From contig JAFGGD010000045.1 in assembly GCA_016930695.1 (NCBI GenBank), positions 62,001 to 126,000 of the forward strand: DNA of 64,000 nucleotides, given 5' to 3'. Positions 1-64,000 of the stretch are shown piece by piece. The notes under the pieces are model-generated. The model searched no databases. It saw nothing but the letters and a program-made list of their open reading frames with translations, and was not told where the DNA came from. The translations under genes were made by a program, and so were the position numbers. Position 1 is the first letter of the stretch. Each line of letters begins with the position of its first letter. This DNA comes from Candidatus Eisenbacteria bacterium (lineage in GTDB: Bacteria; Orphanbacterota; Orphanbacteria; Orphanbacterales; Orphanbacteraceae).

Positions 1-71
1 TCCCCCATCGGGGGTGGCCCGGGAGAGGACGGCGGGGGAGGCACCAAACCGAATCACAGGAAGGCGAAACC
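1..71 (+). other. Leader of the rpsB operon
   Basis: This edge segment contains a short inverted repeat (CCCCC at 2-6, GGGGG at 10-14, 3-nt loop). No T run follows, so I do not call it a terminator. An AGGAAGG ribosome binding site at about 58-64 precedes the rpsB TTG start. The promoter, and probably rplM-rpsI if the usual gene order holds, lie outside the window. Confidence 0.4.
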
Positions 72-842
72 TTGGCCAAGATCGAACTGAAAGACCTGCT
101 GGACGCTGGGGTGCATTTCGGCCATCAGACGAGCCGATGGAACCCCAAGATGAAGCCCTACATTTTCATCGAACGAAACGGCATTTACATCCTCGACATG
201 CAGAAGACTCTCGGCTGCATCGAAGCGGCTCGCCGTGTCGTCGAGAAGGTCGTGCGGGGCGGCCGTTCCGTCCTCTTCGTCGGCACCAAGCGGCAGGCGA
301 AGGACGTGATCGCCGACGAGGCGAACCGTTGCTCCATGTACTATGTGAACGAGCGCTGGTTCGGCGGCATGCTCACCAACTTCCAGACCATCCGGAAACG
401 CGCCGACTACTACGAGGATCTGATCCGGATGCGTGAAGAGGGAAAGTTCAGCCTCTTTTCGAAGAAAGAGGCGCTTCACATGGAGAAGCGCGCCCAAAAA
501 CTCGAGAAGGTGCTGAAGGGCGTCGTGGAGATGCGCGGCCTACCCGGCCTCGTCTTCGTGGTGGACACCAAGAAGGAACACCTGGCGGTCAAGGAGGCGA
601 ATCGCCTCGGCATCCCGGTGGTGGGCGTGGTGGACACCAACTCCGACCCCGACCTCATCAATTATCCCATCCCAGGCAACGACGACGCCATCCGTTCGAT
701 CCGCCTGATTACGCGGCTCGTGTCGGACACGGTCTTGGAAGCCCGCCAGCAGGTCGACAAGGATCGGCCGGGCGAAGCGGTGGGCGGGGACGATTCCGCC
801 GAAAAGGCGGAGGCGGTCGCCGAGGCCGAGACGGAGTCCTAG
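72..842 (+). CDS. rpsB: 30S ribosomal protein S2
   Basis: Ribosomal protein S2 is a late-assembling component of the small subunit that contacts S1 and the head of 16S rRNA. The 256-residue product has the S2 opening (KDLLDAGVHFGHQTSRWNPKM) and the conserved block VVDTKKEHLAVKEANRLGIP followed by GVVDTNSDPD. The length fits the family. I chose the TTG at 72 because it directly precedes AKIELKDLL and has AGGAAGG at normal spacing. The last 25 residues are an acidic, alanine-rich tail beyond the folded domain. It is first in the conserved order rpsB-tsf-pyrH-frr and is very likely cotranscribed with them. Confidence 0.98.
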   Translation: MAKIELKDLLDAGVHFGHQTSRWNPKMKPYIFIERNGIYILDMQKTLGCIEAARRVVEKVVRGGRSVLFVGTKRQAKDVIADEANRCSMYYVNERWFGGMLTNFQTIRKRADYYEDLIRMREEGKFSLFSKKEALHMEKRAQKLEKVLKGVVEMRGLPGLVFVVDTKKEHLAVKEANRLGIPVVGVVDTNSDPDLINYPIPGNDDAIRSIRLITRLVSDTVLEARQQVDKDRPGEAVGGDDSAEKAEAVAEAETES

Positions 843-910
843 TTTTCCCCGCGGCATCGCAAGAACACCCGGGCCGGAGAATGCCCGGGCGGGAAGAGAG
901 AGGTACGAAC

Positions 911-1507
911 ATGGAAATCAACGCGCAACAGGTAAAGGCCCTTCGCGAGAGGACCGGCGCGGGGATGATGGACTGCAAGAAGGCCCTTCAGGAGTGCAAC
1001 GGAGACTCGGACAAGGCGGTCGATTGGCTTCGCAAGCACGGAGTCGCCGCCGCGGCCAAGCGGGAGGGACGTGAGGCCAAGGAAGGTCTCGTTTACGCCT
1101 ACATCCACCCGGGCAATCGGGTGGGCGTTCTGATCGAAGTGAACTGCGAGACCGATTTCGTCGCCCGGAACGCCGAATTTCAGGAGATGGTGAAGAACGT
1201 GGCGATGCACATCGCCGCCGCCTCGCCGATCGCGGTGCGCCGCGAGGAGATCTCGGAAGAGACGACGGCGAAAGAGAAAGAGATCTTCCAGGCCCAGGCC
1301 GAGGCGACGGGCAAGCCCGCCGCGGTGATCCAGAAGATCATCGAAGGGAGGCTGGAGAAGTTTTTCGCCGAGCAGGTTCTTCTCGAACAACCCTACGTGA
1401 AGGAACCGAAACTGACCGTGGGGGACGTGGTCGACGAAGTGCGCGCCAAGATCGGCGAGAACATCCGTGTTCGGCGCTTCGTTCGTTTCGAGCTGGGCGA
1501 AGCGTAG
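911..1507 (+). CDS. tsf: Translation elongation factor Ts
   Basis: EF-Ts is the guanine-nucleotide exchange factor that regenerates EF-Tu-GTP. The product starts MEINAQQVKALRERTGAGMM and carries the signature TGAGMMDCKKAL, followed by the core-domain motif EVNCETDFVARN. At 198 residues it is the short form, comparable to compact EF-Ts proteins such as that of Thermus and much shorter than the roughly 280-residue E. coli protein. The ATG at 911 follows GAGAGAGG, whereas an upstream in-frame start at 881 would add a non-homologous leader. The 68-nt gap after rpsB contains no clear terminator. Confidence 0.97.
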   Translation: MEINAQQVKALRERTGAGMMDCKKALQECNGDSDKAVDWLRKHGVAAAAKREGREAKEGLVYAYIHPGNRVGVLIEVNCETDFVARNAEFQEMVKNVAMHIAAASPIAVRREEISEETTAKEKEIFQAQAEATGKPAAVIQKIIEGRLEKFFAEQVLLEQPYVKEPKLTVGDVVDEVRAKIGENIRVRRFVRFELGEA

Positions 1508-1517
1508 AGGAGGTCCC

Positions 1518-2234
1518 ATGAGCGGCCAATACCGGCGGGTGCTGCTCAAGTTATCCGGCGAGTTTCTCTCGGGACCGAAAGAGGCCGGCATCGACCCGGA
1601 AACGTTGAGCCGCGTGGCGGGCGAGATCGCTCGCGTGCACGACATGAGCGTACAACTCGGCGTGGTGATCGGCGGCGGCAACCTCTATCGCGGCCTCAGG
1701 GGCGTCGCCGAGGGGATGGACCGGGTGACGGCGGACCAGATGGGGATGCTCGCCACGATCATCAACGCCCTCGCGCTCCAAGACATGCTCGAAAGGCGGG
1801 ACGTTCCCACCCGGGTCATGACCGCCGTCCCGCTCGAGGGAGCCGCGGAGCGTTTCGTGCGCCGCCGCGCGATCCGCCATCTCGAGAAAGACCGCGTTCT
1901 CCTTCTCGCCGGAGGAACCGGCAACCCCTTCTTCACCACCGACACCGCCGCCGCCCTCCGGGGCGCCGAACTCGGCGCGGACGTTCTGCTCAAGGCGACC
2001 CGGGTGGACGGCGTGTTCAGCGCCGACCCGGAAAAAGACCCCGGGGCGGAGTTCATTCGAACGATCGGCTACAAGGACGTGATCGGACGGGGCCTGGGCG
2101 TGATGGATTCCACCGCCGTGGCGCTCTGCATGGAGAACCGGATTCCGATCGTCGTCTTCAACATGAAGGAAGATAACCTCGTCCGCGTGATACGGGGAGA
2201 AGAGGTGGGCACCACCGTGAAGGAGGCGATCTGA
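1518..2234 (+). CDS. pyrH: UMP kinase
   Basis: Bacterial UMP kinase, an amino-acid-kinase-fold hexamer, phosphorylates UMP to UDP in pyrimidine nucleotide synthesis. The 238-residue product begins MSGQYRRVLLKLSGEFLSG. It has the glycine-rich VVIGGGNLYRG loop, the TADQMGMLAT segment and the FTTDTAAALRGAELGADVLLKATRVDGV region typical of PyrH. The ATG at 1518 has GAGGAGG seven bases upstream. It starts 10 nt after tsf ends, and its stop codon directly abuts the frr start. Confidence 0.97.
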   Translation: MSGQYRRVLLKLSGEFLSGPKEAGIDPETLSRVAGEIARVHDMSVQLGVVIGGGNLYRGLRGVAEGMDRVTADQMGMLATIINALALQDMLERRDVPTRVMTAVPLEGAAERFVRRRAIRHLEKDRVLLLAGGTGNPFFTTDTAAALRGAELGADVLLKATRVDGVFSADPEKDPGAEFIRTIGYKDVIGRGLGVMDSTAVALCMENRIPIVVFNMKEDNLVRVIRGEEVGTTVKEAI

Positions 2235-2792
2235 ATGCCCGAGAAGCTCATTGCGGAAACGGAAGACCGGATGCGCAAGGCGGGGGACAGTCTCGCCCGG
2301 GAGCTGGCGGGGATTCGCACCGGGAAGGCGAATCCGGGACTGCTCGATCCGGTGAAAGTGGACTATTACGGGACGCAGACACCGCTTCGCCAACTCGCCA
2401 ACGTGGCCGCCCCGGAGCCCCGTCTGCTCGTAGTGCAGCCCTTTGACAAATCCGCCCTCGGCGAGATGGAAAAGGCGATCCTCAAGTCTTCCCTCGGCCT
2501 CAATCCGTCCAACGACGGAAACGTGATCCGTATTCCCATCCCCTCCCTCACCGAAGAGCGCCGCAAGGAACTGGCGAAGATGGTCCGCAAGCTGGGGGAG
2601 AGCGGAAAGGTGGCGGTCCGGAACATCCGTCGCGACGCGAACGAGAAGATCAAGCGCTCCGAAAAGGAAGGCCAGGTCACCGAGGACGACTCGAAACGCA
2701 TGTTGGAACGGATCCAGGAAATAACCGACAAGTACATAGAGGAAATCGACGGCATGGTGGCCGCCAAGGAGAAGGAGGTCATGGAGGTCTAA
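2235..2792 (+). CDS. frr: Ribosome recycling factor
   Basis: RRF works with EF-G to split post-termination ribosomes. The 185-residue product has the usual family length and conserved blocks: RELAGIRTGKANPGLLDPVKVDYYG, written here as two overlapping segments RTGKANPGLL and VKVDYYG, then NDGNVIRIPIPSLTEERR and VAVRNIRRDANEKIK. The start ATG immediately follows the pyrH TGA with no intervening base, which predicts translational coupling. Its own SD, AAGGAGG, lies within the end of pyrH. Confidence 0.97.
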   Translation: MPEKLIAETEDRMRKAGDSLARELAGIRTGKANPGLLDPVKVDYYGTQTPLRQLANVAAPEPRLLVVQPFDKSALGEMEKAILKSSLGLNPSNDGNVIRIPIPSLTEERRKELAKMVRKLGESGKVAVRNIRRDANEKIKRSEKEGQVTEDDSKRMLERIQEITDKYIEEIDGMVAAKEKEVMEV

Positions 2793-2825
2793 GGCCTCCG
2801 TGGACGCCGGGCGGGGGAAATATCT

Positions 2826-3599
2826 TTGACGGATCGGGACGCCAAGGAAGAATCCTTGCAGGAGGAAATAATCGCCCGGGGAAGCGTTCCCCGCCACGTC
2901 GCCGTGATCATGGACGGCAACGGACGATGGGCGGAGCGGCGGGGCCTTCCACGGATCGCGGGCCATCACGCCGCCGTGGAATCGGTTCGTTCCGTGGTGC
3001 GCGGGGCGGGCGCGGTCGGCGTGAAGGTTCTCTCCCTCTTCACCTTCTCCGTGGAGAACTGGTCCCGTCCCCGTGAAGAGGTGGAGGCGCTCATGGTTCT
3101 CCTCGAGGAGACCCTTCCCGCCGAGGTTCCCGAGTTGAACCGAAACGGGGTCCGCCTCCACACCGTCGGCCGGACCGGCGATCTGCCCGAATCGGTTCGA
3201 GGAGCTTTGCGCGGCGCGATCGATGCCCTCGCGGGGAACGACGGCCTGGACCTGATCCTCGCCCTCTCCTACGGCGGGCAGGCGGAGATCGTCGACGCCG
3301 CCCGGGCGCTTGCCCGTGAAGCGCGGGAGGGACGGATCGACCCGGAACGGATCGACGCCGAGGCGTTCCGGCGGCGACTCTACACCGCCGAGTTCCCCGA
3401 CCCGGACCTCCTGATTCGGACGAGCGGCGAGCGTAGAATCTCGAATTTTTATCTCTGGCAGATCGCCTATGCCGAACTCGTGTTCGCCCCGGTTCTTTGG
3501 CCCGATTTCCGAGCGGAGCATCTTTACCGTGCCATCCGGGAATACCAAGAACGGGAACGCCGTTTCGGCGGGGTCGGCTCCGTCGGAGAGAAAGCGTAG
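2826..3599 (+). CDS. uppS: Isoprenyl transferase (undecaprenyl diphosphate synthase)
   Basis: This cis-prenyltransferase condenses isopentenyl diphosphate onto farnesyl diphosphate to make the undecaprenyl carrier used for peptidoglycan and for the glycan loci in this window. Near residue 28 it has the catalytic signature VAVIMDGNGRWAERRGLPRI, followed by TLFTFSVENWSRP-like and PDLLIRTSGERRISNFYLWQ motifs, all diagnostic. The 257-residue length is normal. The start is TTG at 2826 after a GGGGGA SD. cdsA begins within its last 71 nt. Confidence 0.97.
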   Translation: MTDRDAKEESLQEEIIARGSVPRHVAVIMDGNGRWAERRGLPRIAGHHAAVESVRSVVRGAGAVGVKVLSLFTFSVENWSRPREEVEALMVLLEETLPAEVPELNRNGVRLHTVGRTGDLPESVRGALRGAIDALAGNDGLDLILALSYGGQAEIVDAARALAREAREGRIDPERIDAEAFRRRLYTAEFPDPDLLIRTSGERRISNFYLWQIAYAELVFAPVLWPDFRAEHLYRAIREYQERERRFGGVGSVGEKA

Positions 3600-4437
3600 G
3601 GGGCGCGGAAGGCTCGCGGTCCGCTTCCTCTCGGGCGTGCTCTTTCTTCCGCCCTTCGTGTTCATCACGCGCGTCGGATCCCTCCCCTTTCTTCTCCTGG
3701 TGAGCGCCCTCGCTCTTATCGCCACCTGGGAAACCTATCGTCTTCTCGGCCGCGCGTCCCTCCGTCCGTTGCTCCCGCTCGGGTGCCTCGCGGCGGAGGG
3801 GCTGATCCTTCTCCTCTACCGGGGAAGACTCGGCGCGGTGCTCCTCTTTCTGGCCCTCTTCTTTCTGCTCCTCCTCGTCTCCCTCGTCCTCTCCAGGCGC
3901 GGAGATCCCTTCGCCCGCGCGGGGGGCGCCCTTTTCGCGCTCTTCTACGCCGCGGGGTTGCCCGGATTCCTCCTGCTGATCCGGGAGCTTCCCCGTACCG
4001 TGGGCGCGGGCGGTTATGAGAGGGGGGCCGCATTCGTGTTCCTTCTCTTTCTCACCGCCTGGGGCTCCGATACAGGCGCCTATTTGACCGGGATGACGTT
4101 CGGCCGGACGCCGCTGGCGCCGTCGATCAGCCCGAAAAAAACGGTGGAGGGATCGATCGGCGGGATCCTTTTCGCCGTCGGCGGCGCATTCGTCTCCCGG
4201 GCGGCATGGATCCCCGAGATGGGGGTGGTCGAGGCGGCGGCGGTGGGAATTCTCGTCGGCATCCTCTCTCAGGCGGGGGACCTGATCGAGTCGTCCCTTA
4301 AGAGAGCGGCGGAGGTAAAGGATTCGGCCGGATTCATCCCCGGACACGGCGGCGTGCTCGATCGATTCGACGGCCTCTTCTTCGCCGCGCCGGTTGTGTG
4401 GGCTTACCTTCGTTTCGTCCTCTTCCGGGGGGTGTGA
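3529..4437 (+). CDS. cdsA: Phosphatidate cytidylyltransferase
   Basis: This integral membrane enzyme makes CDP-diacylglycerol from phosphatidate and CTP. The product has about eight hydrophobic segments and the C-terminal CdsA signature: an SxKRAAEVKDSAGFIPGHGG region followed by GVLDRFDGLFFAAP. The SPKKTVEGSIGG motif is upstream of it. The start is uncertain. I favour GTG at 3529, which overlaps uppS by 71 nt and gives 302 residues, because it is the last canonical start before the first membrane helix. The frame stays open to an ATG at 3469, but that would add sequence read from inside the uppS active-site region. Confidence 0.93.
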   Translation: MPSGNTKNGNAVSAGSAPSERKRRGRGRLAVRFLSGVLFLPPFVFITRVGSLPFLLLVSALALIATWETYRLLGRASLRPLLPLGCLAAEGLILLLYRGRLGAVLLFLALFFLLLLVSLVLSRRGDPFARAGGALFALFYAAGLPGFLLLIRELPRTVGAGGYERGAAFVFLLFLTAWGSDTGAYLTGMTFGRTPLAPSISPKKTVEGSIGGILFAVGGAFVSRAAWIPEMGVVEAAAVGILVGILSQAGDLIESSLKRAAEVKDSAGFIPGHGGVLDRFDGLFFAAPVVWAYLRFVLFRGV

Positions 4438-4438
4438 G

Positions 4439-5608
4439 ATGGAACGTCGGCGCGTCATCCTTCTCGGCTCGACCGGATCGATCGGAAGGAACACCATTCG
4501 CGTCGTCGGAGAGATGCCGGACCGTTTCCGGATCGTCGCACTCGCCGCGCGAGGGAACGGCGGCGCGCTGGAGGAGCAGATCGCGGCCTGCCGTCCGGAG
4601 ATCGTCGCCCTGGCCGATCGGGAGGCGGCCGGGAGACTCGCCGCGCGGATCGGACCGGGAGGTCCCCGGGTGATCGGCGGAGAGGGCGCGCCCGCGGAGA
4701 TTCTCGCCGCCGTGGACGCGGAGATCTTGGTGAACGCGGTGGTCGGCGCCGCCGGCCTGCGGCCCACTCTGGAGGCGCTCGGGCGAGTCGAGAGGATCTG
4801 TCTCGCCAACAAGGAGAGTCTCGTCGCCGGAGGAGCGGTGGTGATGGAGAAGGCGCGGCGGACCGGAACGGAAATACTCCCCATCGACAGCGAGCACGGG
4901 GCGCTCCATCAGTGCCTGGAGGGACGCCGGCCCGGGGAGGTGAGGCGCCTGGTGCTCACCGCGTCCGGCGGCCCTTTTCGCGATCTCACCGCCGAAGCGC
5001 TGGACAAGGTCACCGTGGAGGACGCCCTCGCACATCCCACCTGGAAGATGGGGAGGAAGATCACCATCGACTCGGCGACGCTCATGAACAAGGGGCTCGA
5101 GGTGATCGAGGCGATGCATCTCTTCGGTTACGGCCCCGACCGGATCGAGGTGGTGATCCACCCCCAAAGCGTGATCCATTCGTTGGTGGAGTTCGTGGAC
5201 GGATCCTACGTCGCCCAGCTGGGTGAAACGGATATGAGACATCCGATCCGTTATGCATTATCTTATCCGTGGAGACCCCCGGTGGAGAACCGTTTCGATT
5301 TGTCCGCCGTCGGGGCGCTCACTTTCGAGCGGCCCGACACGGACCGTTTCCCCTGTCTCGCCATCGCCTACGGCGCCGCGCGGCGGGGAGGGACGGCTCC
5401 GGCGGTTATGAACGCCGCCAACGAGACTGCGGTGGAGTCCTTTCTCGCCGGCGAGATCCGCTTCCAGGAGATTCCGCGGGTGATCGCCCGCGCGATGGAG
5501 CGGGTCGGCGTAGAGGACGACCCGTGCGAGGAAGATCTCTTTACCGCCGACCGGGCCGCACGCGTCGCGGCCGGGGAGTTGCTCGCCGCCCGGCGGCTTT
5601 CCGGATAG
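4439..5608 (+). CDS. dxr: 1-deoxy-D-xylulose 5-phosphate reductoisomerase
   Basis: Dxr is an NADPH- and divalent-metal-dependent enzyme that converts DXP to MEP, the committed step of the non-mevalonate isoprenoid pathway. Residues 9-16 hold the NADPH loop GSTGSIGR. The substrate and metal motifs LANKESLVAGG, LPIDSEHGA and IDSATLMNKGLEVIEA follow in the expected order. The length (389 residues) is standard. The ATG at 4439 sits one base after the cdsA stop and is preceded by GGGGGG, so the two are probably coupled. Placing dxr next to uppS links precursor and carrier-lipid synthesis. Confidence 0.97.
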   Translation: MERRRVILLGSTGSIGRNTIRVVGEMPDRFRIVALAARGNGGALEEQIAACRPEIVALADREAAGRLAARIGPGGPRVIGGEGAPAEILAAVDAEILVNAVVGAAGLRPTLEALGRVERICLANKESLVAGGAVVMEKARRTGTEILPIDSEHGALHQCLEGRRPGEVRRLVLTASGGPFRDLTAEALDKVTVEDALAHPTWKMGRKITIDSATLMNKGLEVIEAMHLFGYGPDRIEVVIHPQSVIHSLVEFVDGSYVAQLGETDMRHPIRYALSYPWRPPVENRFDLSAVGALTFERPDTDRFPCLAIAYGAARRGGTAPAVMNAANETAVESFLAGEIRFQEIPRVIARAMERVGVEDDPCEEDLFTADRAARVAAGELLAARRLSG

Positions 5609-5648
5609 CCGGGCGGAGTTCCCCGCTTTCGCATTAAGGAGTGCAATC

Positions 5649-6947
5649 GTGTTTCTCCCCTTTCTCGCGCCGGTTCTGGTGATCGGTGTGCTCGTCCTGG
5701 TCCACGAAATGGGCCACTTCGTGGTGGCCAAGTGGCGGGGCATCCGGGTGGAAACCTTTTCGATCGGTTTCGGTCCCGCCATCGCCGGTTTCCGGCGGGG
5801 GGACACGTTCTATAAAATCTCCTGGATCCCTTTCGGCGGCTACGTGAAGATGTCCGGCGAGGATCCGGAAGAAGACGAAGCCGGGCGGGACGAGCCGTGG
5901 CGATTCCATCGGAAGAGCGTGGCGGATCGGGCCGCCGTGATCCTGGCCGGCCCGGCCGCCAATTTCGTTTTGGCCGCTCTGGTCTACTCCCTGATTTTTT
6001 ATGCCTATGGCGCCGATTGGATCGAAACGACGGTTGTCGGGTTCGTCCTCCCCGGGACGGCGGCGGAGGAAGCGGGTGTCCTCCCCGGGGATCGCGTGGT
6101 GCGCGTCGGCGGGGACCCGGTCGGGGATTGGGTCGAGATGGCCGGGAGGATCGGGAAGAGGGAGGACGGTCCGCTTCTTCTGACCGTGGAGAGGGAGGGA
6201 ACGGAGAGAACGATCTCCTTGAAACCCCGCGAGGGAGAGCCGGTCGGAATCGCCCCGGAATACGATACCCGCGTCGGCGCCGTTTCTCCCGAGGGGCCGG
6301 CGGGCGCGGCGGGGCTCGCCCGAGGGGACAGGATTCTCGCCGTGGACGGCGAGCGGGTCAGGACCTGGAGGGAGATGCGGGGACGGATCGAGGCGGCGCC
6401 GGGCCGGGAACTGGAGATCCTTTACGAGAGGGCGGGGACGGAAAACCGTGTCCGGATCACGCCGGACCCGGTGGAGGAAACCGGCCCGGACGGGACGATT
6501 CGCACGGTCGGCAAGCTGCAGATCGGAGAGTATGTCGACAAGAAAAGACTCGGCCCGATCGGGGCGTTCGCCGAGGGCGCCCGGCAAACCTGGTGGGTGA
6601 CCGAGAACGTCTTCGTCTTCCTGCAGAGGCTTTTCACCGGCGGCGTTTCCCGGGACATGGTGGGCGGACCGGTTTCCATCTTCAACCTCTCCCGGGAGAG
6701 CGCCAAGCGGGGTCTCGACACGCTGCTCACCCTTCTCGCCTTTCTCTCGGTGGAACTCGGCATTCTGAACCTGTTCCCCATACCGGTGCTCGACGGGGGG
6801 CACATGGTCTTCCTCGGCATCGAGGCGGTCCGCCGAAAGCCGCTCGCCCTGAAGCACCGGCTGATCGCCCAGCAGGTCGGCCTCTTGGTGATCCTCACGA
6901 TGATGGTTACGGTCACCTTCTTCGATGTGGGGCGCCTGTTCGATTGA
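5649..6947 (+). CDS. rseP: Site-2 protease RseP, zinc metalloprotease
   Basis: RseP is an intramembrane zinc protease that cleaves anti-sigma factors and leftover signal peptides. The active-site HEMGH is at residues 19-23 in the first transmembrane helix, and NLFPIPVLDGGH near residue 375 provides the third metal ligand. Between them are two tandem PDZ-like domains (about 125-290). The 432-residue length is typical. GTG at 5649 follows an excellent AAGGAGTG SD. It closes the rpsB-to-rseP run. The substrate anti-sigma factor is not in this window. Confidence 0.96.
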   Translation: MFLPFLAPVLVIGVLVLVHEMGHFVVAKWRGIRVETFSIGFGPAIAGFRRGDTFYKISWIPFGGYVKMSGEDPEEDEAGRDEPWRFHRKSVADRAAVILAGPAANFVLAALVYSLIFYAYGADWIETTVVGFVLPGTAAEEAGVLPGDRVVRVGGDPVGDWVEMAGRIGKREDGPLLLTVEREGTERTISLKPREGEPVGIAPEYDTRVGAVSPEGPAGAAGLARGDRILAVDGERVRTWREMRGRIEAAPGRELEILYERAGTENRVRITPDPVEETGPDGTIRTVGKLQIGEYVDKKRLGPIGAFAEGARQTWWVTENVFVFLQRLFTGGVSRDMVGGPVSIFNLSRESAKRGLDTLLTLLAFLSVELGILNLFPIPVLDGGHMVFLGIEAVRRKPLALKHRLIAQQVGLLVILTMMVTVTFFDVGRLFD

Positions 6948-6971
6948 CCGGGGGCTCGAACGGGGGATGGA

Positions 6972-7250
6972 TCAGGGGTTCGAGGAAGCGAGGGAATCGA
7001 GGAGATCTTTCCACCTTCCCGGTTCATTCTCCATGCTCGCCGTGAGAAGGGATTCGACGCGCGCCCTGCCTCCGAGCGAATCCAAAGTCGCCCGAAGCGC
7101 CTCCAAATCGTCGACGGCCGGTTCCCGGCCGGGCGATCCCGCCTCCACCAGCCGGATGTAGATACGCTCCAGCGATTCCCGGTCCGTGTCTTTCGGACCG
7201 GAGCAGGCGAGCAGCGGCAGGATGAGGAAAAGCGCGGCGGCGACGCGCAT
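6972..7250 (-). CDS. Small predicted lipoprotein of unknown function
   Basis: This 92-residue product begins MRVAAALFLILPLLACSG. It has a short basic N-region, a hydrophobic core and a lipobox LLAC with Cys16 as the predicted lipidated residue. The mature part is an acidic, largely helical segment of about 75 residues with no family I recognise. The start is supported by GGAGG on the minus strand at normal spacing and by a minus-strand promoter at 7288-7316. The gene is convergent with rseP (25-nt gap) and divergent from the tamA-like gene. I infer a periplasmic or outer-membrane role from position only. Confidence 0.75.
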   Translation of the reverse strand: MRVAAALFLILPLLACSGPKDTDRESLERIYIRLVEAGSPGREPAVDDLEALRATLDSLGGRARVESLLTASMENEPGRWKDLLDSLASSNP

Positions 7251-7263
7251 AACGGACCTCCGG

Positions 7264-7292
7264 TTGGATCGCACCTGTTTCTCGGGTATTAT
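7264..7292 (+). promoter_or_regulatory. Sigma70-type promoter for the tamA-like/tamB operon
   Basis: TTGGAT at 7264-7269 and TATTAT at 7287-7292 are separated by 17 bp, which is the ideal spacing. The predicted start site is about 45 nt upstream of the ATG at 7344. The -10 overlaps that of the divergent promoter. Confidence 0.65.
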
Positions 7293-7316
7293 GGGGCGGT
7301 ACGGGTTCGGAGGCAA
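7288..7316 (-). promoter_or_regulatory. Divergent promoter for the small lipoprotein gene
   Basis: On the minus strand, TTGCCT (7316-7311) and CATAAT (7293-7288) are 17 bp apart. The -10 matches consensus at five of six bases and overlaps the -10 of the plus-strand promoter, so the two polymerases would compete for the same site. Confidence 0.6.
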
Positions 7317-7343
7317 GACCCGACCATCGGCGGCGAGGATAGG

Positions 7344-9266
7344 ATGATTCCTGTGCGGGACCGGAAAGGTGCGTGGAACGGCTTCCCGGCGCGATGGTCG
7401 CTTCCCTTGTTGCTCTTGTCGCTGCTTCTCCTCGCCGGCCCGGCCCGAGCCTACGATCCGATGACGCTCCCCTCCACGGCGATCCGCTCTCTCACGATCG
7501 AGGGGAACCTCGTGTTCTCCGACGAGGAGATCCGCGACCGGATGAGCCGGACGAAAGGGGGGTGGTTCCATTCCGGTCGATACCGCGCGACCTGGCTTGC
7601 CCGGGACCTGGAGGATGTGATCCGACAGTACAACCGCGCCGGCTACCTCGGCGCGGAGATCTCGGAGAAGCGGGTCGTGCCGGACCGAGAACGGGGGAGC
7701 GTGGCGATCACGATCCGCATCGAAGAGGGGGAGCGCACTCTGGTCGGCGCCGTCTCCTTCGAGGGTCTCCCCGGGGAGGCGTCTCGGGAGAGGCTGCTCC
7801 GCATGCTCGGCCTTCAAGCGGGCGCGCCGTACAACCGGGAACTTCTGCCGAGGGATCAGGTGCGGATCTACGGCCGTCTCGCCGAGATCGGATACCCCGA
7901 AGCGGAGGTGGAACACGTCGAGAACATCGGCGCGGGCGCGGCGGACGTGCTTTTCCGGATCCGGTCCGGACCGCGGGTCCGTATCGGCCCCGTCACCGTC
8001 GAGGGAACCGAGAACACGCGTCCCCGTTTCGTCCTGAGGGAACTCACCTTTCACGAGGGAGACTGGTACGACCGAACCCGCCTTCTGGACAGCCGCGACC
8101 GGGTGTATCAGACCGGTTATTACTACAACGTGGCGATGATCCGGGACCCTCTCGACGGGAAAGGCGCCGTGCCGATCCGCATATCGATCAAGGAGAAGAA
8201 ACTGCGCTGGTTCGGCTTCGGCGGAGGCTTCGGCACCGAGGACCAGTTCCGTTTCAGTTTCGATTGGACCAACCGGAACGTGCTCCGCACGGGCAGGACC
8301 GTCTATCTGGAAACGGTCTTTTCCGAACTCTTTGCAGACCGGGATTTCGAGCAGAAATACACGTTCTCCATCATCGAGCCGTGGATGTTTCGAACCCGCA
8401 CGGTGGGGATGTGGAAGGTCACCCATGAGAGGATGAACCTGGAGAATTTCGTGTTGAACGAGGGGAGCGAGAATGAGCGGACCCTGGAGAGCTATCGCCT
8501 CATTCAGACCGCCACGGCGTTCTCCCTCTCCCGGGATCTGAACAAGAGGACCAAGGGATCGATCATCTTCTCCCTGGAGTGGGCCAAGGCGGAGGAGCCG
8601 AGCGAGCCGGTCGACGAGGAACTGCTCCGGCCCGACATCACCCGTTCCCTCGCCTTCACCTTCGAGCGCGACGTGCGGGACCACCTTCTCGATCCCACCG
8701 CCGGATCGCGGCTGCACACGAGCGTGGAGTTCGCCGGGACCTTTCTCGGCGGCGACAACGAGTTCTTCAAGGAGACCCTCGGCGGCGCCCTCTACCGCCG
8801 CGTGCCGGGTCGAGCGGTTCTCGCGCTGCGCGCCCAGGCGGGCGGGCTCCGATCCCTCGCGCCGGACGACGCCCTGCCGGACTACAAACGTTTCCGATTG
8901 GGCGGCGCGAACTCCGTGCGCGGATATCGCGAGGAAGCGATCGGGCCGGCCAATTATATGTTCCTCGCGAACGCGGAAGCCCGATTCCCCCTTTTCTGGC
9001 GTCTCGGCGGCGTGCTCTTCATCGACGCCGGCGCCGGATGGCAACGATTCGGCGACGCGGTTCTTTCCGACTGGGAGTTGGGCAAGGAGCCGGAAGAGGT
9101 GACGCGGGACGACGTCCGCTACGGCGTGGGCGGCGGCCTCCGGGTCTATACGCCTTTCGGGCCGCTCCGGGTCGACTATGGGCGGAAACTCAAACCCCGC
9201 GTTACCGAGACGGGGGAGAGGGAGTCCAGGGACCTGTTCCATTTCAGCATCGGACAGGCTTTTTAG
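7344..9266 (+). CDS. Omp85-family outer-membrane assembly protein, TamA/BamA-like
   Basis: This outer-membrane beta-barrel protein should insert or assemble other outer-membrane or surface proteins. It has a signal peptide with predicted cleavage after ALA-type residues near 36 (GPARA). Three POTRA domains follow, at about 46-129, 130-208 and 210-284, then a C-terminal barrel (about 287-640) with the lid-loop-type motif RLGGANSVRGYRE and a terminal Phe after FSIGQA. Three POTRAs and 640 residues match TamA better than five-POTRA BamA, and the next gene is tamB. The place after rseP is however where bamA commonly lies, so it may serve as BamA. The ATG at 7344 has GAGG upstream. Confidence 0.88.
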   Translation: MIPVRDRKGAWNGFPARWSLPLLLLSLLLLAGPARAYDPMTLPSTAIRSLTIEGNLVFSDEEIRDRMSRTKGGWFHSGRYRATWLARDLEDVIRQYNRAGYLGAEISEKRVVPDRERGSVAITIRIEEGERTLVGAVSFEGLPGEASRERLLRMLGLQAGAPYNRELLPRDQVRIYGRLAEIGYPEAEVEHVENIGAGAADVLFRIRSGPRVRIGPVTVEGTENTRPRFVLRELTFHEGDWYDRTRLLDSRDRVYQTGYYYNVAMIRDPLDGKGAVPIRISIKEKKLRWFGFGGGFGTEDQFRFSFDWTNRNVLRTGRTVYLETVFSELFADRDFEQKYTFSIIEPWMFRTRTVGMWKVTHERMNLENFVLNEGSENERTLESYRLIQTATAFSLSRDLNKRTKGSIIFSLEWAKAEEPSEPVDEELLRPDITRSLAFTFERDVRDHLLDPTAGSRLHTSVEFAGTFLGGDNEFFKETLGGALYRRVPGRAVLALRAQAGGLRSLAPDDALPDYKRFRLGGANSVRGYREEAIGPANYMFLANAEARFPLFWRLGGVLFIDAGAGWQRFGDAVLSDWELGKEPEEVTRDDVRYGVGGGLRVYTPFGPLRVDYGRKLKPRVTETGERESRDLFHFSIGQAF

Positions 9267-9273
9267 GGAAGCT

Positions 9274-12200
9274 ATGAGAAGAAGACTCATCCATCTCGGG
9301 ATCGTTCTGGCGCTTCTCATCGCCTCCCTTTTCGTGTTCGCCTTATTGGGGAGGTCGTACCTGGCGGAAATCACGCGTGTCCAGTTGGCGGAGGAGATCG
9401 GGAGGCGGACCGGCCTCACCGTTCGGATCGGCGGGCTCGGCGGCGATCCTTTCTCCCGCCTTCGCGCGGAGCGCGTGGAGGCTTTCACCGAGGGCGGTGA
9501 TCACTTCCGCGCCGAGAGGATCGATCTCTCCTACCGGATCGTCGACCTCTTCCAGGCGCCGCCGCGGATCCGTTCGGTCCGAGTCATGCGTCCCGAACTT
9601 CTCCTCCGGGAGGGCGCGGGCGAAGGGAGGGGCGACCGGCGGACGAGGGAAGCGGGCTCGATCCGGCCTCCTTTTCTCGTGGAGCACCTGGCCATAGAGG
9701 GGGGCGCGTTACTCGCCGGCCCCGCGCCCGCTCGGGAAATCGGCATGGAGGGAGCCATCCGAGGCGCGGACGGTGCGATTCTCTTCGAACTCGCCCGCCT
9801 CGAAGCGGATTGGGAAATCCCCGGCGGCGGCGGTGATGTCCGCGTCACCCTGGCGGGATCTTTCCTGGTCGGAGCCGACGACTGCTCGTGCGACGTGGAA
9901 GGGTCCTTCGGCGCGACCCGCTTCCGCGAGCGGGGCTTCTTCCGTCTCGATCCGTCCCTCCGGGGGCGCGGAGAGATCTTCTTCGATCCGCTCTCTCTCG
10001 AGGAGATTCTCCCCCTCCTCGGACGTTCGCGCGTCGTCGAGAGGGGGGAGGCGAGGGCGGAGATCCGTTTCGCCGGAACGCCCGATTCACTCGATCTGAC
10101 GGTTCGTTCCGACGGCGCGCTGAATACTCTGGAGTGGCGGGACCTGGCGGCTTCCGGATCCATTCATGGTCATTACGTCGACTTGGGAAGTATTACGGCC
10201 CGCCTGAACGGCGCCTTCCTCGAAGGATCGGGCCGGGTGGACCTTTCCGGGGGAGGGGAGAGCCGCCTCTCGGCGGCCTTTCGGGAGATCGACACCTCTC
10301 GTTTCGGCGAGGGAGTGGCCGGTGGCCGCACATCGAATCTGAACGGAACGATCCGTTGGACCGGAGAGGGGAGGGACTTGACCAACCTCGAGGGAAGATT
10401 CGCCATGCGACTCGGCCGGAGCCGGTACGGAGACGTGACCATCCGGGACGCGCGAATCGAGGGACGGGCGGAGGGGGACGCGGTGCGCATCGAGGAGAGC
10501 GCGATTCGCACCGCCGCGTCCGACCTGCGCTTCTCGGGGCGGGTCGGTTTCGACGGTTCCTTTCTCGGCGACCTCGAGGCGAGCCTTCCATCCCTCGCCG
10601 AGTTTCGAAGGACCGCGGGCGTGGATTCCCTGGACGGTTCGGCGCGCCTCGTGCTGCACGTGGACGGAGGGCCGGAGAGGATGCGCGCCGAGGGGGAGGC
10701 GACCGTCGAGAGAGGGCGGGTGGAGCGTTTCCGCGCCGATCGACTCTTCCTCGAAGGGTGGTTCGAGAAGCGGGGGGATCGCTTGACCGGGCTTTCCCGA
10801 ATGCGCGTCGGAGAGGCGACCTTCGATGGGGGTGGGATCGACTCGGCCCGCGTCGACATCGGACTCGAGGACCGTGGAATCCGGATCGACACCCTCGCCG
10901 CGTGGAGGGGCGACTGGACCTTCCGGAGCGCGGGGTCGGTCGACTGGGTCGGACGCCGCAACCACGTACGGCTCGAGAGGACGCGGCTGTTCGAAGGGGA
11001 TCTCCTCGCCGTCGACCCGGGCCGAATCGATCTCTGGTGGGATCCGGAGGGATACGGGGTGGAGCCGGTCAGTTTCCCTTACGGAGGAGGAGCGATCTCC
11101 TTCGAGGGGGAGAGCCCGGACGGCGACTCGATGCGGGCGCATCTGCGCGTAGGCGGCGCGGATCTCGCGCGCGCCGCGGAATGGGTCGGTTTGCCGCCGG
11201 ACATTCTGGCGCGGGTCGATCTGGAGGCTTCCGTGCTGGGAAGGCGGGGAAACCGCGTGGGCGATCTCCGTTGGATACTCTCCAGGGCGGAGGATTCCGA
11301 TTTTCCCTTCCGCCGCGTGGAGGGCGCGCTGTTCGTTTTGGGTTCGACGATTCACGTCGACTCGCTTCTTCTGACCGGCAGGGACGAGGAGGCGCGGATC
11401 CGCACCGAGGGTTTCCTCCCCTTCGAACCGGAAGAGGCGCCGAATGAGGAGATCCGCGCGGTGATTTCGGTGAGGGACTATCCACTGGAGGATCTCCGCT
11501 TCCTCACGGACCGTCTCGAGGCGGTGGACGGAGAATTGAGCGCGGACATCGCCGTCGGCGGAAGCTGGAGCGAGCCCGTTCTGACCGCGGCGGCGGTCGG
11601 TTCCTCCATGGTGTTCCGGGGCTATTCGATCGGGACGATTCGCGCCGACTCGATTTGCGCCGGCGCGGACTCCCTCGCATTCGTCGTCCGGCTCGATCCC
11701 TTCTGGGGAAGGGGGAACCGGATTTCCGGCCGCCTGCCGCTTCGCATCTCCTTCGCGGATCGCTCCTTGACGCCTCTCGACCACGGCCCCTTCCGGCTCG
11801 ACCTGCGCGTACCCGACGGAGATCTGGCGCTTCTCGCCCTCCTCGCCGGACCGGTGGAGGAGAGCATGGGAAACTTCACTCTCGAAGCGAAACTGTCCGG
11901 CGATCGTGCCGATCCGGTGATGGACGGAGTGTTCGAGGTGCGCGACGGGCTCGTCTTCCTTTCCGGGTCCTCCGTGTTCTTCGATCGGGTGGATGCGCGC
12001 TTCCTCCTCGACGAAAAGAGAGTCAATGTGGTCCGCTTCCGCTCCCGCTCCGGTGAGCGGGGGAGGCTGAACGCCTGGGGCACCGTCAACCTGCAGGATT
12101 TCCGTCCCGCCACCTACGACATCGGTTTCCGGGCGCAGCAGTATGACATGCTCCTCGCAGACGGCGTTCAGCTCACCTTCGACGGAGACCTCGCCCTTCG

Positions 12201-13095
12201 GCCGGACACGACCCTCTTCCGCAAGGTGGTCCCGCACATCTCCGGAGAAGCGGACGTGCGCGGGGCGCTGATCGAGAGAGAACTCGCCGTCGGCGACGGA
12301 GACGGGAGTGGGTCCGTCTTCGATCCCACGACCGAACCGAGCTGGACCTGCGACATCTTCTTGCGGGCGCCGCAGAATTTCTGGATACGGAATCGGACGG
12401 CCGACCTGGAGCTGGGCGGCGAAGCCCAACTGCGCCGTTCCTCGGAAGGTTTCGGCGCGCTCGGCACCTTCGATGTGCTCCGCGGGCGTTATTGGTTGTA
12501 CAACAACGAGTTTCGCGTTACGGAGGGGCAGGTTACCTTCACCGATCCGGCGGACATACGGCGTGCGGACGTGGATCTTACGGCCGAGACCGACGTGATG
12601 GACGAGAGGATCGAGATTCGCCTCGTCCGCGATGAAGGGGAAATGCAGGTACTCCCCACTTCCGAGTCCGGGTACAGCGAGGGGGAGATTCTGAGCATGC
12701 TCACCCTCCGGGCGCACCCGCAGGACGAGGTGAACTCCGGCGAGATTCTCTCCTCCTGGTTCACCTCCTTCGCCAACCGTTTGAGCCGCGAGATGAGTCG
12801 TGGTCTGGGCGATATCGGCGTGATCGAGATCGGCACGAGCGAAGAGCTCCCCGAGATCCGTTACGGGAACTACCTCTCCAGCGATCTTTACGTCGGCTTC
12901 TCCCAGAAACTGCGCACGGACGACGAGAGGGAACAGGAGAGGAGTCCCACACGGGAGAACCTCCCCATCCCCGAACGACAGGTCCGGGTGGAGTACCGGC
13001 TCCGGCGGTCCCTGGTGATTCAGGGAGAGGTGGGCACCCTGAGCGACGGCAATCGATTCCTCAATCTGGACCTCCGGGTCCGGCTTCCCTACTAG
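9274..13095 (+). CDS. tamB: Translocation and assembly module protein TamB (DUF490)
   Basis: TamB/AsmA-like proteins form a long hydrophobic groove across the periplasm, anchored in the inner membrane, that is implicated in outer-membrane protein assembly and phospholipid transfer. The 1273-residue product has one N-terminal anchor (about 6-26) and a long repetitive beta-rich middle with alternating short strands. Its C-terminal DUF490 region (about 930-1273) contains LGTFDVLRGRYWLYN and ends in barrel-like strands (SSDLYVGFSQKL, VEYRLRRSLVIQGEVG). The ATG at 9274 is seven bases after the tamA-like stop, with AGGGAA as SD. The pair is clearly an operon. Confidence 0.93.
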   Translation: MRRRLIHLGIVLALLIASLFVFALLGRSYLAEITRVQLAEEIGRRTGLTVRIGGLGGDPFSRLRAERVEAFTEGGDHFRAERIDLSYRIVDLFQAPPRIRSVRVMRPELLLREGAGEGRGDRRTREAGSIRPPFLVEHLAIEGGALLAGPAPAREIGMEGAIRGADGAILFELARLEADWEIPGGGGDVRVTLAGSFLVGADDCSCDVEGSFGATRFRERGFFRLDPSLRGRGEIFFDPLSLEEILPLLGRSRVVERGEARAEIRFAGTPDSLDLTVRSDGALNTLEWRDLAASGSIHGHYVDLGSITARLNGAFLEGSGRVDLSGGGESRLSAAFREIDTSRFGEGVAGGRTSNLNGTIRWTGEGRDLTNLEGRFAMRLGRSRYGDVTIRDARIEGRAEGDAVRIEESAIRTAASDLRFSGRVGFDGSFLGDLEASLPSLAEFRRTAGVDSLDGSARLVLHVDGGPERMRAEGEATVERGRVERFRADRLFLEGWFEKRGDRLTGLSRMRVGEATFDGGGIDSARVDIGLEDRGIRIDTLAAWRGDWTFRSAGSVDWVGRRNHVRLERTRLFEGDLLAVDPGRIDLWWDPEGYGVEPVSFPYGGGAISFEGESPDGDSMRAHLRVGGADLARAAEWVGLPPDILARVDLEASVLGRRGNRVGDLRWILSRAEDSDFPFRRVEGALFVLGSTIHVDSLLLTGRDEEARIRTEGFLPFEPEEAPNEEIRAVISVRDYPLEDLRFLTDRLEAVDGELSADIAVGGSWSEPVLTAAAVGSSMVFRGYSIGTIRADSICAGADSLAFVVRLDPFWGRGNRISGRLPLRISFADRSLTPLDHGPFRLDLRVPDGDLALLALLAGPVEESMGNFTLEAKLSGDRADPVMDGVFEVRDGLVFLSGSSVFFDRVDARFLLDEKRVNVVRFRSRSGERGRLNAWGTVNLQDFRPATYDIGFRAQQYDMLLADGVQLTFDGDLALRPDTTLFRKVVPHISGEADVRGALIERELAVGDGDGSGSVFDPTTEPSWTCDIFLRAPQNFWIRNRTADLELGGEAQLRRSSEGFGALGTFDVLRGRYWLYNNEFRVTEGQVTFTDPADIRRADVDLTAETDVMDERIEIRLVRDEGEMQVLPTSESGYSEGEILSMLTLRAHPQDEVNSGEILSSWFTSFANRLSREMSRGLGDIGVIEIGTSEELPEIRYGNYLSSDLYVGFSQKLRTDDEREQERSPTRENLPIPERQVRVEYRLRRSLVIQGEVGTLSDGNRFLNLDLRVRLPY

Positions 13096-13107
13096 GCGGA
13101 CGCATCG

Positions 13108-15324
13108 ATGGAAAGCGGGCTGGATCTGGAAAGAGAGTTGAACGACGAGCAGAGGGAGGCGGTCCTCCACGAGGAGGGGCCGCTCCTGGTCCTCGCCGGC
13201 GCCGGTAGCGGCAAGACACGGGTGCTCACCTACCGGTTCGCCCACCTTGTCCGGCGAAGGGGCGTCTCCCCCTCCCGGATCCTCGCCGTCACCTTCACCA
13301 ACAAAGCGGCGGGGGAGATGCGGGAACGAATCGAGGGACTGATCGGCCGTCTCCCCTACCGACTCTGGGTCGGCACCTTTCACTCCATCGGCGCGCGCCT
13401 CCTCCGCGAAACGGCGCACCGAACCGGCCTCGACCGGGACTTCACCATCTTCGACGACGACGATCAGCGCCGCCTGATCCGTTCTCTCTGCAAGGACCAG
13501 GGGCTGGACCCGACGGCGGAGAGGGTGGGGCGCATCCTTTCCGCGATCCGCCGGCGCAAGTCGTCGTCCGCAGGGATCGGTGGCGGTGAGGGGAACGGGC
13601 CGCGCACGCCCGAAAGGATGGAGTTCGACCGGATCGCCCCTCTTTACGAAGAAGGGCTCCGGCGGATGAACGCCCTCGACTTCGACGATCTCCTCCTCCG
13701 CCCCGTCCGTCTCTTTCACGATCACCCGGAGATCCTGCAGGAGTACGCCTACCGTTTCGAGCATGTGTTGGTCGACGAATATCAGGACGTGAACGTAATT
13801 CAAAACGAGACGGTGCGGCTTCTGCACGGCGCTCACCACAATGTCTGCGCCGTCGGCGACGACGACCAATCGATCTATCGCTGGCGAGGCGCCGACGTGC
13901 GGCACATCCTCCGTTTCGAGGAGAGCTTTCCCGACGCGCGGGTGGTGCGTCTCGAGAGGAACTACCGCTCACGGAAACCGATTCTGGACGCGGCGTCCGC
14001 GGTGATCGGCCACAACCGGGGCCGGCGCGGGAAGCGTCTCTGGACCGACCGGGAGGGAGGGGAGATGCTGGAACGCCTCGAGTTCCGCACCGAGCGGGAC
14101 GAGGGGCTCTCCTTGGCGCGGGAGATCTCGCGGAGGATCGGCGACGGGCGGAACCGCCCGGCGGATTTCGCCCTCTTCTACCGGACCAACGCCCAATCCC
14201 GTTCCCTCGAAGAGGGGATGCGCCTGCATGCCGTCCCGTACACCATCGTGGGAGGAACGCGTTTCTACGAAAGAAAAGAGGTGAAGGATCTTCTCGCCTA
14301 TCTGCGCGTTCTCGTCAACGAGCGGGACGACGTTTCCCTCGGCCGCGTGTTGAACGTGCCGGCCCGGGGGATCGGCGACGTCACCAGGGAACGGCTCGTC
14401 GCCTTCGCCGCCGGACGGGGAATCCCGCTACGGCGCGCGCTCGCCTCGGCCGGAGAGGCGACGGACCTGAGCGCACGGGCGCGGAAGATCCTCGCCGGCC
14501 TGGATCTCCTGCTCGCCCGCTACGCCGAGAGAAGCGTCGCGGGCGGTTCCCCTCACGGGATCCTCCGCGACCTCGTTCAGGAGCTTCGTTTCGTCGAAGC
14601 CCTGGAGGAGAAGGAAGGGGAGAGGGGAAGCATGCGCGCGGAGAACGTGGAAGAACTCGTTTCCGCGGTGGCGGAGTACGAGAACCGCAATCCCGAGAGC
14701 ACCCTCGTCGATTTTCTCGCCGAAGTATCCCTGCTCACCGACATCGACACCTGGGAAGAGGGGCTGGACGCGGTCACGCTGATGACACTTCACAATTCAA
14801 AGGGTTTGGAGTTTCTTCGGGTCCACATCGCCGGCGTCGAGGAGGGGCTTCTCCCGCACGCCTTCTCCATGATGAGCGACGACGAGATCGAGGAGGAGAG
14901 GCGCCTTTTCTACGTCGGACTGACCCGGGCGAAGGAGAAGGTGACCCTCTCCTCGGTGCGGAGCCGCATGCGTTTCGGGGAAATCGCCCCCTGCGTTCCT
15001 TCCCGGTTTTTCGAGGAGATTCCGCCGGAGCTGATCGAGGAGAGGCTCCTCGGACCGGACCCGGCGCGCTCCTTCCGGCCTTCCCTCTTTCCCGCCGCAA
15101 CGGCGGCGCCACGGGAAAAGCAGGACCCCTTCCCGGATTACGAGAACGAATCCCAGGAAGCGTCCGTTCTCGTTCCGGGAGAGAGGATCCGCCACGGCGT
15201 ATGGGGAATCGGGCGTGTGGAGGGGGTGGAGGGGAGCGGCGAGAAGACCAAGATCACCGTGCGCTTCGACGCGGGATTCACGAAGAAGATCATGGTGCGC
15301 TACGCATCGATCCGGAGGCTGTAA
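13108..15324 (+). CDS. pcrA: ATP-dependent DNA helicase PcrA/UvrD
   Basis: This superfamily-1A 3'-5' helicase acts in nucleotide excision repair, mismatch repair or clearing of recombinase filaments. Motifs are in order: Q-motif LNDEQREAV, Walker A GAGSGKT (31-37), motif Ia FTNKAAGEMRERI, Walker B VDEYQDVN, motif III GDDDQSIYRWRGA, motif IV RNYRS, motif V TLHNSKGLEF and motif VI YVGLTRAKEK. The C-terminus (VWGIGRVEGVEG to the end) is the Tudor-like RNA-polymerase-binding domain found in PcrA/UvrD. The length (738) is normal. The ATG at 13108 is 12 nt after tamB and may share its transcript. Confidence 0.96.
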   Translation: MESGLDLERELNDEQREAVLHEEGPLLVLAGAGSGKTRVLTYRFAHLVRRRGVSPSRILAVTFTNKAAGEMRERIEGLIGRLPYRLWVGTFHSIGARLLRETAHRTGLDRDFTIFDDDDQRRLIRSLCKDQGLDPTAERVGRILSAIRRRKSSSAGIGGGEGNGPRTPERMEFDRIAPLYEEGLRRMNALDFDDLLLRPVRLFHDHPEILQEYAYRFEHVLVDEYQDVNVIQNETVRLLHGAHHNVCAVGDDDQSIYRWRGADVRHILRFEESFPDARVVRLERNYRSRKPILDAASAVIGHNRGRRGKRLWTDREGGEMLERLEFRTERDEGLSLAREISRRIGDGRNRPADFALFYRTNAQSRSLEEGMRLHAVPYTIVGGTRFYERKEVKDLLAYLRVLVNERDDVSLGRVLNVPARGIGDVTRERLVAFAAGRGIPLRRALASAGEATDLSARARKILAGLDLLLARYAERSVAGGSPHGILRDLVQELRFVEALEEKEGERGSMRAENVEELVSAVAEYENRNPESTLVDFLAEVSLLTDIDTWEEGLDAVTLMTLHNSKGLEFLRVHIAGVEEGLLPHAFSMMSDDEIEEERRLFYVGLTRAKEKVTLSSVRSRMRFGEIAPCVPSRFFEEIPPELIEERLLGPDPARSFRPSLFPAATAAPREKQDPFPDYENESQEASVLVPGERIRHGVWGIGRVEGVEGSGEKTKITVRFDAGFTKKIMVRYASIRRL

Positions 15325-15432
15325 AAGGGGGAACGACCTCTAAAGCCCCGGAGGCTCGGTGGTGGTCGCCCCGGTACCGCACCCACGGGAGAACGGACGC
15401 CCCGGCGCCGTGGAGGGGAAGCGAGAAAGGGG

Positions 15433-15461
15433 TTGACGAAGAGGGGGTAGATAGCTATATT
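15433..15461 (+). promoter_or_regulatory. Sigma70-type promoter of the riboflavin operon
   Basis: TTGACG (15433-15438) and TATATT (15456-15461) are separated by exactly 17 bp within an unusually AT-rich patch. The predicted start site near 15468 lies about 25 nt upstream of the FMN aptamer. The preceding segment 15325-15432, after pcrA, shows no gene that I can support. Confidence 0.8.
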
Positions 15462-15493
15462 TATATCTCGGAAATAGTTAGACAATCCGAGAG

Positions 15494-15611
15494 GATCTTC
15501 GGGGCGGGGTGAGAGTCCCCACCGGCGGTGAGAGCCCGCGAGCGGAGAGGCGTCTCCGTTGACCCGTTGGAATTACGGGGCCGACCGTGAAAGTCGGGAT
15601 GGGAGAAGGTC
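15494..15611 (+). ncRNA. FMN riboswitch (RFN element)
   Basis: The sequence follows the RFN consensus closely: GATCTTCGGGGCGGGG, then CCCCACCGGCGGT, AGCCCGCGAGC, a variable stem (GGAGAGGCGTCTCC), ACGGGGCCGACCGTGAAAGT and GGGATGGGAGAAGGTC. The closing P1 helix pairs GATCTTC (15494-15500) with GAAGGTC (15605-15611) with one G-U. The element lies between a strong promoter and ribD, so FMN should repress the riboflavin operon. Confidence 0.95.
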
Positions 15612-15646
15612 GTAGCGCGCGCCCGTGCGTGATGTGCCCCGCGGAT

Positions 15647-15672
15647 CCCGGTGATTCACGGGGGTTTTTTTT
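15647..15672 (+). terminator. Riboswitch-controlled intrinsic terminator
   Basis: A hairpin forms from CCC-G-GTG (15647-15653, one bulged G) and CACGGG (15657-15662) with a 3-nt loop, followed by GG and eight T residues (15665-15672). An upstream CCCGTG at 15622-15627 is also perfectly complementary to CACGGG and could compete with the terminator stem. The T run ends five bases before the ribD ATG. Confidence 0.75.
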
Positions 15673-15676
15673 AGCC

Positions 15677-16804
15677 ATGACGATCCAGGGGAACCCACCC
15701 GGACCTTTCATGCGGGAAGCGCTCCGCCTCGCCGAGAGGGGGCGGGGAACCACATCGCCCAATCCGATGGTCGGCGCGGTGGTGGTCCTCGGGGGGAGGG
15801 TGATCGGTCGCGGATGGCACCGCCGCGCGGGCGAACCGCATGCCGAGGCGATCGCTCTGGAGGAGGCGGGGGAAAAGGCGAGGGGCGCCGCACTCTACGT
15901 CACGCTGGAGCCATGCTGCCACCGGGGCCGTACCGGTCCCTGCACCGACAGGATCCTCGAAGCGGGGATCGTCCGGGTGAACGCGGCGACGATCGATCCC
16001 TATCCCGAGGTGTGCGGTCTCGGGATCGACCGTCTCCGTGAGGCGGGGGTTCGGGTCGAAGTCGGAGAGGGGGAGAAGGAGGCGCTCCGTCTGAACGAGG
16101 CGTTCTTTCTCGCCCTTCGGGAGGGGCGTCCCTGGGTGGATCTCAAGATGGCGGCCACCTTGGACGGGAAGATCGCCGACGGTCTGGGCGTCTCGCAGTG
16201 GATTTCCGGCGAGGAGTCGAGGAAAGTGGTGCACCACCTGCGCTGGGGTACGGACGCCGTGATCGCGGGGATCGGCACCGTACTCGTGGACGACCCCCTC
16301 CTGACCGCGCGTCGACGCGGCTCGACGCGCGAGCCCCTTCGCGTTCTCCTCGACGGCGACTTGCGGACCCCTCTCTCGGCGCGCACCCTTCGTGAAGCGG
16401 ACGCCGCGCGCGTGCGGATCGCCGCCATGGAGAGCGCCCCCCGTTCGCGAAAGAGCGCCCTCGAAGAGAGAGGGGCGACGGTGTGGACCTTCCCGGCCGC
16501 GCCGGACGGAGAGGTGCCTCTCCGGGCCGTGCTCGAGCGCCTGCACGGCGAGGGGGCGCGGCGCGTCCTCGTCGAGGGGGGAGGCGTCGTGGCCGGATCC
16601 TTCCTCCGCGAACGCCTGGTGGATCGAATTCACCTTTTCTACGCGCCGAAACTGCTCGGACGGGGGAAGGATCTCTTCCCCGGCTTGGGGGACCTGGCGC
16701 TCGGACAGGCGATGCCGATGCGGATCGAGAAAGTCCGGCGGCGGGGCGCCGATCTGGAAGTGGTGCTGGAACCGGAGAGGGAATCGTGTTCACCGGTCTC
16801 GTAG
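15677..16804 (+). CDS. ribD: Bifunctional riboflavin biosynthesis deaminase/reductase RibD
   Basis: RibD deaminates the pyrimidine intermediate formed from GTP and reduces its ribosyl side chain. The N-terminal zinc deaminase has HAE (55-57) and EPCCHRGRTGPC with Cys80 and Cys89. The C-terminal reductase (about 150-375) has VDLKMAATLDGKIAD and the nucleotide loop VLVEGGGVVAGSFLRERLVD. ATG at 15677 gives the usual short lead before MREALRLAERG. A second in-frame ATG at 15710 is possible but would shorten this lead. The SD is weak or overlaps the terminator, so translation may also be controlled by the leader. It overlaps ribE by 19 nt. Confidence 0.95.
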   Translation: MTIQGNPPGPFMREALRLAERGRGTTSPNPMVGAVVVLGGRVIGRGWHRRAGEPHAEAIALEEAGEKARGAALYVTLEPCCHRGRTGPCTDRILEAGIVRVNAATIDPYPEVCGLGIDRLREAGVRVEVGEGEKEALRLNEAFFLALREGRPWVDLKMAATLDGKIADGLGVSQWISGEESRKVVHHLRWGTDAVIAGIGTVLVDDPLLTARRRGSTREPLRVLLDGDLRTPLSARTLREADAARVRIAAMESAPRSRKSALEERGATVWTFPAAPDGEVPLRAVLERLHGEGARRVLVEGGGVVAGSFLRERLVDRIHLFYAPKLLGRGKDLFPGLGDLALGQAMPMRIEKVRRRGADLEVVLEPERESCSPVS

Positions 16805-17415
16805 AAGAAGTGGGGCGGATCGCCTCGTTACGCCGGAGCGGCGACGCGCTCCGCCTCGGTGTCGACGCGCCGCGGATCGCCGAGGGGCTGGAGCGGGGGG
16901 ATTCGGTGGCGGTGAACGGCGTCTGTCTGACCGCGGCTCTCGTCCGTGACGGTTCTTTCGAGGCGGACGTGGTCGGCGAGACGCGCCGGCGGACTTATCT
17001 GGAGCGGCTGAGGCCCGGCTCGCCGGTCAACCTGGAGAGGGCGCTCCGCGCGGGGGATCGGATGGGCGGACACATGGTGCAGGGGCACGTGGACGGCGTC
17101 GGCCGCGTGGTCTCTCTCCGCCCGGCAGGGACGGGGAAGATCCTCACCGTGCTTTTGCCGGAAGGGACGGAACGGTACGTGGTCGAGAAGGGATCGATCG
17201 CCGTCGACGGCACGAGCCTGACCGTGGCGGAGCGGGAGGGAAGGATCGCGCGGATCGCGCTCGTTCCGGAGACGCTCGCGGAAACCGTTTTAGGTAAAAA
17301 AGTTTCAGACGATCCCGTACACATCGAGGTGGACGTGATCGCCAAATACGTGGAGAGTCTGCTCCCCGGCGGGGGGCGCTCCCCGGATTGGTATCGGGAG
17401 AACGGTTATGGATGA
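16786..17415 (+). CDS. ribE: Riboflavin synthase, alpha subunit
   Basis: This enzyme dismutates two 6,7-dimethyl-8-ribityllumazine molecules to riboflavin and the pyrimidinedione precursor. The product begins with the signature [10 protein letters not shown] and has two tandem lumazine-binding barrels. Each carries the expected motif: [10 protein letters not shown] in the first, and [12 protein letters not shown] followed by [12 protein letters not shown] in the second. The 209-residue length is typical. The GTG at 16786 is fixed by the signature and has GGAGAGGG upstream. The start overlaps ribD and the end overlaps ribBA by 8 nt, so the operon is tightly coupled. Confidence 0.96.
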
Positions 17416-18691
17416 CATGGAGAAAAGAACCGGCGCTTTCTCGCCCGTCGAGGAGGCGATCGACGCGATCCGCCGGGGTGAGATGGTGGTGGTCGTCGAC
17501 GACGAGGACCGGGAGAACGAGGGGGACCTGATCCTCGCGGCGGAGAAAGCGACGCCGGAGGCGGTGAACTTTCTCAGCCGGGAGGCGCGCGGACTGATCT
17601 GCGTCCCCCTCACCGAGGAACGTTGCCGCGAGCTGCGGCTGGACCCGATGGTGTCGGAGAACACGGCGCGTCTGGGGACCCGCTTCTCCGTTTCGGTGGA
17701 CGCGCTCCGCGGCACCACCACCGGCATCAGCGCGCCGGACCGGTCGGCGACCATACGGGCGCTGGTCGATCCGGCGACGCGACCCGAGGACCTCGGCCGT
17801 CCCGGCCACATCTTCCCCCTCACGGCGGCCGACGGCGGCGTGCTTCGCCGGGCGGGACACACCGAGGCGGCGTTGGACCTGGCGCGCATGGCCGGCCTCT
17901 ATTCGGCGGGTGTGCTCTGCGAGATCCTCTCCGAGGACGGGACCATGGCGCGCCTGCCGGAGCTGCGCGTCTTCGCGGCCCGACACGGCTTTCCGCTCGT
18001 CTCCATCGCCGACCTGATCCAGTACCGTCTCAACCGGGACACGCTGGTGGAGCGCGTGGCGACGGCGACGCTCCCCACCGAGCACGGTTCCTTCCGGCTC
18101 CACATGTTCGAGGACCAGCTGCAGCGCTCTCCCCACCTGGCGCTCACCCTCGGAGACGTGGGAGGAGGCGGGCCGGCGCTGGTGCGCGTCCATTCCGAGT
18201 GTCTCACCGGCGACGTCTTCGGCTCGCTCCGCTGCGATTGCGGGGACCAACTGCGGGGCGCTCTCGCGCGGATCGGCGCCGAGGGACGGGGCGTTCTCCT
18301 TTACATGCGGCAGGAGGGGCGCGGCATCGGCCTCAAGAACAAGCTGCGCGCGTATCATCTGCAGGATTGCGGGCTGGACACGGTGGAGGCGAACCTCCGC
18401 CTCGGTTTCGAAGCGGACCTCAGGGACTACGGCATCGGCGCGCAGATCCTGCGCGCACTCGGCGTGCATGAGATTCGCCTGCTCACCAACAACCCGAAGA
18501 AGATCGTCGGTCTCGAGGCTTACGGGCTGCGGGTGGTGGAACGCCTCCCCATCGAGGTGGAGGCGAACGACATGAACCGGCGTTACCTGTTGACGAAAAA
18601 GAACAAGCTGGGCCATCTGCTCCACACGACGGATCGTGTGGACGGAGAGGAGAAGGAAGGAGAGAGCCATGGCGCGTGTTGTGGAGGGTAG
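17408..18691 (+). CDS. ribBA: Bifunctional DHBP synthase / GTP cyclohydrolase II RibBA
   Basis: The N-terminal half makes 3,4-dihydroxy-2-butanone 4-phosphate from ribulose 5-phosphate, and the C-terminal half opens GTP to start the pyrimidine branch. DHBP synthase motifs are [11 protein letters not shown] and [18 protein letters not shown]. The cyclohydrolase part (from about 205) has the zinc-site sequence [21 protein letters not shown] and [16 protein letters not shown]. Both active sites look intact. Two in-frame starts, ATG 17408 and ATG 17417, differ by three residues. The last 23 nt overlap ribH. Confidence 0.96.
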
Positions 18692-19139
18692 GCTGGACGG
18701 AACGGGAAAGAAGTTCGGCGTCGTGCTGAGTCGTTTCAACGACATGATCGGCCGGCGTCTCCTGGACGGCGCCCTCGACTGCCTCGTCCGCCACGGAGTC
18801 GCCGAGGAGGACGTGCGTGTGGTGCGCGTTCCCGGCTCTTTCGAGATCCCCCTCGTGGCGGCGCGCATGGCGGCCACCAAGTCGTACGACGCGGTGATCT
18901 GCCTCGGCGCGGTGATCCGCGGCGAGACCCCTCACTTCGATTACGTGGCCGGCGAGGTGGCCAAGGGGATCAACCGGATCGCCCTCGACACCGGCGTGCC
19001 GGTCCTCTTCGGCATCGTGACCGCCGATACGCTCGATCAGGCGTTGGAGCGCGCGGGCGCCAAACAGGGGAACCGCGGCTGGGACGCGGGCCTTTCCGCG
19101 CTGGAGATGGCCGCGCTGATGAAGGAGGATCTCGGCTAG
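18669..19139 (+). CDS. ribH: 6,7-dimethyl-8-ribityllumazine synthase
   Basis: RibH condenses the pyrimidinedione with DHBP to give lumazine, the substrate of riboflavin synthase, and usually forms hollow 60-mers or pentamers. The 156-residue product has the conserved VLSRFND opening, [10 protein letters not shown] and [23 protein letters not shown] (seen as [14 protein letters not shown]), plus [20 protein letters not shown] 18669 follows GGAAGGAGAG and matches family N-termini. A further upstream in-frame ATG at 18636 would read into ribBA. The stop TAG overlaps the GTG start of nusB. Confidence 0.96.
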
Positions 19140-19633
19140 TGGGGAAACGCCGGCGGGGGCGCGAACTCGCCCTCAAGCTCCTCTACCGTCTCGACCTGAC
19201 CGGTGAGAAGTGGGAGGACGTGCGCGTCCGCGTGGACGAATACGAAAAGAACGAGGCGGTCCTCGATTTCGCCGTCGTGTTGGTGGAGGCGGTGCTCTCC
19301 CGCCGGGAGAGGATCGACGCCGCTCTGGAATCCGCTTCCGACCGCTGGCGGGTCAATCGGATGCCCTTCATCGACCGGAACGTGATCCGCATCGCCCTCG
19401 CGGAGCATCTGGTGCGCGGACGACCGGAGCCGGCGATCATCATCGACGAGGCGGTCGAGTTGGTCCGCACGTACTCCACCGATGAGTCGGGTTCCTTCGT
19501 GAACGGCGTGCTCGACCGGATCCTTCGGGAGAGGGAACCGGGGAGCCTCGCAGCCGATTCCGGCGCCGAGGAGAGCGCAGCCGATTCCGGCGCCGAGGAG
19601 ACCGGCGCGGAATCCACCCCGGAAGGTTCCTGA
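19139..19633 (+). CDS. nusB: Transcription antitermination factor NusB
   Basis: NusB binds the boxA element with S10 and supports rRNA antitermination. The helical core has the expected motifs RELALKLLYRLDLTG, RWRVNRMPFIDRNVIRIALAEHL and IIIDEAVELVRTYSTDESGSFVNGVLDRI (partly conserved as DESGSFVNGVLD). The GTG at 19139 overlaps the ribH stop, and the ribH-nusB order is widespread. The C-terminus carries an acidic 25-residue extension built from a duplicated nine-residue unit, unlike usual NusB proteins of about 140 residues. Confidence 0.94.
   Translation: MGKRRRGRELALKLLYRLDLTGEKWEDVRVRVDEYEKNEAVLDFAVVLVEAVLSRRERIDAALESASDRWRVNRMPFIDRNVIRIALAEHLVRGRPEPAIIIDEAVELVRTYSTDESGSFVNGVLDRILREREPGSLAADSGAEESAADSGAEETGAESTPEGS
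19550..19603 (+). repeat. Tandem 27-bp duplication at the 3' end of nusB
   Basis: Two adjacent 27-bp units (19550-19576 and 19577-19603) differ at one base. They are in frame and encode AADSGAEES and AADSGAEET. The repeat explains the extended acidic NusB tail and looks like recent replication slippage. Confidence 0.9.
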
Positions 19634-19657
19634 GAAGCCCGGAGAATCTCTCCCTCG

Positions 19658-19687
19658 TTGACGGGGCTGTTCCCGTTATGCTATGTT
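19658..19687 (+). promoter_or_regulatory. Sigma70-type promoter for the glycan gene run
   Basis: TTGACG (19658-19663) and TATGTT (19682-19687) are 18 bp apart, with a TGC extended -10 element at 19679-19681. The predicted start site is near 19694. It lies in the 99-nt spacer after nusB and would drive the glycosyltransferase run from 19733 onward. Confidence 0.65.
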
Positions 19688-19718
19688 GCATCAGTTTTTA
19701 CGACGGCCGGGCCGATTC

Positions 19719-19725
19719 GGGAGGG
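19719..19725 (+). promoter_or_regulatory. Ribosome binding site pointing to an ATC start
   Basis: GGGAGGG at 19719-19725 is the only strong SD in front of the glycosyltransferase. It is followed seven bases later by ATC at 19733 in the coding frame. No ATG, GTG or TTG exists at suitable spacing. Confidence 0.5.
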
Positions 19726-19732
19726 CGGTAGG

Positions 19733-20860
19733 ATCGACGGGCTCCGCATTCTCGTGGTCAACTGGAGGGACGGCAAGAATCCGGAGGCGGGCGGCGCCGA
19801 GGTGCATCTGCACGAGATCTTCGGCCGGATCGCCGCGATGGGAAATTCCGTCACGCTCCTGGCGCATCGTTTTCCCGGCGCGCTCGAAGAGGAGTACGTG
19901 GGGGGCGTGCGCGTCCTCCGCGTAGGCGGTAAATTCGATTTCCATTTCCACGTGCTTCCCGCCTGGTTCCGGCGCCTCCGGCGGGAGGGTTACGACGTGG
20001 TGGTGGAGGACCTGAACAAACTCCCCTTCTTTCTCCCCCTGGCCGTCCGTGTCCCCTGCGGAGCGATCCTCCACCATTTCTTCGGCTCCTCGATCTGGAA
20101 GGAGACGAACCCGCTCTTCGCCGCCTACGTGGGCGCCGGCGAGTGGGTGGTGCGCCACACCTACAGGAAGATCCCCTTCTGCGTCGTATCCGAATCGACG
20201 GCGGACGAATTGCGGCGCAACGGTTTCGCCGACGAGAGGATCCGAATCATCCACAACGCGGTGGATCACGATCTCTACAAACCGGACCGATCGGTGGAAC
20301 CGGCGCCGGGGCGCATCCTCTATCTGGGACGGGTGAAGAAGTACAAGGGGATCGACCTGATTCTTCACGCCCTGGTCCGCATCCGGCGGGAGATTCCGGA
20401 GGCGCACCTCGTGGTGGTGGGGCAAGGGGACGATCTCCCGCGCCTCCACCGCTTGAAGGACCGTCTCGGGCTCGCCGACGCCGTTTCCTTCCATGGGTTC
20501 GTCGACACGGCGACCAAGGTGGATCTTCTCAGGCGGGCGATGGTGATGGTGACTCCCTCTCCGAAGGAGGGTTGGGGGGTGACCACCATCGAGGGGAACG
20601 CCTGCGGAACGCCGGTGGTGGCGAGCGACGCGCCGGGCCTCCGCGACGCCGTGAGGGACGGGCGGACCGGTTTTCTCTTCCCCTACGGCGACGTGGAAGC
20701 CATGGCGGACCGTGTGCGACGGCTCCTCACCGACCGGGAACTGCGCCGCCGTTTCTCCGAGGAGGCGGTCCTCTGGGCGGGGCGGTTTCGCTGGGACCGT
20801 TCCGCGGAGGAAACCCTGGAATGGCTCCGCGCGCTGGCGGGTCGGGGAGAGGAGAGGTGA
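19733..20860 (+). CDS. Family 4 glycosyltransferase (GT-B), start uncertain
   Basis: This is a retaining GT-B glycosyltransferase that adds a sugar from a nucleotide donor on the cytoplasmic face. It shows RILVVNWRDGKNPEAGGAEV at the N-terminus, the hinge-side IIHNAVDHDLYKPD, and the donor-site block PSPKEGWGVTTIEGNACGTP ending in E-x7-E-type spacing. The frame is open from a TTG at 19658, but that TTG is part of the -35 of a good promoter. Downstream, the best SD points to ATC 19733. GTG 19754 is the only canonical alternative and would cut the first Rossmann strand. It ends in a GTGA overlap with the next gene. Confidence 0.88.
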   Translation: MDGLRILVVNWRDGKNPEAGGAEVHLHEIFGRIAAMGNSVTLLAHRFPGALEEEYVGGVRVLRVGGKFDFHFHVLPAWFRRLRREGYDVVVEDLNKLPFFLPLAVRVPCGAILHHFFGSSIWKETNPLFAAYVGAGEWVVRHTYRKIPFCVVSESTADELRRNGFADERIRIIHNAVDHDLYKPDRSVEPAPGRILYLGRVKKYKGIDLILHALVRIRREIPEAHLVVVGQGDDLPRLHRLKDRLGLADAVSFHGFVDTATKVDLLRRAMVMVTPSPKEGWGVTTIEGNACGTPVVASDAPGLRDAVRDGRTGFLFPYGDVEAMADRVRRLLTDRELRRRFSEEAVLWAGRFRWDRSAEETLEWLRALAGRGEER

Positions 20861-23187
20861 AGGGGGAGGAACGCACCGCCGCGCGGGACGCCCTCGGTGT
20901 CCTCCTCTTCCTCGGAGCGGTGCTGATTCTTTACTACTGGAGGAACCTGATCGGGTTCCCCTTCGAGCGGGCCTGGTTCTGGGAGGATTTTCTCTACCAG
21001 AACTTCCCCTATCGCGCCTTCCAGGCGGTGGAGCTGCGCGGCGGAACCTTCCCGCTCTGGAATCCCTACCAGTTCGGCGGCATGCCCTACGCGGCGGACG
21101 TACAGGCCGCCGCCTTCTACCCGCCGAACCTCCTCCTCGCCGCGGGAGTCGCGGGCGGCTGGCTCGCGCCGGTCTGGGTGGAGCTTCTCTCGGTGGCGCA
21201 CGCCCTCCTCGGCGGTTTTTTTCTCTACATTTTCGTCCGGCGGTTCACCGCCTGCGCCTACGCCTCCGCCCTCGCCGGAACCGCCTGGGCGCTCTCCGGA
21301 TTCTTCACGGTTCGAATGATTCACGGGAACGTCCTCGCCGTTGTCGCCTGGCTCCCCCTGGCGCTTCTCTTCTACCTGCGAGCCGCTGAGCGGAGGAGCG
21401 CGGCCGCCGCGGTGCTGGGCGGTCTCTTCTTCGGCCTCTCCCTCCTCGGCGGGTCGCCGCAGTATTCCCTCTTCGGTATCTTCACCCTCGGGCTTCTCGC
21501 CCTCTACCTGGCGGCCCGCCCCTTCGGAGAGGGCGGGGGATGGCGGCGGCGCGCGATCCCGCCCGCCCTCGCGGCGCTTCTCCTCCTGGTCGCCGCCGGG
21601 GTCGCGGCGATCCAGCTTCTCCCGACGGAGGAGATGTCCCGGCTCTCGGTCCGCTCCGAGATGACCTACGAGAAATCGATCGAGTGCAGCTTCGAGCCGG
21701 CGTCCCTGCCGACGCTCCTCTTGCCGAAGCTGTATGGGTCGACGGCGGGTTGGAAGACCGGGAACTACTGGGGACCGGGATCCTATTTTTATCACTGGGA
21801 GCTTTGCGCCTACACCGGCGTGTTGGTGCTCCTTCTGGCGGCGGCGGCGATCGCCCACGGACCCTTGAGGCGGATGACGCTTTTCTTCTGGCTCTTGGCG
21901 CTTCTCGCCTTGCTGCTCGGGCTGGGCGGGTACGGCCCGCTCCATCCTCTCCTCTATCGATTGATGCCGGTCTATGACCGCTTTCGCTGTCCCGGGAGGG
22001 CGCTTTTCCTTACCGCCTTCGCCCTCACCGTTCTCGCCGGGCGGGGGGCGGCGCTTCTCGGAGCGCCCCACTCCTGGGGGAGGGGGAGAAAGATCGCTCT
22101 CACATCCGCCTGCGGAGCGCTTTTCGCGGCGGGGACGTTGTCCTGGCTCCTCTTCCGTCCCGATGCGACCGCCACGGGAGAGGGCCTGCCTCCCGGTGCG
22201 GCCGCCGTCGCCTTTCGCTCGCTTCTGGTCTTTCTCGCCGTTGTCGCCGCCGGGTCGGCCGCTCTCCTCCGTTGGGCATGGACCGGGCGCCCCCTCGGGC
22301 GAGGGATCCGCGCGGGGCTGCTCGGGCTGATGATCGCCGAACTATTTATTTATGGATGGACCTTTAATTCCTCGGACCGCGATCCCGACGCTTTCTACCG
22401 GGGGCGGAAAGAGATGATCGACCTGCTCCGGCGGGAGTCGGACGGGGGCCTCTACCGCGTCAAAACCCGTGCGCCGGAAGGGCTGATCCTGCCGCGCAAC
22501 ATGGGGAGCGTGAACCGGATCCCCAGCGTGGACGGATACAACCAGCTCAAGCTCCAGCGATACGAGGACGTGCAGATCTCCGCCGATTTTCCCTTCCGCC
22601 GGATGATGGACCTTCTCGGCGTCCGTGTTTTCACCTACTACGAGCCCGAGGGCGCCACGCTCCGTCTCGGCCGGAACACGACCGCGCTTCCCAAGGCGGT
22701 CTTTTACGGTCAGTGGGAAACATCGCCCCCCGGCCCGCCCCTTCTGGAGCGTCTCGCCTCCCCCGGCTTCGACCCGTCGGAGACGGTCCTCCTGGAGGAG
22801 GGAACGTTTCTCCCGGAGGGGCGCGGCGCCTCGGGACGCGCGACGGTGATCGAGTGGGGGACCAACCGGATCGTCATGAACGTGGAGAGCGACGGACCGG
22901 GAGTTCTGCTCGTGAACGAGATGTTTTATCCCGCTTGGAGTGCCCGGGTGGACGGCGACCACCGCGAAGTCCGACCCGTGAACCACACCCTCTGCGGAAT
23001 CGTGTTGGAAGAGGGGGGGGAGCGCCGCGTGGAGATGCGCTTTACATCGGGCTCCCTTCGGGCGGGGACGGCGATCAGCATCGTCACCCTTTTCCTCTCG
23101 GCGGCCTATTTGATCGTATTCGGGCCGCGACGCGGGGACGGGGCGGCCTCGGCGTTCCGCGCGGATGCCGGAGGGGAAGAAGAATGA
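20857..23187 (+). CDS. YfhO-family multi-membrane protein, GT-C-like
   Basis: YfhO-type proteins are large membrane proteins of the GT-C superfamily type, thought to transfer sugars from polyprenyl-phosphate donors outside the cytoplasm. The 776-residue product has about a dozen transmembrane segments and the family loop LWNPYQFGGMPY (67-78). Its soluble C-terminal region ends in the characteristic VLLVNEMFYPAWSARVDG. GTG 20857 overlaps the preceding stop (GTGA). A second family member lies at 37558, so the locus keeps two divergent copies. The acceptor is unknown. Confidence 0.85.
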   Translation: MKGEERTAARDALGVLLFLGAVLILYYWRNLIGFPFERAWFWEDFLYQNFPYRAFQAVELRGGTFPLWNPYQFGGMPYAADVQAAAFYPPNLLLAAGVAGGWLAPVWVELLSVAHALLGGFFLYIFVRRFTACAYASALAGTAWALSGFFTVRMIHGNVLAVVAWLPLALLFYLRAAERRSAAAAVLGGLFFGLSLLGGSPQYSLFGIFTLGLLALYLAARPFGEGGGWRRRAIPPALAALLLLVAAGVAAIQLLPTEEMSRLSVRSEMTYEKSIECSFEPASLPTLLLPKLYGSTAGWKTGNYWGPGSYFYHWELCAYTGVLVLLLAAAAIAHGPLRRMTLFFWLLALLALLLGLGGYGPLHPLLYRLMPVYDRFRCPGRALFLTAFALTVLAGRGAALLGAPHSWGRGRKIALTSACGALFAAGTLSWLLFRPDATATGEGLPPGAAAVAFRSLLVFLAVVAAGSAALLRWAWTGRPLGRGIRAGLLGLMIAELFIYGWTFNSSDRDPDAFYRGRKEMIDLLRRESDGGLYRVKTRAPEGLILPRNMGSVNRIPSVDGYNQLKLQRYEDVQISADFPFRRMMDLLGVRVFTYYEPEGATLRLGRNTTALPKAVFYGQWETSPPGPPLLERLASPGFDPSETVLLEEGTFLPEGRGASGRATVIEWGTNRIVMNVESDGPGVLLVNEMFYPAWSARVDGDHREVRPVNHTLCGIVLEEGGERRVEMRFTSGSLRAGTAISIVTLFLSAAYLIVFGPRRGDGAASAFRADAGGEEE

Positions 23188-24188
23188 ATCCCCGCGCCAA
23201 GAGATCCCTATTCTTTTTGGCCAAGACGGTGCTCAGCGTCGGTCTTCTTTATTGGCTGCTGAGCGGAGGGATGCTCGGACGGGTGATCGCCGAGACGCGG
23301 GACCGATTCCATCCGATCCCCTTCGCGATCGGCCTTCTCTCCTTCGCCGTCAGCAACATCCTCGGCGGCTGCCAATGGAACCTGCTTCTGCGCGCGCAGG
23401 GAATCCGAATCGGTTGGCGGAAGGCGATCTCCCTTTACTACGTGGGCCTCTTCTTTTCCAATTTTCTCCCCGCCAACATCGGGGGCGACGTGATCAAGGT
23501 GGTGGATGTCTATCGCTCCACCGGGCGGGGCGGGGGGGCGGTGGCCGCCACGATGGTGGACCGCGCCGCCGGTCTCGCCGTTCTCACGATTCTCGCCGCG
23601 GTCGCCGTGGTGCCGACCCTCTCCGTACTCGGCAGGGAACCCTTCCTGATCCTGGTCCCCGTTCTTCTCGTCCTCTTTCTGGGCGCCGGTCTGATGATGC
23701 TGAGCCGCCGGGTCTCGCGTCTGACCCTCCGCGCCGCCGGGCACATCCCCTTCCTGTGGGTGAGAAAAAAGACGGAATCGGTCCTCACCGCGCTTTTCCT
23801 ATATCGGGATCAGAGGGGCGCCCTCTTCCGCGCCCTCGCCATCGCCCTACCGGTGCAGACACTCCGGATCGGCGTGCATTATCTCGCCGCCCGCAGCATC
23901 GGGATCGAAGCCCCGGCGGTCTACTTCTTCCTCTTCATTCCCCTGATCGCCGTTTTCATCGCGCTGCCGATCAGCATCAACGGTCTGGGCGTCCGCGAAA
24001 GCTTGGGGGTCTACCTGTACGCACGGATCGGGATCCCGCAGGAGCTGGCCTTCTCCATCTCCTTCCTCGCCTATCTGATCGGGGTGGTGGTGAGCCTTCT
24101 CGGCGGAGGGATCTTCCTGCTGCGATCGGGTGTGCCGAAGAAGGCGGGATCCGTGCCGGTCTTGCAACGGGACGACCGATCGCGTTAA
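23184..24188 (+). CDS. YbhN/UPF0104-type membrane protein (LPG-synthase TM fold)
   Basis: The product has 334 residues and about eight membrane segments, with the family pattern GLLYWLLSGG, then FFSNFLPANIGGDVIKVVDVYR and ISINGLGVRES near the C-terminus. Related proteins include the membrane domain of lysyl-phosphatidylglycerol synthase and the AglD region, and several have been proposed as lipid or lipid-sugar flippases. No lysyl-transfer domain is attached. It begins in an ATGA overlap with the YfhO-like gene. I infer a role in moving a lipid-linked sugar across the membrane. Confidence 0.85.
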   Translation: MNPRAKRSLFFLAKTVLSVGLLYWLLSGGMLGRVIAETRDRFHPIPFAIGLLSFAVSNILGGCQWNLLLRAQGIRIGWRKAISLYYVGLFFSNFLPANIGGDVIKVVDVYRSTGRGGGAVAATMVDRAAGLAVLTILAAVAVVPTLSVLGREPFLILVPVLLVLFLGAGLMMLSRRVSRLTLRAAGHIPFLWVRKKTESVLTALFLYRDQRGALFRALAIALPVQTLRIGVHYLAARSIGIEAPAVYFFLFIPLIAVFIALPISINGLGVRESLGVYLYARIGIPQELAFSISFLAYLIGVVVSLLGGGIFLLRSGVPKKAGSVPVLQRDDRSR

Positions 24189-24237
24189 ACTCGCAGAACT
24201 TACACGGAATGGAAACCGGCGCCGCGGGCGACGGGGA

Positions 24238-26559
24238 ATGGGCGAAGTGAACGAAACGGCGTTCGACAGAATGGGAGGGAGGACGGGGAGCGCCCGATCC
24301 CTTGGGGGGGACGGGTGGACGGCGCTCGTCGTGCTCGTGATCGTCGCGGCGGTTTATGGAATCACCATGGCGCCGAACGTCTCCTTCTGGGACTCGGGAG
24401 AATTCATCGCCGCCGGATACATCCTCGGGATCCCCCACCCGCCCGGTACGCCGCTCTACGTGCTCGTCGGGCGGATCTTCGCCCTTCTCCCCTTCGGGAT
24501 TCCCGCGGTTCGGATCAATCTCCTCTCGGCGGTCACCGGCGCGGCGGCGGCCTATTTTCTCTTTCTCTCCCTCGCCGTGGTCGGCCGGAGGATCGTGCCG
24601 GCGGACGGGGACCGAACCGATCGCCGGACGTACCGTCTCGGCGCGGCGGTGGGGGCGCTCTTCGCCGCTTTCGGCTCCACCTGTTGGACCAACGCCACCG
24701 AAGCGGAGGTGTACGCGCCGAGCCTTCTGGTGATCTGCCTCTCCCTCTGGCTCCTTCTGCGCTGGCACGAGCGGTGCGGAGAGGAGAGGGACCGCAAGCC
24801 CCTTCTCCTGATCGGATACGTGCTCAGCCTCTCCATCGGCGTGCACCTGGGCACCTACCTGGCGCTCCCCGCCTTCCTCCTCTTCGTGCTTGCCGTGGAC
24901 AGGCGGGCGATCCTGGACGGGCGGTTCCTGGCGCTTCTCCTCTTTCTCACGCTCCTCGGCGTGACGGTGCACTTCTATCTCCCCATACGGTCCGCCATGA
25001 ACCCGTCCATCGACGAGGCGAACCCGGAGACGCGACAGGCGCTGCTCGACTTCCTGCTTCGGAAGCAGTACAAGCCGAACAATCCCTTCGTCCGGCAGGC
25101 GAGCTGGTCTTTCCAGTTCGACATGTTCTGGGGGTATTTTCGCGACCAATACGGTCGATTCCTCCCCCTGCTCGGCGTTCTCGGCCTCGCCGTCCATCTC
25201 CGCAGGGATCGCCGGACTTTTCCGCTCTTCGCGACCCTTTTTCTGATCACCAGTCTCTTCCTCATTTTCTACATGAACTTTACGGATCATGAGGTTCGGG
25301 AGAGGGACTACTTTTTCGCTCCTTCCTTCTTCTTCTGGGGCGGATGGATGGGGCTCGGAGCGGCGTTTCTTTTCGAGCGGCTCCGGCGCGTCCTTCGGAG
25401 GACGAGCCTCCCCGGGGGTATCGTGACGCGGCCCGCGGCCGCCCTGCTCCTGCTGCTCCCCTTCGGCGTGTGCGTGATGCACTTCCAGAGCCACGATCGG
25501 AGGGGGAACCTGATCGCCAACGACTACGCCTGGAACATCCTGAGTTCCCTCGATCCGAACGCGGTGATTTTCACCAACGGCGACAACGACACCTTCCCGC
25601 TCTGGTATCTGCAGGAAGTGGAGGGAGTGCGCCGGGACGTTCGCGTGGTGAACCTGGCGCTTCTGAACACCGATTGGTACATCTGGCAGCTGAAAAACCT
25701 GGAGCCCCGCGTCCCCTTCAGTTGGACCGACGAAGAGGTGAAACGTCTTCGCCCCTACAGGACCAAGGAAGGGGAAGTGGTGCTCGTCAAGGACCTGGCG
25801 ATCATGGACATCGCCCGCGCCAACCGGTGGAAACGGCCTCTCTATTTCGCCGTCACCGTGGCGGACCTGATGGGGCTGGACGAGCAGAAACGCCTCAGCC
25901 TCGAGGGGCTCGTGTACCGCCTCGTCCCGGAGGAGCTGACTCAGCTGCTCGACACGGAGCGTTGCGAGAGGAACCTCTGGAAGATCTACCGCTACCGGGG
26001 GATTCTGGACGAGACGGGCGCTCTCGACCGGAAGGTGGCGCGAAATCGCAACCAGGTGAAGTTGATCACCAACTACTCGACCGCCTTCGGGCGATTGGCG
26101 ATTCAATACCGGAACGAGGGGCGCTACGAAGAGTCGATCCGGAACATGGAGATGGCCGGCAGGATCACCCCCGGATATCGTGTGTACGAGGCGCTGATGG
26201 GGCCTCTACTCGTGGAAGCGGAGCGATACGAAGAAGCGGAAACTCTCTTTCTCCGGCAGCTCGCCCAGGCGCCCGAATCGATCGGTCCCCATCTGGGACT
26301 CGCCTTCATCCGCGAGAAGGAGGGGGCGAAGGACGAGGCGGAGAGCCACTACCGCGAGGCGATCCATTACCGCCCCACCAACCGGGAATCGTATGTGAGG
26401 CTGACGCGTCTCCTCGTCGAGCGGGGAGATTGGGAGGGAGCCCGCGAAACGCTGCGGGAGTGGCTCGCCATCCATCCCGACGACACCGTGATCCAGGGGC
26501 AGCTGGGCGAAGTGGAGCGTGTCTTGGAGCGCGCGAAACGGGAGAAGGAGGGACGATGA
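24238..26559 (+). CDS. DUF2723 membrane protein with C-terminal TPR repeats
   Basis: DUF2723 proteins are GT-C-like and resemble protein O-mannosyltransferases. The product (773 residues from ATG 24238) has the family hallmark MAPNVSFWDSGEFIAAGYILG followed by HPPGTPLY (67-74), about ten membrane segments and a periplasmic-type domain with FTNGDNDTFPLWYLQEVEG. Two to four TPR-like helical repeats (about 610-765) end the protein. GTG 24247 is an alternative start. The 49-nt spacer upstream is the largest within the first part of the run and holds only a weak promoter-like pair (TTGCAA at 24162, TTAAAC at 24185). Confidence 0.88.
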   Translation: MGEVNETAFDRMGGRTGSARSLGGDGWTALVVLVIVAAVYGITMAPNVSFWDSGEFIAAGYILGIPHPPGTPLYVLVGRIFALLPFGIPAVRINLLSAVTGAAAAYFLFLSLAVVGRRIVPADGDRTDRRTYRLGAAVGALFAAFGSTCWTNATEAEVYAPSLLVICLSLWLLLRWHERCGEERDRKPLLLIGYVLSLSIGVHLGTYLALPAFLLFVLAVDRRAILDGRFLALLLFLTLLGVTVHFYLPIRSAMNPSIDEANPETRQALLDFLLRKQYKPNNPFVRQASWSFQFDMFWGYFRDQYGRFLPLLGVLGLAVHLRRDRRTFPLFATLFLITSLFLIFYMNFTDHEVRERDYFFAPSFFFWGGWMGLGAAFLFERLRRVLRRTSLPGGIVTRPAAALLLLLPFGVCVMHFQSHDRRGNLIANDYAWNILSSLDPNAVIFTNGDNDTFPLWYLQEVEGVRRDVRVVNLALLNTDWYIWQLKNLEPRVPFSWTDEEVKRLRPYRTKEGEVVLVKDLAIMDIARANRWKRPLYFAVTVADLMGLDEQKRLSLEGLVYRLVPEELTQLLDTERCERNLWKIYRYRGILDETGALDRKVARNRNQVKLITNYSTAFGRLAIQYRNEGRYEESIRNMEMAGRITPGYRVYEALMGPLLVEAERYEEAETLFLRQLAQAPESIGPHLGLAFIREKEGAKDEAESHYREAIHYRPTNRESYVRLTRLLVERGDWEGARETLREWLAIHPDDTVIQGQLGEVERVLERAKREKEGR

Positions 26560-27533
26560 AAGAACGGGACGGCCGCGTGCCCGCGAGAGCGCTGGTCACG
26601 GGAGCGGCGGGGTTCATCGGGTCCCACCTGGCGGAGGCGCTCGTCCGCGGAGGGTGGACGGTGACGGGCATCGACTCCTTCACCGATTACTACGACCCGC
26701 TCCGCAAAGAGAAGAACGTCGCCTCCCTTCTGCGGTCCGATCGTTTCCGCCTCTTCCGAGAGGATCTCCTCGACGCCGACACGGACCGCCTTTTGGAGGG
26801 GATCGATGTGGTCTTCCACCAGGCGGCGCAGGCGGGCGTGCGCGCCAGCTGGGGGACCGAGTTCGACCGTTATGTCACGGCGAATATCCTCGCTACGCAG
26901 AAACTACTCGAGGCGGCCCGCCGTTTCCCCTTGCGCCGTTTCGTGTTCGCCTCCTCTTCGTCCGTCTACGGAAACGCGGAGGAACTGCCGGTTCGAGAGG
27001 ATTCGGTGAAACGTCCCCACTCCCCCTACGGCGTCACCAAACTCGCGGCGGAACACCTGGGGCATCTTTATCGGATGAACCACGGGGTTCCCTTTACCGC
27101 GCTTCGCTATTTCACGGTGATCGGTCCCCGCCAAAGGCCGGACATGGCCCTCTTCCGCCTGCTCCGGGCCGCCTATGGCGGTGATCCTCTCCCCCTCTAC
27201 GGGGGCGGCGGGCAGACACGGGACTTCACCTATGTGTCGGACATCGTGGATGCGAACCTGGCGGCGGCGGAGAGGGAGGCGCCCCGGGGCGCGTACAATT
27301 TGGGCGGCGGCGAGAGGGTCTCCATGAACCGCTTGATCGAAATCGTCGCCCAGACGACGGGTCGCGAGGTCCCGGTCCTCCGTTCGGACTGGCAGAAGGG
27401 GGACGTGCGCGACACGTGGGCGGACTGTTCCGCGGCGCGGGAGGACCTCGGCTTCGTCCCGCGCGTTTCCTTGCAGGAAGGGGTGGAGAAGACGGCGGCC
27501 TGGTACCGGGAGGGGCCGGGGGCCGGGGGCTGA
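26556..27533 (+). CDS. NAD-dependent sugar epimerase, UDP-glucuronate 4-epimerase-like
   Basis: This is a short-chain dehydrogenase-type nucleotide-sugar epimerase with NAD loop GAAGFIGSHL (17-26), the catalytic serine region FASSSSVYGN and the YxxxK pair in SPYGVTKLAAEHL. The segment DSFTDYYDPLRKEKN and the motif FTVIGPRQRPDMA are typical of UDP-glucuronate 4-epimerases rather than GalE, so UDP-galacturonate is the likely product. At 325 residues it is standard. The ATGA overlap with the DUF2723 gene and its position suggest it supplies a sugar donor to this locus. Confidence 0.85.
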   Translation: MKERDGRVPARALVTGAAGFIGSHLAEALVRGGWTVTGIDSFTDYYDPLRKEKNVASLLRSDRFRLFREDLLDADTDRLLEGIDVVFHQAAQAGVRASWGTEFDRYVTANILATQKLLEAARRFPLRRFVFASSSSVYGNAEELPVREDSVKRPHSPYGVTKLAAEHLGHLYRMNHGVPFTALRYFTVIGPRQRPDMALFRLLRAAYGGDPLPLYGGGGQTRDFTYVSDIVDANLAAAEREAPRGAYNLGGGERVSMNRLIEIVAQTTGREVPVLRSDWQKGDVRDTWADCSAAREDLGFVPRVSLQEGVEKTAAWYREGPGAGG

Positions 27534-27536
27534 TCG

Positions 27537-28550
27537 ATGGAGGAACGTGGGCGCGCGAAGGAGCCGGTTTTTTCGGTTGTCGTTCCGGCATACAACGCCG
27601 CGGAGAGGATCGGCGCGGTGGTGCGCGCCGCCGGAGGGCAGCGCGGGTTGCGCGGCGAGACGGAGGTGATCGTCGTGGACGACGGCTCCTCCGACGGCAC
27701 CGCCGTCGAGGCGGCCGATGCGGGCGCGCGCGTGATCCGACAAGAAAACAGCGGACCCGCGGCGGCGCGAAACCGCGGCTGGAGGGAGGCGGCGGGCGAT
27801 CCGATCTTCTTCACCGATTCGGACTGCTACCCGGCGCCGGATTGGGCGGCCCGTCTATCGGCGCTCCTCCGGGAGGAGGGGGCCGGAGCGGCGGGAGGCT
27901 CCTATGACGCGGCCAACGGCGACTCTCTCCTCGCGGCGTGCGTGCAGGAGGAGATCGCCCTCCGCCACCGGCGGATGGGGCGCGAGGTTCGTTTCCTCGG
28001 CTCCTACAACCTCGCCGTTCCGCGGCGGGTGCTGGAGGAGACGGGTGGCTTCGACGAGAGCTACCGCCGGGCGAGCGGCGAGGACAACGACCTCTCCTAC
28101 CGGATCCGCGAGACGGGGCGCCGGCTTCTCTTCGATCCCGAGGCGCGGGTCGCGCACGAGCACCCCGAACGTCTCGGCCGTTATTTGAAGGAACAGGCGC
28201 GGCACGGGTACTGGAGAATGAAGCTGTACCGCGAACACCCGGAAAAGATGAGCGGCGACGATTACAGCGGCTTCGCCGATTTCATCGAGCCCCCCTCCGC
28301 CCTCCTCGCCCTCGCGTCGATTCCCTTCCTCGCCTGGGGACCGGCGCGGCTCCTCTTCGCCCTCTCGGCCGGTACGCTTCTCCTCACCGCCGCCCTCCCG
28401 ACCGCGGCGATCCTCCGGCGAAAAGGCGATCCGCGGCTCGCCGCCTTCCTGCCGGTCCGTTTCCTCCGCTCCTTCGCCCGCGGGATCGGCATGTCCGCCG
28501 GCGTCGCCCGCTTCTGGATCGGCGCCGGCCGGCGCGGAGGGGAGGGATGA
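27537..28550 (+). CDS. Family 2 glycosyltransferase with membrane segments
   Basis: This inverting GT-A enzyme has the N-terminal motif VVPAYNAAERI, the nucleotide-binding VVDDGSSDGT, a metal-binding TDSDC motif and the acceptor-side GEDNDLSYRIRE. The C-terminal third (about 245-325) holds two hydrophobic segments and a basic tail, so it is probably membrane anchored. ATG 27537 is three bases after the epimerase stop. The sugar and acceptor cannot be told from sequence. It overlaps the next GT2 by four bases. Confidence 0.87.
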   Translation: MEERGRAKEPVFSVVVPAYNAAERIGAVVRAAGGQRGLRGETEVIVVDDGSSDGTAVEAADAGARVIRQENSGPAAARNRGWREAAGDPIFFTDSDCYPAPDWAARLSALLREEGAGAAGGSYDAANGDSLLAACVQEEIALRHRRMGREVRFLGSYNLAVPRRVLEETGGFDESYRRASGEDNDLSYRIRETGRRLLFDPEARVAHEHPERLGRYLKEQARHGYWRMKLYREHPEKMSGDDYSGFADFIEPPSALLALASIPFLAWGPARLLFALSAGTLLLTAALPTAAILRRKGDPRLAAFLPVRFLRSFARGIGMSAGVARFWIGAGRRGGEG

Positions 28551-29266
28551 TGAGCGGCGGCGTGGTGGCGCTTGTTCCGGCGTGGAACGAGGAGGGGACC
28601 GTGGGCCGCGTGGTCCGGGAGATCCGTGAGGCGTTGCCGGGGGCGATGGTGGTGGTGATCGACGACGGTTCCGAGGACGACACGGCGGGCGCGGCGCGGC
28701 GCGCGGGCGCGGTGGTGCTCCGCCTCCCCCACAACCTCGGCATCGGCGCGGCGATGCAGACCGGTTACCGTTACGCCCGGGAAAAGGGATTCGACGCGGC
28801 GGTGCAGGTGGACGGCGACGGACAACATATCCCCGCCGAGATCCCCCGCCTTCTCGAGGCGCTCGAAGAGGGGGCGGATCTGGCGGTGGGCTCCCGCTTT
28901 CACGAGCGGGGGGATTACCGTTCCCCGTGGGCGCGCCGCGCCGGCATCCTTTTCTTCTCCCTTACGGTTTCCCTTCTAGCGGGCCGCCGTTTCCGGGACA
29001 CCACCAGCGGTTTCCGGGCGGCGAACCGCCGGGTGATCGAATTCTTCGCCCGCGAGTATCCCAGCGACTACCCGGAGCCGGAGGCGATCCTGATCCTCTC
29101 GCGGGCCGGCTACGCGGTGCGGGAGGTGCCCGCCCGTCTCAGGGAACGCGGCGGCGGCAGCTCGTCGATCACGGCGGTTCGCGGTGTTTACTACATGATC
29201 AAAGTTTTTCTCGCCCTCGTGATGGGCACGCTTCGGCGGGCGCCGCGCAAGGGAGGAGGCGAGTGA
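28547..29266 (+). CDS. Family 2 glycosyltransferase, polyprenyl-phosphate-sugar synthase-like
   Basis: The 239-residue GT-A protein has LVPAWNEEGTVGRVVREI, VIDDGSEDDT, the loop LPHNLGIGAAMQTGYRYA and the metal-binding QVDGDGQHIP. This pattern fits the dolichyl-phosphate mannose synthase branch, which charges a polyprenyl phosphate with one sugar for GT-C enzymes. It is followed by a DUF2304 protein and a GT39-like protein, a pairing I would expect for such a donor pathway. ATG 28547 and ATG 28550 are adjacent; either may be used. Confidence 0.87.
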   Translation: MMSGGVVALVPAWNEEGTVGRVVREIREALPGAMVVVIDDGSEDDTAGAARRAGAVVLRLPHNLGIGAAMQTGYRYAREKGFDAAVQVDGDGQHIPAEIPRLLEALEEGADLAVGSRFHERGDYRSPWARRAGILFFSLTVSLLAGRRFRDTTSGFRAANRRVIEFFAREYPSDYPEPEAILILSRAGYAVREVPARLRERGGGSSSITAVRGVYYMIKVFLALVMGTLRRAPRKGGGE

Positions 29267-29268
29267 CG

Positions 29269-29664
29269 ATGAGCCAAATCCAGATCGTCTCGATCGGCGG
29301 GTCGCTGGCGCTTCTGCTGATCATTCTCGAGTTGATCCGGAAGGGAAAACTGGCCGAAGAGTACAGCCTTCTCTGGATCGCCACCGGGGCGGTGCTGCTC
29401 CTGCTGTCGATCTGGCGGGGGATCCTCGATGCCTTTGCGCGCGTGGTGGGCGTCTATTACCCGCCCTCGGCGCTCTTTCTCGTCGGTTTCGGTTTCATGC
29501 TGCTCCTGATTCTTCACTTCTCGATCGTTCTGAGTCGTCTCACCCGGAACAACCGGAATCTGGCCCAAACGGTGGCCCTGCTCGAGAGAAAGCTGGAGGA
29601 ACGGGAGGAGGAAAAACGGGGAGGGGGTTCCCATGGCGAAGATGAAACGACCCGGGCCCGTTAA
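29269..29664 (+). CDS. DUF2304 small membrane protein
   Basis: The 131-residue product has three hydrophobic helices (about 5-22, 32-50, 65-88), a conserved KGKLAEEYSLLWI loop and a charged coiled-coil-like tail. This matches DUF2304 proteins, which are commonly found next to family 2 glycosyltransferases and are suspected to act as their membrane partners. ATG 29269 has GGAGGAGG at good spacing; GTG 29263 would overlap the previous stop. The last 32 nt overlap the next gene. Confidence 0.82.
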   Translation: MSQIQIVSIGGSLALLLIILELIRKGKLAEEYSLLWIATGAVLLLLSIWRGILDAFARVVGVYYPPSALFLVGFGFMLLLILHFSIVLSRLTRNNRNLAQTVALLERKLEEREEEKRGGGSHGEDETTRAR

Positions 29665-31822
29665 GGAGAAGCCTCGCCTGCCGGCTTTTCCCCGTTGGGC
29701 TTTCCCTGCGGTGATGGCTGCGTCGCTGCTCATCGGGTGGGGAATCCGCAACTTCGATCTCGGGGCGGATCCGCCCGCGTCGATCAGTTGGAGCCAGGGA
29801 CCCTTTACCGACGGCGCGGTGGTGGTGCACAACGCCCGCAACGCCGTTCTTTTCGGCGAGTGGATCCTGAAGGACGATTACTGCCGGGACGTCGCCCTCT
29901 TTCCGCTCTCCAACATGGCGGTCTACCCGGTCTTCCGCGCCTTCGGCGTCGGGCGCCGCCAGGCGGCGTGGCCGAACACGGTCTTCGGCTCCCTGTCGAT
30001 CCTTCTCGTCGCCCTCGCGCTCTGGGCCGCATACGGGAAAGGAAAGGCGCTTCTCTGGGCGGTCGCCGCCTCCTTCAATTATTTCCTGATCATGTTTCAG
30101 AGGATCCCCATCGCGGAGCCGGCGATGATCTTTCTGATGGCGCTCTCTTTCCTCTTCTTTTGTCTCTCCGAGAGGGGGAAACGGTACGTCATTCTCTCCG
30201 GCGCCTTCGCGGCGGCGGCGCCTCTCTTCGGCAAGGCGCACGCCTACTACTTTCCGGCGGTTCTTCTCGCGACGTATCTCCTGACGGGAGGAAAGCGGGA
30301 TCCGCGCCGGCGGAGCGCCCGGTTCGCCGCGGCGGGCATGGCGATCGTGGCGGCGCTCTGGTTCCTGTTGCTCTTTCTCCCCTACGGCGAATACATCACC
30401 GCCCACGTGCTCCACGAATCGGTGAACAAGCACGGGGGCGGAGCGGTGGCGACGATCCGTGCCGTGTTGCAGAACGCCGTCATCATGGGGAGCTACACCA
30501 AGATGAACGAGCGGATGCCGGCGGCGGCCCTGCTCGGCTTTTTCGGCCTCGTGGGGCTTCTCTCGCGCGGTCGTCGCTTTCTCACGGAGGAGCCGCCGGC
30601 CACGGTGTTCCTCTTTCTCTGGCTCGTCACCGGATGGTTCGCGATCGCCTTGGTGAAACTCCCGGCCCCCCGCTATCTTTCGGCGCTCGCCTTCCCGATC
30701 CTGTTTTTCGCCGTGAGCGCCCTGGAACGCTTGTGGGAGGGGAGGCCGATCGTCTGGAAGCACCCGCGTTCCCTTCTCGGCGGGCTGCTCACCGCGGGTT
30801 TGGTTCTCTTTCTCTTCTACCAACCCCTCGCCGCCTTCGGCACACTGACATTGGAGAAGCTGCGGAACTCGTCGTGGGGAATCGGGGTCTACGAGTTCTT
30901 CATTCAGAGAGAGCGCTACGACGAATTGGCCCTTTTCTGCCTGGCGGAGGCGTTGGTTCTTCTCGTCCTCGCTTACGGCCTCTTCTCCCTGCGCGGCATG
31001 AACCGACCCGTGCGCTTTCCCCTCAACCGGAAACGGGGGCGGATTGTCGCGGGCGTTCTGGGGGCGATTCTCCTCTTCTTGAACATCGGGAACTGGGTCT
31101 ACTGGGCGGAGACGCGCACGCACCTCGTGAGGGACGCCTCCCGGGACCTCGGCGACTGGCTCGGGCCGAACGCCCGCCTCATGGGGTCCTACGCCCCCAC
31201 ACTCGGTCTGGACAACACGATCCGCGTCTTCCCCTATTTCGGTGGCCTGGGGGACAAGGACGTCTTCCGTAAATACGGGGTCACGCACGTGGTGGTGGTG
31301 AGCCAGGGGGACCACGGGATCGTCAAGAACGACTACCCGTCGATCTTCGATGCGTGGAGCATGGTGCTTTCCTATCCGCTCATGAGCAAGTACTCCGACA
31401 CCATGGGGATCTTCCGGCTCCCTTCGGAGGTCGATGGGGCGAGGGTCAACGACTACGAACCCTCCCTCTTCGAGCGGGCGGTGGACGTCGCCAAGGAAAG
31501 CCGTTGGGAGGACGCCCTCGCGCTTCTTCAACGTTTCCGCGAGGAGAAGCCGGATAACGCGGACGGGTACTATCTCATCGGATTCATGTACAATGAGTTG
31601 GGCGGCACGGAGCAGGCGGAGGCCGCCATCGCGCATGCGATCGATCTCCGGCCCGAGCGTCCCGGATACGCTCTGAAGCTGGGCGAGATCTACGCCCGGA
31701 TGGGGCGTGTCGCCGAGGCGCGGGCTTGGATGGAGCGAGCCTATTTCATGAACCCGCGGGATCAGGCGGTGCTGGCGGCGCTCCAAAGCCTCGATCGAGC
31801 GGCGCGGAGCACTCCGCGCTAG
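29633..31822 (+). CDS. GT39-like membrane glycosyltransferase with C-terminal TPR repeats
   Basis: The 729-residue product has about eleven membrane segments and a first periplasmic loop (FTDGAVVVHNARNAVLFGEW) placed where GT-C enzymes carry catalytic acidic residues. A soluble domain follows, then two or three TPR-like repeats (about 610-725) with the pattern NADGYYLIGFMYNELGGTEQ. It resembles GT39/ArnT-type transferases using polyprenyl-phosphate sugars. ATG 29633 has GGAGGGGG upstream. The TPR tail repeats the architecture of the DUF2723 protein at 24238, which suggests a shared partner. Confidence 0.8.
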   Translation: MAKMKRPGPVKEKPRLPAFPRWAFPAVMAASLLIGWGIRNFDLGADPPASISWSQGPFTDGAVVVHNARNAVLFGEWILKDDYCRDVALFPLSNMAVYPVFRAFGVGRRQAAWPNTVFGSLSILLVALALWAAYGKGKALLWAVAASFNYFLIMFQRIPIAEPAMIFLMALSFLFFCLSERGKRYVILSGAFAAAAPLFGKAHAYYFPAVLLATYLLTGGKRDPRRRSARFAAAGMAIVAALWFLLLFLPYGEYITAHVLHESVNKHGGGAVATIRAVLQNAVIMGSYTKMNERMPAAALLGFFGLVGLLSRGRRFLTEEPPATVFLFLWLVTGWFAIALVKLPAPRYLSALAFPILFFAVSALERLWEGRPIVWKHPRSLLGGLLTAGLVLFLFYQPLAAFGTLTLEKLRNSSWGIGVYEFFIQRERYDELALFCLAEALVLLVLAYGLFSLRGMNRPVRFPLNRKRGRIVAGVLGAILLFLNIGNWVYWAETRTHLVRDASRDLGDWLGPNARLMGSYAPTLGLDNTIRVFPYFGGLGDKDVFRKYGVTHVVVVSQGDHGIVKNDYPSIFDAWSMVLSYPLMSKYSDTMGIFRLPSEVDGARVNDYEPSLFERAVDVAKESRWEDALALLQRFREEKPDNADGYYLIGFMYNELGGTEQAEAAIAHAIDLRPERPGYALKLGEIYARMGRVAEARAWMERAYFMNPRDQAVLAALQSLDRAARSTPR

Positions 31823-31853
31823 CCCCGGACCGAAGCGCCGGGAAGGAGGGACC

Positions 31854-32819
31854 ATGGAGGAGCTCCGGAAGGTCGAGAAGGAGGAGTTGGATCTGACGGT
31901 CCTGATTCCGCTCTACAACGAGGAGGCCTCTCTGCGCGAGCTGAAGGAGCGGGTGGCCTCCGAATTGGACCGCGGCGGCTACCGGGGGGAGATCCTCTTC
32001 GTGGACGACGGATCCCACGACGGCTCCTTCGAGGTGATCGAGGAGATGGCCGCCGGCGACGACCGCGTCCGGGCGATCAAGTTTCGGAGCAACTTCGGCA
32101 AGGCCGCCGCCCTGGACGCCGGCTTTCGCGAGGCCCGCGGCCGGATGGTGATCACCATGGACGCGGACCTCCAGGACGATCCCGCCGAGATCCCGAAGCT
32201 GATCGCGCGCCTCGAAGAGGGATACGACGTCGTGTCGGGGTGGAAGAAGAAGAGGCACGACCCGATCACCAAGACTGTGCCGTCCAAGTTCTTCAACCTG
32301 GTGACCGCCGCCGTCACCGGGATCCGGATCCACGACTTCAACTGCGGACTGAAGGCTTACCGCGCGCCGGTGGTGCGCGAGGTCCGTCTTTACGGCGAGC
32401 TGCACCGTTATATCCCCGCCCTGGCGGGTTGGAAGGGATTCCGCGTCGGCGAGATGGTCGTCACCCACCACCCGCGCCGCCACGGCCGTTCCAAGTACGG
32501 TCCCAAACGGTTCCTCGCCGGATTCCTGGATCTTCTGACGGTGATGCTCCTCACCAAGTTCACCGTCAAGCCGCTCCACCTCTTCGGGCTCGTCGGCTCC
32601 CTGATGGGCTTCGGCGGCGTGATGATCAGCCTCTACATGGTGTCTCTGAAGATCCGTTACGGGGACGTGCAGGGGCGCGTACCGCTCCTCTCCTTCGCGG
32701 TCCTCCTCATTATCATGGGGATGCAGTTCCTCTCCACGGGATTGCTCGCGGAGATGATCGCCAGTCGCCGCGCGGGCCAAGAGACGCATTACTCCATCGA
32801 AAGGCGGCTGGGCCGTTGA
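31854..32819 (+). CDS. Family 2 glycosyltransferase of the DPM1/GtrB type
   Basis: This is a polyprenyl-phosphate hexose synthase-like enzyme with LIPLYNEEASLRELKERV, FVDDGSHDGS, the loop SNFGKAAALDAGFREA, the metal-binding MDADLQDDP and the HPRRHGRSKYGPKRF segment. Two C-terminal transmembrane helices (about 240-265 and 275-300) match GtrB-like proteins that make undecaprenyl-phosphate sugars. All expected catalytic aspartates are present. It starts 31 nt after the previous gene with GGAAGGAGG as SD, and its stop overlaps the TTG of the next gene. Confidence 0.9.
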   Translation: MEELRKVEKEELDLTVLIPLYNEEASLRELKERVASELDRGGYRGEILFVDDGSHDGSFEVIEEMAAGDDRVRAIKFRSNFGKAAALDAGFREARGRMVITMDADLQDDPAEIPKLIARLEEGYDVVSGWKKKRHDPITKTVPSKFFNLVTAAVTGIRIHDFNCGLKAYRAPVVREVRLYGELHRYIPALAGWKGFRVGEMVVTHHPRRHGRSKYGPKRFLAGFLDLLTVMLLTKFTVKPLHLFGLVGSLMGFGGVMISLYMVSLKIRYGDVQGRVPLLSFAVLLIIMGMQFLSTGLLAEMIASRRAGQETHYSIERRLGR

Positions 32820-34378
32820 CTCGTCGCGCCTCTTCCGAGAGACGAAAGGGGGCCCCGGCCGCCGCCCGGGAGCCCTTTCCCGTCGCGGTCCTCCCCTGGC
32901 TGCTGGCCGTGCTCTTTCTCGCCGGGGCGCTCTTCCGCTTCGACCCGGACCTTTCCCTGAACGGGGACAACGCCCAGTTTCTGATCTTGGGGGAATCGAT
33001 CGCCACGGGACAGGGGTACCGCCAGATCAACGAGCCCGTTCCGCCGGCGCACACCAAGTATCCCTTTCTCTTTCCGCTTCTCCTCGCGGGAACCCATTTA
33101 ATCGCCCCCGGGAACGTCGTCGTCCCCAAGGTGTTGGTGCTCCTCCTCGGCGCGGGCGCCGTCTATCTACTCGTCCGTCTTCTGTCGTCCACGCTCTCCG
33201 TCCCGGCGGTCGCCGCCTGGGGGGCGCTCACCGCGCTCAACCCGCAGCTTCTCGACTTCTCCCATCAGGTTCTCTCGGAAATCCCCTATCTCTTCTTCAG
33301 CGCTCTCGCGCTCCTGCTCTTTGCCGTGTGGGAGAAGCGGGGGGGGAGGCGCGCTTTCGCGATCGCCGTGATCGCCGTCGTCGCCGCCTACTACACGCGG
33401 ACCGTGGGTGTCGCTCTCGCCGCCGCTTTTGTCCTGCGGCTCCTTTTTATCCGGCGTTTTCGCTACGCCGCGATTCTCGCGGTGGTTTTCGTCGCGGCCG
33501 TCACCCCTTGGGCGGTGCGGAACCGGACGGCGGAGGGAGGGGAATCCTACGTTCGCCAGTTCCTCCTCCAAAATCCCTACGACCCGGAGGGAAAAAAGCT
33601 GACCGCGGGCTACTTCTTCGGCAAGCGTGTCCGGGCGAACGCGGAAACATACGGCGCCTACGAGATCGGACGGTCGGTGGCGCCCTCTCTTTTCCCCCCG
33701 CTGAAACCGAAAAGCTTCGGCGGCACGGGATTTCTCTCCGCGATCGTGACGGTCATCGCCCTCCTCGGCCTCGTCCTCCGGCTGCGGGCGGGGCCGGGTG
33801 CGCTCGAGCTGTACACCGGGGCTTACCTGGCGATCTGTCTCGCCTGGCCGGAGGTGTGGGCGAGCATCCGCTTTCTGCTCCCGGTGATCCCGATGATCCT
33901 TTACTACTTCGGCGTCGGCGTCGTCCGGACGTTGGGAAGGATCCCCCGCGTTCCGATGAAGCCGGTGCTGGCGGTGCTCCTCTTCCTCCTCCTCGTCGGC
34001 GAGGCGGAGTCCAACGTGCGGGCCGGCTTCGCCCCGCGCGGCTATCCGGCGCCCTGGCGGAACTACTTCGCCGTCGCCGATTGGGTGAGGACCGAAACGC
34101 CCGAGCCCAGCGTCATCTGTTGCCGCAAGCCGTACCTCTTCTACGTGCGCGCGCGGCGTCGCACCGTTTCCTATCTGTGGTCCAGGGACCCGGACAGCGT
34201 GTTCGAGGAGATGATCGCCGACCAGGTGAATTACGTGGTGGTCGCCCACCTCTCGGCGACCACCGGACGCTATCTCGTACCGGCGGTTCAAAAGCATGAG
34301 GACCGTTTCGACGTGGTGCTCCACCTTCCCAATCCAGACACCTACTTGCTTCGCCTGCGCGAGGAGGAGCAACCTTGA
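32816..34378 (+). CDS. GT39-like multi-membrane glycosyltransferase
   Basis: The 520-residue protein has about eleven transmembrane segments. Its first extracytoplasmic loop reads NGDNAQFLILGESIATGQGY and contains the Asp expected in GT-C active sites. The conserved TVGVALAAAF and VTPWAVRNRT regions follow, with a short soluble C-terminus. It directly follows a GtrB-like gene, the classic donor-maker plus GT-C pairing. TTG 32816 overlaps the preceding stop (TTGA) and has AAAGGCGG upstream. The acceptor is unknown. Confidence 0.83.
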   Translation: MTRRASSERRKGAPAAAREPFPVAVLPWLLAVLFLAGALFRFDPDLSLNGDNAQFLILGESIATGQGYRQINEPVPPAHTKYPFLFPLLLAGTHLIAPGNVVVPKVLVLLLGAGAVYLLVRLLSSTLSVPAVAAWGALTALNPQLLDFSHQVLSEIPYLFFSALALLLFAVWEKRGGRRAFAIAVIAVVAAYYTRTVGVALAAAFVLRLLFIRRFRYAAILAVVFVAAVTPWAVRNRTAEGGESYVRQFLLQNPYDPEGKKLTAGYFFGKRVRANAETYGAYEIGRSVAPSLFPPLKPKSFGGTGFLSAIVTVIALLGLVLRLRAGPGALELYTGAYLAICLAWPEVWASIRFLLPVIPMILYYFGVGVVRTLGRIPRVPMKPVLAVLLFLLLVGEAESNVRAGFAPRGYPAPWRNYFAVADWVRTETPEPSVICCRKPYLFYVRARRRTVSYLWSRDPDSVFEEMIADQVNYVVVAHLSATTGRYLVPAVQKHEDRFDVVLHLPNPDTYLLRLREEEQP

Positions 34379-35499
34379 AAATTTTTGTGCAAACGATTTA
34401 TTTCCCTCCGCGCCTCGGCGGGATCGAGAACCACGCCTATTACCTTTGCCGCGGCCTCGCCCGGCGGGGGCACGAGGTCCGGGTGGTCACCTCCCGCACC
34501 GAGCCGGAATCGGCGGTACGGGAGCGGGAGGGGAACATGACGATCCGGCGGGTCTTCCTGCCGAACCGGAGCCCGCTCGGCTGGACGGTAAACGCCGCCG
34601 CCTCCTTTCCGGCCGCGCTCCGTGAGGGGTGGGGTGCGGAGATGCTGCACGCCCACACATTCCAGTCCGTGCCGCCGGTCCTCCCGGTCCGATGGCTCCG
34701 CCGAACCCCTCTGGTGGTCACCATCCATTCCTCCCATTTTCTTCGCATGGTGAAGAAGGCGCATTGGAGGGTGGTGTTCCGCGCGATGCTCCGGTCCGCG
34801 GACCTGATTCTCGCCACGAGCGACGAGTTGGCCGACGCCTGCCGCCTCGTGGCGCCTGGGAAGAGGATCGAGCCGGTGGTGAACGGGATCGACACCGAGC
34901 TTTTCCGTCCCGTGGAGCCGAGCCTGGAACGCGGGGAAGGAAGGCGGATCCTGGTCACCACGCGGAGGCTGGTGAAGAAAAACGGCGTCCGCTACCTGAT
35001 CGACGCCATGCCCGCGATCCTGGAAAAGAACGACTGTGACCTGTATCTTGCGGGCATCGGACCGGAACGGGAGGATCTGGACCGCCGGGTGGCCGGCCAC
35101 GGCATCGGAGAACGGGTGCATTTCCTCGGCGGCGTTCCGAACCGGGAACTGCCGGCGCTCCTCTCCTCCGCCGACGCTGTGGTGATCCCCTCGCTTGTGG
35201 AGGCCACGTCGCTCTCGGCGTTGGAGGCGATGTCCTGTGAGCGACCGATGGCGGTCTCCCGCGTCGGCGGGCTGCCGGAAATCATCGACGAAAGCTGCGG
35301 GGTCCTCTTCCGGAGCGGCGATCCCGCGGACCTGGCGGAGAAGGTGAACGGCCTCCTGGCGCGTCCCGAAGAGGAGCGGCGCGCCCTCGGAAGAGAGGGA
35401 CGGCGGCGGGTCGCGGGGAAATGGAGCATCGACGCCTTGGTGGAGCGCCACGAGGCGTTTTTCCGCGAGGTCCTGGAAGGGAAGAACATTCATGGGTAA
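34375..35499 (+). CDS. Family 4 glycosyltransferase
   Basis: This GT-B enzyme has FPPRLGGIENHAYYLCRGLA at the N-terminus, the linker VVNGIDTELFRP and the donor-site stretch PSLVEATSLSALEAMSCERP. The strand block RRILVTTRRLVKKNGVRYL is typical of the phosphatidylinositol mannosyltransferase-like branch. The 374-residue length is normal. The TTG start at 34375 is fixed by the four-base overlap with the upstream gene and by MKIFVQTIYFPP as first strand. It overlaps the following wecB-like gene by eight bases. Confidence 0.9.
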   Translation: MKIFVQTIYFPPRLGGIENHAYYLCRGLARRGHEVRVVTSRTEPESAVREREGNMTIRRVFLPNRSPLGWTVNAAASFPAALREGWGAEMLHAHTFQSVPPVLPVRWLRRTPLVVTIHSSHFLRMVKKAHWRVVFRAMLRSADLILATSDELADACRLVAPGKRIEPVVNGIDTELFRPVEPSLERGEGRRILVTTRRLVKKNGVRYLIDAMPAILEKNDCDLYLAGIGPEREDLDRRVAGHGIGERVHFLGGVPNRELPALLSSADAVVIPSLVEATSLSALEAMSCERPMAVSRVGGLPEIIDESCGVLFRSGDPADLAEKVNGLLARPEEERRALGREGRRRVAGKWSIDALVERHEAFFREVLEGKNIHG

Positions 35500-36631
35500 G
35501 CGATGGACCGTGGCGGTGGTGATCGGCACCCGGCCGGAGGCGATCAAGATGGCGCCGGTGGTGCTCTCCTTCCGCGAGAGCGACGCGCCGGTCCGCGTGG
35601 TGACTGTTCTCACCGCCCAGCATCGGGAGATGTCCGACGAGGTCCTCCGCCTCTTCCGCATCGAACCGGACCAAGACCTGAACGTCATGCGCCCCGGTCA
35701 GAGTCTCTTCGAAACCATCGCCCGCCTTCTCCCCGGCCTGGAGAGGGTCTATCGGGAGGAGAAGCCGGACCTGGTGCTGGTCCAGGGGGACACGACCACC
35801 ACCTTCGTGGGAGGGCTGGCCGCCTACTATCTCCGCGTGCCGGTGGGGCACGTGGAGGCGGGTCTCCGGACGCGGGACAAACACAATCCCTTCCCGGAGG
35901 AGATCAACCGCCGTCTCACGACCGTGGTCGCGGATCTCCACTTCGCCCCCACCGAAACGGCGCGCCGCGCGCTCCTCGCCGAAGGGGTGCCGGAAAAGAG
36001 CATCCACGTTACGGGCAACACGGTGATCGACGCCCTCTTCCGAACCCTCCGAGAGACCGGGGAGGGGGGGAAGGAGGAACTCCTTCCGGCCGGCTTGGAT
36101 CGCTCCCGGCGCTGGGTGCTGGTCACCTCGCACCGCCGCGAGAACTGGGGGGCGCCCCTCGAATCGATCTGCGGCGCCCTGAGCGACCTCACGGAACGCT
36201 ACGGCGACCTGGAGGTGATTTATCCGGTTCATCCGAACCCGAACGTCCGGCGTACCACCGACCGTCTCCTCCGGGGGCGGGAGAGGATCCACTTGATCGA
36301 GCCCCTCGACTATGTCCGCTTCGTGCACCTCATGAACGAGGCGCATCTCCTGATCACCGACTCGGGCGGCGTGCAGGAGGAGGCGCCCTCACTCGGCAAA
36401 CCGGTGCTGGTCATTCGGGAGAAGACGGAGCGCCCCGAGGCGGTCGAGGCGGGCACGGTGCGCCTGGTCGGCACGGATCGGGAGAGGATCGTCGCGGAGG
36501 CGTCCCGCCTGCTCGACTCGCCCGAGGCGTACGAGGCGATGGCGCGGCGGCACAACCCGTACGGAGACGGCAAAGCCTGCCCACGCATCGTTCGCGCCGT
36601 GACGGACTGGTTGAGCCATGAAAGGGGGTAG
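35492..36631 (+). CDS. wecB: UDP-N-acetylglucosamine 2-epimerase, non-hydrolysing
   Basis: WecB interconverts UDP-GlcNAc and UDP-ManNAc, a donor for many surface polysaccharides. The product has GTRPEAIKMAPVVL at the N-terminus, HVEAGLRTRDKHNPFPEEIN, the VTSHRRENWG motif and the substrate-site TDSGGVQEEAPSLGKP. The 379-residue length fits. A second, shorter homologue lies at 61762; the present one keeps the fuller WecB motifs. ATG 35492 overlaps the GT4 stop by eight bases. Confidence 0.95.
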   Translation: MGKRWTVAVVIGTRPEAIKMAPVVLSFRESDAPVRVVTVLTAQHREMSDEVLRLFRIEPDQDLNVMRPGQSLFETIARLLPGLERVYREEKPDLVLVQGDTTTTFVGGLAAYYLRVPVGHVEAGLRTRDKHNPFPEEINRRLTTVVADLHFAPTETARRALLAEGVPEKSIHVTGNTVIDALFRTLRETGEGGKEELLPAGLDRSRRWVLVTSHRRENWGAPLESICGALSDLTERYGDLEVIYPVHPNPNVRRTTDRLLRGRERIHLIEPLDYVRFVHLMNEAHLLITDSGGVQEEAPSLGKPVLVIREKTERPEAVEAGTVRLVGTDRERIVAEASRLLDSPEAYEAMARRHNPYGDGKACPRIVRAVTDWLSHERG

Positions 36632-37580
36632 GGGAAAACGGATCGCGCGCGTGATCTTTTCTGCGGCCCTCACGGCGGCTCTGCTCGTCTTTCTGCTCAG
36701 GAGCCTGATCCGGGGCTGGCGGGAAGCGGGCATTTACAGCTGGTCTTTGGAGCCGGCGCCCCTCGTCGCCGCCTTCGTGGTCGCGGCGGCCTATTTCGCC
36801 CTCGCCGCCTGGGCGTGGAAGAGAGTGCTCGCCGCGCTGGGAGAGGAGATCCCTTTCCGGGAGTCCTGCCGGATCTGGTTTCTCTCCCAGCTGGGGAAAT
36901 ACATCCCCGGCAAGGTCTGGTTCGCCATGGGGAGGATCGTCCTCGCCGGGCGTGCCGGCGTGGGGGCGGGCGCCGCGTCGGTCAGCACGGTGGTGGAGTT
37001 GATGATGGTGCTGCTCGCCTCGGCGCTCGTCTTTCTGGCGTCGCTCCCGGCGCGGCCCGGACCGGCGGGGCGGGAGATGGTCTTCGCTCTCGGCGGGGCG
37101 GTGATCCTCGTCCTTCTCCTGCATCCGCGGGTGTTCGGTTTCCTGCTCCGCCTCGCCGCGCGCGTGCTCGGACGGCAGGCGCTTCCTTACCGCATCGGCT
37201 GGCGGGGGCTGGCGTCTCTGACGCTCCTCTACGGAGCGAGTTGGATTCTCTACGGCGCCGGTCTGGTCCTCCTCTCGCGGGCGATCCGGCTGGAGGGCGC
37301 GCCGCCGCCGCCGCCGGTCGGGGAACCCGCGCGGCTGCTCGTCTTCTCCGGCGCCGCCGCCATCTCCTGGGCGCTCGGATTTCTCAGTGTCCTCACGCCG
37401 AGCGGTCTCGGCGTCCGCGAAGCGGCGCTCGGTTATCTGCTCGGTTCCACGCTACCTCCGCCGGGGCCCGTGGTTCTCGCCCTGGCGGCGCGGCTTTGGA
37501 TCACGTTGGCCGAGATGGGGGCCGCGGCGATCGGTTGGTTCCTGGGGAGAACGCTCGATGAAAGAAAAGAGAAAGCGTAA
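36618..37580 (+). CDS. YbhN/UPF0104-type membrane protein (second copy)
   Basis: This 320-residue protein has about eight membrane helices. It shares the family motifs with the protein at 23184: WFLSQLGKYIPGKVWFAMGR and LTPSGLGVREAALGYLL. The family is related to the membrane domain of lysyl-phosphatidylglycerol synthase and includes suspected lipid flippases. Having two copies in one run suggests two lipid-linked intermediates. It overlaps the neighbours by 14 and 23 nt, and the SD is weak. Confidence 0.83.
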   Translation: MKGGRGKRIARVIFSAALTAALLVFLLRSLIRGWREAGIYSWSLEPAPLVAAFVVAAAYFALAAWAWKRVLAALGEEIPFRESCRIWFLSQLGKYIPGKVWFAMGRIVLAGRAGVGAGAASVSTVVELMMVLLASALVFLASLPARPGPAGREMVFALGGAVILVLLLHPRVFGFLLRLAARVLGRQALPYRIGWRGLASLTLLYGASWILYGAGLVLLSRAIRLEGAPPPPPVGEPARLLVFSGAAAISWALGFLSVLTPSGLGVREAALGYLLGSTLPPPGPVVLALAARLWITLAEMGAAAIGWFLGRTLDERKEKA

Positions 37581-39924
37581 AAAAGAACGGGACGGGTCGG
37601 GTGCCGCAGCCGCACGGTTCACCGCTCGTTGGAACGATTCCACGTGGGATCGAATCGCGCCGGCGGTCTATCTTCTCTTCACGTTGATTCTCTTCGGGGC
37701 GTTTCTCTTTTCCGACAAGATGCTCTTCGGCACCGATACGCTGCCGATGGGGTACGCCGCGCGCAAAGTGTTCACCGATCTCGCCCGGCAGATCGGCGGC
37801 CTGCCGCTCTGGAACCCCTACCTGATGGGCGGAATCCCGATGGTGGACGGTCTCATGGGCGGCGACATGTTCTATCCGACCACGATCCTGCAGTTCCTCA
37901 TGCCGGTGCACCGCGCGATCGGCGTCAAGCTGGTCGTTCACGTCTTCCTGGCCGGATGGTTCTTCTATCTCTTCGCGCGGGAGCGGAAGATCGGCCGGCC
38001 GGCGGCGCTGGTGGGTGGAGCGGGATACATGTTCGCTCCCTATCTGGTGTCGCTGATTTACGCCGGCCACGACGGCAAGCTCTTCGTCGCTTCGCTCACT
38101 CCTTTCGGCTTTCTCGCCCTCGAGCGCCTCCTCCGGCGCGCGCGCTTCGCCGACATGCTCCTCTTCGGCGCCGCGGTGGGGCTGATGATCCTCACCGCCC
38201 ACCTGCAGCTCGCCTTCTTCGCCTGCGGCGCCTTCGGCTTCCGCTTCTTTTGGCGGATGATCGGCGATTGGCGGGCGGGGCGGAGGGAACGGATCGCGCG
38301 AACGGCGGCGCTCTTCGTCGTCGCCGCGCTCCTCGGGGCGGCGATCGGCGCGGTGCAGACCTACCCCGCCTACCGGTACACGAGCGCCTTCTCTCCCCGC
38401 GCCGGCGGGGTCACCTACGAATTCGCCACCAGCTGGTCGATCCATTGGGAAGAGGCGGTCTCCCTACTCGTCCCGCACTTCGGCGGCTATCTCGACGGCT
38501 ACTGGGGGAAAAACCCCTTCAAGCTGAACTGCGAGTCCCCCGGTTTCCTGGTCATGCTTCTCGCCTTCGCCGGTCTCTTCCGCATTCGGAGGGACCGGAA
38601 TCTGCTTTTCTGGTATCTGCTCCTTCTGGTCACGCTGATCTACGGGCTCGGGGCGGAAACCCCCTTCTTCCGGATCATCTATCATTTGGTTCCGAAGTTC
38701 TTCCGAGCGCCGAGCACCATCCTCTTCCTCTTTTCCTTCGGCGCCGCCGTGATCGCCGCCCGGGTCTTGGACGCCTGGCTTCGCGGGGAAGACAGGCGGC
38801 GGATACTGGCCGGCGTGGCGACGGGAGGCGGGATTCTTCTGCTCCTCCTGCTCTTCCAATCCGCGGGCGAGCCTTTCTTCCGCGGCTGGGGAGCGCTCTT
38901 CCACAAGAACATGCCGGCCGAACGCGTCGCCGCCGCGATGCGAAACGCGCCGACGGCGCAGCTCCAGATCCTGCTCCTCCTCGTCGCGACGGCGCTCTTC
39001 GCCGGCGTGGTGGAGTTCGGGCGCCGCTCGCGGTGGCCGGTGGAGGCGGCAGCCCTCCTTCTGGCGGCTCTGGTCTTCCTCGTTTCCGGGGAAACGGACC
39101 GCGATTTCGTGAAAACCGTTCCCCTGGAGGACTTTGTCCGGGAGGACGCGACGATCCGGACCATGCGGGAGGACCCCGGCATTTTCCGGGCCCTCTCGAA
39201 CATCCAGGGGCTCCACGGCAACCTCTTCGGCGTGTTCGGCGTCGAGGCGGCGCGGGGATTCTTCGACAACCGAATCCGCTGGTACGACGAGTTTTCCGAT
39301 CCGCGGAATCTGAACAGCGGTAACGTTTTGGCCCTTTTGAACATCAAGTATCTCCTCTCCGCCCCCGGGCTCCGGCACCCGGACTTCGTGGAGAGGGCGA
39401 GCGAGGGGGGGCGCGTGCTCTACGAGAATCGGGAGGTTTTTCCGCGGGCCTTCCTGGTGGAGGGACACGAGGTGATGAGGGACCCGAGCGGGATGATCGG
39501 ACGGATCCGCGGAGAGAACTTCGACCCGCGCCGCATCGTTCTTCTCGAGGAGGACCCCGGATTCCCCTCCTTCGATGGGGGAGACGCGGCGGGGATCCTT
39601 CCGGTCCGTTGGTCCGAATACGGCCCGAACCGCCTGCGGATCGGAGTGAACGCCCGCCGGCCCTCGATCCTCTTCCTGTCCAATGCATGGCTCCCCTATT
39701 GGCACGCCCTCGTGGACGGGGAAGAAGCGCCTCTTCTGCGGGCGGACTACGCCTTCCAAGCCGTGCCCGTCCCGTCGGGAGAGCACGAGGTCCTTCTCTA
39801 TTATCGGTCTGGGCCCTTCGTCGCCGCCCGGGCGGTCACGCTCCTCGCGGTCGCCCTGCTGGTGCTGGGCGCGGCGGCCGTGGTGGTGGCGGACCGCCGG
39901 AGGAGATCCACCGATGTGCCCTGA
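37558..39924 (+). CDS. YfhO-family multi-membrane protein (second copy)
   Basis: The 788-residue product has a very basic 12-residue N-terminus, about twelve membrane segments and the family loop PLWNPYLMGGIPMVDG (84-99). Its soluble C-terminal domain ends in PSILFLSNAWLPYWHALVDGEE. It is similar in architecture to the protein at 20857 but clearly divergent in sequence. Like other YfhO proteins it is presumed to act on a lipid-linked sugar at the outer face of the inner membrane. ATG 37558 has GGGGAGA and overlaps the preceding gene by 23 nt. Confidence 0.85.
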   Translation: MKEKRKRKKERDGSGAAAARFTARWNDSTWDRIAPAVYLLFTLILFGAFLFSDKMLFGTDTLPMGYAARKVFTDLARQIGGLPLWNPYLMGGIPMVDGLMGGDMFYPTTILQFLMPVHRAIGVKLVVHVFLAGWFFYLFARERKIGRPAALVGGAGYMFAPYLVSLIYAGHDGKLFVASLTPFGFLALERLLRRARFADMLLFGAAVGLMILTAHLQLAFFACGAFGFRFFWRMIGDWRAGRRERIARTAALFVVAALLGAAIGAVQTYPAYRYTSAFSPRAGGVTYEFATSWSIHWEEAVSLLVPHFGGYLDGYWGKNPFKLNCESPGFLVMLLAFAGLFRIRRDRNLLFWYLLLLVTLIYGLGAETPFFRIIYHLVPKFFRAPSTILFLFSFGAAVIAARVLDAWLRGEDRRRILAGVATGGGILLLLLLFQSAGEPFFRGWGALFHKNMPAERVAAAMRNAPTAQLQILLLLVATALFAGVVEFGRRSRWPVEAAALLLAALVFLVSGETDRDFVKTVPLEDFVREDATIRTMREDPGIFRALSNIQGLHGNLFGVFGVEAARGFFDNRIRWYDEFSDPRNLNSGNVLALLNIKYLLSAPGLRHPDFVERASEGGRVLYENREVFPRAFLVEGHEVMRDPSGMIGRIRGENFDPRRIVLLEEDPGFPSFDGGDAAGILPVRWSEYGPNRLRIGVNARRPSILFLSNAWLPYWHALVDGEEAPLLRADYAFQAVPVPSGEHEVLLYYRSGPFVAARAVTLLAVALLVLGAAAVVVADRRRRSTDVP

Positions 39925-40648
39925 CGTGAAAACGGTGATCGTCATCCCCACGTACAACGAGAAGGAGAACCTGGAGCGTCTTCTCCCGGAGGTTCTCGCC
40001 GTCTCCGAGGGGGTCGAGGTGCTCGTGGTGGACGACAGCTCCCCCGACGGCACCGCCGATGTGGTTCGCGCCATGGCGGAGAGGATTCCCCGCGTGCACC
40101 TGCTGGAGCGTCCCGGCAAGATGGGACTCGGCTCCGCCTACCGCGACGGGTTCCGCCGCGCACTCGACCTGGGCGCCGACCTCGTGATGGAGATGGACGC
40201 CGATTTTTCCCACGATCCCAAGTACATCCCCGACTTCCTCCGCGCCGCGCAGGTGGCGGACGTGGTGCTCGGCTCCCGCTACATGAACGGCGTGAACGTG
40301 ATCAATTGGCCCATCTCACGGCTGATCCTCTCCTACGGCGCGAACCTGTACACGCGAATCGTTACGGGCATGCCGATTCTGGACGCCACGGGCGGGTTCA
40401 AATGTTTCCGTCGTGAAGTGTTGGAGAAGATCCGCTTCGAAACATCGCGCTCCGACGGGTACAGCTTTCAGATCGAGCTGAACTATCGATGCTGGCGCGC
40501 GAATTATCGGATCCGCGAGATCCCCATCGTGTTCGTGGATCGCCATTCCGGCTCGTCGAAGATGTCGAAGCGGATCATCTGGGAGGCGGTCTGGATGGTC
40601 TGGAGACTCCGCATGGGCGGGCTCCGCCGTGGGGAGGGACGGCCGTGA
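39914..40648 (+). CDS. Polyprenol-phosphate mannose synthase-like glycosyltransferase
   Basis: This GT2 enzyme of the Dpm1/Ppm1 type lacks C-terminal membrane helices. It has the family motifs VIPTYNEKENLERLLPEVL, VVDDSSPDGTADVV, the loop RPGKMGLGSAYRDGFRRAL, metal-binding MEMDADFSHDP and ILDATGGFKCFRREVLE. In this branch the product is polyprenyl-phosphate mannose, the donor of GT39-type enzymes, of which two are encoded upstream. ATG 39914 has GGAGGAGA and overlaps the YfhO-like gene by 11 nt. At 244 residues it is standard. Confidence 0.92.
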   Translation: MCPDVKTVIVIPTYNEKENLERLLPEVLAVSEGVEVLVVDDSSPDGTADVVRAMAERIPRVHLLERPGKMGLGSAYRDGFRRALDLGADLVMEMDADFSHDPKYIPDFLRAAQVADVVLGSRYMNGVNVINWPISRLILSYGANLYTRIVTGMPILDATGGFKCFRREVLEKIRFETSRSDGYSFQIELNYRCWRANYRIREIPIVFVDRHSGSSKMSKRIIWEAVWMVWRLRMGGLRRGEGRP

Positions 40649-42825
40649 ACGGGACCGCTCCCACCGGCGGGGAAGAGGTGCGCCTCTCCGTCATTCTCGT
40701 CAATTACAACACCCGCGACGACATTCTCGAGGCGCTCCGATCTCTACGCGAATACCCTCCCTCCCACGCGCATGAGACCATCGTCGTGGACAACGCCTCC
40801 ACCGACGGGAGTCCGGAGGAGATCGAGCGACTCTTTCCGGAGGTGCGGCGGATCGAGAACGCCGAGAACGTGGGGTACTCCCGGGGGGTCAATCAGGGGA
40901 TCCGCGCCTCTCGGGGCGAGTTCTTCCTGGTGCTGAACCCGGACGTGCGCGTGACCGAGGGGAGCCTGGACCGTCTTCTCGAATACGCCATGGAGCACCC
41001 CGAGGTGGGGATCGCCGGACCGAAACTGCTGAACCCGGACGGAACGCTCCAACACTCCTGTAGAACTTTTTATACATGGAAGACCTTCCTCTACCGGCGC
41101 ACGCCCCTCGGCCGTCTCCGGCCGGACAGTCCGGTGATCCGCAGACACCTGATGCTCGACTGGGACCACCGCTCGGTGCGCGACGTGGACTGGATGCTCG
41201 GCGCCGGCCTCTTGGTCCGCCGGAGCGCGGTGGAGGACGTGGGCGCCATGGACGAGCGCTTCTTCCTCTACTTCGAGGACGTCGACTGGTGCTACCGGAT
41301 GAAGGCGCAGGGGTGGCGCGTGGTTTACGTGGCCGACGCGGAGATGATCCACGCCCACAGGCGGGATTCGGCGCGCCGCCTCTGGAGCCGCCAAACCCGC
41401 TCTCATCTGGGGAGCATGTTCCGTTTCTACGACAAATGGAGCCACGCCGTGTACCGATGGAAGGCGCGCCGCCACTGGGCGCGTTTCATCCTCTCCCTCG
41501 GCATGGACGCGGCGATGATCAACCTCGCCTTCCTGACCGCCTACGGCCTGCGCCGCCTCGTGGAGGCGTTCTTCCCGAGCAAACCGGTGTGGGCGCTCGG
41601 CGCCTACGGCGTTTTCCTGGTCTTCGTAAACCTCATCACGCTGCTCAGCCTCGGCACGAGCGGTTTTTATCGGGAGAGGGTGGCCCCCGCCGGTCCCGGT
41701 CCGGTGGTGGATCGGATCGTCTGCGCGCTCCGCGCCGTCGGGATCGCCTATCTGGTGGTGACCGCCGCCACCTTTCTCACGCAGGCTCACATTTACTCAC
41801 GGATCCTGGTCACCATCTTTTTCGTGCTCCTCGTCTTCTTTCTCGTTCTGGGAAGGAGCCTCCTCGACCGGCTCCACGCCGATCTCCGCCGGGGCGCGTA
41901 CGATCTCGGCCGTGCGGTGGTGGTCGGCACCAACGACCTGGCGGCGGGCTTGGCGGATCAGCTCCGCACCTTCCGTGAACTCGGCTACGACCTGGTCGGT
42001 TTCGTGCGGGAGGATGGGGAGGAGACGGGGGGGCGGAGGGTCCTGGGGGGAGTGGACGAGCTTCCCCGCATCGTGCGGGACCACCGGATCACGGATGTTT
42101 TTTACGCCGGCGTCGGAGATCCTCTCCCCCTGGTGACGCGCCTCCTTCTCCGCCTCCCCGACGCGCCGGTGACGGTGCGGGTTCTCTCCGATCTGGAATC
42201 GATGACCATCGCCCGGGGGCGCGCCGAGGCGTTTCTCAATCTGCCGGTTCTCCGTTTCGAGAGACGGCTTCTCATCCGGCTGCGCCCGGGCAGAAAGCGG
42301 CTCTTCGACTTTCTTCTCGGCGTCGTGCTTCTCATCGCCGGAGCGATTCCGGCGGCGTTGATCACGCTCGCCGCGCTGATCGGCGGGGCGCGTCCCGTCT
42401 TCCGCCGCGAGGAGCGCGTCCATTTCCGCGGCGTCCGAGAGCGTCTCCTCCTCTTCCGTGTTCCCTCGCCCGGCGAAACGGCGGGTGCGGCGCGCGCCCT
42501 CGGAAGCCTCTACGGCCGTTTCCCCTTCCTCGCGGCCTACCCGGCGCTCGGGGCGGTGCTGGCGGGGCGTTTCTCCTTCGTCGGTCCCTTCCCGGAAGAG
42601 CCGGAAGCGGGAAGGTTCCTTGACGAATGGCAGCGCCTTCTGGTTACCATGAAGCCGGGCATCGTTCCGGTGACGGCGCGGGCCGACCATTCGTGGGTCC
42701 CCTTCCGGGACCCGGTGGGTTTGAACCTGTACTACCTCCAGTACTGGTCGATCGGATTCGATCTGCAGATCCTTCTGCATCGCCTCTTCCGTTCGGCGCC
42801 GGCGAGTGAGGAGACCGCTCCATGA
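40645..42825 (+). CDS. Fusion of a GT2 glycosyltransferase and a degenerate sugar-phosphate transferase
   Basis: Residues 12-255 form a rhamnosyltransferase-type GT2 domain (ILVNYNTRDD, VVDNASTDGS, LVLNPDVRV, FFLYFEDVDWCYR) that looks active. Residues 280-405 hold about four membrane segments. Residues 420-540 form a Rossmann-like domain as in WbaP/WcaJ proteins (AVVVGTNDLAAGLADQL). Residues 551-717 align with the bacterial sugar transferase domain: KRLFDFLLGVVLL, RPVFRREERV, FSFVGPFPEE and YWSIGFDLQIL. The catalytic Asp-Glu pair expected before NVLxGxMSLVGPRP is missing (LAAYPALGAVLAGRF, 629-643), so that domain is probably inactive. GTG 40645 overlaps the previous stop. Confidence 0.85.
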   Translation: MNGTAPTGGEEVRLSVILVNYNTRDDILEALRSLREYPPSHAHETIVVDNASTDGSPEEIERLFPEVRRIENAENVGYSRGVNQGIRASRGEFFLVLNPDVRVTEGSLDRLLEYAMEHPEVGIAGPKLLNPDGTLQHSCRTFYTWKTFLYRRTPLGRLRPDSPVIRRHLMLDWDHRSVRDVDWMLGAGLLVRRSAVEDVGAMDERFFLYFEDVDWCYRMKAQGWRVVYVADAEMIHAHRRDSARRLWSRQTRSHLGSMFRFYDKWSHAVYRWKARRHWARFILSLGMDAAMINLAFLTAYGLRRLVEAFFPSKPVWALGAYGVFLVFVNLITLLSLGTSGFYRERVAPAGPGPVVDRIVCALRAVGIAYLVVTAATFLTQAHIYSRILVTIFFVLLVFFLVLGRSLLDRLHADLRRGAYDLGRAVVVGTNDLAAGLADQLRTFRELGYDLVGFVREDGEETGGRRVLGGVDELPRIVRDHRITDVFYAGVGDPLPLVTRLLLRLPDAPVTVRVLSDLESMTIARGRAEAFLNLPVLRFERRLLIRLRPGRKRLFDFLLGVVLLIAGAIPAALITLAALIGGARPVFRREERVHFRGVRERLLLFRVPSPGETAGAARALGSLYGRFPFLAAYPALGAVLAGRFSFVGPFPEEPEAGRFLDEWQRLLVTMKPGIVPVTARADHSWVPFRDPVGLNLYYLQYWSIGFDLQILLHRLFRSAPASEETAP

Positions 42826-45224
42826 GAATCAAAAAAAAGCCGTTCCTGACGGTCCTGCTTTTCCTTCTCCTGCTCCCCGCGGCGGTCGCCGGGGAGGACA
42901 GCTGGGAGGTGTACCTGAGCCAGAGGAGCGTCGTGCAAGCGGCGCGCGACGGGCGTTATCTCTATTTCGCCACCGGTGGAGGCGGACTTCGCTGGGACAC
43001 GGTTCAGCAACAGTACGAGGCGATCCTGCCGAACGACGGCCTGCCGAGCGTGAACGTGGTTTCCGTGGCGGTGGACCGCCTGGGGAACAAGTGGTTCGGC
43101 CACGGCGACATTGACCTGGGAGTTTCCGTTCTGGACGCGGAGGGACGGTGGCGCGTCATCAGCTCCTTCGAGGGACTGCTCCTCACTTCCGGGAAGAAGG
43201 TGAACACCATTTACGCCGTGGGCGATTCGGTCTGGGTGGGGACCGAGAGCGGCGCCACCCTCTTCGAGGCCGGAGAGAGGAAATCGGTGGTGACCCAGGA
43301 CAAGGAAGGGATCATTTCCGACAACATCCTCAGCATTACCTCGGGGGGGGGGAAGGTGTGGTTCGGCACCGACAAGGGGCTCTCACGGTACAGCCGGGGG
43401 GAGGTAAGAAACTACCGGCCCGAGACGGACGATCTCCCTTCGATGGAGGTGATCTCCCTCGCCGTCGATCGCACGGGCAAGGTTTGGGTCGGCACGCCCA
43501 ACGGGATCGCCTGGGTGGTGGACGGCGAAGCCTCGCAGCCCCTGGATTTCGTCGCGCTCCGGCCATACGCCGTTCGGGCGATCGCCTTCGAGGACTCGTC
43601 GGGGGCGGATGTCCCATGGTTCGCCACGAACAACGGGCCGTACCGGAACATGTTCCAGCAGGTGCAGCAGGTGAGCGGAACGCCGATGGGGAACGTGGAC
43701 GCCACGGAATCGATCCTGATCGACGAGGGGGGGGACATCTGGGCGTGCAACTCCCGGCGCTTCATGTTCGAGTGGCAGGCCGCCACGCGGCGTTGGGCGC
43801 CCCACGTCGTTTCCGGAGACATCTCCAGCAACTACGTCGGCGAACTGGCGATCGATCGAAACCACGACATCTGGTGCGCCATGGAGGGGAACGTGGAGGG
43901 ACCGGATTCGCCCGGGCGGGGGATTTCGGTTCTGAAGGGGAACACCTGGTACGCCATGGGCGGAACGATTCTGGGAACCACGATGGTGGACGTGGACGCG
44001 GTGGCGATCGACAGCGCCGGCAACCGCTGGTTCGGCGTCCGCCGCGTCGGCGAAACGCCGGGGAACCTGATCAAGATCGCCGCCTCCGTCACCGGCGTTC
44101 CCGGCACGGAAGACCTGCAGTTTTTCGACCTCTCCGGCGCCGACGGAATCGAGCCGCGGAACCAAGCGGTGTTCAGCGTCGAGGTGGACCCGGACAACAA
44201 CAAGTGGGCGGCGATCACGCGCGTCGGCGTGGGCGTGGTGGACAGCCTGGACGACGAACAGAACCCGGGGAGCCTCGTTCCTCCCTGTATTCCCAACGAC
44301 AACGAAAACCTCGGACCGTCCTCCGTGGACATCACCTTCAGCAGCGACGGCCGTGTGTGGCTCGCTACGGAAGCCAACGGCATTCACGCCGTGAACACCC
44401 TTGGAACGCTGACGTTTGCCGGCGATGATCGCTGCCGCTCCTTCTTCAAGGAGACCTCTCCGCTTCCCGACAACAGCAACTACGCCATCCGCGCCGACGA
44501 CAAGGGCAATGTCTGGGTGGGATCCTTCGGCGGCCTGGTCCGCTTCTCCATCCCGGATTCGATCTGGACCGTTTATACGGAATTCAATACCGGCGGCTCC
44601 CTGCCGGACAACCGGGTGCGTGCGATCGCCTTCGACGGCAGGGGAAACACCTGGGTCGGCACCTTCGGTGGGGGGCTGGCCTGCCTTCTCGCCGACGGAG
44701 AGACCTGGCTGGAACCTTGGAGGGTGATCGCGAACTCGCAGCGCGGATCGAGCCTCACCAGCGATTGGATCACCTCCCTTCAGATCGTAAAGAACGATCT
44801 GGACGAGGAGGAGATCTGGATTTCCACCTGGGGCGGAGGGATCTGCAAATTGGTGGTCGACTGGACCACCGCGGATCAGAGCGACGACGGCAATGAGGAA
44901 CGGCGGATCACGGCGTACCCGAACCCCTACCGTTGGGGGGAGGAGACCGAGCCGGGTTGCGCCTCGCTCTCCGAGGAGACGGTCGCCTTCCATGACGTCG
45001 CCTCCATCGACACGACGGACGGCGAAGTGAGGATCGAGATCTACACCGTCACCGGTGAGCCCGTGCGAACCATCGAGGAACCGCAGGGGACCGGCGCCGA
45101 GGCGGTCTGGTGCTGGGATCTCCGCAACGAGGAAAACGTCCCCGTCGCCTCCGGCGTCTATCTTTTCGTCGTCAAGAGGGGGGACGAAGTGTATCACGTG
45201 GGCCGAACGGCGGTCCTCCGCTGA
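42822..45224 (+). CDS. Exported beta-propeller protein with FlgD/T9SS-like C-terminal domain
   Basis: The 800-residue product has a signal peptide (basic MRIKKK, hydrophobic core, cleavage near residue 24). At least nine propeller-type repeats with the signature G-x-V/T-W-V/F-G-T follow (for example KVWFGTDKGLSRY and NTWVGTFGGGLACL), as in the sensor part of hybrid two-component regulators. The end (about 695-800) resembles FlgD-like or type-IX sorting domains: AYPNPYRWG, VRIEIYTVTGEPVRTI, ASGVYLFVVKRG. No kinase or membrane helix follows. The ATGA overlap with the fusion gene and the terminator after it make it the last gene of this run. Its ligand and function are unknown. Confidence 0.88.
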   Translation: MRIKKKPFLTVLLFLLLLPAAVAGEDSWEVYLSQRSVVQAARDGRYLYFATGGGGLRWDTVQQQYEAILPNDGLPSVNVVSVAVDRLGNKWFGHGDIDLGVSVLDAEGRWRVISSFEGLLLTSGKKVNTIYAVGDSVWVGTESGATLFEAGERKSVVTQDKEGIISDNILSITSGGGKVWFGTDKGLSRYSRGEVRNYRPETDDLPSMEVISLAVDRTGKVWVGTPNGIAWVVDGEASQPLDFVALRPYAVRAIAFEDSSGADVPWFATNNGPYRNMFQQVQQVSGTPMGNVDATESILIDEGGDIWACNSRRFMFEWQAATRRWAPHVVSGDISSNYVGELAIDRNHDIWCAMEGNVEGPDSPGRGISVLKGNTWYAMGGTILGTTMVDVDAVAIDSAGNRWFGVRRVGETPGNLIKIAASVTGVPGTEDLQFFDLSGADGIEPRNQAVFSVEVDPDNNKWAAITRVGVGVVDSLDDEQNPGSLVPPCIPNDNENLGPSSVDITFSSDGRVWLATEANGIHAVNTLGTLTFAGDDRCRSFFKETSPLPDNSNYAIRADDKGNVWVGSFGGLVRFSIPDSIWTVYTEFNTGGSLPDNRVRAIAFDGRGNTWVGTFGGGLACLLADGETWLEPWRVIANSQRGSSLTSDWITSLQIVKNDLDEEEIWISTWGGGICKLVVDWTTADQSDDGNEERRITAYPNPYRWGEETEPGCASLSEETVAFHDVASIDTTDGEVRIEIYTVTGEPVRTIEEPQGTGAEAVWCWDLRNEENVPVASGVYLFVVKRGDEVYHVGRTAVLR

Positions 45225-45228
45225 CCCT

Positions 45229-45268
45229 TCTCCGGCGGGCGGTGGGGCGCCGGAGAGACCCTCTTTTT
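45229..45268 (+). terminator. Intrinsic terminator after the propeller gene
   Basis: A perfect 9-bp stem (TCTCCGGCG at 45229-45237 with CGCCGGAGA at 45248-45256) has a 10-nt loop and is followed by GACCCTCTTTTT. The T run is offset by several bases, so efficiency is uncertain. Confidence 0.6.
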
Positions 45269-45501
45269 CACGCCCACCGCAAGGGTCCTTCCCCTTCATC
45301 GAAGGATTCCGGCGCCGGAGCGGGGCCTTTCCCCCCCGGCGCTTCTTTCATGGCACATCGCAACGGTGCGGGGGTGCAAGACGCGCCCCTCTCACTCGGG
45401 CTTCCCGCTTCCTCCCCCTCAGGATTAACCGAAAACGGTTCGAAACCACCGAAAAACGCCACATGGGCCTTGCCCCTTTCTTGAACAGAACGAATCGAAA
45501 T

Positions 45502-45517
45502 CGGTACAACCCTTGCT
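45502..45517 (+). promoter_or_regulatory. Sigma54-type promoter of the activator gene
   Basis: CGGTACAACCCTTGCT matches the -24/-12 consensus TGGCACGRNNNTTGCW at 13 of 16 positions. The invariant GG (45503-45504) and GC (45515-45516) are exactly 10 nt apart. The expected start site is near 45528, 32 nt before the CTG start. Confidence 0.65.
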
Positions 45518-45544
45518 TTCCTCTATTCCCGCCAAGGTGGTCGC

Positions 45545-45553
45545 GGGAGGTGA
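45545..45553 (+). promoter_or_regulatory. Ribosome binding site pointing to a CTG start
   Basis: GGGAGGTGA is a near-perfect anti-SD complement. The CTG at 45560 follows at ideal distance, and the last three bases of the site are an in-frame TGA, so translation cannot begin further upstream in this frame. Confidence 0.7.
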
Positions 45554-45559
45554 AACGCC

Positions 45560-47017
45560 CTGAAAAACATCACGATCATCGACCGCAGGAAAGAATCGGT
45601 CCGCAAGCTGGAGTCGTCGCTCAAGAACCGGGGATACCAGGTTCTGAGTTACACCGACGAGCGACGGGCGCTGGGAAGGATCCACGAGGAACGGCCCGAC
45701 CTGGTCATATCGGAGCTGGCGCTCCGCACCATGTCGGGACCGGAGATCCTCCGGCAGATCAAGCGGATCGATTCGGCGATCCCGGTCATCATCATCACGG
45801 AGCATTCCAACACGCAGGACGCCATCGACTCGATGCGCGAAGGGGCCTACGACTATTTCGCCAAGCCGTTGGACACGGAGAAAACTCTTGCGGCGATCGA
45901 AAAGGCCCTTCACGTCTCGCTTCCGGACGAAAATTGGGAGGAGGAGGAGAAGGGGACGGAAATCCGCGCCGGCGAGGGGAATCCGCTCATCGGGCGCAGC
46001 GCGGAGATGGTGGAGATCTACAAACGGATCGGGCAGGTCGCCTCGTCGGACGCGGCGGTGCTGATCCAGGGAGAGAGCGGCACCGGCAAGGAACTGGTGG
46101 CGCGGGCGATCCACGAAAACAGCCGGCGCAGGAACGGACCCTTCCTGGCGGTCAACTGCGCGGCGATCCCGGAGACGCTCCTCGAAAGCGAACTCTTCGG
46201 ATACGAGAGAGGCGCCTTCACCGGCGCCCTCGGCCGGAAGACGGGGAAATTCGAACAGGCGAGCGGCGGGACGATCTTCCTGGACGAGATCGGCGACATG
46301 AGCATGCCGATCCAGAGCAAAGCGCTCCGGGTCCTGCAGGAACAGGCCTTTACGCGCGTCGGAGGAAGGGAGACCGTGCGGACCGACACGCGTGTCGTGG
46401 CGGCCACCAATAAAAGTCTGGTGAGCTGCATGAAGGAGGGGACCTTCCGTGTGGACCTCTTCTACCGGCTCAAGGTCGTCTCCATCTTCCTGCCTCCTCT
46501 TCGTGAGCGGGGGGACGACGTTCTCCTGCTGGCGGAGCATTTCCTCAGAAAATACGCGCTCCGCTCGAAGCGGAGGATACGGGGATTTTCGCCCTCGGCG
46601 CTGGAACTCCTCAGGGAACACGACTGGCCGGGAAACGTCCGTGAGCTGGAGAACGGTATCCAGACCGCGGTGCTTCTGAGCAAAACCGGCATGATCGCTC
46701 CGGAGGATTTGCCCGTCGGTTCGGATCGGCGCGGGGGATCTCATCAGGCCGCCGGGTCGGAAGGGGAGGATCTCGCCGATTCCTTCCGGCACGTGCTCGA
46801 ACCGGTCTTCGGCTCGCTCACCGCCGAGAACCGCGGCGCCCTCTACGACCGGACGGTGGGGGAGTTCGAGAAAGCGCTGATCGGTCTCGCCCTCGAGCGT
46901 GTCGGCGGGAACCAGGTCAAGGCCTCGCAGCTGCTCGGCATCAGCCGGAATACTCTGCGGAATCGGATCGACCGCTTCCGGGTGCGGCAGAGCGGGAAGA
47001 CGCCACCGGTCTTTTAA
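45560..47017 (+). CDS. Sigma54-dependent NtrC-family activator with Glu in place of the phospho-acceptor Asp
   Basis: This predicted enhancer-binding protein (485 residues) has a receiver-like domain (1-118), a AAA+ domain with Walker A GESGTGKE (171-178), GAFTGA (218-223) and Walker B TIFLDEIG, then a Fis-type helix-turn-helix (about 447-472). The receiver keeps Thr80 and Lys102, but the phospho-acceptor is Glu52 (VISELALRTMSG) and the acidic pair is reduced to D8-R9. No ATG, GTG or TTG lies between the TGA at 45551 and the ATG at 45731. CTG 45560 with its strong SD restores the whole receiver, whereas ATG 45731 would remove half of it. It resembles PrsR-type regulators of exosortase loci. 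Confidence 0.9.
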   Translation: MKNITIIDRRKESVRKLESSLKNRGYQVLSYTDERRALGRIHEERPDLVISELALRTMSGPEILRQIKRIDSAIPVIIITEHSNTQDAIDSMREGAYDYFAKPLDTEKTLAAIEKALHVSLPDENWEEEEKGTEIRAGEGNPLIGRSAEMVEIYKRIGQVASSDAAVLIQGESGTGKELVARAIHENSRRRNGPFLAVNCAAIPETLLESELFGYERGAFTGALGRKTGKFEQASGGTIFLDEIGDMSMPIQSKALRVLQEQAFTRVGGRETVRTDTRVVAATNKSLVSCMKEGTFRVDLFYRLKVVSIFLPPLRERGDDVLLLAEHFLRKYALRSKRRIRGFSPSALELLREHDWPGNVRELENGIQTAVLLSKTGMIAPEDLPVGSDRRGGSHQAAGSEGEDLADSFRHVLEPVFGSLTAENRGALYDRTVGEFEKALIGLALERVGGNQVKASQLLGISRNTLRNRIDRFRVRQSGKTPPVF

Positions 47018-47069
47018 GGGCCGGCGGCGGAGGTGACGACGAGACAAGGAGATACGGCTCGTTCCCGGC

Positions 47070-47098
47070 TTGACACCTTGATCCCGGCGTTGTACGTT
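47070..47098 (+). promoter_or_regulatory. Sigma70-type promoter of the polysaccharide export run
   Basis: TTGACA (47070-47075) and TACGTT (47093-47098) are 17 bp apart in the 139-nt spacer before the exporter gene. The -35 is consensus and the -10 matches at four of six positions. No sigma54 element with correct GG-GC spacing was seen here. Confidence 0.6.
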
Positions 47099-47156
47099 CC
47101 CCCTGGCGGTTCGGCGGGCGGGAGCCCCGCATGTTCCGGCCGGAAGAGGGCGACCT

Positions 47157-48125
47157 ATGACACGAGACGGGATCCTGAAGGGATTCGCGGCGGCGCTGTT
47201 CCTCGCCGCGGCGGTTCAGACCTCGGCGCAGGAGAGAGGCCTGAACGTGTACACCATCGGCGTCGGGGATATCCTCCGCGTCTCGGTTTGGCAGGAGCCG
47301 AGCCTGGATCGAGAAGTGGAGGTCGGCATCGACAGCACGATCGTCCTGCCTTTGGTCGGACCGATCCGGGCGGCCGGGTATACACCGGCGCAGCTCTCCC
47401 GCATCCTGACGGAACGGTACTCGCTCTACAAACGGGACATCTCCCAGGTGGAGGTGGTCGTCGTCGAGTACAACAGCCGGGAGATTTTCGTCTTCGGCGA
47501 AGTGGCTCATCCGGGGCCCTTCGCCTTTCAAGAGATACCGGATCTCTGGTCCGTGATCATGAAGGCTGGGGGGCCGACGGGGATGGCCTATCTGCGCGAG
47601 GTGAGAATCCTGCGCGGCGACGGCGAAGGGAGGCGCTCGATTCCGGTGGATCTCAACGCTTTCCTTCTCGGCGCCGTGGAGACGGCCCTTCCCCGGCTTC
47701 AGCCGGGCGATACGGTGTACATCCCGCGCACCAACGTGGAGGGACCGGATGCGTTCTCCACGAACAAGGTCTACGTGTACGGTGAGGTGAGGACCCCGGG
47801 GATGTTCCTCGTCGGGCCGGGGGAGGATCTGATCGGCGCCATCCTGCTCGCGGGAGGGGTGACCGAGTTCGCCGACGTGGAGCACGTTCGTCTCGTGCGG
47901 GCGGACGGGGAGAGGCGGGTCGTTCAGGAGGTGAACCTGGATGATTATCTCCGGCGGGGGGACCTCCGGGCGAACCCGGCCCTGCGGCCGGGGGACACCG
48001 TGGAAGTGGGTCTCCGGAGCAGCAACCGCTTCCGCCGTTTCTTCGAGGACGTCAGGCCGACCCTGTCCACGTTGACGAGCCTCGTCACCGTCTACCTCTT
48101 GGTGGACCGGATCTCGAACAACTGA
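47157..48125 (+). CDS. Polysaccharide export protein, Wza-like
   Basis: This periplasmic/outer-membrane polysaccharide exporter has a signal peptide (cleavage near residue 24, QTSAQ), a Poly_export domain (about 30-105, YTIGVGDILRVSVWQEPSL) and two SLBB domains (about 108-195 and 205-290; VFGEVAHPGPFAF and VYGEVRTPGMFLV). A C-terminal helix (about 298-320) may span the outer membrane as in Wza. There is no lipobox cysteine, unlike E. coli Wza. The 322-residue length fits short Wza homologues. It is followed by chain-length and BY-kinase genes, the standard Wzx/Wzy-type export trio. Confidence 0.93.
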   Translation: MTRDGILKGFAAALFLAAAVQTSAQERGLNVYTIGVGDILRVSVWQEPSLDREVEVGIDSTIVLPLVGPIRAAGYTPAQLSRILTERYSLYKRDISQVEVVVVEYNSREIFVFGEVAHPGPFAFQEIPDLWSVIMKAGGPTGMAYLREVRILRGDGEGRRSIPVDLNAFLLGAVETALPRLQPGDTVYIPRTNVEGPDAFSTNKVYVYGEVRTPGMFLVGPGEDLIGAILLAGGVTEFADVEHVRLVRADGERRVVQEVNLDDYLRRGDLRANPALRPGDTVEVGLRSSNRFRRFFEDVRPTLSTLTSLVTVYLLVDRISNN

Positions 48126-48147
48126 CCACCGGGCTGGGCGATCCGCC

Positions 48148-49857
48148 ATGGACGATTCCCGTCAATCCATCCACCCCCGGGTCCTGGGGGAGATCCTGGC
48201 CAAAAGGAAGTGGCACCTGCTGCTCCCCTTGCTCGTCGTGATCGGCGGTTCCATCTTCCTGATCGAGAGCCTCCCCAAGATCTACAGCGTGCAATCGACG
48301 ATCCTCTTCGAGTCCCAGACCTCGCTCACGCGGGACGTGCAGAGTCACCTCCTTCCCGGATCGCGCTCCAGCGGAAGCCAGCGCCGGGACGACCGAATGG
48401 AGCAGGCGAACCTTCTCCGGATGAAGGTCCTCGCCCCGGAGTTTCTCGGCAACGTGGCCGAGGAGATGGGAGTACTGGAGAACCCGGACCGTTTGGAGCA
48501 AGCCGCGGAGAAGAAGAGGCTGACCGGGGACCCGAAGAGCGTGGAGGCGATCGTCCGCGAAGACGCCACGGGCTGGCTCGGCAGCCTGATCGAGATCAAC
48601 CTGGCCGGGCCGAGCGTATACCAGGTCACCATCGAGGGAAGGCACCCCCGCTTTCTCTACGAGTTGGCGGAGAGGATCAACGCCGATCTCTTCGAGATGG
48701 TGCAGGGAGAGGAACTCTCCCGCATACGGGCCGCCTCGGATTTCACCGACGAGCAGATGCGCCTTTACAAGGACAAGGTGGACGAGGCGCAGCGCGAGCT
48801 GGACCGTTTTCTGGAAACCCACCGCGTGAGCGACCAGGGGGAGCCGGTCACCCGCGTCGATCCGAACGTGGTGGACCGCCTCGCCGAGGAGACCGGCTTC
48901 GAGATCCTGCGGATCACCGAGGACCTACAGGAGACCCGCGCGATCCTGGAGCAGTCCTACGGATACCGGGTGGAGGACTTTCAGGAGACGGTGAGCCCGG
49001 AGATCGCCCTCCGCGTGGAGAGGCTCGTCTCTCTGGAGAAACAACTCGGTTTCCTTCTACTGGAACGATCCTGGAATGATCCCTCGGTGATCGCGCACAA
49101 CTCGCGCATCGGAGGCGCCCGTCAGGAGATCCGCGACGCCCTCGAACGTTCCGCGCGCACGCTTCTCGCGGGGCGTCCCGGCCGGCAACAGGAACTGGCC
49201 GCCACCGCCGCCTTCGACCGGGTGTTGATCGGGTCGTTGGAGTCGCGGAAGGGCGCGCTGATGCGCCAGACATCGCCCGGAGGGGGTGGTCTCTCGCCGA
49301 GCGCCATCAGCCGCCGGGACCAGCAGCTCCAATTCCTCGAGGAGCAGGTCCGCATCAACGAAGAGATCTACCGGTCCTTTGTTCGCCAGGCCACCTCGAC
49401 GCGCATCTCCGAGGCGGTGGAGAGTGAACAGCTGAACCGCAGCCTGCAGGTGATCAAGCCGCCGCGCTGGCCCAGCAGCCCCGTTCGCCCGAACAAGCCG
49501 CAGCTGTACGCCCTCGCGGTGGTCCTCGGCATCGCCCTCGGTTCGGCGCTGGTGATCGCCGGGGAATACATGGACACGTCGGTCAAGGACGTGCGGGACG
49601 CGGAGGAACTGGTCGGCGCGCCGATTCTGGGAACGATCCCCAAAATCGAGTTCCGTTTCGAGCCCGACCCCAAGAACCGTCTTCGCCGCGGCCTGATCGT
49701 CACCATCGTCGGCGGCATCCTGATCGGCGCGCTGATCGGATGGTTCATCTTCGGCGGCGGCGGGGATGAGGGGAACGACGGGGGAGAGTCCGCCCGGGAG
49801 AGCGGGCACGCCGGCTCGGCGACGGCCGCTTCGGGGGGAGGGGAGGCCGGGCGATGA
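48148..49857 (+). CDS. Wzz/GumC-type chain-length determinant protein
   Basis: This inner-membrane polysaccharide co-polymerase should control chain length and dock to the exporter. The 569-residue product has a first membrane helix (about 24-43), a long coiled-coil periplasmic region (about 195-420) and a proline-rich motif KPPRWPSSPVRPNKP before a second helix (about 453-473). The cytoplasmic piece EYMDTSVKDVRDAEELVGAP comes next. The fused tyrosine kinase usual in Wzc is absent and is encoded by the next gene. Instead a third hydrophobic helix (about 515-536) and a Gly/Ser/Glu-rich tail follow, which is unusual. Confidence 0.92.
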   Translation: MDDSRQSIHPRVLGEILAKRKWHLLLPLLVVIGGSIFLIESLPKIYSVQSTILFESQTSLTRDVQSHLLPGSRSSGSQRRDDRMEQANLLRMKVLAPEFLGNVAEEMGVLENPDRLEQAAEKKRLTGDPKSVEAIVREDATGWLGSLIEINLAGPSVYQVTIEGRHPRFLYELAERINADLFEMVQGEELSRIRAASDFTDEQMRLYKDKVDEAQRELDRFLETHRVSDQGEPVTRVDPNVVDRLAEETGFEILRITEDLQETRAILEQSYGYRVEDFQETVSPEIALRVERLVSLEKQLGFLLLERSWNDPSVIAHNSRIGGARQEIRDALERSARTLLAGRPGRQQELAATAAFDRVLIGSLESRKGALMRQTSPGGGGLSPSAISRRDQQLQFLEEQVRINEEIYRSFVRQATSTRISEAVESEQLNRSLQVIKPPRWPSSPVRPNKPQLYALAVVLGIALGSALVIAGEYMDTSVKDVRDAEELVGAPILGTIPKIEFRFEPDPKNRLRRGLIVTIVGGILIGALIGWFIFGGGGDEGNDGGESARESGHAGSATAASGGGEAGR

Positions 49858-50537
49858 AAGAGACCCGAATCCTGGAAGGCTACGACCCGGAGGCGCCGAG
49901 CGCCATCGAGTTCCGCCGTCTTTACTCGCGCCTCCGCTACAAACAGGCGGGGAAGGCGATCTCTCCTCTCATGGTGACGAGCGCCAAACACGAGGAGGGG
50001 AAAACCACCACCGCCGCTTTTCTGTCGGTCACGATCGCCCGGCAGGAGAAGGGGCGCGTGCTTCTGATGGACATGGACCTCCACAGGCCCCGCATGCATC
50101 GCCTCTTCGGCCTCCCTCTGCGGGGAGGGGCGACGGAGTTGCTTCGCGGGACCGCCGAACCGGAGGAAGTGGTCCGCCCGACGTCACAGGAGAACCTCTT
50201 CATCCTGACCAGCGGATCGATGGTGAAAAGCCCGTCCGCGCTGGTCGATTCCGAGCATGTCGGACCGCTCTTCCGGCGGCTCGCCGCCCTCTACGACACG
50301 GTGGTGATCGATTCTCCCCCGTTGCTTCCGGTGAGCGACGGAATGGTGCTCGCCGGTTCGGTGTCGGCCGTTCTTTTCGTGATTATGGCGGGAAAAACGC
50401 CGCGGGAGGTCGTTCTTCGAGGGAAGGAGATCCTTCGCGACGTGGATGCCCCCTTGGCGGGTGTGGTCATCAACAACACGAAGGGCGCCCTGCCCTACTA
50501 TTACGACTATAAATACTACGGGTATCGGTACAAATAG
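49854..50537 (+). CDS. CpsD/CapB-type bacterial tyrosine kinase
   Basis: BY-kinases of this family autophosphorylate on a tyrosine-rich tail and cycle with the Wzz-like partner to drive polymer assembly. The 227-residue cytoplasmic protein has Walker A in SAKHEEGKTTTA, with HEE where PGE is common, Walker A' LLMDMDLHRP and Walker B VVIDSPPLLPVSD. Its last 13 residues contain seven tyrosines (from YYYDYKYYGYRYK). The split kinase is Gram-positive-like but also occurs in diderm exosortase-type loci. ATG 49854 overlaps the Wzz stop (ATGA). Confidence 0.93.
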   Translation: MKETRILEGYDPEAPSAIEFRRLYSRLRYKQAGKAISPLMVTSAKHEEGKTTTAAFLSVTIARQEKGRVLLMDMDLHRPRMHRLFGLPLRGGATELLRGTAEPEEVVRPTSQENLFILTSGSMVKSPSALVDSEHVGPLFRRLAALYDTVVIDSPPLLPVSDGMVLAGSVSAVLFVIMAGKTPREVVLRGKEILRDVDAPLAGVVINNTKGALPYYYDYKYYGYRYK

Positions 50538-50564
50538 GGCGCCCGGACCCCGGCGGAGTGAGGA

Positions 50565-51530
50565 ATGACGGATTCCCGTCCGGAACGACTCGATGTGAGC
50601 GTGGTGATCCCCGTCTATGACGAAGAGGGGAACGTGCGTCTTCTTCACGAGAGAACACGGCCGGTTTTGGACGGGCTCGGACTCTCATGGGAGATCCTGT
50701 TCGTCGACGACGGATCCCGGGACGGCACCTTCGATCGTCTCCGGGAAATCCGCGAGAGGGACCGGCGCGTGCGTGTCGTTCGGCTCCGGCGGAACTTCGG
50801 GCAGACGGCGGCGCTGGCCGCCGGTTTTCAGCACGCCCGCGGCGATCGGGTGGTCACCATGGACGGAGACCTGCAGAACGACCCGAGGGACATCCCCGCG
50901 ATTCTCGCCAAGATGGACGAGGGATTTCAGGTGGTGAGCGGCTGGCGAAAGAGCCGGAAGGAACCGTTTCTTACGCGACGGCTCCCTTCCATCACCGCCA
51001 ACGCGCTCATCTCACGGCTCTCCGGCGTTCCTCTTCACGATTACGGTTGCACCCTGAAGGGATACGAGAGGGAGGTGGCGCAACGGTTGCACATCTACGC
51101 GGAGATGCACCGCTTCCTTCCGGCTCTCGCGTCCCTCACCGGCGCCCGAGCCGCCGAGGTGCCGGTCCGGGATCATCCCCGCCATTCCGGCGTCTCCAAG
51201 TACGGCCTCGGCCGCGTGGGACGGGTCATGGCGGACCTGGTGGCGCTGCAGATGATTCTCCATTTCGCCTCGCGGCCGCGCTATTGGTTCAGCTATCTCG
51301 CCTTTCCCTTCGCGCTGGCCGGAACGGTGATCGGTCTCTGGGCCGCCTATTGGTACATCAATCAACCAGCCGGCCAACCGCCGATCGTGCTTCCCGGAAC
51401 CACTTTTCTTCTCTTTTTCGCTTGGTTCTACCTTCTCTCGCTCGGATGGTTCGCCGAGATCGTTACGGCCACCGGTAACTACAGGCAAGGCTCGATGCTG
51501 AGCGGCCTGATCGGAAGGGGTGAGGCGTGA
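50565..51530 (+). CDS. Family 2 glycosyltransferase of the GtrB type
   Basis: This probable undecaprenyl-phosphate hexose synthase has VIPVYDEEGNVRLLHERT, FVDDGSRDGTFDRL, the loop RRNFGQTAALAAGF and the intact metal site MDGDLQNDP. The acceptor region HPRHSGVSKYGLGR follows, with two C-terminal membrane helices (about 235-260 and 278-300). All catalytic aspartates are present. It is immediately followed by, and overlaps by four bases, a shorter homologue that has lost the metal-binding motif. The SD is GGAG before ATG 50565. Confidence 0.9.
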   Translation: MTDSRPERLDVSVVIPVYDEEGNVRLLHERTRPVLDGLGLSWEILFVDDGSRDGTFDRLREIRERDRRVRVVRLRRNFGQTAALAAGFQHARGDRVVTMDGDLQNDPRDIPAILAKMDEGFQVVSGWRKSRKEPFLTRRLPSITANALISRLSGVPLHDYGCTLKGYEREVAQRLHIYAEMHRFLPALASLTGARAAEVPVRDHPRHSGVSKYGLGRVGRVMADLVALQMILHFASRPRYWFSYLAFPFALAGTVIGLWAAYWYINQPAGQPPIVLPGTTFLLFFAWFYLLSLGWFAEIVTATGNYRQGSMLSGLIGRGEA

Positions 51531-52474
51531 GCGACCCGCGGAACGCGCCGGTGGAGGTCACCGTCTTTCTCTACCTCCCCTACGCCGTCGATGGAGTGGA
51601 CAAGCAGATCCGTGAGATCCGGGAGGGGCTCGCCGGAATCTCCCACGAGATCCTGATCTTGGACGACGGCACGGGGAAGGGCCGGGGCTGGCTCGACGGA
51701 CTTCCGACGGGCGCGGGACCGGTGCGCGTGGTTCGTCTTTCGAAGCGTTTCGGCGAAACCGCCGCCATCGACGCGGCGCTTCCACACGCCTCCGGCGGCG
51801 TTTTCCTCACCGTTCCCGGAACGCTTCCCGTTTCGGCCGACGAGATCCGGAGCCTGCGCGAAAGGATCACGGAGGGGGCGGACCTCGTTCTCGGCGCGCG
51901 ATCCGGCGAGCCGGGGGGCGGGCGGGAGCGCCTGCCGCTTCGCGTGTATCGCCGCCTGATCCGCGGCGCCACCGGAGCGAGCTTCCGGGATTTCACGAGC
52001 GGCGTCCGCGCGTACCGTCGCGAGGTGGCGGAGGAGATCGCCCTCTACGGGGAGATGATCCGGTTCCTTCCCTTCCTGGCGGTGGGCCGGGGATACCGGG
52101 TCGAAGAGATTCTACTCCAGGTGAGCTGGCCGCGCGGCAACGGCGCCCGCGCCTCCCGCCCTACCGTCTATTTCAACCGGATATTGGACGTGCTCACCCT
52201 TTACTTCCTTCTGCGCTTCACCCAGAAGCCGCTCCGCTTCTTCGGGCTCGTCGGCTCGATCCTCCTCTTGCCCGGCGTTTTGATCAACCTCTACCTGTTC
52301 ATCGATCGCGTGATCCTCTCGCACGGAATCGCCGGCCGCCCGCTCCTCCTCCTCGGGATTCTACTCACCGTGCTCGGCGTGCAAACCATCTCCATCGGCC
52401 TGATCGGGGAGATGATCATCTTCACACACTCGCGGGAAACGCGCGATTACAGCGTCCGCGAGGTCCTCGAATGA
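51527..52474 (+). CDS. Degenerate GtrB-like family 2 glycosyltransferase
   Basis: The fold and two C-terminal membrane helices match the preceding protein: ILILDDGTGKGRGW, LSKRFGETAAIDAALPHA and FTQKPLRFFGLVGS. Where the paralogue has MDGDLQNDP, this 315-residue protein has TVPGTLPVS (95-103), losing every metal-binding Asp. The SKYG acceptor motif is also replaced (RGNGARASRPTVYFNR). The gene is intact and translationally coupled by GTGA, so it is not an obvious pseudogene. I infer a non-catalytic partner of the upstream enzyme, perhaps as a heterodimer. Confidence 0.82.
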   Translation: MSDPRNAPVEVTVFLYLPYAVDGVDKQIREIREGLAGISHEILILDDGTGKGRGWLDGLPTGAGPVRVVRLSKRFGETAAIDAALPHASGGVFLTVPGTLPVSADEIRSLRERITEGADLVLGARSGEPGGGRERLPLRVYRRLIRGATGASFRDFTSGVRAYRREVAEEIALYGEMIRFLPFLAVGRGYRVEEILLQVSWPRGNGARASRPTVYFNRILDVLTLYFLLRFTQKPLRFFGLVGSILLLPGVLINLYLFIDRVILSHGIAGRPLLLLGILLTVLGVQTISIGLIGEMIIFTHSRETRDYSVREVLE

Positions 52475-53499
52475 CCGTCCGCCCGTTCCGCGACGGGGAT
52501 GAGGAGCATTGGCGCGCCTTCGTCGGCGCTCGTCCGGAGAGCCGCGTCGGGCACCGCATCGAATGGCGCTCGGTTCTCGCCGAGAGTTTCGGCCACCGCC
52601 CGCGCTATCTGATCGCCGAGAGGGAGGGGCGTATCGCAGGCGTGCTCCCTCTGGTGCGCGTCGAGGGGTTGGTGGGAGGAAGGGCGCTCGTCTCCCTTCC
52701 CTGGCTGGACGACGCCGGCCCCCTCGCCGAGGACGCGGACACGGAAAGAGCTCTTCTCCGGCGTGCCGTCGAGATCGGCCGCGAGGAGCGCTGCCGCTAC
52801 GTGGAGATCCGCTCCCTGCGCGATCTGGGAGAGCCGCGACCGGTCCGGGAGGGCAAGACCACCCTGCTCCTGGAATTGGACGACCCGGAGCGAATGTGGA
52901 ACGGCTTCCCCGCCAAGGTGCGAAACCAGATCCGCAAGGCGGAGAAGGAGGGGCTCGTCGCCGAGAGCGGAGGCGCGGAGCTTCTCGATCCTTTCTATCG
53001 GGTTTTTTCGCGGAACATGCGGGACATCGGCGTTCCCGTTTGGGGCCGTGACTTTTTTAAGAGGATGGCCGCGGCCTTCGGTCCGAGCATGGAGGTGATC
53101 GTGGTCCGGGAAGAAGGGGAAACCCCGGTGGGTGGATGCGTCCTTTTGCGCCACGGAGAGACGGCGGTCGTGCCGAGCGCTTCGTCGCTTCGAGACCGCT
53201 TCCGCCTCTGCCCGAACCACCTTCTCTATTGGACCGCCATCCGTCGCGCCCGGGAGGGGGGGGCGAGCGTTTTCGATTTCGGACGCTCCACGGCGGGGAG
53301 CGGCACCTATCGTTTCAAGAAACAGTGGGGCGCCGCGCCCGTCCCCTGCCGGTGGCACTATGCGCTCCTCCGTGCCGACGCCGTGCCGGAGCGCAGCACC
53401 GCGAGCCGCAAGCTTCGCCTCTTCGTCGAGGCATGGAAGCGCCTTCCCCTCCCGTTAGCGCGGTGGTTGGGGCCGGTCATCGTCCGGAGGATCCCGTGA
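52471..53499 (+). CDS. FemAB/GNAT-fold protein of the exosortase-associated type
   Basis: The 342-residue cytoplasmic protein has two GNAT-like halves with the pattern of FemAB-related proteins: RSLRDLGEPRPVREGKTTLL, then the basic helix AKVRNQIRKAEKEGL, and the C-terminal FDFGRSTAGSGTYRFKKQWG. This last motif is characteristic of the FemAB-like family associated with PEP-CTERM/exosortase polysaccharide loci. Members are thought to transfer an acyl or aminoacyl group, but the reaction is not established. It is overlapped by ATGA upstream and GTGA downstream. Confidence 0.85.
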   Translation: MTVRPFRDGDEEHWRAFVGARPESRVGHRIEWRSVLAESFGHRPRYLIAEREGRIAGVLPLVRVEGLVGGRALVSLPWLDDAGPLAEDADTERALLRRAVEIGREERCRYVEIRSLRDLGEPRPVREGKTTLLLELDDPERMWNGFPAKVRNQIRKAEKEGLVAESGGAELLDPFYRVFSRNMRDIGVPVWGRDFFKRMAAAFGPSMEVIVVREEGETPVGGCVLLRHGETAVVPSASSLRDRFRLCPNHLLYWTAIRRAREGGASVFDFGRSTAGSGTYRFKKQWGAAPVPCRWHYALLRADAVPERSTASRKLRLFVEAWKRLPLPLARWLGPVIVRRIP

Positions 53500-54863
53500 A
53501 TCGCTCCGGTCCGCTCTCACTCGTCCTGATCGCCCTCGTGGTGGGCGCCGTCGGCGCTTTGGCGGTTGTCAATCTCCCCACGCAGGTGGGTTGGGCGCTG
53601 GCGATCGCCCTCCTGCCGATCGCGGCGGTTCTCCTCGCCGTGTTGAAGCGCCCCTTCCTGGGCGTCCTTTTGATCTACTTCCTCGAGTATTTTCGCCCCC
53701 AGGACATGATCGCTCCCCTGCAACCGCTCCGCCTCCCCTTCCTCACGACCATCGCGATGTTCGGCGTCTTCATCATCCTGGTGATTCGCGACCCGAACCG
53801 TCGCTTGATCTGGTCCAGGCAGAGCACGACACTCGTCGGACTGCTCGCCTTCATGGGGCTCTCGGTCATCACCTCGATCAACAACTATTGGGCGTTCCAG
53901 TATTTCCGCGGCATGGCGCTCACGGTTATTCTTTATATGCTGACCGTCAATTTGGTGGACCGTCGTACGCGCGTGCGCGCCCTGATCGGCCTTCTCGTGG
54001 CGGCCCATATTTTTCTCTGCGGGAAAGGGATCGTCCAGTTCCTCGTCGGCAACCGCTGGGGGACCACCGGGTCGGTGGGAGGCAACTTCCTCGGCGACGA
54101 GAACGACTTCGCCATGGCGCTCATCGTGATCTTCCCCTTCGTTTTCTTTCACATCGAAGAGAGCCGGAGAGCGGGGAAGAAGCTGTTCTGGGCGCTCCTG
54201 GCGGGCGTTCTGCTCGTCACGGTCATGCTCACGATGTCGCGGGGCGGCTTCGTCGGTATGAGCGCCACCCTCTTTTTCTGCTGGCTCCGCAGCCGGCGAA
54301 AACTGCTCGGTGCGTTCGTCATGATTCTTCTGATCAGCGCCGTGGCGGCGATCGCCCCGTCCCGCTACTTCGAGGAGATCGCGTCGATCCGGAACACCGA
54401 CGAGGGAACCGCCCACAAGAGGAGGGAGTACTGGCTCGCCGGCATGCGGATGTTCGCCGAAAAGCCGCTCATCGGCGTCGGACCGGGGAACTCGCCGCTC
54501 TACATGCCCCGTTATCTGGACCTGCCGAACCCGGACACCCAATGGGGAAGAGCGATGCACGGCACCGTTCCCCTTCTCGTGGCGGAGATGGGAGCCGCGG
54601 GGATCGCCATCTACACGATCCTCGCGCTGCAGTGCCTCGGAGACCTCCGCAAGACTCTGCGCTACGGACGACGGGGAAAGGGGGAAGGCGCGCGTTTCGC
54701 CCGCTATTTCGGCACCGCGACCCTCGGGAGCGCGATCGGGTTCTTGGTCACATCCTCGTTTCTTTCGGCTCTGTACTACCCGCACATCTACCTCATCACT
54801 TCTTTTTGCGTAATCGGACTCCGCCTGTCGAGTCGGGCTGAGGAAGAAGAGGAGGAACGATGA
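53496..54863 (+). CDS. O-antigen ligase/polymerase-like membrane protein
   Basis: The 455-residue protein has about eleven membrane helices and the Wzy/WaaL-type large periplasmic loop. The motif FLGDENDFAMAL and the sequence REYWLAGMRMFAEKPLIGVGPGN are typical of the exosortase-associated O-glycosylation ligase branch. It would polymerise repeat units or ligate glycan to an acceptor on the periplasmic face. GTG 53496 is set by the overlap with the FemAB-like stop. The C-terminus is a Glu/Arg-rich cytoplasmic tail. Confidence 0.86.
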   Translation: MNRSGPLSLVLIALVVGAVGALAVVNLPTQVGWALAIALLPIAAVLLAVLKRPFLGVLLIYFLEYFRPQDMIAPLQPLRLPFLTTIAMFGVFIILVIRDPNRRLIWSRQSTTLVGLLAFMGLSVITSINNYWAFQYFRGMALTVILYMLTVNLVDRRTRVRALIGLLVAAHIFLCGKGIVQFLVGNRWGTTGSVGGNFLGDENDFAMALIVIFPFVFFHIEESRRAGKKLFWALLAGVLLVTVMLTMSRGGFVGMSATLFFCWLRSRRKLLGAFVMILLISAVAAIAPSRYFEEIASIRNTDEGTAHKRREYWLAGMRMFAEKPLIGVGPGNSPLYMPRYLDLPNPDTQWGRAMHGTVPLLVAEMGAAGIAIYTILALQCLGDLRKTLRYGRRGKGEGARFARYFGTATLGSAIGFLVTSSFLSALYYPHIYLITSFCVIGLRLSSRAEEEEEER

Positions 54864-56038
54864 TCGGTAGGCTTCCGCCGGCTGGTTTCCCTCTTCGCTC
54901 GGGGGATCGGCGCGCCGCTCTGGCGGGGTGGCGCGATCCCGAGGGGGCGAGGGAGAGGCTGGTTCGCTCTCTGGAGGAGATCTTTCCGGGAAGGAGAGCC
55001 TTCCCCGTTTCCTCCGGCCGGGCGGCCCTCACCCTTCTCCTCGACGCCTGCCGCCGGGTCCGGCCCGGAAGAGACCGCGTGGCCGTCGGCGCCTACACCT
55101 GCTGGTCCGTTCCCGCCGCGGTGTCGCGAGCGGGGCTGAAGGTTCAACCGGTCGACCTGGATCCGGCGGACCTCGATTTTCGGGAAGAGGCGCTCCGCGG
55201 GATCGACGGCGACAGGATCCTGGCGATCGTCACGCACCACCTCTTCGGCCACCCGAACCGCCTGGTTCGCCTGGAGGCGCTCGCCCGGGAGTGGGGCGCC
55301 TTTCTGATCGACGACGCCGCCCAGGGATTCGGCGCCGCGCCGCCCGGAAAGACGGCCGGAGCGGCCGGCGAGGGCGGGCTCCTCTCCTTCGGCCGAGGGA
55401 AGGCGATCCCCGCCCTCGGCGGCGGCGCGCTCCTCGTGGAGAAGGGGGGTACGCTCGACGGAGCGCTTCGCGTGCCCGCGGGCGGCGGCCGCGGCGCTCT
55501 GCGGACATGCGAGGCTTGGGCGCAATCCCTCTTCTTCCGACCCTCCCTGTACGGAATACCCGCATCGCTTCCCTGGCTCGGGATCGGCGAAACGATTTAC
55601 GATGAAAGTTTTGCCGTCGGCCCGGCGGAGGGAGCAGTCGCGGGCCTCGCGGAACGCCTGCTTCACGGCCGGGAGGAGAAGACGGAAGCGCGCCGGCGCC
55701 GGTCGGAGCGTTACCGGGAGGAGGCCGCGGCGCGAGGGCTTCCGATCCGCTTCCCCGAACCGGCGGGACCCTCCTCCGCGATTCGATGCCCCGTTTATGT
55801 TGAAGCGGCCGAGAGGGACGCGGTTTGGCGCGCCGTTCGCTCCCTCGGCGTCGCCGCCTCCTATCCCTCCCCGATCCGAGAAATCCCCGGGCTCGATCCG
55901 GAGCGCCTCGTTTCCGGCGGCGGGACGGAAGGGGCGGAGACGATCGCCCGGGAGATCCTGACCCTCCCCACGCATCCCCTCATCGACGACGGAATCGCGG
56001 ATTCGATCCTGGAGAAGATGGGGAGGGCCCTTCGATGA
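54860..56038 (+). CDS. DegT/DnrJ/EryC1-family PLP-dependent protein
   Basis: This fold-type I PLP enzyme family includes nucleotide-sugar aminotransferases. The cofactor loop SSGRAALTLLLDA (51-63), the DDAAQ motif (151-155) and the Schiff-base lysine K181 in LSFGRGKAIPALGGG are present, so it looks catalytically competent. The sequence is divergent from the standard ArnB/PglE type, particularly in the second half. At 392 residues it has the family length. It overlaps both neighbours by four bases. The amino-sugar substrate is unknown. Confidence 0.83.
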   Translation: MIGRLPPAGFPLRSGDRRAALAGWRDPEGARERLVRSLEEIFPGRRAFPVSSGRAALTLLLDACRRVRPGRDRVAVGAYTCWSVPAAVSRAGLKVQPVDLDPADLDFREEALRGIDGDRILAIVTHHLFGHPNRLVRLEALAREWGAFLIDDAAQGFGAAPPGKTAGAAGEGGLLSFGRGKAIPALGGGALLVEKGGTLDGALRVPAGGGRGALRTCEAWAQSLFFRPSLYGIPASLPWLGIGETIYDESFAVGPAEGAVAGLAERLLHGREEKTEARRRRSERYREEAAARGLPIRFPEPAGPSSAIRCPVYVEAAERDAVWRAVRSLGVAASYPSPIREIPGLDPERLVSGGGTEGAETIAREILTLPTHPLIDDGIADSILEKMGRALR

Positions 56039-57156
56039 ACGTTTGGGCGATTCTCTTTTGGGCGGCGGCTGCGACGGTTCTTTACGCATACGCCGGCTAC
56101 CCTCTTCTTCTCGGCCTCGCGGCGGCGGCGCGCGGGCGCCCGGTCCGGCGGGGGGCGATCGAGCCCGAGGTGACGGTGATCGTGCCGGTGCACAACAGCC
56201 CCGAGGAGATCCGCGGGAAGATCGAGAACCTTCTCCGGCTCGATTATCCGCCCGATAGGCTTCACATCATAATCAGTTCCGACGGCTCCACCGACGCGAC
56301 GGAGGAGGCGGTTCTCGCCTTCGAGGACAGAGGCGTCCGCCTCGTCCGTTCCGAGAGGAGAGAGGGGAAGGTGGCGGCGCAGAACCGGGCGCTCCCCGAG
56401 GCGACGGGGGATGTGATCGTCTTCACCGACGCCGGCATCCGCCTGAACCGGGAGGCGATCCGGGAGATCGTGAAGCCCTTCCACGACCCGACGGTGGGCT
56501 GCGTTTCCAGCGAGGACGAGGTGCCGGGCGGAGGCGAAGGGCTCTACGTCCGCTATGAGATGATGATCCGCAGGCTCGAGGCGCGGGTTCGCACGCTGGT
56601 CGGCGTGAGCGGCTCCTTCTACGCGGTCCGGCGCTCTTTGGTCGCCCCCACGGACCGGCGTTTCACGCGGGATTTCCTCGTCCCCCTGGAGATCGTCGCC
56701 GCCGGACACCGCGTGGTGAGCGAGCCGCGCGCGCGAGGACGCTTCCTCCCCGTCGCCTCGCCGGGGCGGGAGTTCCGGCGGAAGACCCGGACCGTGATGC
56801 GGGGAATGGACGTGCTCCGGCGGATGCGCCGCCTCCTCGATCCGCGCCGCGGCCCTTTCGTCGCCTGGGCGCTCCTCTCCCACAAGGTGATCCGCTGGCT
56901 CGTTCCCTGGGCGATGATCGCCGCGCTCGCCGCCTCCTTCCCCCTCGCCGGGAGACCGTTTTTCGCGGTTCTTCTGGCGGCGCAGCTTCTCTTCTACGGG
57001 CTCGCCGCCGCCGCGGCGTTCTCCGCGAAAGTGGGGCGGACCTTGCCGGGGAAGGCGGCCCTCTTCCTGCTGACCACCAACGCCGCGGTATTCGTCGCCT
57101 GGCTTCTTTATCTGTCGGGACGGCGGGCCGTGACCTGGGAGCCGACGAAGCGATGA
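56035..57156 (+). CDS. Membrane-bound family 2 glycosyltransferase
   Basis: The product has one N-terminal helix (about 4-26), a cytoplasmic GT2 domain and three C-terminal helices (about 285-365), the layout of cellulose-synthase or hyaluronan-synthase-like transferases. Motifs are VIVPVHNSPEEIRGKIENLL, ISSDGSTDATEEAV and VFTDAGIRLN, where TDA is followed by Gly. The QxxRW polymerase motif is not evident; RRKTRTVMRGMDVL stands near its place. It probably adds one sugar rather than polymerising. ATGA overlap upstream and ATGA downstream. Confidence 0.85.
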   Translation: MNVWAILFWAAAATVLYAYAGYPLLLGLAAAARGRPVRRGAIEPEVTVIVPVHNSPEEIRGKIENLLRLDYPPDRLHIIISSDGSTDATEEAVLAFEDRGVRLVRSERREGKVAAQNRALPEATGDVIVFTDAGIRLNREAIREIVKPFHDPTVGCVSSEDEVPGGGEGLYVRYEMMIRRLEARVRTLVGVSGSFYAVRRSLVAPTDRRFTRDFLVPLEIVAAGHRVVSEPRARGRFLPVASPGREFRRKTRTVMRGMDVLRRMRRLLDPRRGPFVAWALLSHKVIRWLVPWAMIAALAASFPLAGRPFFAVLLAAQLLFYGLAAAAAFSAKVGRTLPGKAALFLLTTNAAVFVAWLLYLSGRRAVTWEPTKR

Positions 57157-58127
57157 GCCTTTTCAGAAGCGCGGCCCGCGAGGCGCTCGGAAGGATCGGG
57201 GTACCGGAGGCGCTCCTCCGGCGTCGTCTGCGGCGGGACGGCAACCGGCTGATCCTCCTTTTCCACCGCGTCCTCCCCGACGAGAAGGGGACCGACTTTT
57301 CCCCCCCGGGCATGGTCGTTTCTCTCCGCGTTTTCCGGGAGATTCTGGACTGGCTCTCCGGCCGTTTCGATCTCCCGGCGCCGGAGGAATTCCTCGCCGG
57401 ACACCCGGCGCCCCTTCCGAGACCCGCCGCGCTGATCACCTTCGACGACGGCTGGAGCGACACGGTCCGGAGGGCGATGCCGGAGATGCGCCACCGCGGG
57501 ATTCCGGGTATCTGTTTCGTCTCCGTGCGCCACGTCGAGGAAGGGAGGCTTTTCTGGCCCGAGCGTTTGATCGCGGCGATGAAGAGCGTCGGACCCGGCG
57601 AGTTTCTCCGGCGGACGGGCGAACGCGCGAGCGCGCCCGGCGACCCCGACTCCTTGGAACGCCTCCTCGGCCGCTGGAAGAGGAAGAGCGAAGAAGAACG
57701 AGAGAAGCTGCTCGCGCGAATCGTGGAGGGGGGGGGAGAGGCGCATGAGAAGCGGCGCGTCGCCGATTGGTCCGACCTGCGGCAGCTGGCGGAAGGGGGG
57801 ATCGTCATCGGCAGCCACGGCGTCAACCACCGTATCCTCACGCGCGTTTCGCCGGAAACGGCCGCGCGGGAACTGGCCGAATCGCGGGAGAGGATCACCG
57901 CCGCGCTCGGCCGACCGCCGGACTACGTGGCCTATCCGAACGGCGACCGAAACGAGGCGGTCCGGCGCCTCGCCGCGGGAGCCGGCTATCGCTTCGGATT
58001 CTCCTTGGATGGAAGGATGGAAGATCCTTACGATCTTCCACGGGTGAACCTACACGACGGGAAGGCGACCGACCGGCGAGGCCGGTGGTCCGCCCGCCGC
58101 CTTCGCTGGGCGATCGGCATCGCCTGA
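57153..58127 (+). CDS. Polysaccharide deacetylase (NodB-like)
   Basis: This carbohydrate esterase family 4 protein would remove N- or O-acetyl groups from a glycan. The metal and base residues are visible: TFDDGWSD (Asp98, Asp99) and SHGVNHRIL (His222, His226). An LLFHRV motif lies near residue 37 and YPNGD near the C-terminus. Between the two metal motifs lies an insertion of about 80 charged residues. There is no signal peptide, so it may act on a lipid-linked intermediate in the cytoplasm. The 324-residue length is ordinary for exopolysaccharide loci. Confidence 0.9.
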   Translation: MSLFRSAAREALGRIGVPEALLRRRLRRDGNRLILLFHRVLPDEKGTDFSPPGMVVSLRVFREILDWLSGRFDLPAPEEFLAGHPAPLPRPAALITFDDGWSDTVRRAMPEMRHRGIPGICFVSVRHVEEGRLFWPERLIAAMKSVGPGEFLRRTGERASAPGDPDSLERLLGRWKRKSEEEREKLLARIVEGGGEAHEKRRVADWSDLRQLAEGGIVIGSHGVNHRILTRVSPETAARELAESRERITAALGRPPDYVAYPNGDRNEAVRRLAAGAGYRFGFSLDGRMEDPYDLPRVNLHDGKATDRRGRWSARRLRWAIGIA

Positions 58128-58154
58128 GCGGGAGGGCCGGCAAGGAGAGAGACC

Positions 58155-59396
58155 ATGTTCGACCTGGCTCGAAGGCCCGGCGATCTAGCCGCCGTTCTCA
58201 ATCGATTGTCCGATGCGCCCGCGGAACCGCCGGCGGCGATCATTCTGGGCGCTTCGCCCAACGGCCTCTCCTTCGTGCGCAGCATCGGACGCCGGGGAGT
58301 GCCCGTGGTCGTGATGGAGGGACCGGGAGATCTGCCCGGCCTCCATTCCCGGTACGGAATCGGCGTCCGCATGCCCGATCCGGTGGAACGGCACGACTTT
58401 TGGATGGAGACGCTTCTCTCCATCGGCCGCTCTCTTCCGGTCCGACCGGTTCTCATTCCCACCGGCGACGTGCATGTGCTCATGGTTTCCCGCGAGAGGG
58501 CTTCGCTCTGCCGTTATTTTCGTTTCGTTCTCCCCGACGAAGAGGTGGTGGAAAAGCTGCCCAACAAGAGGGAGCAGTATGGTCTTGCGGAGCGGAACGG
58601 GCTGGAGGCGCCCAAAACATTTTATCCCGAAAGCGAAGAGGAGGCGATCGCCGCGGGCGACGCCGTCGGCTTCCCCTGCATCGTCAAGCCGTACTACTCG
58701 CACCTCTGGAAACGCCACAAGGAAGGGAAGCTTCTCGAGGTGGCCGACCGGGAGGAACTGAGGCGCGCCTTCGCCGAAGGGGCGCGGATCGGGCAGGCGG
58801 TGATGGTGCAGGAAAAGATCCCCGGCGGCGACGACCAACTCTTCGGCCTTCTGGTCTATTACGACCGGGAAACGAGGCCGATCTGCCTCTTCACCAAGAG
58901 GAAGCTGAGACAGAACCCGGTGGAGTACGGCGACGGCAGCTTCCAGGTGAGCGTCCGGATCCCGGAGCTGATGGAAATGGGCGACCGCTTCTGCCGGGCG
59001 ATCGGTTATCAAGGGTTGGGCGGATTCGAGTGGAAGAGGGATCCGCGGGACGGGCGCTACAAGCTGATCGAACTCAACCCGCGATCCGTCTCGGCGGAGT
59101 CGCTCACCACCGCCTCCGGGATGGACATTCCCTGGATCGCCTACCGGGACATCGGGGAGCTGGAGCGACTCGAGCCGACCGACTCCTTCCGGGAAGGCGT
59201 GTACTGGGTGAATCTCCGCTGGGACTTTCACTCTTTTCAGCAGAACCGCCGGCGGGGGAACCTTACCTTCTTCGGTTGGGCGGGGAGCCTCCTCGGAAAA
59301 CCGCTCCGCCACGCCTTTCTCGACTGGCGCGACCCGGCGCCCGCATGGCGGGTGGCGTGGGCCGCCGCGAGAAACCTCCTGGGGCGTTCGGGATGA
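58155..59396 (+). CDS. ATP-grasp enzyme of unknown substrate
   Basis: The 413-residue protein has a pre-ATP-grasp domain (IILGASPNGLSFVRSIGRRG), the central KLPNKREQYGLAERNGLEAP segment, the ATP-binding lysine in PCIVKPYYSHLW, and metal-site ELNPRSVSAESLTTASGMDI. Such carboxylate-amine or carboxylate-thiol ligases occur in many exopolysaccharide loci, where they may attach amino acids to uronic acids. That would fit the uronate epimerase at 26556, but it is inference. ATG 58155 has AAGGAGAG. Confidence 0.85.
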   Translation: MFDLARRPGDLAAVLNRLSDAPAEPPAAIILGASPNGLSFVRSIGRRGVPVVVMEGPGDLPGLHSRYGIGVRMPDPVERHDFWMETLLSIGRSLPVRPVLIPTGDVHVLMVSRERASLCRYFRFVLPDEEVVEKLPNKREQYGLAERNGLEAPKTFYPESEEEAIAAGDAVGFPCIVKPYYSHLWKRHKEGKLLEVADREELRRAFAEGARIGQAVMVQEKIPGGDDQLFGLLVYYDRETRPICLFTKRKLRQNPVEYGDGSFQVSVRIPELMEMGDRFCRAIGYQGLGGFEWKRDPRDGRYKLIELNPRSVSAESLTTASGMDIPWIAYRDIGELERLEPTDSFREGVYWVNLRWDFHSFQQNRRRGNLTFFGWAGSLLGKPLRHAFLDWRDPAPAWRVAWAAARNLLGRSG

Positions 59397-60541
59397 TCGT
59401 TGAGGGAGGGGACGGATTGGGCGGCGCGGCATTCGGGGAACCGGCGAAACCACTGGCCGCGCACCTCCTATCCGGCGATCTGTGGGGAGGGGCGGAGGCG
59501 CAGGTCTTTCATCTGATCGGCGCGCTTCTGCGCGGGGGGCGTTGGGAGGCGCGCGTGATCCTCCTCAACGACGGCCTCGCCGCCGAGCGATTGCGCCGCG
59601 CCGGAACGCGCGTGCGCGTCCTCCCCGAACGGGGACGATCCTTCCTCTCCCTGCTCCGCGACTGCGGGCGCATTCTACGGGAGTGGAACCCGAGGATCGT
59701 TCATTCTCACGGATATAAAGAGAATTTGCTGGCCGGTTTCGCCGCCCGCCCCCTTCGGGGCTGCGCGCGGATCCGCACCCAGCACGGTTCCCCTTATCCG
59801 GGAGGGCGTTTCCCCTACACCGCCTACTACCGCGTGGACCGCTTTCTCGCGCCGCGCCTCTGCGAGAGGGCGATCGCCGTCTCCGGCGCGGTGGCGGAGG
59901 AGATGCGGCGCTTTCTCCCCATGGAGAAGATCGCGACGGTGCGGAACGGGATCCCTCTCCCGGAGGAAGCGGGAGGCGCGCCGCCTCCGGAGAATCCGGG
60001 ACCCGGCCGCTGGATCGTCTCTTGCGGGAGGCTCTCCCCGGAGAAACGTTTCGACCGTCTGATCGACGCGGTCGCGCGCCTCGCCGAGGAGGGGATCGAC
60101 GCGCGGCTTCTCCTCGTCGGAGACGGACCGGAGCGGGGGGCGTTGGAGAGGATCGCCGGTGAAATCGCGCCCGGCCGCGTCCGCTTCGCCGGTTTTCGCG
60201 AAGAGCCGGCTCCCCTTCTCGGGGGAGCGGAGATCTTCGCACTCTCCTCGGAGAGGGAGGGACTGCCGATGACCCTTTTAGAGGCTCTCGCCCTCGGGCT
60301 CCCGGCGGTGGTTCCCCGCGTGGGGGGAATGGCGGAGGTGATTCGCGACGGCGAGACCGGCTTGCTCGTTCCGCCGGGGGACGGACCGGCGCTCGCCGCC
60401 GCGATCGCTAGGCTCCTTCGCGACGATTCCCTGCGCGGGCGAATCGGCGCCGCGGGGAAGGAGGCGGTCCGGCGGGAATACGGCGTGGACCGTACCGCTC
60501 GAGAGACGGAGAGGGTATACGAGGAGGCGACGCGCCGGTGA
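59393..60541 (+). CDS. Family 4 glycosyltransferase
   Basis: This GT-B enzyme has the motif LLSGDLWGGAEAQVFHLIGAL, HSHGYKENLLAG, the linker TVRNGIPLPEE and the donor-site LSSEREGLPMTLLEALALGLP (E-x7-E). The 382-residue length is standard. The ATG at 59393 overlaps the ATP-grasp stop (ATGA); the first 20 residues are a Gly-rich lead before the Rossmann strand, and no better start exists downstream. It overlaps the next GT4 by four bases. Confidence 0.9.
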   Translation: MIVEGGDGLGGAAFGEPAKPLAAHLLSGDLWGGAEAQVFHLIGALLRGGRWEARVILLNDGLAAERLRRAGTRVRVLPERGRSFLSLLRDCGRILREWNPRIVHSHGYKENLLAGFAARPLRGCARIRTQHGSPYPGGRFPYTAYYRVDRFLAPRLCERAIAVSGAVAEEMRRFLPMEKIATVRNGIPLPEEAGGAPPPENPGPGRWIVSCGRLSPEKRFDRLIDAVARLAEEGIDARLLLVGDGPERGALERIAGEIAPGRVRFAGFREEPAPLLGGAEIFALSSEREGLPMTLLEALALGLPAVVPRVGGMAEVIRDGETGLLVPPGDGPALAAAIARLLRDDSLRGRIGAAGKEAVRREYGVDRTARETERVYEEATRR

Positions 60542-61758
60542 ACGTTCTCTGGGTTTCCCATTTCGTCCCCTGGCCCCCGCGCGGCGGGAATCTCCAGCGT
60601 TCCTGGCACCTGCTGCGCGAGCTGAGCCGGGAGGCGCGGGTCGACCTGATCGCCTTTCACCGTCGCCGTTCGGAGGCGGACCGCGATCTCGATGGAGCGA
60701 AGCGGGAAATGGAAAAGCTCTGCGGCCGCGTATCCATCTTCCCCATTCCGAACGAGAGATCCCGCGCCGCTTTCGCCGCCGGGCTTCTGAGAAATCTGTT
60801 GGAAAAGAGTCCATATACGGTTCAAGAATTATATTCGGACGATTTCCGCGACCGGCTGGAGCGATACTTGGGGGACGGGGGATACGACGCCGTCCATTTC
60901 GACACCGTCGACCTGGCCGGGCACCGGCCCCTCGCGGCCGGACTACCGGCGATCCTGAACCACCACAACGTGGAGTCTCTCCTCTTCCGCCGCCGGGCGC
61001 CGCGGGAAAGGAACCCTCTGGCCGGCGCCTACCTCCGCCTGCAGGCGTCCAAGCTGGGGCTCTACGAGAAGAGATGGTACGGCGCCTTCGACCGGAATCT
61101 GTTCGTGTCCGCCGCGGACCGCTCGCGCGCGGAGTCCGACGCGCCGGGTCTCCGAGCCGACGTGGTGCCGAACGGAACCGACACCGCCTACTACACGCCC
61201 GGCGGGGAAGGGGAGGCGAAGAGAGTCGTCTGGGTCGGCGGGCTGAGTTGGTTCCCCAACCGGGACGCCGTCGCCTGGCTCCTCGGCCGTCTCTGGCCGC
61301 GGATCCGGCAGCGCCATCCCGACGCGACGCTCGATCTGATCGGCTCCGCCCCGGAGCGGTTCCTTCCGCGGGGGGGGGCGGACCGGAGCGTGCGCGTGCA
61401 CGGCTTCGTGGAGGACCTCCGCCCGCTGGTGACGGGCGCGTGGCTTTCGGTGGCGCCCCTCCGCGTGGGAGGGGGCACGCGCCTCAAGATCCTCGACGCG
61501 CTGGCGATGGGGAAGACGGTCCTCGCCACGTCCGTAGGGCGCGAGGGAATCGAGGCGCGCGAAGGGGAGGAGATCGTGACCGCGGACGGAGAGGACGCCT
61601 TCGTGGAAGAGGCGGATCGCCTTCTCCGGGACAGGGATTTGAGGGAGCGGATCGGAAAAAACGGAAGGGCGCTCGCGGAAAGGGTCTACGACTGGTCCGT
61701 CGTCGGCGCCGGCTACCGGCGGATCGTCCGGGATCTTACACGAGGGAAGGAGGAGTGA
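60538..61758 (+). CDS. Family 4 glycosyltransferase, exosortase-associated type
   Basis: The N-terminus VLWVSHFVPWPPRGGNLQRS and the segments HFDTVDLAGHRPL and NHHNVESLLFRRRA match the sugar transferase group that accompanies PEP-CTERM/EpsH systems. The C-terminal half has GGLSWFPNRDAVAWLLGRLWP and the donor motif APLRVGGGTRLKILDALAMGK. The protein has 406 residues. GTG 60538 overlaps the preceding stop by four bases. Its likely role is addition of one sugar to the lipid-linked repeat unit. Confidence 0.88.
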   Translation: MNVLWVSHFVPWPPRGGNLQRSWHLLRELSREARVDLIAFHRRRSEADRDLDGAKREMEKLCGRVSIFPIPNERSRAAFAAGLLRNLLEKSPYTVQELYSDDFRDRLERYLGDGGYDAVHFDTVDLAGHRPLAAGLPAILNHHNVESLLFRRRAPRERNPLAGAYLRLQASKLGLYEKRWYGAFDRNLFVSAADRSRAESDAPGLRADVVPNGTDTAYYTPGGEGEAKRVVWVGGLSWFPNRDAVAWLLGRLWPRIRQRHPDATLDLIGSAPERFLPRGGADRSVRVHGFVEDLRPLVTGAWLSVAPLRVGGGTRLKILDALAMGKTVLATSVGREGIEAREGEEIVTADGEDAFVEEADRLLRDRDLRERIGKNGRALAERVYDWSVVGAGYRRIVRDLTRGKEE

Positions 61759-61761
61759 TCG

Positions 61762-62862
61762 GTGAGTGAAAGGGCGGTGAACGTCGTTCTCGTCTCCGGG
61801 GCGAGACCCAACTTCATGAAGATCGCGCCGATTCACCGCGCCCTCGCCGGGCGGCCCCGCTTCCGGAGCTTCCTGTTGCACACGGGCCAGCATTACGACG
61901 ACGTCATGTCGCTCCGTTTCTTCCGCGACCTGGGGTTGGAGAAACCGGACGCGGACCTGGAGGTGGGCTCTCTCTCCCACGCGGCGCAGACCGGCGCCGT
62001 GCTGACCCGTTTCGATCGCTTCCTGGACACTCATCCCACCGATCTGGTCCTGGTCGTGGGGGACGTGAACTCCACACTCGCCTGCGCGCTCACGGCGGTG
62101 AAGCGCGGGATCCTCGTCGCCCATGTGGAGGCGGGCCTGCGCAGCTTCGACCGAAGAATGCCCGAGGAGATCAACCGGGTCCTCACCGACGCCGTCGCCC
62201 ACATCCTCTTCATCACGGAAGAGAGCGCCGCGGAGAACCTCCGCCGCGAAGGGATCCCCGATGAGCGCGTCCATTTCGTCGGAAACGTCATGGTGGACAC
62301 CCTCCTCGCCAACAGGGAGCGCGCCCTCAAAATCGACCCCGTCGTCCCCCTCCCGAAGGGACCTTACGCGCTGGTGACCCTCCACCGTCCCTCCAACGTG
62401 GATCGCGAGGAAGATCTGATGAGGGCGGTCGCGATCCTGGAGGAAACGTCGTCGCGATTGCCCGTTCTCTTCCCCGTCCACCCGCGCACCGCCGCGGCCC
62501 TCGAGAGGACCGGCCTCCGCGGCCGGCTCGAAAGGGCCGACGGAGTCGCCCTTCTCCCGCCGCTCGGCTACCTCGACTTCCTTCGTCTCTTTTTGGGCGC
62601 TGCCGTACTCTTGACCGATTCCGGAGGCATACAGGAGGAGAGCACCGCGCTCGGCATCCCCTGCGTCACCCTTCGCGAGAACACGGAGCGGCCGATCACC
62701 GTAGAGGAGGGGACAAACGAGGTGTGCGGTCTCGATCGGGAGAAGATCCTCGGCGTGGTGGACGGCGTTCTCGCCGGGCGCGGCAAAGGAGGGCGCGTAC
62801 CGGCGCTCTGGGACGGCCGCGCCGCCGAGAGGATCGCTTCGGTTTTGGAAGGATTGTTTTAG
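61762..62862 (+). CDS. wecB: UDP-N-acetylglucosamine 2-epimerase-like enzyme (second copy)
   Basis: The 366-residue product has the fold and motifs of non-hydrolysing epimerases: LVSGARPNFMKIAPIHRAL, HVEAGLRSFDRRMPEEINR, VTLHRPSNVDR and DSGGIQEESTALGIP. The motif set differs from the copy at 35492, and belongs to the MnaA-like subgroup common in exopolysaccharide loci. GTG 61762 follows AAGGAGGAG. It is the last gene of the run and meets the opposing gene tail to tail; the stop codons share bases 62860-62861. Confidence 0.92.
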   Translation: MSERAVNVVLVSGARPNFMKIAPIHRALAGRPRFRSFLLHTGQHYDDVMSLRFFRDLGLEKPDADLEVGSLSHAAQTGAVLTRFDRFLDTHPTDLVLVVGDVNSTLACALTAVKRGILVAHVEAGLRSFDRRMPEEINRVLTDAVAHILFITEESAAENLRREGIPDERVHFVGNVMVDTLLANRERALKIDPVVPLPKGPYALVTLHRPSNVDREEDLMRAVAILEETSSRLPVLFPVHPRTAAALERTGLRGRLERADGVALLPPLGYLDFLRLFLGAAVLLTDSGGIQEESTALGIPCVTLRENTERPITVEEGTNEVCGLDREKILGVVDGVLAGRGKGGRVPALWDGRAAERIASVLEGLF

Positions 62863-64000
62863 GCGATCGTTCCGGCGTCGGCGCCGCGCGACGCCAAGGT
62901 CTCCCGCACGAGATCCTCGATGCGGATCACCACGCGGTCCCATCCGTAACGGCGGGCCGTTTCGATCCGCCGCTCCCTCTCCCCGTCGCCGTTTTCGGCG
63001 AAGGATCCCCTGAGCGCTTCCACCCACCCCTCCGCGCTCTCCGCCGTCCTCACGAGACCATGCAGCTCTTCCAGGCAGGGCAAGGGAACGGAGACGACCG
63101 GTTTGCCGGCGGCGAGATATTCGTGCAGCTTGAGCGGATAGCGCTGTCTCCCCTCGCGGGTCATGGCGTACGGCATCAGACACGCGTCGAAGGCGCGCAC
63201 ATAGCGGGGGATTTCGAACAGGGGTTTCGCGCCGAGCAGGTGAACATTGCGGAGGGCCGCCCATTCCTCGAAAAGCGCCCGGTTTTCGCGGGTCACCACG
63301 AGAACCGGACCGGCGAAACAGAAGGAGATCTCGGGCGCCGCGCGGGCGATATCGAGAAGAAGACGGTAGTCGAGCTTGTCGCAGACGCGGCCCACGTACC
63401 CCGCCCGCGGGGAGGGAATCGCCGCCAGATCCTCTGGAGTCTCTTCCTCTTCACCGGCGTCGGGCACGAACTGGTCGAAATCGACGCCGTTCGGCACGTA
63501 GACCACTCGCCGTCCGGGACCGGCTTTGGCGTCCCGCAAGGTTTCGGACACGCAGAGGGTCAGGTCCGCCGTATCCAGCAGGCTCCTCTCCTCGGCCCGG
63601 AGCCGCGCTTTGTTGGCGCCCAGATACCCGCTGTACTCGTCGAGCACGTGATACATCACCATCTTCTCGTTCAATCCGCCCACGTAACCCCGAAACTTGG
63701 GGTGGAGCAGATACAGGATCGGTCGCTTGCCGCCGATGCGCGAGAGGGCGCGCCGGAGACAGGAGAGACGGGCCGACTCGATGGCGCGGATCAGGAGGCG
63801 CGACTTGTAGAAATTGGGGAGAAAACGGGGATAGCGGTATACATAGAGATGGTCTTCCCGATGGCGAAGCCCGCCGCCGCTGCCGTTCGGCGCGAAGCGG
63901 CTCCCGAGGACCTCCGTCCTCTCCAGGGGAGGAGGGACGAAGAGAACGCGGTTCCGGTAGGCGAGACGCCGGAGCACCTGGTTCCAGGTCTGCGCCCCCG
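62859..64000 (-). CDS. Glycosyltransferase, GT-B fold, N-terminus outside the window
   Basis: On the minus strand the frame stays open to the right edge. The residues before the GTG at 63977 (AQTWNQVLRRLA) fit the RPxxWxxxLxRLA opening of this glycosyltransferase group, so the true start lies beyond 64000. Visible parts are YHVLDEYSGYLG, VVYVPNGVDFDQF, and the donor region DACLMPYAMTREGRQRYPLKLHEYLAAGKPV seen as MPYAM and PLKLHEYLAAGKPV. It resembles exopolysaccharide UDP-sugar transferases that lack the usual E-x7-E first Glu. Confidence 0.86.
   Translation of the reverse strand, partial: GAQTWNQVLRRLAYRNRVLFVPPPLERTEVLGSRFAPNGSGGGLRHREDHLYVYRYPRFLPNFYKSRLLIRAIESARLSCLRRALSRIGGKRPILYLLHPKFRGYVGGLNEKMVMYHVLDEYSGYLGANKARLRAEERSLLDTADLTLCVSETLRDAKAGPGRRVVYVPNGVDFDQFVPDAGEEEETPEDLAAIPSPRAGYVGRVCDKLDYRLLLDIARAAPEISFCFAGPVLVVTRENRALFEEWAALRNVHLLGAKPLFEIPRYVRAFDACLMPYAMTREGRQRYPLKLHEYLAAGKPVVSVPLPCLEELHGLVRTAESAEGWVEALRGSFAENGDGERERRIETARRYGWDRVVIRIEDLVRETLASRGADAGTIA

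Follow-up and report, generated by a model that had tools for sequence, protein, structure and literature searches.

Why should an exopolysaccharide (EPS) locus carry, directly behind the gene of an intact membrane glycosyltransferase, a second full-length homologue that lacks the metal site? This question is raised by two genes, here called P1 and P2, in the window (the whole stretch of 64,000 nucleotides analysed, from a Candidatus Eisenbacteria genome). Polyprenyl-phosphate glycosyltransferases charge a lipid carrier, used for many surface glycans, with sugars; those with solved structures from bacteria are homomeric. The P1/P2 pattern suggests a two-part working enzyme with one deliberately dead half, and we consider it probable that P1 and P2 are the obligate active and pseudoenzyme subunits of one membrane enzyme of the EPS locus.

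P1 is predicted to be an intact polyprenyl-phosphate glycosyltransferase

P1 (50565..51530, forward strand; ATG start, 321 aa) is an intact gene whose ArnC/GtrB-like product matched Pfam Glycos_transf_2 (4.2e-31) and, in a PDB sequence search, ArnC (1e-49) and GtrB (7e-30). AlphaFold2 modelling (pLDDT 89.0; 72 aligned sequences) and Foldseek revealed a GT-A fold followed by two C-terminal transmembrane helices. GtrB binds the metal-UDP through D94xD96, and a role in binding the acceptor phosphate has been proposed for R122 and R200 (PMC4728340). The P1 metal/donor site MDGDLQNDP (residues 99–107; 50859..50885, forward strand) aligned with D94xD96. Across P1, D100, D102, R128 and R206 were invariant, and both acceptor arginines are thus present. 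Glu20, Asn77 and Gln80 were found in 70/70 aligned orthologues, and the SKYG motif (residues 211–214; 51195..51206, forward strand) showed invariant S211, K212 and Y213. Judged by its sequence, P1 should be a polyprenyl-phosphate sugar transferase like ArnC and GtrB.

P2 retains the fold and lacks the metal site

P2 (51527..52474, forward strand; GTG start, 315 aa) is a DxD-less homologue and the proposed non-catalytic subunit. Its start and the P1 stop share 4 bases, GTGA (51527..51530, forward strand), an arrangement of translational coupling. The AlphaFold2 model of P2 (pLDDT 90.1; 80 aligned sequences) showed a GT-A fold, two transmembrane helices and a C-terminal strand, and the architecture common to P1 and P2 comprised the GT-A domain, a juxtamembrane helix and the two transmembrane helices. 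ArnC ranked first and GtrB next among the PDB fold matches of both models, and both enzymes were also matched by the P2 sequence. These results bear out the initial annotation, which had described two adjacent genes with a four-base overlap, the same fold and membrane helices.

The replacement of MDGDLQNDP by TVPGTLPVS, noted at the same time, was likewise confirmed. TVPGTLPVS (P2 residues 95–103; 51809..51835, forward strand) occupies the same aligned site. All P1 orthologues that cover this site (70/70) had D100 and D102, whereas DxD was found in 0/82 aligned P2 orthologues. The first DxD position of P2 was mostly Pro, Thr, Ser, Ala or Gly and the second mostly Tyr or Arg, with substitutes that varied by clade (P-x-Y, T-x-R, P-x-T/R). 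The equivalents of Glu20 and Asn77, invariant in P1, were variable in P2, and a P2-specific FGE replaced FGQ in 77/80 sequences. Arg125 of P2 (51899..51901, forward strand), the equivalent of the acceptor-phosphate residue R122 of GtrB, formed an invariant column (Arg in 82/82), and the equivalent of GtrB R125 was retained in 76/82, while the equivalent of R200, the second acceptor arginine, was Arg in only 9/82. The reported loss of SKYG held for the window P2 and did not extend to the whole group, part of the KSB1-type P2 having kept R-x-SKY; only the DxD loss therefore defines the P2 group.

From these residues, P2 is predicted to be non-catalytic. It may retain some activity, since the fold is conserved and an Arg and the Asp equivalent to P1 D159 (82/82) are invariant. 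Metal-independent GT-A enzymes exist, and the main rival explanation is that P2 is an active enzyme of this type, acting in sequence with P1, in which basic or aromatic residues replace DxD. Arg at the second DxD position in 35/82 P2 and the invariant Asp would fit such an enzyme. However, DxD substitutes that differ by clade and a variable Glu20 and Asn77 are unlike a maintained active site, and a self-sufficient P2 would not need the invariable pairing with P1 described below; we regard this explanation as unlikely.

P2 is an old lineage under purifying selection

The initial annotation had supposed that selection keeps the second gene. Among the closest ortholog pairs, dN/dS (Nei-Gojobori) was 0.07–0.33 for P2, like the 0.03–0.28 of P1, with dS near saturation in part of the pairs, and no relaxed selection was seen, in agreement with this supposition. 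In a quick IQ-TREE tree, with long branches and quick support values without bootstrap, a branch with SH-aLRT 99 set P2 apart as one clade; P1 formed one clade except for the singleton L036 nested inside. P2 thus combines active-site loss, a retained fold and purifying selection, the features of a pseudoenzyme.

The lost DxD, together with the loss of SKYG in the window family, might point to a duplicate in decay that persists by chance or through operon polar effects. But the P2 alignment (80 sequences) contained 16 invariant columns, and full-length frames were found across phyla. Because dN/dS is low and P2 is one old clade, we reject this reading as scarcely credible.

The closest relative of P2 in the window genome was an intact singleton at 31854-32819 (35%, compared with 32% for P1). 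The earlier term paralogue is therefore correct at the depth of the family only, since this singleton is nearer in sequence than P1, and P2 branches off deeply as a clade of its own. An origin of P2 as a recent tandem duplicate of P1 was unsupported on the same two grounds. The singleton is ArnC/GtrB-like, with MDADLQDDP, SKYG and a C-terminal arm, and is flanked by large GT-C-looking membrane proteins at 29633-31822 and about 32800-34378.

P1 and P2 occur and diverge together

All seven genomes covered from the window's family (the window genome and six others) contained P2. In the six others, P2 orthologues shared 48–65% identity over complete genes, one P2 being broken across two contigs, and P1 directly preceded the P2 start in 6/6, with an overlap of 4 bases in 5/6 and 8 bases in 1/6. 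In a set of 71 pairs, a start codon giving an exact 4-base overlap was available in 27.

Starting from the P2 alignment, we searched 84,980 species genomes with two C-terminal peptide patterns alone, so that neighbouring genes played no part in the selection; 80 loci were kept. The loci came from Eisenbacteria, KSB1, Calditrichota, Gammaproteobacteria, Nitrospirota, Planctomycetota, Binatota, Omnitrophota and others, a spread of at least seven phyla, in which most genomes with the pair are metagenome-assembled and single taxon labels may be wrong. Two alphaproteobacterial plasmids also bore the pair, and cultured environmental carriers include Indioceanicola profundi and Rhodobacteraceae bacterium S2214. 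With the plasmid pairs included, every P2 preceded by sufficient sequence (77/77) had P1 upstream in the same orientation; for the other seven P2, the contig ended within 450 bases. A second set, chosen by a DNA motif for GE-x-IIFTH, held P2 in 31/32 loci, and P1 lay upstream of P2 in 31/31. The co-occurrence check proposed in the initial annotation thus revealed no frequent loss of P2 (7/7 family genomes) and an intact P1 upstream of every P2 with sufficient preceding sequence in both sets. Since pairing and DxD loss recur in every orthologous pair examined, neither is due to chance.

In a broad sample of 386 genomes, the GE-x-IIFTH DNA motif was found in 10, of which seven belong to the window's family; in the KSB1-like phylum it was found in 48/79 genomes, and a reversed control gave zero occurrences. 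The pair is therefore thinly spread as a whole but frequent in certain phyla. Phage records queried with P1 gave distant relatives only, and the plasmid matches in Sinorhizobium and Azospirillum were unpaired singletons. At one locus of the second set (L143), a small TauE/SafE-like membrane gene lay between P1 and P2.

P1 and P2 distances were correlated over 77 pairs (0.90). As a control for shared descent, we used a third glycosyltransferase of the same operon, the AglJ-like one found downstream at 28 loci. The results showed r = 0.77 for P1 and P2, compared with 0.08 for P1 and the third enzyme and 0.15 for P2 and the third enzyme, and the partial P1–P2 correlation was reached in 0/2000 permutations at these 28 loci. 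P1 and P2 move or evolve in concert, unlike the operon neighbour. This co-divergence could also arise if the two tightly linked genes were transferred as a unit.

The catalytic site and the C-terminal arm lie on different proteins

Neighbouring subunits of the GtrB tetramer are linked by a short hairpin at the C terminus (PMC4728340). The C-terminal arm of P2, GEMIIFTHSRETRDYSVREVLE (52406..52471, forward strand), carries invariant E295 and Y308, a segment I297–H301 conserved in at least 90%, and a modelled strand at 310–314. The C-terminal tail of P1 (51474..51527, forward strand) lacks a subunit-bridging arm, with a pLDDT of about 50 and no strand. When presence was scored as sequence reaching the end of the P2 profile, the arm after the second transmembrane helix was complete in 84/84 P2 and 16/23 canonical singletons, and a GtrB-like hairpin was reached in only 2/77 P1. 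P1 and P2 look complementary because P1 keeps DxD and has lost the arm, while P2 keeps the arm and has lost the donor site.

A predicted catalytic/non-catalytic heteromer is well supported indirectly by the pairing, the clade structure, the co-divergence, the complementary active site and arm, and the P2-FemAB fusion described below. P1 would be the catalytic subunit and, like ArnC and GtrB, would use a nucleotide-sugar as donor to glycosylate polyprenyl phosphate. P2 would be a pseudoenzyme with the GT-A fold and membrane helices, devoid of the residues that bind metal and nucleotide-sugar and with juxtamembrane arginines kept, and would supply the subunit-bridging arm missing from P1. The likely assembly would be a P1/P2 heterotetramer replacing the GtrB homotetramer. 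In this assembly, the role of P2 would be to stabilise its partner, to complete the lipid-entry side of P1 and perhaps to form part of the lipid path. We infer the physical P1–P2 complex, its stoichiometry, the inactivity of P2 and the substrates.

The L036 protein (1375-2643) belongs to the P1 clade and has extra membrane segments and an arm-like end; no P2 was found in its genome. It is possibly a natural single-chain version. It also demonstrates that members of the P1 clade do not always come with a P2, which counts against obligate pairing.

Relation to known enzymes

The closest solved relative of P1 and P2, in sequence and fold, is ArnC, the undecaprenyl-phosphate Ara4FN transferase (PDB 9ASC, 9BHC, 8VXH, 9HWJ), which differs in being a single gene with an intact DxD and arm. 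Against the ArnC equivalog model (cut-off 529 bits), P1 scored 165 bits and P2 85 bits, and all 80 P2 scanned matched NCBIfam models of other GT2 enzymes, the ArnC model best. GtrB, the undecaprenyl-phosphate glucosyltransferase (Synechocystis sll0501; PDB 5EKP, 9NYC), shares the GT-A domain, the juxtamembrane helices and the two transmembrane helices, with equivalents of DxD, R122 and R200 in P1 and of R122 in P2. In contrast to the present pair, in which DxD and arm are split over two genes, GtrB is one gene and a homotetramer, each subunit being catalytic with its own hairpin.

The human dolichol-phosphate-mannose synthase DPM1-DPM2-DPM3 is a further likeness, and its non-catalytic chains are not known to be glycosyltransferase-like. 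It is a heteromer in which separate chains give the membrane parts (PMC4728340), whereas the partner here would be a full-length homologue with a putatively dead GT domain. PssG and PssI of Rhizobium leguminosarum, encoded in an EPS locus, are two homologous GT-A enzymes that interact with each other and serve a single step; they differ from P1 and P2 in being 68% identical and membrane-bound via amphipathic helices (PMC9961541), and are not known to have lost the metal site. Polyprenyl-phosphate glycosyltransferases with extra chains (DPM1/2/3) and interacting homologous EPS glycosyltransferases (PssG/PssI) are thus known already.

No publication on such a P1/P2 pair was found in the open-licence literature, which lacks most subscription journals and so gives weak evidence, and the same literature yielded no description of a catalytic site and arm split between two full-length homologues. 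The chances seem about even that the pairs form a widespread undescribed heteromeric class, with an ancient DxD-less obligate subunit, a catalytic site/arm split and, in some lineages, coupling of the P2-FemAB type. If true, the conserved active/dead pair would show how a pseudoenzyme regulates or specialises such enzymes, and nature would have provided a system in which catalysis is uncoupled from oligomerisation and lipid entry. The P2 genes of many EPS loci, at present labelled only 'glycosyltransferase', would then need a corrected annotation.

The exopolysaccharide locus and the FemAB-like protein

The genes around P1 and P2 identify an EPS locus with further enzymes. Upstream on the forward strand lie a polysaccharide chain-length determinant-like protein (48148..49857; TIGR03007 118 bits, below the cut-off of 279) and a polysaccharide tyrosine autokinase (49854..50537; TIGR01007 129.5 bits, cut-off 108). 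Downstream on the same strand, a FemAB-like protein (52471..53499) overlaps P2 by 4 bases and scored above the cut-off of the XrtA/PEP-CTERM-associated FemAB model (TIGR03019 326 bits, cut-off 260), and an O-antigen ligase/polymerase-like protein follows (53136..54863, ORF start uncertain; Wzy_C 60 bits, cut-off 31.7). An XrtA (exosortase A) system was considered and rejected: the FemAB match was above the cut-off, yet exosortase (PF09721) was absent from the window genome and four related genomes (G000–G004).

P2 and the FemAB-like protein formed a single ORF in six loci (L108, L110, L112, L116, L117 and L094), five of them labelled planctomycetal; in the L112 fusion, P2 spans residues 164–475 and FemAB 545–884. 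These fusions, with the 4-base P2/FemAB overlap in the window, would suit a P2 that is mainly a membrane scaffold for FemAB-like and other EPS enzymes and makes no contact with P1. We find this improbable, as FemAB is not adjacent in most P2 loci, yet P1 is present in all, and the arm kept by P2 is the part lost from P1. The fusion is confined to few, mostly planctomycetal loci, which also limits the support that it lends to the heteromer. Within the preferred heteromer, P2 might dock the FemAB-like enzyme in some lineages.

In KSB1-type loci, an AglJ/dolichyl-phosphate-hexose-transferase-like protein followed P2 in 28/56 scanned, and a YdjM-like membrane protein often preceded P1 (22/59); L044, L067 and L078 are examples with the third AglJ-like gene, often with the YdjM-like gene upstream. 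Elsewhere in the window, one ORF (40489-42825) seemingly joins a GT2 domain to a sugar-phosphate transferase-like C-terminal part.
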